From positions 1 to 23,902 of IMG/VR virus record IMGVR_UViG_3300042868_003801: a DNA stretch of 23,902 nt. One strand, written 5' to 3'. This document shows, piece by piece, positions 1 to 23,902 of this stretch. The position numbers and the translations under genes are program-made. The notes below the pieces were generated by a model that was not told the DNA's origin, did no database searches, and saw only the letters and a program-made list of their open reading frames with translations. How positions within the stretch are numbered: the first letter of the stretch is position 1; each line of letters opens with the position of its first letter. Source of the DNA: a virus.

Positions 1-967
1 TAGCAATCTTGCTCCAATGGTTCGGTGAATACTTTCCACTCAAGTCCTCCAACACATACGCATTCCCATCCTTGTCCTTTCCACATACAATTATTCCTGT
101 CTCATCACTATCCATGTTCGCAGTAATCGCAGGGTCAATGGCAACAACAATCCGATTCATGTTCGGAGCCTCACCCATCCTAGCCTTCATGATTATCTCC
201 CTGTTCCACAACAATCCATCCTTGTCATCCAACCACACACCCAAGAACAAGTGAGCATATCTGTGCGGATTCTCCAACTTCGCCCTCTCAGCAGCCTGCA
301 CAAACGAATCACTCAAGTTGTGCTTATTATCTACATACGTTGTATGAATATACGTAGTATCACTCCGCCTCTCCCTAACAAATGCCTTATGAATCCAATG
401 ACTCTTGAAACTAGGGTTCATTACCAATATTACCCTGTTCGGCCTATCCTTAGCCCTTATACTCAAATCAATCTTGTCAAACACATCGTGGTCTCCCAAT
501 TCCTCAGCCTCATCTAATACCCATGTAGTTACATTGGCAATCGACTTCAAGTTCGCAGTAGCAGTACCATGGTTAGTCTTAATACCCCTGAACAATATCT
601 TTGAGCCAGTCAGCTTATTGATAATCTCAGTCTGCGTAATCTCAAAGTCAGCCTCCTTACCCATCACCTCAATCTTATCTATAAACTCAGGAATAATCGA
701 AATAAACGCAGAAACCAATGTCCATCTGGTAAACAATATCACATGACCCCTCTCATAAGTCAAGTTCAACAGAAACAAAGCCAATGTCCATGATTTTCCA
801 CTTCCCCTGCCTCCCGTAATCAAATAGTACCTCGTATCAGGATTCTCGTAAAATAATGGCTTATACTCCTCAAGTAGTTGTATCATCTTTAACTCATCTC
901 GTTTTTTAGCTAATCCCAATTTTCCCCATTTGCCTTTTTGTTCCCATTCCTGTACACTCAGCAACAT
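1..967 (-). CDS. terL: Terminase large subunit, C-terminus cut off by window edge
   Basis: ATPase-nuclease motor that packages phage DNA into the prohead. The frame is open from about 967 to position 1 on the minus strand. Residues 52-59 read GGRGSGKS (Walker A); TTWVLDEAEEL about 95 residues later is the Walker B strand with its catalytic acidic pair; a nuclease-domain start, VVAIDPAITAN followed by DETGIIV, lies near the edge. This is the Terminase_3 (PBSX/T4-like) layout. I chose ATG at 967 (MLLSVQEW); an in-frame ATG at 979 would add MGGG across a nine-G run. An in-frame TGA lies upstream of 979. It follows the small subunit after a 136-base gap that carries an imperfect duplication of its own 5' end. 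Portal and capsid genes would be expected beyond the left edge. Confidence 0.95.
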   Translation of the reverse strand, partial: MLLSVQEWEQKGKWGKLGLAKKRDELKMIQLLEEYKPLFYENPDTRYYLITGGRGSGKSWTLALFLLNLTYERGHVILFTRWTLVSAFISIIPEFIDKIEVMGKEADFEITQTEIINKLTGSKILFRGIKTNHGTATANLKSIANVTTWVLDEAEELGDHDVFDKIDLSIRAKDRPNRVILVMNPSFKSHWIHKAFVRERRSDTTYIHTTYVDNKHNLSDSFVQAAERAKLENPHRYAHLFLGVWLDDKDGLLWNREIIMKARMGEAPNMNRIVVAIDPAITANMDSDETGIIVCGKDKDGNAYVLEDLSGKYSPNHWSKIA

Positions 968-1060
968 ACCCCCCCCCATTTGGTTTATTGTATTTTCCCC
1001 CTTTGGGCTTTTGCCATGGTTCCCGTACACTCACAAGTATACCCTCCCCTTTGCTTATTC
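920..1060. repeat. Imperfect ~73-bp tandem duplication at the terL start
   Basis: Two stretches with a 73-base offset align: about 920-990 and 993-1060. Each holds TTTTCCCC, then a T-rich stretch, then GTACACTCA (952-960 and 1025-1033), then a C-rich ATACCC block and TTTG-TTATT. The first copy contains the coding start of the large terminase; the second sits just upstream and is non-coding (it reaches an in-frame stop). About three quarters of the first 41 aligned bases match. This looks like an old local duplication of the gene's 5' end. Confidence 0.65.
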
Positions 1061-1103
1061 GCCTATGCGGGTATGCGTATATATAGCTTTGGTATTCAAG
1101 TAG

Positions 1104-1469
1104 TTATATTTTATTATCCAGGGTGTCCAGGGTATCCGAGTCCAGGTAGTCCAGGGTGTCCAGGGTGTCCAGGGTATCCAGGGATTCGAAATCTTTATAC
1201 TCGACTTGTTTAGTTAGCCATTGGATCGGGGGAGCTATGCTTTCCCCATTTGTAGTAATGTCTAACTGCTGTTTAGGTAATCCGTATCTATATGAAAGCC
1301 AAAGTTTTAACGCTCCCGTGTCACCTTGTAAGCACTTATATAAAAGGGCTTTCCATATTTCGTCTGGTACTGAAATAGCATCCATACTTTCTACCAGCTT
1401 TACTTCCTGAACTTTTGGCTTTCTACCTGATCCTTCTCTTTTCCCTCCTTTTCCTTTTCCAACTGCCAT
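1104..1469 (-). CDS. terS: Terminase small subunit-like protein with LDT-repeat tail
   Basis: Likely the DNA-recognition partner of the large terminase. The 121-residue product has a basic, glycine-rich N-terminus (GKGKGGKREGSGRKPK), a common opening of phage small terminases and adjacent DNA-binding proteins, then a helical middle (DEIWKALLYKCLQGDTGALKLWLSYRYG) and a C-terminal tail built from LDT triplets. It lies directly upstream of the large subunit on the same strand, which is the strongest support for the call. The tail is encoded by a 9-bp minisatellite using CTG and GAC codons, unlike the AT-rich codons elsewhere. The assignment depends on position and N-terminal type; no HTH is clear to the eye. 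Confidence 0.75.
   Translation of the reverse strand: MAVGKGKGGKREGSGRKPKVQEVKLVESMDAISVPDEIWKALLYKCLQGDTGALKLWLSYRYGLPKQQLDITTNGESIAPPIQWLTKQVEYKDFESLDTLDTLDTLDYLDSDTLDTLDNKI
1117..1185 (-). repeat. 9-bp minisatellite coding the LDT tail of TerS
   Basis: On the plus strand the unit TCCAGGGTG and close variants recur about seven times with one interruption (TCCGAG). On the minus strand it encodes repeated Leu-Asp-Thr, with Tyr or Ser replacing Thr in the middle units. Unit length is a multiple of three, so gain or loss of units keeps frame. Confidence 0.85.
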
Positions 1470-1503
1470 ATTTAATCCCTTTGAAATATCTGATTAATCA
1501 AAC

Positions 1504-1534
1504 CAAAGGTAGTTTAAATAAAAGATACTATTCA
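1504..1534 (-). promoter_or_regulatory. Putative promoter for the terminase genes
   Basis: Minus-strand TACCTTTG (1511 down to 1504) is a perfect match to the Bacteroidota -7 box TAnnTTTG. The -33 position, 20 bases upstream, reads TGA instead of TTG. Transcription would start near 1497, leaving a short leader before the small terminase ATG at 1469. Confidence 0.5.
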
Positions 1535-1557
1535 TTAAAATATATTTTACAATTTAC

Positions 1558-1588
1558 TTGCAATCAATTAAAAACCTTTGTAATATTG
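1558..1588 (+). promoter_or_regulatory. Putative Bacteroidota-type early promoter
   Basis: TTG at 1558-1560 is followed after 20 bases by TAATATTG at 1581-1588, close to TTG-N19-21-TAnnTTTG. The -33 box lies inside TTTTACAATTTACTTGCA, nearly identical to the sequence at the promoter near 3411, so this is likely a phage-specific promoter class. Transcription would start about 25 bases before the ATG at 1620. Confidence 0.6.
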
Positions 1589-1619
1589 TTGAATGTTTAA
1601 CCCTAAAAACTACTTATTT

Positions 1620-1751
1620 ATGAAAAAATCCCTTAGTATCAACACCAAAGCGAACTTAATCGCGCTTGCAGTAATGGCCCTAATTTTAGGCATTGGCATC
1701 ATTTACGGCCTACAGTTGTCAAATAGTTTCTACTTAACTGAAAACTACTAA
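1620..1751 (+). CDS. Small single-pass membrane protein
   Basis: A 43-residue product starting MKKSLSINTK, with a hydrophobic helix at about residues 12-32 (NLIALAVMALILGIGIIYGL) and a short polar C-terminus. It is the first gene after a promoter and is followed after one base by the next start, so it heads a polycistronic early unit. I do not recognise a family. Small membrane proteins at this early position often act on the host envelope or block superinfection, but nothing here shows that directly. Confidence 0.55.
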   Translation: MKKSLSINTKANLIALAVMALILGIGIIYGLQLSNSFYLTENY

Positions 1752-1752
1752 C

Positions 1753-1908
1753 ATGAAAAAAATAATTGAATTTGGGCCAAAATACGGGCCATGCACAAAA
1801 AAAGGAGCTTTGTTTTTATATCAAATGTATCTTGATGCATTGGTGATTGGAAGCATGGACAAGGAAACGGCAAAAAAAAACATGGCATTTTATAAATTAT
1901 ACCTATGA
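1753..1908 (+). CDS. Small hypothetical protein
   Basis: A 51-residue soluble-looking product (MKKIIEFGPKYGPCTKKGAL...), with a glycine/proline-containing front and an amphipathic helical rear half. Its start lies one base after the previous stop and its TGA overlaps the next ATG (1905-1908), supporting real, coupled translation. No family recognised. Confidence 0.5.
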   Translation: MKKIIEFGPKYGPCTKKGALFLYQMYLDALVIGSMDKETAKKNMAFYKLYL

Positions 1909-2009
1909 AAAAAGCATTGAAAGTATTTCGCCTTATTATTTATTCGATCATAGCACTTAGTCCAATCTTTTTTTTGGGATACTTGCTAGGTTTACAACTA
2001 CTTAAATAA
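1905..2009 (+). CDS. Micro membrane protein
   Basis: A 34-residue product with a basic N-terminus (MKKALKVFR) and one hydrophobic helix (LIIYSIIALSPIFFLGYLLG) filling most of the rest. The positive-inside rule predicts a cytoplasmic N-terminus. It shares an ATGA overlap with the preceding gene. It ends LGLQLLK, a little like the GLQLSN that follows the helix of the protein at 1620. Function unknown. Confidence 0.45.
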   Translation: MKKALKVFRLIIYSIIALSPIFFLGYLLGLQLLK

Positions 2010-2016
2010 AACTAAA

Positions 2017-2130
2017 ATGATCACATTATTTGTAATCCCAAATTTTAAAGGAACAAAGGTAGAAACGGCAAAAGCTTTAATTATATCCGTTTTAATCGAT
2101 TGTGCCTATTTATTACCGATATTATTTTAA
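2017..2130 (+). CDS. Micro protein, possibly membrane-associated
   Basis: A 37-residue reading frame (MITLFVIPNFKGTKVE...) with a hydrophobic C-terminal half (ALIISVLIDCAYLLPILF). It starts seven bases after the previous stop and ends before the ATG at 2163. Its C-terminal half overlaps an upstream extension of the next frame that would need a TTG start, which I consider less likely. Weakly supported beyond position and hydrophobicity. Confidence 0.35.
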   Translation: MITLFVIPNFKGTKVETAKALIISVLIDCAYLLPILF

Positions 2131-2162
2131 TCAACTCAAAACCCATAAACACACTACACGAC

Positions 2163-2873
2163 ATGCGAGTAACTACAAAAGTAAAGGATGCAATACTAGT
2201 TTTTAAGCTAGATAAAACGACCAATGCCAAAATTTCAAACGGCAAAGAAAAAATACTACAGGTTTATAGTTTTTCAGATATGCAATTTAATTACATATCT
2301 GAGAGCATGAAGCAAGGCACAAAGATAGATCCCAGAACGTTTTTTGATTTGGCCGCGGCTGTCTGTTTCGATTGCCCATTTAGGGGTTATTTAAAATGCT
2401 ACACCCATAAATATATGCAGTTCAGCGGATTTGTTTCTATGCTAAAATCCATAGTTCGCGAGTTTACTACCTTGGAATATATACCAGCAGTTCATTTGTT
2501 AGAAAAACGAATAGTAGAAATTTCGCAAGGTAGGTATATCCGTTTCGGCACATATGGTGAACCTACTTTATTGCCTGTTAATTTGGTATCTGATATGGTC
2601 AAAGTAAGTAAAAGCCATACAGGATACTCGCACCAATGGGCAAAGAAACCCGAATTTTCAGCCTATTTTATGGCATCAACTCATAGCATAGGTCAAGCAA
2701 AGCAAGCCGAAAAATTAGGATTTCGTTCGTTTATTGCTACAAATAAGACCATAGAGAATGCGATTATTTGCCCAGCATCCAAAGAAGCTGGATTCAAAAG
2801 CACCTGTGAAAAATGTGGTCTATGTAGTGGTGAACGCAAAGGAAAAAAGCATGTACAAATTTTAGAGCATTAA
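2163..2873 (+). CDS. Gp88/DUF7227-like cysteine-rich phage protein
   Basis: A 236-residue protein whose cysteines follow the layout of phage Gp88-like proteins: C68-xx-C71-x7-C79 (CFDCPFRGYLKC), then RYIRFGTYGEP near residues 124-134, a middle with YSHQW, and a C-terminal C215-xx-C218-xx-C221 cluster before a final QILEH. Family members are common in phages and have been compared with radical-SAM-like folds; the clusters could bind metal or an iron-sulfur centre, which is inference. I chose the ATG at 2163 because the longer frame needs a TTG at 2100 inside the previous gene. It is the largest protein of this early unit. Biochemical role unknown. Confidence 0.6.
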   Translation: MRVTTKVKDAILVFKLDKTTNAKISNGKEKILQVYSFSDMQFNYISESMKQGTKIDPRTFFDLAAAVCFDCPFRGYLKCYTHKYMQFSGFVSMLKSIVREFTTLEYIPAVHLLEKRIVEISQGRYIRFGTYGEPTLLPVNLVSDMVKVSKSHTGYSHQWAKKPEFSAYFMASTHSIGQAKQAEKLGFRSFIATNKTIENAIICPASKEAGFKSTCEKCGLCSGERKGKKHVQILEH

Positions 2874-2877
2874 TACT

Positions 2878-3066
2878 ATGGATCTATTTGAATACCCCGA
2901 AACCTGGCCCGCTAATTTGCGGGCTATTTTGGCCCGTTATATGGCAAAGGAACAAAACTATAGTAATTTAATGCAGTTAGAAACAGACCTAAAAAAAATA
3001 GGTTATTCGATCGAATACGGATTGGATTGCATTGCATACAACTTGCAAAATATAGGGACTAATTAA
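2878..3066 (+). CDS. Small hypothetical protein
   Basis: A 62-residue product (MDLFEYPETWPANLRAIL...) that looks soluble and mostly helical. It starts four bases after the previous stop. Its stop codon lies within the terminator hairpin at 3054-3078, so it is the last gene of the first plus-strand unit. No family recognised. Confidence 0.6.
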   Translation: MDLFEYPETWPANLRAILARYMAKEQNYSNLMQLETDLKKIGYSIEYGLDCIAYNLQNIGTN

Positions 3067-3078
3067 GTCCCTTTTTTT
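3054..3078 (+). terminator. Rho-independent terminator of the first early unit
   Basis: AGGGACT (3054-3060), loop AATTA, AGTCCCT (3066-3072), then an uninterrupted T run to 3078. The 7-bp perfect stem plus T tract is a classic intrinsic terminator and overlaps the stop codon of the preceding gene. Confidence 0.9.
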
Positions 3079-3250
3079 AGCCCTATTTTAGCCCATTTAA
3101 GCCCTCCAAATTTCTACCTATGTCACTACACTAAAAAAAATATATCGACTTACTACGGCCTTAAAAATGCCCTCCTTGACCTTTGTAGGTTTCAAGGTAG
3201 GTATGCCATGCCGCGACCGACCGACCTACGGACAGGAACGGCCGACCCGA
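3079..3250 (+). promoter_or_regulatory. Non-coding stretch with promoter-like box upstream of the iterons
   Basis: No gene is seen here. AAAAATGCCCT (3163-3173) followed by ACCTTTGTA (3179-3187) recurs before the replication gene at 6110-6139, and ACCTTTG resembles a -7 box. GTAGGT at 3185-3190 can pair with ACCTAC at about 3224-3229, and a GC-rich GACCGACC stretch follows. A short untranslated RNA or leader crossing the repeats is possible but unproven. Confidence 0.3.
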
Positions 3251-3389
3251 CCCCCTAGTGTAAAACATGGCGGAAAACCCCCTAGTGTAAAACAAAACCA
3301 GGTTTACCCCCTGGTGTAAAACAGAATCAACCAGGCCATAGTGTAAAACAAAACCATTTAAACCAGAATATTACCCTTAGTGTAAAACA
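3251..3389 (+). repeat. Five direct iteron-like repeats (GTGTAAAACA core)
   Basis: Seventeen-base units with consensus CCCCCTAGTGTAAAACA lie at 3251-3267, 3278-3294, 3307-3323, 3334-3350 and 3373-3389, all in the same direction. The first two are identical, the third has one change, and the last two keep the TAGTGTAAAACA part. Offsets are 27, 29, 27 and 39 bases. A degenerate sixth unit, CCCCATAGTGTAAAAAT, sits at 3916-3932 inside a gene. Directional short repeats in non-coding DNA beside replication and recombination genes suggest origin iterons or activator/operator sites for the promoter at 3411. Confidence 0.8.
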
Positions 3390-3410
3390 AAACTAATTTT
3401 TACAATTCAC

Positions 3411-3442
3411 TTGCATTTGTTGTGCAGACTCTTGTACCTTAG
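3411..3442 (+). promoter_or_regulatory. Putative promoter of the recombination operon
   Basis: TTG (3411-3413), 21 bases, then TACCTTAG (3435-3442), one mismatch from TAnnTTTG. The -33 box is embedded in TTTTACAATTCACTTGCA, matching the promoter near 1558 at 17 of 18 positions. It begins 22 bases after the last iteron, so proteins bound to the iterons could affect it. Predicted start is near 3449, with ATG at 3466. Confidence 0.6.
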
Positions 3443-3465
3443 CATCACACTAAACAATCACAATC

Positions 3466-3705
3466 ATGTTAAAAGATCACCAGTTTATCCTTGAGCAGTC
3501 AGGCTTCAGCCTGGAGCTCGAATCCTTCCAGAACGAAGGCATTGTCCTAGACCTATTCTTCGGCAATGGCAAGTCCCTTAGCCTAGAGTTGTATGATGAC
3601 CTTAACGAGCGGTTTACAGACCACTATCGGGTTATATGCTCAATCCTAGATCCTTTTATTGTTGAACAATTAGAAGCCAACGTACGCCAATGCTTTACGA
3701 AATGA
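3466..3705 (+). CDS. Small hypothetical protein
   Basis: A 79-residue acidic product (MLKDHQFILEQSGFSLELES...) with predicted alternating strands and a C-terminal helix. First gene after the promoter at 3411. Its TGA overlaps the ATG of the next gene (ATGA at 3702-3705), indicating coupling. No family recognised. Confidence 0.65.
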   Translation: MLKDHQFILEQSGFSLELESFQNEGIVLDLFFGNGKSLSLELYDDLNERFTDHYRVICSILDPFIVEQLEANVRQCFTK

Positions 3706-3884
3706 TGACGGCCACCGAGTACGGAGTACTACGGGGCTTTACCGAAAAATCTACACGTGTACACCAGATTATCCGCTCTGGAGTATGGCCAGAAGAATGG
3801 GTGTACCCTCCTAGAAAGCTAGGCAACCAATGGATCGTTTTTGTTAGCGCAACCTGGATTAGCAATGGTAGAGGAAATAATTGA
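3702..3884 (+). CDS. Small excisionase-like / winged-helix DNA-binding protein
   Basis: A 60-residue protein. MTATEYGVLRGFTEKSTRVH, then QIIRSGVWPEEW and a KLGNQWIVFVSATW end, match the usual pattern of small Xis/MerR-like winged helices: a helix-turn-helix that reads as naming the tool (ATEYGVLRGFTEKSTRVHQII) followed by a short hairpin wing (GNQWIVF). I chose the ATG at 3702 over one 12 bases earlier because it gives the ATGA overlap used throughout this operon. It may regulate this operon or bind the nearby repeats. No integrase is present, so a true excisionase role is unlikely. Confidence 0.55.
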   Translation: MMTATEYGVLRGFTEKSTRVHQIIRSGVWPEEWVYPPRKLGNQWIVFVSATWISNGRGNN

Positions 3885-4029
3885 GCAATGGATATTAGAG
3901 AACTTTGGGGAAGTACCCCATAGTGTAAAAATAGAGATTATTAAAACCTTTGAACTCTATTGGGATGAGTTTAACTTCCCTTATGCAGAAATAAAAACAC
4001 TAGACAAATATAAACACCTAACACGATGA
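3865..4029 (+). CDS. Small hypothetical protein
   Basis: A 54-residue, helical, acidic product (MVEEIIEQWILENFGEVP...). ATG at 3865 was preferred to a TTG at 3841. It overlaps the previous gene by 20 bases and the next by four (ATGA). A degenerate copy of the GTGTAAAA iteron lies inside it at 3916-3932. No family recognised. Confidence 0.55.
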   Translation: MVEEIIEQWILENFGEVPHSVKIEIIKTFELYWDEFNFPYAEIKTLDKYKHLTR

Positions 4030-4559
4030 AAGAACTTATTGCTATCCAAAACGAGCTTAAAGCTCCCAAGAGCCAATTCAATGCATTTGGCAAGTACAAG
4101 TACCGCAACTGCGAAGACATCCTGGAGGCTCTCAAGCCTTTGCTACTGAAGTACGAATGCACCTTAACTATCGAGGATGAGGTGAAAGAAGTTGGTGGTA
4201 TTGTATTCATTGAAAGTACTGTATCTATACAGATAGACAAAGAAGGCAGAACGGAAGGCAGAGCAGTTACTGCCCAGGCAGGCATCGACATCAACCGCAA
4301 GGGTATGGATGTGGCGCAAAGTTTCGGAAGCTCATCAAGTTATGCTCGAAAATATGCGCTCTCAGGTCTTCTACTCATAGACGATACGAAAGATCCTGAT
4401 TCGACCAACGATCATGGTGGTAAAAAAGAGGAGTTAAATCCGTCTCATGTCAAGTGGCAAGGAGCAATGGATTCTTTAGCCAATGGAAAAGTAACCTTAG
4501 AGCAAATTAAGTCAGTTTATATTTTAACATCACAAAACGAAAAACTATTATTATCATGA
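4026..4559 (+). CDS. erf: ERF-family single-strand annealing protein
   Basis: A 177-residue recombinase that would anneal complementary single strands during phage recombination. The N-terminal 125 residues follow the ERF pattern: a helix ending in NAFGKYKYRNCEDILEALKP, strands CTLTIEDEV and FIESTVSIQ, then GIDINRKGMDVAQSFGSSSS and YARKYALSGLLLIDD, the conserved region with serine-rich loop and tyrosine. The C-terminal 50 residues are a variable linker and helix. It starts inside the previous stop (ATGA) and its stop overlaps the start of the exonuclease, a typical annealing-protein/exonuclease pair. Confidence 0.88.
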   Translation: MKELIAIQNELKAPKSQFNAFGKYKYRNCEDILEALKPLLLKYECTLTIEDEVKEVGGIVFIESTVSIQIDKEGRTEGRAVTAQAGIDINRKGMDVAQSFGSSSSYARKYALSGLLLIDDTKDPDSTNDHGGKKEELNPSHVKWQGAMDSLANGKVTLEQIKSVYILTSQNEKLLLS

Positions 4560-5155
4560 ACTTCAAATGCAGAGCAAGTGCCCTTGGACATCTAATGACT
4601 AACGCACGTAGTAAAACAGAAACTTTGTCTCAGACAACAAAAAGCTACCTTGAGGATTGGTACAAGGAGCAGATTTACGGAGTAAAAAAGCAAATCAAGT
4701 CTAAATACATTGAGAAAGGATTGGCTCTTGAAGATACGGCTATTGAGTTTTACTCGGTAGCTATGGAAAAGGACTTTATGATTAAGAACCTAGACCACTT
4801 TGAGGATGATTTCTTCACAGGTACTCCCGATTGTTTTCACGATGGTATAGTCTATGACTTTAAAACCTCCTGGGACTGCTTTACATTCCCTCTGTTTGAC
4901 GATTCCCCTGATAGTGGGTACTTCTATCAGCTTCAGGTTTACATGCACCTGACGGGCTTAAAAAAGGCTAAGTTGGTCTACACCCTTCAGGACACCCCAG
5001 AGTTCTTGACTTATGAGGAGCCAGTTAGCTATGCGCACGTGGAAAATAAGTACCGTATCAAGGAGTTTGACATCGAGTATGACCCCCAGGTAATTGAGAC
5101 GGCCAAGGCCAAGGTATTGGAGTGCAGGGAGTATTTAAACGGAATGTCGATATGA
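4556..5155 (+). CDS. PD-(D/E)XK exonuclease (RecE/YqaJ-like)
   Basis: A 199-residue nuclease likely producing single-stranded DNA for the ERF protein. The core reads GTPDCFHDGIVYDFKTSWD: PD at 91-92 and DFK at 101-103 form the PD-(D/E)XK site, with an upstream acidic helix (YIEKGLALEDTAIEFY) and a downstream YFYQLQVYMHLTGL containing the conserved glutamine. Length suits phage-type YqaJ/RecE nucleases. It overlaps the ERF gene by four bases, and its stop overlaps the next start, so the two recombination proteins are translationally linked. Confidence 0.88.
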   Translation: MNFKCRASALGHLMTNARSKTETLSQTTKSYLEDWYKEQIYGVKKQIKSKYIEKGLALEDTAIEFYSVAMEKDFMIKNLDHFEDDFFTGTPDCFHDGIVYDFKTSWDCFTFPLFDDSPDSGYFYQLQVYMHLTGLKKAKLVYTLQDTPEFLTYEEPVSYAHVENKYRIKEFDIEYDPQVIETAKAKVLECREYLNGMSI

Positions 5156-5397
5156 ATAAGACCGCAATACAACAAGCCATAGTACTAGTTAGAATCAGAA
5201 TTGAATCTATGGACGATACTTTGATGGGCAAGCATTCTGCCCATCATCTGCAACAGGTAGAGAGAATGTTATATGATCTGATAGAAGAAGAAAAGTATCA
5301 GATTTCAATGTCACATCTTCAAGGAGCTACAAAAATGCACCATAAAGAATACAAATCTGGAGATGATTACTACGAAGAAACCTACGGTACCAAATGA
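5152..5397 (+). CDS. Small hypothetical protein
   Basis: An 81-residue, mostly helical product (MNKTAIQQAIVLVRIRIES...) with histidines in the middle (KHSAHHLQQ) and a tyrosine- and acid-rich end. The ATG at 5152 overlaps the exonuclease stop (ATGA) and is preferred over one 30 bases upstream. The stop also overlaps the next start. It resembles many short uncharacterised phage proteins with a coiled segment; no function assigned. Confidence 0.65.
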   Translation: MNKTAIQQAIVLVRIRIESMDDTLMGKHSAHHLQQVERMLYDLIEEEKYQISMSHLQGATKMHHKEYKSGDDYYEETYGTK

Positions 5398-5840
5398 CAT
5401 CACTCACCCAGGAACAGAAAGATGAGATAGTTAGGCTATATAAACTTAAAGTATTAAATAAGAATATAGCTACTATAATGAATATTAGTAAACACCTAGT
5501 AAATAATTATATATACAAGGACTATCTGCTTACTAACGAGAGAGCCAAGAACACCTGCTCTCACATGAACCACGCAGATGAGGTGCTTGAATTATATAAG
5601 AAAGGTCTACCTTATAAAGATATAATGCTTATGACTGGTGTAAAATACCATCACTTATGTGAAATTCTAAAACTCACAGAGCATAGGCGAGTAAAGTCTC
5701 TTAGTATAAAATTAGTTAGACAAATAGAGCGTATGGTACTGGAAAATCGGAGGACTTGTGACATAGCAAAAGAGCTAGATTTGGAGTACAACAGAGTCTC
5801 ACATTGGGTGAGAAAAGCTAAGAAGGAGGGTGTACACTAG
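5394..5840 (+). CDS. Protein with three helix-turn-helix modules
   Basis: A 148-residue DNA-binding protein made of three related segments: residues 5-40 (QKDEIVRLYKLKVLNKNIAT ... SKHLVNNYI), 61-92 (DEVLELYKKGLPYKDIMLMT ... HHLCEIL) and 104-142 (CDIAKELDLEYNRVSHWVRK). Each shows the pattern of a helix, a KNIA/KDIM/CDIA turn and a recognition helix, like resolvase- or transposase-type HTH repeats. It ends the recombination operon, and an 18-bp perfect palindrome overlaps its stop codon, followed by more copies of the same core. A protein with several HTH units facing clustered repeats on both sides suggests a repeat-binding regulator or replication initiator; this is inference. Confidence 0.7.
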   Translation: MTSLTQEQKDEIVRLYKLKVLNKNIATIMNISKHLVNNYIYKDYLLTNERAKNTCSHMNHADEVLELYKKGLPYKDIMLMTGVKYHHLCEILKLTEHRRVKSLSIKLVRQIERMVLENRRTCDIAKELDLEYNRVSHWVRKAKKEGVH

Positions 5841-6098
5841 TGTACACTAAGTGTACACCTAAGTGTAAACCAAAATCGGCCTCCATTGGCTCCAATCACA
5901 ATAAGTGAACACTTTGAACACTTTTTGGCAAAAATGAAAAAAAATAAATTTTCACCTAGTCAAAAAAAATATATTCTAGAAAAAAGTGTAAACTTGTAAA
6001 CCTAGGGCAAAAAACGGCCTAAAATCGGCCTAATTTGAACGGATTGGCACTTTAGGGGGGTTTACACTAGGTGTAAACTAACTGTACACTTGTGTACA
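5830..6098. repeat. Palindromic repeat block with GTGTA(A/C)AC core
   Basis: No gene lies between 5841 and 6149. The block contains a perfect palindrome GTGTACACTAGTGTACAC (5830-5847), GTGTACAC (5851-5858), GTGTAAAC (5863-5870), GTGAACAC (5905-5912), GTGTAAAC (5986-5993), GTTTACAC-TAG-GTGTAAAC (6060-6078) and TGTACAC-TT-GTGTACA (6083-6098). Motifs with CGGCCT recur between them (about 5876, 6014 and 6026). The core matches the iterons at 3251-3389. AT-rich segments such as 5936-5975 could ease strand opening. Candidate origin or operator cluster directly upstream of the replication gene. Confidence 0.8.
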
Positions 6099-6103
6099 CT
6101 TTT

Positions 6104-6137
6104 TTGCCCAAAAATGCCCTTTTTCTATAAACCTTTG
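6104..6137 (+). promoter_or_regulatory. Possible promoter of the replication gene
   Basis: TTG at 6104-6106 and AACCTTTG at 6130-6137 resemble the Bacteroidota boxes, though the spacing (23) is long and TA is replaced by AA. AAAAATGCCCT (6110-6120) plus ACCTTTGTA is shared with 3163-3187. A start near 6144 would put the ATG at 6150 almost at the transcript end. It is next to palindromes that could act as operators. Confidence 0.4.
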
Positions 6138-6149
6138 TAAAACACGAAA

Positions 6150-8357
6150 ATGAATGTAACGCTAGGAAGAGCAATCAATTTACTGAACTCAGGGTTCAGC
6201 GTAATGCCCATATCCGAGGGTAAAAAGCCTCTGATTTTATGGAAGGAATACCAGACAAAAAGAATAGAAAAGTCAGAATTAGAGAAGCTTGAAGCTAAGA
6301 CCAAAGGATACGGTATTATCACTGGTTATTATAATGTTGAGTGTATAGATGTAGACTTAAAGGTATTTCCTACGATCCAAGACGGAAAGAAGTTCTGGAG
6401 CGACTTTATTTCTTTTATATCTGATTATATTGATGACTTTAATAGAAAGTTTGTTATATATAAGACTATAAATTCTGGTTACCATATTATATATAGATGC
6501 TCTAAGGTCGAAGGCAACAGAAAGCTCGCGACACTCAAGGGACATTCTCAAGCCTTAATTGAAACTAGGGGTACTGGTGGTTATATATATATCTACGATA
6601 ACCAAATCTCGGACTTGTCTTATGAGCAAGTGCAGGAGATCACAGAGCAGGAGCGAGAGATTCTCTTTGGATTGTGCCGATACTTTCACTACGATGAAGC
6701 CAAGGTGGAAGCTAAGGTGGAAAATACAGAGTATAGTGGATTGACTCCTTGGCAGGATTACAATCATAGAAACAGAGTGCTAGATTTGATTGCAAATGAG
6801 TTTACCGCAGTTAAGCATCTGGCGGATCGCATAGTCATAAGAAAAACTAATTCTAAGGATGCTTTGCATGGATTTATCTACAAGGATACAGGTCTCTGTT
6901 ATCTCTTTACTACGGCCACGATTTACCCCCATGAGACGCCTCTGACTCCGTTTAGTATCTACGCTTACAAGTACTTCAATGGAGACTTCTCTGCTGCTGC
7001 TAAGGAGCTGTACAAGGAAGGCTATGGAGAGAGGAAGATCCGCAAGGTAGAGATTGAGAAGATTGATATTCCACAGGAGGATTTGATATTTCCTATTGAT
7101 GTGTTCCCAGATTCATTGCAGAGTTATATTCTGTTAAACCAGAAAACACTTAATCATTCTATTGACTACATGGGATGCTCCTTGCTTTGGCTTCTGTCGC
7201 TCTGCATTGGTAATGCTTGCAAGGTGGAGGTAAAAACAGGTTGGAGAGAGTCTTGCAACATTTGGATTGGCTTGATAGGAAAGGCAGGTTTAGGTAAGAC
7301 TCCTAGTATAAATGCCATAATCTTCCCGATAGCTAAGAAGAATAGCTTTGAGATTAAGCACTTTCAAAATGAGTACAAGAAGTACAAGGAGTACGAACGA
7401 TTGACTGCTAAGGAGAAGAAGGATGTGGAGGAAGTTAAGGAGCCTGTGAGAAAGCAGTTGATAGTAAATGATATCACGGTTGAGGCCTTAGCGGATTTGC
7501 ACGAGGAAAACCAGGTAGGCATTGCGGTATTTAAGGATGAATTGAACGGATGGATTAAGGACATGAATAAGTATAAGCCTGGTTCTGATCTTGAGTTCTG
7601 GCTGTCCTGCTGGTCGAATCAAGCAGCGATTCTGACAAGGAAGACTGCAAAGAGTAGCTTTGTTGCAAGTCCATTGATTCCTGTGCTAGGTGGTATACAA
7701 CCTGGTATATTTTCTCAGATTTCAACCATGGAAAACAAAGACAATGGATTCCTAGACCGATTGCTTGTAAGCTACCCTGATAAGGAGATTGAGCATTACA
7801 ATAAGAACTCGATTGACCAAGAGATATTGGATTGGTACGAGGCTTACATTAGTCAGTTCTATAACTTAGTTAGAAACCAGGTGTTGCAGTACAATAAGTT
7901 CGGTGAGATTGAGAGTAGAATCATTCGATTTGATAGCCAAGCAGATATTGAGTGGGAGCGGATATTCAACAACATCACAGACTTGCAGAACTCTGATGAT
8001 ATATCAGAATATGTAAAGTCGATGTTGAGTAAGCAAAAAGCTTATGTGCCTAGATTTGCTCTGTTAATTAATACCTTGTGGTCATTTGAGACAGGAAAAG
8101 ACTTTGACTTTGTTACTAAGGAAAGTTTGCTCAAGGCAGAAAAATTGAGTAACTACTTTATTGCGATGTCTAAGAAGATTAAGGTCAGTAGCTTGGAGTC
8201 TAATGAGCTTAGTGAGATTATTAGGTCTATGAAGAATGAGTCCATAGAAAAGAAAATCGAGATGATTAATAAGACCATTCCTGATTTTAACCGCTCTGAG
8301 TTAGCAGAGTTATTGAATGTTAGTAGAACAACTATTTATAAACACTTAAATAAATGA
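6150..8357 (+). CDS. PrimPol / DUF3987 replication protein
   Basis: A 735-residue replication protein combining a primase-polymerase and a helicase-like ATPase. Residues 1-190 match bifunctional (AEP) primase-polymerase: VECIDVDLK with D67 and D69, SGYHIIY with H112, and ETRGTGGYIYI near 138-148. After a linker, residues 315-690 follow DUF3987, with Walker A GKAGLGKT at 377-384 and an acidic FKDELNGW strand around 450. The last 25 residues read RSELAELLNVSRTTIYKHLNK, a helix-turn-helix that could bind origin DNA. It sits beside the palindromic repeats and overlaps the next gene by four bases. It would start and drive phage DNA replication. Confidence 0.88.
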   Translation: MNVTLGRAINLLNSGFSVMPISEGKKPLILWKEYQTKRIEKSELEKLEAKTKGYGIITGYYNVECIDVDLKVFPTIQDGKKFWSDFISFISDYIDDFNRKFVIYKTINSGYHIIYRCSKVEGNRKLATLKGHSQALIETRGTGGYIYIYDNQISDLSYEQVQEITEQEREILFGLCRYFHYDEAKVEAKVENTEYSGLTPWQDYNHRNRVLDLIANEFTAVKHLADRIVIRKTNSKDALHGFIYKDTGLCYLFTTATIYPHETPLTPFSIYAYKYFNGDFSAAAKELYKEGYGERKIRKVEIEKIDIPQEDLIFPIDVFPDSLQSYILLNQKTLNHSIDYMGCSLLWLLSLCIGNACKVEVKTGWRESCNIWIGLIGKAGLGKTPSINAIIFPIAKKNSFEIKHFQNEYKKYKEYERLTAKEKKDVEEVKEPVRKQLIVNDITVEALADLHEENQVGIAVFKDELNGWIKDMNKYKPGSDLEFWLSCWSNQAAILTRKTAKSSFVASPLIPVLGGIQPGIFSQISTMENKDNGFLDRLLVSYPDKEIEHYNKNSIDQEILDWYEAYISQFYNLVRNQVLQYNKFGEIESRIIRFDSQADIEWERIFNNITDLQNSDDISEYVKSMLSKQKAYVPRFALLINTLWSFETGKDFDFVTKESLLKAEKLSNYFIAMSKKIKVSSLESNELSEIIRSMKNESIEKKIEMINKTIPDFNRSELAELLNVSRTTIYKHLNK

Positions 8358-8992
8358 GGATTTTAATTGCGTGTGAAGAAAGTCAAGCCGTTACTAAAGA
8401 GTTTAGAAATATGGGAATAGAAGCATACTCATGCGATATTTTAGATCAATCAGGTGGTCACCCAGAATGGCATATTAAAGGTGATGTATTAGATGTAATA
8501 AATCGTGGATGGGATTGTATGATAGCATTCCCTCCATGTACTCACTTAGCTGTAAGTGGAGCAAAACATTTTAAACAGAAAATAGCTGATGGAAGACAAA
8601 AAGAAGGGATTAATTTCTTTATGGAAATGGTAAATGCACCTATTAAGTTTATAGCAGTAGAAAATCCAATAGGAATAATGAGTTCAATTTATAAAAAGCC
8701 AACACAAATTATTCAGCCATATTATTTTGGTGATTCATATTCTAAAACTACTTGTCTATGGTTAAAAGGATTGCCTAAGTTAGTTCACATAAAAGATTCT
8801 CCACTTTTTCCTGAATTAGTTACCCATACTGACAAAGGTGAATTTGTAACATTTTCTAGCGGTAAAAGAATGGCTAAATGGTATTCTGATGCTTTTGGAA
8901 ATGGTAATATTAGAAGTAAAACTTTCCCAGGAATAGCCAAGGCTATGGCTACACAATGGGGTAACTATTTAAACAATTTGAACAATGATTGA
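8354..8992 (+). CDS. DNA cytosine C5-methyltransferase-like protein, compact
   Basis: A 212-residue protein with the core of C5-cytosine methyltransferases. The cofactor loop is ILIACEESQAVT (residues 3-14), SCDI gives the acidic end of strand 2, AFPPCTHLAVSG (58-69) carries the catalytic PPC cysteine at 62, and AVENP (101-105) is the ENV-like motif. It lacks a visible large target-recognition domain, and is shorter than host Dcm enzymes; such compact forms are frequent in phages. It may methylate phage DNA against host restriction. Its codons are more AT-rich than the flanking replication gene, hinting at separate acquisition. It overlaps its upstream neighbour by four and downstream by eight bases. 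Confidence 0.75.
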   Translation: MRILIACEESQAVTKEFRNMGIEAYSCDILDQSGGHPEWHIKGDVLDVINRGWDCMIAFPPCTHLAVSGAKHFKQKIADGRQKEGINFFMEMVNAPIKFIAVENPIGIMSSIYKKPTQIIQPYYFGDSYSKTTCLWLKGLPKLVHIKDSPLFPELVTHTDKGEFVTFSSGKRMAKWYSDAFGNGNIRSKTFPGIAKAMATQWGNYLNNLNND

Positions 8993-9206
8993 AGCACTAG
9001 ACGAAGTATCAGAAATCCCATTTGATGTATTCTGGGATAAGTTTAATGAAGCAAGACCTGGAGATTACGATAAGACATACACCCAAGGGATATGGCTAAA
9101 AATGAGAGAAGCAAATAGGGTACTTGCATTTGAATACTTATGCAGGTTTGGAACAGATTATTATTGGCCACATCACCATTTAGATGCATTTGATTTACCC
9201 TTCTAA
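8985..9206 (+). CDS. Small hypothetical protein ending in DLPF
   Basis: A 73-residue acidic protein (MIEALDEVSEIPFDVFWDKF...) with several Trp and Tyr residues, a His-rich WPHHH, and the C-terminus DAFDLPF. Acidic residues ending in DLPF match the tip of single-strand binding proteins that recruits repair and replication partners, and the SSB-like protein at 9746 ends the same way. It overlaps the methyltransferase by eight bases. No fold recognised; a role at the replication fork is inferred from the tail and neighbours. Confidence 0.6.
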   Translation: MIEALDEVSEIPFDVFWDKFNEARPGDYDKTYTQGIWLKMREANRVLAFEYLCRFGTDYYWPHHHLDAFDLPF

Positions 9207-9230
9207 TTTACCCACCCCCCCCTATTTAAT

Positions 9231-9713
9231 ATGAAACCACTAGACATTCTAAAACAGCTAAAACAAGAGTCGATGCTAGAATCATATCCTAATGTGCCAA
9301 AGTATGCTATTTCAGCACCCAAGTACGAGGATAAGACAGCCAATGGACTAACCAAGTGCGTCAAGGAGTTCTTAGAGCTTAGCGGATACCAAGCAGAGCG
9401 AATCAACACAATGGGTAGGCCAATAGACAACCGAAAGCAAGTAACCGATGTAATTGGTAGAACAAAGACCATAGGTTCAATGACATGGGGCAAGTCAACA
9501 GCAACCAAAGGATCAGCCGATATTTCAGCTACAATCCTTGGCAGGTCTGTAAAGATTGAGGTAAAGATAGGCAGAGACAGACAGTCAGATGATCAGAAAA
9601 TATACCAAGAAGCTATCGAAAGGTCTGGAGGTCACTACTGGATAGTCAAAAACTTTGATGACTTCTATAAAAAATATGAAAATTTTCTTTTATCCAATAA
9701 ATCAATAACTTAA
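9231..9713 (+). CDS. PD-(D/E)XK nuclease, VRR-NUC-like
   Basis: A 160-residue nuclease. Residues 94-97 read GSAD, then IEVKIGRDRQS (109-119) supplies the E-x-K pair (E110, K112) and a downstream Q; GGHYWIVKNFDDF closes the domain. This is the VRR-NUC-like arrangement found in phage and repair enzymes with structure-specific or Holliday-junction activity. The N-terminal 90 residues contain KCVKEFLELSGYQAERINT, a typical opening for this family. It stands between the DLPF protein and the SSB-like protein, suggesting work on replication or recombination intermediates. Confidence 0.75.
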   Translation: MKPLDILKQLKQESMLESYPNVPKYAISAPKYEDKTANGLTKCVKEFLELSGYQAERINTMGRPIDNRKQVTDVIGRTKTIGSMTWGKSTATKGSADISATILGRSVKIEVKIGRDRQSDDQKIYQEAIERSGGHYWIVKNFDDFYKKYENFLLSNKSIT

Positions 9714-9745
9714 TATTACAAGACAAACCAAAAACAAACAAAACA

Positions 9746-10060
9746 ATGGCAAATTTATCAGAAATCTTCCTAAAGCAGGAAACACTAGAAACCCTACTTA
9801 CCACCGTTAAGGCAAAGGGTTTAAAAGGAGTCTCTCTAACCATTTCTATGAACGATGAGGCTAACGATTACGGTCAGAATGTTCAATCCTATGTCTCACA
9901 GACAAAAGAGGATAGAGAGGCTAAAAAGCCAAAATTTTGGACGGGTTCAGGCAAAGTATTTTGGTCTGATGGCAAACCAGCGATGGCGGTAGAAAAAAAG
10001 CAAGCACATCAATCTAAAGCTCAATATGCCGAGAAAGAAAGCAGCGACCTACCATTCTAA
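9746..10060 (+). CDS. SSB-like protein with DLPF tip
   Basis: A 104-residue protein with LKGVSLTISMNDEANDYGQN, a beta-strand segment, then YVSQTKEDREAKKPK, GSGKVFWSDGK and the acidic C-terminal tip SSDLPF. The tip is the standard partner-binding end of single-strand DNA-binding proteins, and short proteins of this type lie in replication regions of Bacteroidota phages. An OB-fold is not evident by eye, so the assignment rests on the tail, size and position. It probably binds single strands during replication with the PrimPol protein. Confidence 0.65.
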   Translation: MANLSEIFLKQETLETLLTTVKAKGLKGVSLTISMNDEANDYGQNVQSYVSQTKEDREAKKPKFWTGSGKVFWSDGKPAMAVEKKQAHQSKAQYAEKESSDLPF

Positions 10061-10286
10061 ATTAATACTGAAGCGTAGGTTTATTAATAAGCTGAACGAA
10101 TACACAGAATGGCAAGACATCGGACATGGAGAGTTTATCTCCATGGAAGATGTCCAGGACAAAATCAAACTGCTGATTCAGAACTATAAGAATAAACACA
10201 TGGAAGTACACTTTGAAATTAATGGTAAATTGTTAGACTTTAATGGAAATGAAATATCACATCCAATTAAATTTACTCCAAAATGA
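10026..10286 (+). CDS. Small basic hypothetical protein
   Basis: An 86-residue product (MPRKKAATYHSKLILKRRFI...) with a strongly basic N-terminus, a helical middle and a strand-rich end. Its first 35 bases overlap the SSB-like gene, so a later start is possible; the stop overlaps the next ATG (ATGA at 10283-10286). No family recognised. Confidence 0.55.
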   Translation: MPRKKAATYHSKLILKRRFINKLNEYTEWQDIGHGEFISMEDVQDKIKLLIQNYKNKHMEVHFEINGKLLDFNGNEISHPIKFTPK

Positions 10287-10450
10287 AAAGGCATCTTTTG
10301 CAGTTACTTAAATTTATAAATATAGCGTTAGGTTTTATGACCTGCCTATATTTAATAACTAAGTCTCTTGGGATGTTTGCATTGGTACTTGCTCTTTTCA
10401 TCACTTATTTAAATATCATTATTGATGAAATACTCAAAGGAACAGATTAA
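10283..10450 (+). CDS. Small two-helix membrane protein
   Basis: A 55-residue product with a basic front (MKRHLLQLLKF), two hydrophobic stretches (INIALGFMTCLYLI and FALVLALFITYLNIIID) separated by KSLG, and an acidic end. Two helices with a short turn give a hairpin topology. It begins inside the previous stop and overlaps the next gene by 26 bases. Function unknown; holin-like size, but it is far from the lysis cassette. Confidence 0.5.
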   Translation: MKRHLLQLLKFINIALGFMTCLYLITKSLGMFALVLALFITYLNIIIDEILKGTD

Positions 10451-10655
10451 AAGAGCAGTTCGATCCTGCGTATGTTGCCAAAACAATGGTTTAAAAGTAC
10501 ATCTTGACATGGAAGATCACTCAGATGCAGGAGAAATTCTATACAACTATTTCTGCGGTGTTCCCGAACCAAGACTCAGCGAACTACTACAGAACCCCAG
10601 GTACATACTAAAACTAGAACTTATACAAAGACACTTACACCACAACTACAAATGA
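10425..10655 (+). CDS. Small hypothetical protein with Cys pair
   Basis: A 76-residue protein (MKYSKEQIKRAVRSCVCCQNN...) with C-x-CC near residues 15-18 and YFCGVPEPR further on, followed by LSELLQNPRYILKLELIQRH. The cysteines could bind metal. ATG at 10425 is preferred to the TTG three bases upstream. Its stop overlaps the next start (ATGA at 10652-10655). No family recognised. Confidence 0.55.
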   Translation: MKYSKEQIKRAVRSCVCCQNNGLKVHLDMEDHSDAGEILYNYFCGVPEPRLSELLQNPRYILKLELIQRHLHHNYK

Positions 10656-10843
10656 TAAAATATAAATTTGAAGAATTAGACTTTCATGTCGAATCAGAAT
10701 CAGGAAAATTAATTATTGATTACGTTGAAAACGTAGCTGAAATAGAAAACCACGTTGCAATAGAGCTTATTGAAATATTAAGGCAAAAGCTTTATTTGCA
10801 CAAAGAACAAAAGGAAAGTGTAATTAAACGATTGTTTAAATAA
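10652..10843 (+). CDS. Small hypothetical protein
   Basis: A 63-residue acidic product (MIKYKFEELDFHVESESGKL...) ending in a basic RLFK. Its last base is shared with the ATG of the next gene, consistent with coupled translation. No family recognised. Confidence 0.55.
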   Translation: MIKYKFEELDFHVESESGKLIIDYVENVAEIENHVAIELIEILRQKLYLHKEQKESVIKRLFK

Positions 10844-11097
10844 TGGAAGAAGCTCAAGTACTCAATCCCTTTGGATACCTATCTGCTACCAAGGTACTCG
10901 ATGAAAACCGAAAATCTAGTGAGTGGTGGATAGAATACATTTCTATCAATCAAGTAGTAGCTGAAAACGAATTCTATGTTCTATTTGGAGATGGGTTACT
11001 TGTTAAAAAAGGAAGGTCTAAGTTTACGACTAGCCAGTATTTAAAATCAGAGAAGTTTGTATCGTTTAAGCAATTTTTGGCACTATGTAAGAATTAG
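10843..11097 (+). CDS. Small hypothetical protein
   Basis: An 84-residue product (MEEAQVLNPFGYLSATKVLD...) with aromatic strands (SEWWIEYISIN, EFYVLFGDGLLVKK) and a C-terminal helix. It ends the run of overlapping genes before the tRNA region. No family recognised. Confidence 0.6.
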   Translation: MEEAQVLNPFGYLSATKVLDENRKSSEWWIEYISINQVVAENEFYVLFGDGLLVKKGRSKFTTSQYLKSEKFVSFKQFLALCKN

Positions 11098-11115
11098 TGC
11101 CAAAGTATAGTAACT

Positions 11116-11219
11116 AGTCAGGTGGTGGAATGAAGACACACATTGGAACTGCTTGTAAAAGTAATGGCACATTGAGATATCCTTAGATGTGCGTGCATGT
11201 TCGAATCATGCCCTGACTA
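11116..11219 (+). tRNA. Class II tRNA-like gene with aberrant anticodon arm
   Basis: Acceptor strands AGTCAGG (11116-11122) and CCTGACT (11212-11218) pair perfectly, the T arm GCATG-TTCGAAT-CATGC (11195-11211) is canonical, and a long variable arm GCACAT/ATGTGC (11167-11192) marks the Leu/Ser/Tyr class. The D arm (GTG...CAC) lacks the usual GG pair. The anticodon arm fits only as CATTG/TAATG around a 16-base loop, within which TTGTAAA would read as anticodon GTA (Tyr). It shares its acceptor stem with the tRNA-Ile downstream. It may be a decayed tRNA, an unusual tRNA, or a tRNA mimic. No CCA is encoded. Confidence 0.5.
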
Positions 11220-11275
11220 CCTACGTTTTTTGAGAACCACGTTAAACAGATGACAGCTTGGAAAGACGAGCACAT

Positions 11276-11349
11276 AGTCAGGTAGCGCAATTGGTTAGCG
11301 CACCGCTCTGATACAGCGGGGGTTGTAGGTTCAATTCCTACCCTGACTA
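11276..11349 (+). tRNA. tRNA-Ile (GAT)
   Basis: A complete 74-base cloverleaf: acceptor AGTCAGG/CCTGACT, D arm GCGC/GCGC, anticodon stem CCGCT/AGCGG with loop CTGATAC (anticodon GAT), T arm GTAGG-TTCAATT-CCTAC, discriminator A. CCA is not encoded. The anticodon loop has the conserved T33 and A37. It would supply isoleucine for AUC/AUU codons. Confidence 0.92.
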
Positions 11350-11350
11350 C

Positions 11351-11408
11351 AAGGCTAAGCGATCCCACCTGCCTACAATTGGGATGTGAGTTGTTAGTAG
11401 GTAGCCTT
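11351..11408 (+). ncRNA. Possible pseudoknotted RNA element after the tRNAs
   Basis: Outer stem AAGGCTA (11351-11357) pairs with TAGCCTT (11402-11408). Inside, ATCCCA (11362-11367) pairs with TGGGAT (11380-11385), and CCTAC in that loop (11372-11376) can pair with GTAGG (11397-11401), giving an H-type pseudoknot closed by the outer stem. It starts two bases after tRNA-Ile. It could be a 3' processing signal, a terminator-like stop (TTTCTT follows) or a leader for the gene at 11444. Structure is read by eye only. Confidence 0.35.
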
Positions 11409-11443
11409 TCTTATTACGGCATAAATGCCACAATTAAAACAAT

Positions 11444-11731
11444 ATGATACCACCTTTTGCAATCCAGGTAGAAGAAGTTCTAGATCAGATTCATAAAATG
11501 CTTATCGAGAAGAATCGTAAGTATGGAAACTCTGCATTAGAACCTCTCGGAGTGTTTAGTCAGTTGTCCGCAAAACAAGGACTACTGATTCGCATTGATG
11601 ATAAGCTAAAGCGAATTAAAAACGGAAGCTTAGAGAAAGACGATGAGGATGTGGTAAACGACTTGATTGGTTACCTTGTCCTGCTGAAGATCAGCGATAA
11701 TGTAAAGTATTTTTTACAAAATGCACAATAA
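11444..11731 (+). CDS. DUF1599-like (nucleotide modification associated) protein
   Basis: A 95-residue protein that follows the DUF1599 pattern: KMLIEKNRKYGNSALEPLGV, then LSAKQGLLIRIDDKLKRIKN and EKDDEDVVNDLIGYLVLLKI. The domain is known from phages and is associated with nucleotide or DNA-base metabolism; its chemistry is unclear. The acidic positions (DDKL, DED, ND) could coordinate metal as in MazG-type all-alpha pyrophosphatases, to which it looks similar. It is the first gene after the tRNA region. Confidence 0.7.
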   Translation: MIPPFAIQVEEVLDQIHKMLIEKNRKYGNSALEPLGVFSQLSAKQGLLIRIDDKLKRIKNGSLEKDDEDVVNDLIGYLVLLKISDNVKYFLQNAQ

Positions 11732-11772
11732 ATGTGTAATATATTGCACATTAACCTAGTTTTTACCACTTA

Positions 11773-11982
11773 ATGAATAAAATCATGCCAGATATTACAA
11801 TGTGCCTAGGGACAAACTGTCCCTACAAAGAAAGTTGCTACAGATTTACCGCTAAGCCAAGCGAGTATATGCAATCCTATTTTATAAATCCACCATTTAA
11901 GGATGGCAAATGCGATATGTATTGGGGAGACCTAGCAGAGTCTATTTGGGGTCAGATTCAGGATATTGTTAAAAAGAAGTAA
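11773..11982 (+). CDS. Small four-cysteine protein
   Basis: A 69-residue protein with C11, C16, C22 and C47 (TMCLGTNCPYKESCYRFTA, then DGKCDMYWG), the layout of a small metal-binding phage protein with the common YF-x-PPF segment between the cysteines. The ATG at 11773 or that at 11785 may be used. It is the last plus-strand gene before the convergent late genes. Role unknown. Confidence 0.7.
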   Translation: MNKIMPDITMCLGTNCPYKESCYRFTAKPSEYMQSYFINPPFKDGKCDMYWGDLAESIWGQIQDIVKKK

Positions 11983-12111
11983 GATTTTAGTAAAAATTCA
12001 TGCAACTGTAGACAAAATGTCGACGGTTGGTCCCAAATATTGTCGATTTTTGTTACGGATTTATGTAAAAAGGTAACAAACAATTCGGAATTAAACCGAA
12101 TAGCAACTTAT

Positions 12112-12137
12112 AAGTTCACAAATTGGGAACTTTTATT
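12112..12137 (+). terminator. Probable terminator between convergent operons
   Basis: AAGTTC (12112-12117) pairs with GAACTT (12127-12132) around ACAAATTGG, followed by TTATT. Upstream, TTCGG-AATTAAA-CCGAA (12084-12100) offers a second hairpin. Together they fill the 160-base gap between the last plus gene (11982) and the last minus gene (12143). The rest of the gap (11983-12080) shows no gene. Confidence 0.55.
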
Positions 12138-12142
12138 AACCT

Positions 12143-12691
12143 TTAGAATAACTTTTTAGCAATTCCGATTTGGTGAACTTTTTCCAAAGGTTGATATTGA
12201 TAGCTAAACAAATATTTGTTATCCAGGTAGCTAACCGATGCGCTCGGCTGGATCAATGAATTAACCCCAGCACCAAGGTAAATTCCTTTCGCTTTTTTAA
12301 CGATTGTCTCGGTTTTTGTCTCCGTAATAGTATTCGTAACCACGGGTATCTTATAATCGTTCGTAGCGGTCATTTTAAGCACTTCTCCGAGGACTTCTCC
12401 GCTTAGATGGGTACTTCCATACTCCGAAGGAATGGAGGTCTTAAACAGGCTTATTTGAGGCTTGTAGTCTACAAGGATTGTATCCCTAATAATCTGTGAT
12501 TTTATCCACTTTTTTGGCACATAAACTGTGTCTTTGACCTCCACAATTAAAGTGTCCGTTTTTGTCACGGTTTCAAATTTGTAAACAGTCTCCTGCTCAG
12601 GCTTTGGGAAGAAGATAAATGCAGCTATGACCCCTCCTAAAAAAGAGATAAGCGCAATTCTGATTTTCTGGTTGTCGGTTGAAAATTCCAT
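12143..12691 (-). CDS. Membrane-anchored protein with C-terminal beta segment; spanin candidate
   Basis: A 182-residue protein resembling the DUF6808-type proteins of Bacteroidota phages. It has one N-terminal transmembrane helix (residues 11-28, IRIALISFLGGVIAAFIF), a Thr/Val-rich stretch with KTDTLIVEVKDTVYVPKK, and a final 50 residues of alternating strands (KGIYLGAGVNSL, PSASVSYLDN, KYLFSYQYQPL, KVHQIGIAKKLF) ending in Phe. An inner-membrane anchor plus an outer-membrane-barrel-like end could bridge both membranes, as spanins do. It is the last gene of the lysis cassette, overlapping its upstream neighbour by one base. The spanin role is inferred. Confidence 0.5.
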   Translation of the reverse strand: MEFSTDNQKIRIALISFLGGVIAAFIFFPKPEQETVYKFETVTKTDTLIVEVKDTVYVPKKWIKSQIIRDTILVDYKPQISLFKTSIPSEYGSTHLSGEVLGEVLKMTATNDYKIPVVTNTITETKTETIVKKAKGIYLGAGVNSLIQPSASVSYLDNKYLFSYQYQPLEKVHQIGIAKKLF

Positions 12692-12912
12692 TATTGCTCT
12701 ATAAATAAATTGTCCTGCTCAAGTATTTTACGCAATTCCTTTCGGCAATAATCGTAAGCCTTGTAAGTTTCATCGGTTAATTCTTTGTACTTCATCTCTG
12801 ATCTTAGAAGCTGGTCAAAGTCCCAGATTGCGCTCTTATAGTTATGGCCGTTTATTGCCGCTTGAAAATCGTCGTTTTCTTCGGGTAAATAGTATTCAAG
12901 TATTGCTTTCAT
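12691..12912 (-). CDS. Small acidic phage protein
   Basis: A 73-residue acidic protein (MKAILEYYLPEENDDFQAAI...) with KSAIWDFDQLLRSEMKY, a sequence style common to many short uncharacterised phage proteins. Its start overlaps the stop of the endolysin gene by four bases. Family members are seen widely next to varied phage modules; function unknown. Confidence 0.65.
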   Translation of the reverse strand: MKAILEYYLPEENDDFQAAINGHNYKSAIWDFDQLLRSEMKYKELTDETYKAYDYCRKELRKILEQDNLFIEQ

Positions 12913-13286
12913 ATTTTCCAGCGTGCTTTAGTTCCTCTAATATCATAATGAATCCAAGTTCGGTAAATTCCCAAACCGCCTTCTTTAATTTTGCCATCCT
13001 TAATCAATAGCTCTATTGCCTTTGCAACGTCTTCGGGTTTCATTTTTGCAACCTGAATGTCGGCAGCCATGCCAAGAACGTGGTAACTGTTTAAAGAACC
13101 ACCAATTTTAGCATTGTGTTCTTTGCTTCTAAACCCTGAAGTAATACGTATTGGCTGGCCCAAATGCTTACGTAGAGCCTCCAAGTTTTTAGCTAACTCG
13201 GTCAAGTTTTTAAGCACGTCATTTGTTGGCGCCGTACCGTCAGCGCTGGCAAATTCGTCGAGGCTAAAGTTTGTCGAAAGTTTCAT
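12909..13286 (-). CDS. M15-family peptidase endolysin
   Basis: A 125-residue murein peptidase (Peptidase_M15_3, D-Ala-D-Ala carboxypeptidase fold). Conserved segments are ITSGFRSKEHN (48-58), SYHVLGMAADI (67-77) with zinc ligands H69 and D76, and WIHYDIRG (111-118) with H113. No signal peptide or extra binding domain is seen, so export across the inner membrane would depend on a holin. It lies between the phosphoesterase and small acidic gene with four-base overlaps on both sides. This is the lysis enzyme. Confidence 0.88.
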   Translation of the reverse strand: MKLSTNFSLDEFASADGTAPTNDVLKNLTELAKNLEALRKHLGQPIRITSGFRSKEHNAKIGGSLNSYHVLGMAADIQVAKMKPEDVAKAIELLIKDGKIKEGGLGIYRTWIHYDIRGTKARWKI

Positions 13287-14164
13287 AACGGAAATTTACA
13301 AGAATCAACTAACAATTCCCAAGAGTCATTATCCTTCGACCTAATTCGTCGACCCTCTAAGGTTAAAATGCGGCCTCCTGTCGGCTTTATTGGGGCGCCG
13401 CGTTCAATATGCCATCCACCAAATCCGTCCTCATATTCCTCTTTGTAGGCTCCAGTTATTGCAAGATGAATTTGTTTTTGCAATAGCTCGTGGTAATGCT
13501 TACCTGGGTTGTATTGGATTGTGTCCCTAGCATCGTTACGACTTGAATTTTCGTGTATGTGGCCCATTACAAATACATCCATATTCTCATACATTTCTAA
13601 CGCTCTTGTCAAGTTAATCGCTCCCTTTGTAACAACACCACCTCCTCCGCTTCCATGAAAATACTTTAAATTTTTTGTCATGAAAGTGTTGGTTTCAACT
13701 TGCTTTTTAATGACTAGCCAACCACCATAACCGCCAGTATATACGCTAGTCTTATTCGTGTAATTTAGCAAATCAACAAAGCGTTGCAATGGGTCTGTTT
13801 CTAAATGCTTTATAATTCCTGTCTCGTGATTGCCGTAACCAATAACCGTAATTAAATGGGCGTAAGGTGTCCACCAATCTACGGCGTCCTCAATTACCGC
13901 GTCTATATAATTTGCCTTATTATGTTCGGGTAAAATATCCTTTTTGCTTCGTCTAGGGTCATATTTCCCCATCATGAGGCAAAAGAAATCGCCGTTTATA
14001 AATATTGGCATTTCTTTCTCTTTGCAGTAATCCAAATGCCGCTTTAATTTCTCTCGGTCGCATTTAGGATTGTCCCAATGGATGTCCGACAATAAAGCAA
14101 TTTTGGACTCTTTTTGGTCGAGGTTGATTTGGTGCAAATTCCTCGAAATTCTTTTTATTTCCAT
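13283..14164 (-). CDS. Calcineurin-like metallophosphoesterase
   Basis: A 293-residue metallophosphoesterase with all the metal-site blocks in order: LLSDIHWD (24-31), NGDFF (57-61), GNHE (111-114), YFHGSGG (168-174) and VMGHIHE (199-205). The substrate cannot be told from sequence; phage members act on nucleic acids or nucleotide second messengers. Its place inside the lysis cassette, between a membrane protein and the endolysin with overlaps on both sides, is notable. No signal peptide, so it acts in the cytoplasm. Confidence 0.82.
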   Translation of the reverse strand: MEIKRISRNLHQINLDQKESKIALLSDIHWDNPKCDREKLKRHLDYCKEKEMPIFINGDFFCLMMGKYDPRRSKKDILPEHNKANYIDAVIEDAVDWWTPYAHLITVIGYGNHETGIIKHLETDPLQRFVDLLNYTNKTSVYTGGYGGWLVIKKQVETNTFMTKNLKYFHGSGGGGVVTKGAINLTRALEMYENMDVFVMGHIHENSSRNDARDTIQYNPGKHYHELLQKQIHLAITGAYKEEYEDGFGGWHIERGAPIKPTGGRILTLEGRRIRSKDNDSWELLVDSCKFPL

Positions 14165-14346
14165 TATAGGATTAAAGAGGTTACAATTGTTTTAAGTAGG
14201 TCAAAGAATGACCCAACCGAATGCTCAGGTAGAAAGTAGGCAGCAACTCCGCCGACTACAATTAAAAAAACCGCCCAAATTCCTAGGCGGATGTATTTTG
14301 ATTTTTCAGCGTCCTTGTCCACGATATGTTTTTGGCTTTTGCTCAT
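14164..14346 (-). CDS. Small membrane protein, holin-like candidate
   Basis: A 60-residue product with a basic/polar front (MSKSQKHIVDKDAEKSKYIR), a strong helix (LGIWAVFLIVVGGVAAYFL) and a second weaker hydrophobic C-terminus (LLKTIVTSLIL). I chose ATG at 14346; a start at 14391 would overlap the 40-codon gene almost entirely. It shares its last base with the phosphoesterase start. Its position before the endolysin makes it a holin or antiholin candidate. Confidence 0.55.
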   Translation of the reverse strand: MSKSQKHIVDKDAEKSKYIRLGIWAVFLIVVGGVAAYFLPEHSVGSFFDLLKTIVTSLIL

Positions 14347-14428
14347 TTTTAGAATAGGCTTTTTTAGCTTTTCCGTTCCTTCGCTTCCCAAATGAATTTG
14401 GCTTAGTTGCTTGTACTGCCTTTGCCAT
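14306..14428 (-). CDS. Short basic protein (PKTYRGQGR end)
   Basis: A 40-residue strongly basic product: MAKAVQATKPNSFGKRRNGK, then KAKKAYSKNEQ and PKTYRGQGR at the end. Its ATG (14428-14426) overlaps the TAA of the holin-like gene, the arrangement of coupled translation, and it overlaps the next gene by 41 bases. The SFGKRR...KTYRGQGR pattern is familiar from short Bacteroidota phage proteins, although I know no function. High Lys/Arg content suggests nucleic-acid or membrane-phosphate binding. Confidence 0.6.
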   Translation of the reverse strand: MAKAVQATKPNSFGKRRNGKAKKAYSKNEQKPKTYRGQGR

Positions 14429-14637
14429 TACTTTTTAAATATTTTGCGCCAAATCCCTTTCATGTCCTCCAAGAAAAACTCGCTTTTCTTTACTTGCTCC
14501 CAAGTCTTGATAACTATGCCAAGAAACATAAAGACCAAAATTAGAAATCGTAAGGATTCGTTCATATCGATAATCGAGGCAAGCGTTCCAATAATTCCGA
14601 GGCCTAAAACTTGTTCAAATGGAGGGACGTGGTGCAT
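14428..14637 (-). CDS. Holin-like two-helix membrane protein
   Basis: A 69-residue protein with two hydrophobic helices (QVLGLGIIGTLASIID and LRFLILVFMFLGIVIKTW) separated by MNES, then a basic C-terminal tail (WRKIFKK). This is the size and topology of a class II holin. It is the first gene after the terminator at 14681-14708 and heads the tightly overlapping lysis cassette, so it is my preferred holin. Confidence 0.6.
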   Translation of the reverse strand: MHHVPPFEQVLGLGIIGTLASIIDMNESLRFLILVFMFLGIVIKTWEQVKKSEFFLEDMKGIWRKIFKK

Positions 14638-14659
14638 TACTTTTTATTAAATCGTTTAT

Positions 14660-14690
14660 CAAAAATAAGTCATTTTAAAGCAAATAAAAA
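14660..14690 (-). promoter_or_regulatory. Weak putative promoter for the lysis cassette
   Basis: Minus-strand TATTTTTG (14667 down to 14660) matches TAnnTTTG, but the -33 region is only T-rich. It lies just downstream of the terminator and would start transcription near 14653, ahead of the holin-like ATG at 14637. Confidence 0.35.
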
Positions 14691-14708
14691 AGGGCTATTT
14701 CTAGCCCT
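14681..14708 (-). terminator. Rho-independent terminator after the tail operon
   Basis: A perfect 7-bp stem AGGGCTA/TAGCCCT (14691-14697 and 14702-14708) with loop of four. On the minus strand it is followed by TTTTTATTTG, the T tract needed for termination of transcripts coming from the tail genes. Confidence 0.88.
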
Positions 14709-14733
14709 CTAAATTGTCAAGTATGCATTACCA

Positions 14734-15021
14734 TTACTTTTCCTTTAAAGCCTCGTAGAGAGGCCCTAAAACAAGCACAGTAAAGCCTTTGGCTTTGACC
14801 TTCTCCTTGATTAGGTCAGCATCGCTTTTTCCTAGTTCAATTTCGCCTTCAGAGTAATAGATTTTCTTGGCCAACTCGTAAAGTCGAATCGGGTCCTCCT
14901 TCTCTTCAGCAGCAAATAAAGCGTTGCCTATCATCTTAGACAAAAGCATTTCCTCGCCTTTTTCGTTTTGAATCTTGTTGCCCTCAATGTCAGTCAGGGC
15001 GATTGCTAAATTTACATTCAT
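14734..15021 (-). CDS. Hypothetical phage protein downstream of the tail fibre
   Basis: A 95-residue protein (MNVNLAIALTDIEGNKIQNE...) with repeated acidic helices (LAKKIYYSEGEIELGKSDAD) and a C-terminal VLGPLYEALKEK. Similar short acidic proteins are common after tail fibre genes in phages, but no activity is known. It overlaps the upstream gene by four bases and ends before the terminator. Confidence 0.6.
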   Translation of the reverse strand: MNVNLAIALTDIEGNKIQNEKGEEMLLSKMIGNALFAAEEKEDPIRLYELAKKIYYSEGEIELGKSDADLIKEKVKAKGFTVLVLGPLYEALKEK

Positions 15022-15299
15022 ATAAGTGTAAGGTTTAATTTTTCGGCAATATAGGAATAGGCAAAATCATTTGAGCCATTCCAATCAAGGTAATTTTCTC
15101 CACTTAGGGAAATATTACCTTCAGCAACTGACTGACCTACTGAGATTGGCATTGCCTCTGTTCCTTGACCACCTGTTAATATTTGGTAGTAGAAAGTGCA
15201 AGCACTCTCAAGGTTGTCATTTACGATTATTGCGTTTAGCAGACTAGCCTCTTGGCTTTCGCCGTTTTTCCACACTGAAATTGGTTGAATTGATTTCAT
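15018..15299 (-). CDS. Small tail-end associated protein
   Basis: A 93-residue protein (MKSIQPISVWKNGESQEASL...) with NDNLESACTFYYQILTG, GNISLSGENYLDWNG and a final AYSYIAEKLNLTLI. I recognise this arrangement as frequent next to tail fibre genes of Bacteroidota phages, with unknown function; it may be a tail-fibre accessory or chaperone. It starts four bases after the fibre stop and overlaps the next start by four. Confidence 0.6.
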   Translation of the reverse strand: MKSIQPISVWKNGESQEASLLNAIIVNDNLESACTFYYQILTGGQGTEAMPISVGQSVAEGNISLSGENYLDWNGSNDFAYSYIAEKLNLTLI

Positions 15300-15303
15300 A
15301 TTT

Positions 15304-18300
15304 TTAGTTTTTTAAAGTGTCTATTTCTTCCTTTAACTCTTTTATTGCACTTACCAATAATGGAATTAATTCTGTATATCTTAATCCTAATTCTCCATTT
15401 TTATTTATTGATATAGCTTCTGGTAAAACTTTTTGAACGTCTTGAGCAATTAAAAATGAACGGCTAATATTATTTGAATCAGTTTTATACCTAGAAGTTC
15501 CACTTCTAAGAGTTATTATTTTTTGTATTGAATTTTCAAATGGTTTAAACTCAGACATTACTTTTGTTTTTTCATCTGAAATTGAAGTCCAAGACGTTGC
15601 TCCATTTATTAATTGAACCCCTCCACCGTTATTTAATACATTTAAATCAGTATTATTATTTAAAATATAATTTTCATCAGCAACAGTTCCACTAGTTCCA
15701 TCACCAACATAAAATTGAAATCTATCTGCTGTTGTTCCATTTCTTAAAATTAAAGCTTGATTTCCACTTTTACCCATTATTGCAGCACCACTAACTTGCA
15801 ACTTTGCTCCATTATCCGTTGTCGTTCCAATAAGCACGTTTCCGCCTGAGGTGATGCGCATTCGTTCGGTATCAGTAGTACTAAATATTAAAGGGTGACT
15901 TGAAATTGTAAGTAATCTAAATTCATTTGCTTCACTATGATATTGAAAATATGCTGATGCATTATCAGTTGATTCTATTAATTTAATTGTAGGATAAGTT
16001 CCTCTTTTTAATACTAATTGTTCCGTTGGGTTATTTTCACCAATGCCTACGTTCCCTGCCCCAGTAATACTCATTCTTGTAAGTCCACTACCTACATTAT
16101 TTGTACGAAAATTTATAGGAATATTTTGCTCCGAAATAATTCTAAATTCTGTCGATAAGCTTTGAATCCAGTTTTGTACTGTATTTCCTGTATTATCCAT
16201 AAAAAATATGGCGCTAGAATTATCTGAACTTCTTGCCCATAAGTATAATGGAACTCCAGCAACGTCACTTTTTAGAACAAGACTTGCAGTAGACCCCTGC
16301 ATAGTTGTAGTACCTGTCAACGTACCACCACTTAAAGGAAGATACCCCCCTACAACAGAAGGAGCTTTATTATTAAATGTTGTCCAATCGGTGCTAGATA
16401 GGAAACCGTTTTGCGAACCACTTGCCTGCTGAATAGTAATATTTGGAGTAGTACCACCGCTAGAAAACAAAGGACTTGATGCGGTTACCGAAGTTACAGT
16501 CCCGACATTAAAAGTCCTATCTGCACTTAGGTCTTGAGTAGTTCCGTTTATTGTAATAGTTCTACCAACAGGGACGTAAGTTGTTGAATCAACTGAACCG
16601 TCAGCTTTAAGAAATTGGCTACTTGTGCCCCCACTTTTGATAAAACTATTTGCGGTTAAATTTCCAGTAAATCTACCTGTTCCATTAACGTCAAGTTGAA
16701 ACCCTGAGTTAGATGGTGATGAACCAATAAATACCTTTCCATCTGAAAATATGCGAATTCGCTCAATACCAGAAGTATAAATGCCAACATTATTTAAATC
16801 TGGATATTTTACACCTGATGAAAATGTATTATTTATTTCAGCAAATAAATTAGAAACAAAAAGGTCTGAAAATCTACAAGCAGTTTCAGATACTGGAGAA
16901 CCAGATGTTGATTCTAATTTTATTCGTAAAAATGCAGCAGAACCTAAAGGAGTTGTTTCATTATATGTTAAAGTTTCATTAACTAATGCAGTCGCTCTGG
17001 TAGTAAATGAAGACCCATCGGTTGAGGTTTCAATTTTTACAGATGTCCCTAAAGAAACATTATTAGCAGTTGCAGTTAAAGATATTATTCCTGTCCATCC
17101 TCGTGGTAAAACTGTTCTAAATCCACCTAATACAAAGTAAGCTTCTGTTGCAAATCCACTTAATCCAGATAATCCAATAGAAGTTCCGTTATATGAAATA
17201 TTAGCTATATTTCCATCTACTGCAAAATAATTTTCTGCTTGTGATAATGAAGAAATTAAAATCTCAGAATTTACAATATTTAAAGCTGTTTTTGTGCTTC
17301 CAAATACTTCTAATTTTGATTTTGGAGTACTAGTCCCAATTCCCAGCCTGTCATTTGTAGCATCCCAAAATAAATTACTTTCTCCAGTTATTGCAGAACC
17401 CGAAGACCAATAAGCCACTTGTCCAGCGGAGCCTGTTCCTGTGACTGGATTAGTTAAAGCATTCTGCTTGCTATTAAAAGTACTCCAATCCGCACTGCTT
17501 AATGCTCCTCGGTTAGTTGCCGATGCAGTAGGCAGGTTAAAAGTATGCGTAGCCGTAGCACTTGCAATGTTAAAGTCAGTTCCGCTAGTACCAACCGCAA
17601 AGAACTGCACCTGAGCATTCAAGCCATTTAACGAAGTCAATCCAGTTGTAAACGTGGTGATAATCTGACACAAGTGAGGGCCCTCAGTATGCAAAGTAAT
17701 CGTTCTACCACTATGAGTTACATAGTAACGAACCGCAAGCCTATCAGTCAAAGCAAGCACAGTAGTAGGTACTGCAAGCGAAGAAAAATAAGGCGTTATA
17801 TTTGTACCAAAAGCAATTAATTCAGGGATTGCACTACTACTAGCAATCAAAGTAGCAGTACCACCTGCATTAACCTTGTAAAGCTCAACATAGAAAGTAG
17901 GACTTCCTCCACCACTTGATGCACTAAAGTAACTTTCAAAATTCCAGTTACCGCCTGGAATCTCTAGCAAGTTAGGATCTCCTGCATCAGTAATAAACGA
18001 AGCAATGTACCCGTCAGCAGCGATTGTAAAGTCAGTACCTTCTCCCAAAATGGGAACTTTATTCATCTCTAAATAAGCAACTCCTCCAATAGTTCCTTGA
18101 CTTACCGATCCGTTCAAGTAATAACTTACAGAAGAACCTCCACCGCTAGACTCTGGAAAGTCAGCCAATGTTCCATCTCCCCTGACATACTGAGCAACCG
18201 TACCTGCTCCTGTAACCGCAATTGTCCCATTGCTAGTCAATGGGCTATTTGCAACCGCAAACGCAGTAGGCATAGTGAGACCTACCGAGGTTAAAGAAGT

Positions 18301-18414
18301 ACCAGGAGGGTTAACAGGATCGACACTTTCACCTACTAATGAGCCTGGACTACTAGGAGATACTCCTGTCCTTACTTTTCTTGCCGAGAAAAACTTACCT
18401 GGTACGTCTGCCAT
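15304..18414 (-). CDS. Tail fibre/tailspike with S74 self-cleaving C-terminus
   Basis: A 1036-residue host-recognition protein. The long middle consists of beta-rich repeats with recurring phrases such as RLGIGTSTPKSKLEV, NVGIGENNPTEQL, NVLIGTTTDNGAKLQV and STDWTTFNNK. The C-terminal ~95 residues are a Peptidase_S74 intramolecular chaperone: SDEKTK with Ser near 946 and Lys five residues on (the catalytic dyad), SFLIAQDVQKVLPEAI, and GLRYTELIPLLVSAIKELKE. In this family the chaperone helps the trimer fold and then cuts itself off. The gene begins just after the tail hub gene and is the largest here. Confidence 0.92.
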   Translation of the reverse strand: MADVPGKFFSARKVRTGVSPSSPGSLVGESVDPVNPPGTSLTSVGLTMPTAFAVANSPLTSNGTIAVTGAGTVAQYVRGDGTLADFPESSGGGSSVSYYLNGSVSQGTIGGVAYLEMNKVPILGEGTDFTIAADGYIASFITDAGDPNLLEIPGGNWNFESYFSASSGGGSPTFYVELYKVNAGGTATLIASSSAIPELIAFGTNITPYFSSLAVPTTVLALTDRLAVRYYVTHSGRTITLHTEGPHLCQIITTFTTGLTSLNGLNAQVQFFAVGTSGTDFNIASATATHTFNLPTASATNRGALSSADWSTFNSKQNALTNPVTGTGSAGQVAYWSSGSAITGESNLFWDATNDRLGIGTSTPKSKLEVFGSTKTALNIVNSEILISSLSQAENYFAVDGNIANISYNGTSIGLSGLSGFATEAYFVLGGFRTVLPRGWTGIISLTATANNVSLGTSVKIETSTDGSSFTTRATALVNETLTYNETTPLGSAAFLRIKLESTSGSPVSETACRFSDLFVSNLFAEINNTFSSGVKYPDLNNVGIYTSGIERIRIFSDGKVFIGSSPSNSGFQLDVNGTGRFTGNLTANSFIKSGGTSSQFLKADGSVDSTTYVPVGRTITINGTTQDLSADRTFNVGTVTSVTASSPLFSSGGTTPNITIQQASGSQNGFLSSTDWTTFNNKAPSVVGGYLPLSGGTLTGTTTMQGSTASLVLKSDVAGVPLYLWARSSDNSSAIFFMDNTGNTVQNWIQSLSTEFRIISEQNIPINFRTNNVGSGLTRMSITGAGNVGIGENNPTEQLVLKRGTYPTIKLIESTDNASAYFQYHSEANEFRLLTISSHPLIFSTTDTERMRITSGGNVLIGTTTDNGAKLQVSGAAIMGKSGNQALILRNGTTADRFQFYVGDGTSGTVADENYILNNNTDLNVLNNGGGVQLINGATSWTSISDEKTKVMSEFKPFENSIQKIITLRSGTSRYKTDSNNISRSFLIAQDVQKVLPEAISINKNGELGLRYTELIPLLVSAIKELKEEIDTLKN

Positions 18415-18415
18415 A

Positions 18416-20635
18416 TTAACTTCCTACAATGTCTAATCTTGCTAATTCCAATCTCCAACTATTTGCCATTAAATCTACCTCCATTGCAACTACCATCCAA
18501 TAATGTCCATCGTATTCGATGTTCTGATATGGCTTAATCTCCAATGGATTTGCAGCGTCTCTAGGCAATGTTAGTATTAATCTAGGGTTCTGCTGACCCT
18601 TTAAGTTTGCTAACTCCTGAAGATATATCTGAATCAATGGTAATGACTCGATACCATCCCTAGACCAAGCCTGAGAATTTGGATTGCCATATCCAGCCAA
18701 GTCGAGCCGTATAGCACTACTTGAGTTTTCTGTGTCGACATCACCGATGTTAAATTTGACATCTTCGTAGACATTTGAGTATGATTCATCTGTTACAAAC
18801 TTTTCTGATATTTCCGTTGTCGCAAAGGCATCATTTTCCTCGATTTTAAGCGACATATTTCTATAACCTACTGTGTACTTATCAACAGAGTTTGAGTTCG
18901 TTGTAATGACCTCATATAGCCTTATAATCACATTGCCATCTTCTGGTACAACTACATTGAAAATGTCTAGCTTATTCCATCCAAATCCGCCCATTGGGAA
19001 CTGCATGATTGTAAAAGTAGGCAGCCAAGTAAAAACATCAACACCATCAAAAGACAAATAACTTGACCCGATGTTAATTACTACTCCTGCATTTGTATTT
19101 GGCCTTGGTAAATCTCCTCCAACTCTTGGTTCAAATATAAACTCAAGCTGAAAACTTAAAGTATTCGCTAAGTCTTGAGCAATAGGAATGCCTGTAAATA
19201 CTCTAGTAGAATCAAGTTCTATAAATGATAATGCTGTATCTGCTGTTCCGCTTACTGAACTTGTTCCCCATATCTTAGCATATTCTCCTGAAGCACTAGA
19301 TACATATTGAATTTTAGCAGGATTAATTCCTGTTGGATATGAACTAGGCTGATTACTAGGGATTGCACTAACATAGTTCCATAACCTTAACTGATAAGTA
19401 CCTGGATAGGCAGTTCCAGGTTCATTAAACTGCCAAGAATCAATACTAAACGGTTCCTCATAAATACCACCACGAGATGAGTAGTCCAACACACCAAGCT
19501 TTAATGTTCCTGTAAACTCGGTATAAACAGGTCTACCTGTGCGTTGCCCTGCGGTAAACTTGCAAGACACATCCATGCCAGGTGTAATTGTTGTTATCCC
19601 TTCTCTTGTAGCGTCTGTATTATAGTTAAATAGTCTATAACTATCCTTTCTCAATTCAGGAAGTGAGATGATGTAAAACTCATTCTTCCACAAGAAAACC
19701 CTGCAAAGAAATGGCTTTAGCAAGGATTCTAGAAAATCAGAAATGTAAACAGATGTGTTTTCAACAATGCCATTACTTGATAGATACAAAGGTATCTCGC
19801 CATCTGTAAATACTGCATTAGCAGGAACTATTAGCTGTTCAAATACTCCATCACTAGTATCTAGCCTAGTCTCGTAAATTTCACAAGCAATATTGACTGG
19901 TCTCAACAAAGGGAATGTTTGGTTTAACGCTCCAAAGAAGCCACCAATAAATGTGTTGCCTGAGAATCCATCAAAGTATTGCTCATTTACTCTCTTTGAG
20001 TCAAAGGAATTAAATCCATCAGAAGCAGTAAACTCCATAACTTCTCTAATTCCAACCTCGTTTATAGTAAGCGTAGAATTGTTTATGTACCCTTCCCAAA
20101 ACAAAGTTCCCTCAATTAGCACTATTACTAGCCACTTTCTATAACCTCCTTCAAGTATTTCAAAGTACTCGTCTCGCATTCCTACAAGACCGAAGTTAAA
20201 GAAGCTACGAACTATTGGCTCTATCTCATCTGCACCAAAGTTTCCCCAACGAAATGAGAATCCTGCCGTATCTTTTTGGGTTGCAGAACCAACATATCCA
20301 AACTCATAAATCTCTAGTCTTATAAGCTGATTAGACTGATCCTCAGTTTCAGAAAAGTACTTTAATTCATAGTCTGTATCGCTAGGGGTAAATGTGCCTG
20401 TAACAGTAACTCTAAGTTTAACATCCCTAGAGGGCATATTAAAAGTCCAAGGGTTTGTTATCGCAGTCAGAAACCCAGTGTTAATGTCATAGGAACTAAA
20501 AGTAAACCCAGAATCGAATGTTCCTAGAATGGTTAATGAAGTTCCTTCCTCATAGAATAGTAAAGGAGCAACGCCATTAACTGTTATTGAACCTGTGCCT
20601 CCAAATATTGCCGAAATGAATCTATATTCTGCCAT
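18416..20635 (-). CDS. Tail hub/baseplate-type structural protein
   Basis: A 739-residue structural protein between the tape measure and fibre, the usual place of tail-tip (Dit/Tal-type) proteins. The first ~82 residues (GGTGSITVNGVAPLLFYEEG... then FNMPSRDVKLRVTV) resemble an InlB-type B repeat, a beta-grasp module with the telltale MPSRDVKL. The rest is beta-rich with RKWLVIVLIEGTLFWEGYIN and a long C-terminal region with LKGQQNPRLILTLP. A close function is not visible, so the assignment is by place and size. Plus-strand gene 20707-20877 lies upstream, interrupting the operon. Confidence 0.7.
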   Translation of the reverse strand: MAEYRFISAIFGGTGSITVNGVAPLLFYEEGTSLTILGTFDSGFTFSSYDINTGFLTAITNPWTFNMPSRDVKLRVTVTGTFTPSDTDYELKYFSETEDQSNQLIRLEIYEFGYVGSATQKDTAGFSFRWGNFGADEIEPIVRSFFNFGLVGMRDEYFEILEGGYRKWLVIVLIEGTLFWEGYINNSTLTINEVGIREVMEFTASDGFNSFDSKRVNEQYFDGFSGNTFIGGFFGALNQTFPLLRPVNIACEIYETRLDTSDGVFEQLIVPANAVFTDGEIPLYLSSNGIVENTSVYISDFLESLLKPFLCRVFLWKNEFYIISLPELRKDSYRLFNYNTDATREGITTITPGMDVSCKFTAGQRTGRPVYTEFTGTLKLGVLDYSSRGGIYEEPFSIDSWQFNEPGTAYPGTYQLRLWNYVSAIPSNQPSSYPTGINPAKIQYVSSASGEYAKIWGTSSVSGTADTALSFIELDSTRVFTGIPIAQDLANTLSFQLEFIFEPRVGGDLPRPNTNAGVVINIGSSYLSFDGVDVFTWLPTFTIMQFPMGGFGWNKLDIFNVVVPEDGNVIIRLYEVITTNSNSVDKYTVGYRNMSLKIEENDAFATTEISEKFVTDESYSNVYEDVKFNIGDVDTENSSSAIRLDLAGYGNPNSQAWSRDGIESLPLIQIYLQELANLKGQQNPRLILTLPRDAANPLEIKPYQNIEYDGHYWMVVAMEVDLMANSWRLELARLDIVGS

Positions 20636-20668
20636 TGGTCAAAAATACAAAAAAAAATAGGGATTATC

Positions 20669-20699
20669 TTGACTTATATTAACTCTTCGATTAGATTTG
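20669..20699 (+). promoter_or_regulatory. Bacteroidota-type promoter of the lone plus-strand gene
   Basis: TTG (20669-20671), 20 bases, TAGATTTG (20692-20699): a full match to TTG-N19-21-TAnnTTTG. The predicted transcript would start within a few bases of the ATG at 20707, so the mRNA may be leaderless. It points plus while all neighbours are minus. Confidence 0.75.
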
Positions 20700-20706
20700 T
20701 CACAAC

Positions 20707-20877
20707 ATGAACAGAACATTAAAAGAATCGTCAGATATTATTGCTAAGTGCATAGCCGAAATCAGGGAAACTCCTGACAACATCACAGACGAATTAATTG
20801 AGAAAAGTTGCATTAAGTACGATGTCGATGAAGATCGAATCCGAAAAATAGCACTACTCAGAAAAAGAGTTTCATAG
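20707..20877 (+). CDS. Lone plus-strand gene (moron-like) between tail genes
   Basis: A 56-residue protein (MNRTLKESSDIIAKCIAEIR...) with a predicted helical, charged body, a KSCIKYDVDEDRIRK segment that could be a helix-turn-helix, and a basic end (LLRKRVS). It stands alone on the plus strand inside the minus-strand late operon, with its own promoter (20669-20699) and terminator (20903-20934). That promoter-gene-terminator layout defines a moron, an extra gene often affecting host fitness or competing phages. The sequence gives no specific activity; regulator or anti-defence roles are guesses. Confidence 0.65.
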   Translation: MNRTLKESSDIIAKCIAEIRETPDNITDELIEKSCIKYDVDEDRIRKIALLRKRVS

Positions 20878-20902
20878 TAGTTATTTTGGGTTAAATGTTA
20901 GC

Positions 20903-20934
20903 AAAGACCTAGGTTTCTGACCTAGGTTTTTTTT
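20903..20934 (+). terminator. Strong intrinsic terminator of the moron-like unit
   Basis: ACCTAGGT occurs at 20907-20914 and 20920-20927; being self-complementary, the copies pair across the five-base loop TTCTG. An AAAG before and an eight-base T run after (to about 20934) extend the stem and give the tail. It ends right next to the stop of the tape measure gene (20933-20935) and may also slow transcription of the minus strand. Confidence 0.85.
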
Positions 20935-22843
20935 ATCTAATGCCTCTACGAATCTGAGCTTGCTGTACTGTGAACAAGATATCATCTCCATAAGATACTC
21001 CACGGATGTTTACATCAACTGCCATAGCTCCTGCTGACATTGATGCACCAGAATAGTCCATTGATGGCAACTGAGGAACAATAATCCCATTAGTGTTTGG
21101 CACAAACAACTCTGGTCTTTTTTCACCAACAATGTAGGCTCTTCCCTTAGATACAGGGCCACCAAATTCTCTTCTGTTTGTAAAGGTAGAACCTGACCCT
21201 GATGAAGTAGAACCTCCACCGCTAGTACCAAAACTTCCAAATGCAGCAAAAGCAGCAGCAACAACACCTAAAGCACCTGCTATAAAAGCAGGCAAAGTTA
21301 TTGGTGCAGCAGGGCCAGTAGCAGCAGCTGCTTGAGATGCACCTGCAACAGCATTAGAACCTGCTATTTTAAAGTTAGCAGCAACTAACTTAGCTGCAAA
21401 TCTTAAAAACTCTCCAAGAAATGTTCCTAGTTGAGGATTATTAAATGCTCTTCCGATAACAGAACCAAGTCCAACAAATGCTTGAGCTAAATCTTCTACT
21501 TGTAATTTACTATTTCCCAATAAAGCAGCTAGACCATTTTGAGCAGATTTTAATTGGTCTTGATATCTTGCTAATGCTTCAGGATCAGAAGTTACTCTAA
21601 TTAATTCTTGTAAGTCTGATATTTGTTTTTCAAATGTTTGAACTAAACCTAATTGCACCTTTGGTAATTCTAGTCCTTCAAGTTGACTTTCGTCGATCTC
21701 TATTTTTATTTGTATAGGTTTTTCAGGTGCTTCATATTTAAGAAGTTCTTCTAATCTTTTTCTAGCATACTCAGATGCATCACCAAATCGTTCTAAAATT
21801 AAAACTTGATCATCAAAAACTCTATTTAATCCTTCTGCACTTTCCTTAGCGGAATCAGCTGTTGTTTTGTAAAACTCTAATTGCTTATTTACTTTTTCAA
21901 GAACACCTCTATATAATCCAATTTGTTCAGTAGCTAAAGATTTTTCTAAAGTAGAATTAGAATTAGCAAAATCTCTTGTAGCACTTGCAATTTGTTCAGT
22001 AAGAAAGCCTTCTAATAACTCAAGTTCTTGTTTTCTTAGTCTATTAATTTTTCCAGATAAAGCATCAACCACTTGACCTGCTGTTTCAAATGCAGGAACA
22101 TCTATTAATTTACCACCAACATTTTCAGTTTTTAGTAATCCAACTTCTTTTAGTAACTTATTTAATAAACCTTGAGCTAATAGTCCATTGGTATCTTTTA
22201 AAGATTTATTAAAATCATCTTGAGCATCCTTTAATTCTTCAACAGGACTCTTAGTTTGTTGTGCAGATAGAGCAAAAGCCGTTAAAGCAGCAGTTACAGC
22301 AGAAACACCTAAAACAAGAAGATTAGCTGGACTAATTAAGCTAGTAAAAAATGTTTTTAAAGCTGCACCTGTACTACCTGTTGTGCCTTTTAAAGCAGTT
22401 AATTGTTCTGCAAATTGCTGAATGTTATTACCAATACCTATAATTCCAAAAGGAGCATCCTGAATAATTCTGTTAAATGCAATCGCTGATCCACCTGCTG
22501 CACCTGCTGATACTCTAAACTTATCAAAAGATTTTGTAGATGTATTAGCAAAAGACTTACCTAAAGAATTAAGTCTAGTAAGTTCTTGATTTGTTTGTTC
22601 AAGCTGAGCATTAAAACCAGCAATCTGTTGCTCATTAGTTGCTTGACTTAAAGAAACTTTAAGTGCTTTAGCCTTAGCAGTCAACTGCTCAATCAATCCA
22701 ATCTTTCTACGGAATCCTACATTGGATTTTTCAGAATCCGTAGCCGTTTCAGATTCAAATGATTTTAAACTTGCTTTCGCCTTGTTAAGGGCTGATTGCA
22801 AATCCTTTATATCCGCAGTTAATCTTATTTGAAGCTCATTCAT
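20933..22843 (-). CDS. Tail tape measure protein
   Basis: A 636-residue protein that would set tail length and pass into the host on DNA entry. It opens with coiled-coil heptads (residues 1-100: MNELQIRLTADIKDLQSALN... LTRLNSLGK), has a hydrophobic stretch at about 165-195 (LISPANLLVLGVSAVTAALT), further coiled segments (SDLQELIRVTSDPEALARYQ), an Ala-rich hydrophobic region near 510-545, and a conserved tail phrase GGPVSKGRAYIVGEKRPELF. At about 1.5 angstroms per residue it would imply a tail near 95 nm. It directly follows the tail chaperones. Confidence 0.9.
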   Translation of the reverse strand: MNELQIRLTADIKDLQSALNKAKASLKSFESETATDSEKSNVGFRRKIGLIEQLTAKAKALKVSLSQATNEQQIAGFNAQLEQTNQELTRLNSLGKSFANTSTKSFDKFRVSAGAAGGSAIAFNRIIQDAPFGIIGIGNNIQQFAEQLTALKGTTGSTGAALKTFFTSLISPANLLVLGVSAVTAALTAFALSAQQTKSPVEELKDAQDDFNKSLKDTNGLLAQGLLNKLLKEVGLLKTENVGGKLIDVPAFETAGQVVDALSGKINRLRKQELELLEGFLTEQIASATRDFANSNSTLEKSLATEQIGLYRGVLEKVNKQLEFYKTTADSAKESAEGLNRVFDDQVLILERFGDASEYARKRLEELLKYEAPEKPIQIKIEIDESQLEGLELPKVQLGLVQTFEKQISDLQELIRVTSDPEALARYQDQLKSAQNGLAALLGNSKLQVEDLAQAFVGLGSVIGRAFNNPQLGTFLGEFLRFAAKLVAANFKIAGSNAVAGASQAAAATGPAAPITLPAFIAGALGVVAAAFAAFGSFGTSGGGSTSSGSGSTFTNRREFGGPVSKGRAYIVGEKRPELFVPNTNGIIVPQLPSMDYSGASMSAGAMAVDVNIRGVSYGDDILFTVQQAQIRRGIR

Positions 22844-22855
22844 GATTCAAAAATA

Positions 22856-23092
22856 CTAATTTTTAGCCATCTTATCTAAGAAGGCTTGTCTACGAGCTTT
22901 TACTAATTCAGTGTCTACCTTTCTGCCATTACCATCTGTAGGAAGAGGGAAGTACTGCTGAATAGATTTGTTAGGATTTTTCTTAGGAATAGAAGTATAA
23001 ACTTGATATGCGACTAGTCTATACTTTTCCCATTCTCTTGCTTGACTAATTTGATGACCACGCATTGTTAATATAGTCTCAGCAAAAGTCAT
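22856..23092 (-). CDS. Tail assembly chaperone, downstream (GT) part
   Basis: A 78-residue frame (MTFAETILTMRGHQISQARE...) that is open back to 23164 in the -1 frame relative to the upstream chaperone. It would normally be made as an extension by frameshifting at the nine-A run, giving a 231-residue fusion. The ATG at 23092 may or may not be used separately. It precedes the tape measure by 12 bases, which is the standard position of the T part, which binds the tape measure. Confidence 0.78.
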   Translation of the reverse strand: MTFAETILTMRGHQISQAREWEKYRLVAYQVYTSIPKKNPNKSIQQYFPLPTDGNGRKVDTELVKARRQAFLDKMAKN

Positions 23093-23157
23093 TTGATAAA
23101 AATTTCGAGGAAGTATCCCAAGTTCACCAAAACATTCTTGGCAAATATCAATCCAAG

Positions 23158-23550
23158 TTAACTTTTTTTTTCAGCGACAGAATCTGTCGTTGATTCCAAT
23201 TCCTTAATGGCTGGTAAGTCAACTCCCATTGAACTCCAAAAAGTCTGCCATACAGAATAGATATCTTCTTCGCTAATCTCTGCAATCCACTCTCCAACTT
23301 GTTCCACAGATACAGATTCATCAAAGCCAACAACATAATCGTTTCCAATTATCCCTGCGTAAATTAATGTCTTAATAAGTAGAAAATGATTTTTTTCATT
23401 AAGCTTCATTATCCTTTTTAGCAAGTCATCAGTTTCAAAATTTGCTTGCTCACCCTTGTAGATAATCTTGGCTAACTCAATAGCCGAAAAGTTGTTAAAT
23501 CTCAAAGTTCGTTCCTGACCTCCGATTTTTAGTTGTATGATTCCTGTCAT
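23158..23550 (-). CDS. Tail assembly chaperone, upstream (G) part
   Basis: A 130-residue protein (MTGIIQLKIGGQERTLRFNN...) with FSAIELAKIIYKG and a helical C-terminus ending VAEKKS. Small acidic/helical proteins between the tail tube and tape measure are chaperones that coat the tape measure during tail assembly. The stop follows a nine-A slippery run and the frame -1 from there continues into 22856-23092, supporting the identification. Confidence 0.78.
   Translation of the reverse strand: MTGIIQLKIGGQERTLRFNNFSAIELAKIIYKGEQANFETDDLLKRIMKLNEKNHFLLIKTLIYAGIIGNDYVVGFDESVSVEQVGEWIAEISEEDIYSVWQTFWSSMGVDLPAIKELESTTDSVAEKKS
23163..23171 (-). other. Programmed -1 frameshift site (A9 run)
   Basis: On the minus strand the end of the G gene reads GAA AAA AAA AGT TAA. 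The A-AAA-AAA heptamer allows a -1 slip, after which AAG TTA ACT TGG leads without stop through 23 further codons to the ATG of 22856-23092. Frame numbers agree (23164 and 23092 have equal remainder mod 3). Matches the conserved G/GT frameshift of phage tail chaperones. Confidence 0.78.
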
Positions 23551-23577
23551 GCCGTAAATTTAGTAATTAAAAGCAAT

Positions 23578-23601
23578 AAAAAAAGCCCTCATTTAGAGGG
23601 C
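23578..23601 (-). terminator. Terminator after the tail tube gene
   Basis: GCCCTC (23585-23590) and GAGGGC (23596-23601) form a 6-bp stem around ATTTA; on the minus strand seven T follow (TTTTTTTATT). It would lower read-through from the abundant tail tube gene into the chaperones. Confidence 0.85.
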
Positions 23602-23634
23602 CTTTAACTAAACACAAACACGTAAAACAGGAAA

Positions 23635-23902
23635 TTAGGTTGGAACTGCGTCATCTATCGGGCCTGATCCTGTAATTGACACAGAATAAGTCTGATATTC
23701 AGGAGCAGTTGCAGTTTCATCAAACTGAGAGATAAAACCTTCTCCATAACGGATGTAAGAAGAATCAAGTGATTCAAACTTAAACTTTCTAGTTGATCTT
23801 GCAATAGTATATCCAAAGATGTCTTCAGCAGAAACTTCACTAGCACCTGGGTTGGTGTTAACATCACCTTCAAAGGACATAGTCCAAGAAGCAGTAGATG
23901 GA
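23635..23902 (-). CDS. Major tail (tube) protein, C-terminal part
   Basis: The frame stays open to the right edge; residues visible include ASWTMSFEGDVN, a helix-strand mix (SAEDIFGYTIARSTRKFKFE), and a C-terminus GSGPIDDAVPT. Phage major tail proteins commonly carry SxEG-type strands and GxxP ends and sit directly before a strong terminator and the tail chaperones, as here. The N-terminus is outside the window, so identity rests on C-terminal pattern and position. Confidence 0.65.
   Translation of the reverse strand, partial: PSTASWTMSFEGDVNTNPGASEVSAEDIFGYTIARSTRKFKFESLDSSYIRYGEGFISQFDETATAPEYQTYSVSITGSGPIDDAVPT

Follow-up and report, generated by a model that had tools for sequence, protein, structure and literature searches.

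A small plus-strand gene lies within the minus-strand tail operon of the virus record analyzed here, which raises the question of whether it is a genuine transcription unit, how it came to be there and what its product does for the phage. From the 23.9-kb record alone (the window, that is, the whole stretch of 23,902 nucleotides), the gene had been read as a moron with its own promoter and terminator, of a kind that often encodes superinfection immunity, anti-defense or host-modifying factors. Here, this sequence-only reading is weighed against the same locus in related viral contigs and against structural models of the protein.

The cassette and its expression signals

The 56-codon gene (MNRTLKESSDIIAKCIAEIRETPDNITDELIEKSCIKYDVDEDRIRKIALLRKRVS) extends from ATG to TAG at positions 20707-20877 of the plus strand and, as claimed, sits between two genes of the opposite strand. 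On one side is a tape measure protein (TMP)-like gene (20933-22843, minus strand) with matches to tape-measure PHROGs. On the other is a gene for a 739 aa protein (18416-20635, minus strand), for which its own family search yielded only a sub-threshold Pfam match and which we call hub because it follows the tape measure and precedes an S74/tail-fiber-like gene (15304-18414). The 297 bp gap between TMP and hub that holds the cassette is the largest of the minus-strand late operon, where most gaps measure -4 to 12 bp. The length of the ORF is unremarkable, given that the window holds 118 ORFs of at least 40 aa.

Upstream of the gene is a predicted promoter of the Bacteroidota sigma-A type, TTG(ACTT)-N20-TAGATTTG (20669-20699, plus strand). 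By itself, this pattern is at chance level, with 0.64 matches expected per shuffled window, and we rejected it as standalone evidence. What sustains the Bacteroidota promoter proposed earlier is the invariance of its boxes: across the aligned junctions of relatives, the TTGACTT and TAnnnTTG columns do not change and the spacer between them varies. Group B, one of the two allele groups of the ORF described below, has TATTATTG or TAATATTG as the box, which deviates from the consensus at one position. Larger relatives also carry the pattern TTG-N19-21-TAnnTTTG upstream of the early operon and of a late tail gene. The -7 box TAnnTTTG of Flavobacterium occupies positions -12 to -5 (PMC9723704), and by this rule transcription of the cassette is predicted to start at position 20704 (plus strand), leaving a 3-nt leader (AAC-AUG). 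The proposal of a leaderless transcript was thus nearly right, the leader inferred from the box position being three nucleotides rather than none. Leaderless or very short-leader mRNAs account for only ~4-6% in two mapped Bacteroidota. Furthermore, the predicted genes are devoid of Shine-Dalgarno sequences, as is usual in Bacteroidota (PMC6847099), and this absence, together with the promoter type, supports a sigma-A promoter and a host in this phylum. The host of this uncultured phage is therefore probably a member of the Bacteroidota; among 50,697 phage records, we found no cultured relative of either the hub or the ORF.

At the other end, the cassette is closed by an intrinsic terminator (20903-20934, plus strand) that consists of a 13-pair stem (20903-20931), with 8 core pairs, and a T run that reaches the TMP stop codon. 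Terminator-like sites are only in slight excess in the window as a whole (18 vs 12.7 in shuffled sequences). In the relatives, the stem occurs in four sequence versions, all of which keep 8/8 core pairs; pairs 1, 4 and 7 have changed on both sides of the stem, and these compensatory substitutions bear out the strong 8-bp-stem terminator noticed in the window. On the minus strand, no T run follows the stem, so the tail operon should read through it. Between the gene and the terminator is a conserved 3'UTR element, AGTTATTTTGGGTT (20879-20892, plus strand), which is present as AGTTWTWTTGGGTT in both allele groups and is one T shorter in a relative that lacks the ORF (L072).

The hub start carries a signal of its own. 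The motif TATTTTTGNNNNATG (20633-20647, minus strand), a candidate -7 box of a leaderless late promoter, recurs at the TMP start (22841-22855, minus strand), is invariant at both starts in 7/7 records and is absent from the rest of these records; the reversed control gave no matches. By the -12 to -5 rule, it suggests a transcript start at the A of the ATG, in which case the late mRNAs would lack a leader; alternatively, the motif may be a signal for translation.

Conservation, selection and origin

We found the ORF in 35 viral contigs over two scans, one copy being frameshifted; three more copies are cut by a contig end. When the TMP-hub junctions of relatives were compared, as had been suggested for the moron proposal, the ORF was present in 32 of 34 hub-upstream regions, with one clean loss, one frameshift and, wherever present, exactly 71 nt between the two ATGs. 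The resulting 71 bp divergent intergenic region (20636-20706), from the hub ATG to the cassette ATG, is thus constant in length and largely kept in sequence across 32 junctions. The ORF falls into two allele groups, A and B, with dN/dS of 0.067 within group A, 0.26 within group B and 0.19 between the groups; the comparison with the hub alone involves a single pair and is only indicative. In group A, substitutions are mainly at third codon positions (e.g. 1, 1, 11), and the proteins are 89-98% identical. These ratios, far below 1, show selection on the protein. A reading frame broken by stops or free of purifying selection in relatives, which would have spoken against a functional gene, is not what we observed.

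The two exceptions are L072 and L049. In L072, exactly the ORF is missing, and the promoter, 3' element and terminator are retained; the two ends meet at a short CATA-like repeat, and the ORF may have been lost recently, by deletion between CATA repeats. L049 has lost 11 bp directly behind the start codon, which disrupts the frame, and the remnant is not preceded by any in-frame start that could be used. The gene is thus dispensable in some members of the group. Taken together, the conservation of the ORF, the invariant boxes and the covariation of the stem indicate that the parts of the cassette are real; it is the comparison that is decisive, the window alone being at chance level. This comparative analysis shows that the cassette is a genuine, selected protein-coding transcription unit directed against the tail operon, and its gene is, by its distribution in the available contigs, near-core within a genus-like group of phages.

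The cassette appears to have been inserted. In the outgroup L129, where the homology of both flanking genes is supported, the TMP stop codon overlaps the hub ATG and the cassette is absent. L129 is distant (25% identity for hub and 34% for the TMP N-terminus), and with this one distant outgroup, the simplest reading is that the group's ancestor acquired the cassette between its TMP and hub genes and that it was then retained. A further candidate outgroup, Cellulophaga phage phi10:1, has a matching TMP that abuts the next gene, but homology of this next gene to hub is not significant, and therefore phi10:1 was not counted. The hub tree suggests exchange of cassette alleles between phages, with allele A requiring 2 changes, but the AU test gives p 0.055. 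As a separate observation, TMP varies from ~41 to 92% identity (best segment) between phages with hub proteins that are ~77-91% identical, so the TMP ends look like recombination borders.

Whether the cassette is a moron depends on what the term is taken to mean. Morons are unique to, or occur in a limited set of, related genomes, and they often, although not always, have a foreign base composition. Occupancy of nearly every junction sets this cassette apart from a sporadic extra, and the ORF shows no anomaly in composition (35.7% G+C vs a window mean of 37.7%, sd 5.2 for 171-bp pieces). In its original sense, the term denotes a full transcription unit that was added to the genome of a phage (PMC6316719), and here the in silico evidence agrees, with conserved promoter boxes and a covarying terminator, both the cassette's own, on the strand opposite to its neighbors, and with two flanking genes that adjoin seamlessly in L129. 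Thus, the cassette is a moron by architecture and near-core by distribution, with a new family of small orphan proteins as its product. It differs from other morons also in showing no sign of lysogeny: no integrase (PF00589) was detected in seven records, which are possibly incomplete, and the species genomes searched contained neither the ORF nor the hub gene as a chromosomal copy, so that a benefit to a lysogen is without evidence. By description, the cassette resembles the morons of the lytic siphovirus SPP1 (PMC6316719), which are likewise small additions inside the late module, one of the SPP1 segments being bracketed by transcriptional signals; here, the position is between TMP and hub, and the host phylum is likely different. 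In layout, it also resembles STMMW_20121 of prophage ST64B (PMC7067206), which is antisense to lytic genes and has its own promoter (predicted in our case), but belongs to a known prophage and has measured transcription.

The predicted fold of the orphan protein

The sequence-only reading assigned the product to no known family, and our searches agree: sequence searches with the protein against Pfam, PHROG, PADLOC and the PDB yielded no convincing family match. We dismissed as noise the Sp-DndD, PqqD and PHROG matches, which are far below the cut-off or weak and inconsistent among members, the PDB sequence matches to a phytoplasma effector and to an entry named NF6 (E 0.22-0.93) and a match to MT836377 (E=2). 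By inspection of the sequence, the 56 residues include ~12 acidic and ~12 basic ones but no hydrophobic stretch, which argues against a membrane superinfection-exclusion factor.

The AF2 models predict a three-helix protein with a homeodomain-like topology for both alleles, with helices 5-21, 28-38 and 42-49 in the window protein (pLDDT 81.5) and 5-21, 28-38 and 42-54 in allele B (pLDDT 71.9); the C-terminal helix is modeled with low confidence, and the alignment behind the prediction is shallow (Neff 1.4). Among the best 50 Foldseek matches in the PDB, both allele models retrieved almost only homeodomains. The closest superimpose at ~1.5-2.2 A over 41-45 residues, with TM scores up to 0.70, and none is significant (best E 0.41 and 0.46). 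Three-helix bundles are common folds. The invariant residues include R46, K47 and K53 in helix 3 and R3 in the N-terminal arm. The protein therefore shares with homeodomains and other three-helix helix-turn-helix (HTH) proteins the predicted order of helices, the topology and a basic third helix, but it originates from a bacterial virus and has no significant match in fold or sequence. No Pfam HTH family matches at the cut-off, and an attempt to compare its profile with those of two HTH-bearing proteins from this phage was unsuccessful. We give about an even chance that this is a helix-turn-helix DNA-binding protein. The structure and profile searches recommended for the 56-residue product thus provided a model for both alleles, with no significant fold or family match.

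Possible roles of the cassette

The predicted fold weakly favors a small DNA-binding regulator over a membrane or defense factor, and we tentatively consider the best explanation, at somewhat less than even chance, to be a small HTH regulator whose gene diverges from hub and is expressed early through a promoter of host type. Under this model, the host sigma-A polymerase would use the promoter of the cassette shortly after the DNA enters, and the almost leaderless mRNA would end at the cassette's own terminator. The putative regulator would contact DNA via helix 3 (R46, K47, K53) and the N-terminal arm (R3), and its target, most simply, would be the 71-bp divergent region shared with the hub promoter, where it could adjust its own expression and hold back transcription of the late tail genes. 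At a later stage, tail transcripts from the minus strand would cross the cassette as antisense and silence it. Head-to-head gene pairs are a common layout of a regulator and its target. In line with this model are the conservation of the gene under purifying selection, the fixed 71-nt spacing, the invariant boxes, the covarying terminator, the L129 junction, the lack of Shine-Dalgarno sequences, the three-helix models of both alleles with their mostly homeodomain matches and the divergent layout; against it stand the non-significant folds, the shallow alignment, the lack of a Pfam HTH match and the two relatives without an intact ORF.

No operator for the cassette protein was found, the 71-bp divergent region being the likeliest candidate site. 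We also considered an operator shared with early promoters. In several relatives (L191-L195), the early promoter contains a palindrome, TACAAACCTTTGTA, with the -33 box on one side and the -7 box on the other; its form in the window, AAACCTTTGTA, has 4 matches at no more than 1 mismatch vs 0.87 expected, including 1572-1582, within the early promoter at 1558-1588 (plus strand), and 6129-6139. The palindrome is likely an operator for a phage repressor, but it is missing from the cassette promoter. Separately, a gene at 6150-8357 (plus strand), near those for an Erf annealing protein and an exonuclease, encodes a Prim-Pol/DUF3987 helicase fusion with a C-terminal HTH-like segment.

Nearly as likely as the regulator is a cytoplasmic anti-defense or exclusion factor, that is, a functional moron, expressed early or constitutively, that would block host defense, inhibit a host protein or protect against competing phages and take no part in phage gene regulation. 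Thus, of the superinfection or anti-defense role proposed from the window, the membrane form fares poorly, and the cytoplasmic form keeps roughly a one-in-three standing. An autonomous opposite-strand unit inserted relative to the distant outgroup, an orphan small product, two allele groups and loss or frameshift in two relatives, as expected for a conditionally useful gene, all suit such a factor, and a position antisense to lytic genes has been called characteristic of prophage moron loci (PMC7067206). The near-universal presence in the group, selection that is purifying rather than diversifying and the lack of lysogeny evidence, of a PADLOC match and of a membrane segment count against it.

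It is unlikely that the RNA or its transcription matters more than the protein, with a short RNA (3' element and terminator) or the opposing promoter tuning the TMP-hub transcript. ORF-less L072 keeps the promoter boxes, the AGTTATTTTGGGT element and the stem with its own compensatory changes, but could be a recent deletion; the 3'UTR element is more conserved than expected of a spacer; and the predicted cassette RNA folds better than shuffled sequences (z -3.2), but the terminator hairpin is probably behind much of this score. An Rfam search with the cassette RNA gave no match, and the low dN/dS reflects selection on the protein. Least probable is a virion or tail-assembly accessory protein placed on the other strand by happenstance, which would fit the fixed place in the tail module but not the early-type promoter and opposite strand that uncouple the gene from late gene dosage, the natural losses of the ORF or its absence from the outgroup with the same TMP-hub pair.

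To return to the regulator, a bolder and rather doubtful extension is that these proteins represent an unrecognized family of phage regulators, minimal in size and homeodomain-like, whose genes stand head-to-head with a tail gene. They would act as an early/late timer: sense expression early on would keep the tail promoter repressed, until late read-through on the antisense strand shuts the regulator off. How Bacteroidota phages control their late genes is poorly known. With the cassette, a gene family under selection is now defined that comes in two alleles and includes natural knock-outs (L072, L049). Should its product control the divergently oriented tail promoter, Bacteroidota phages would have in it a timing switch of very small size; if it is an anti-defense factor, the TMP-hub junction would be a precise locus for collecting more such factors.
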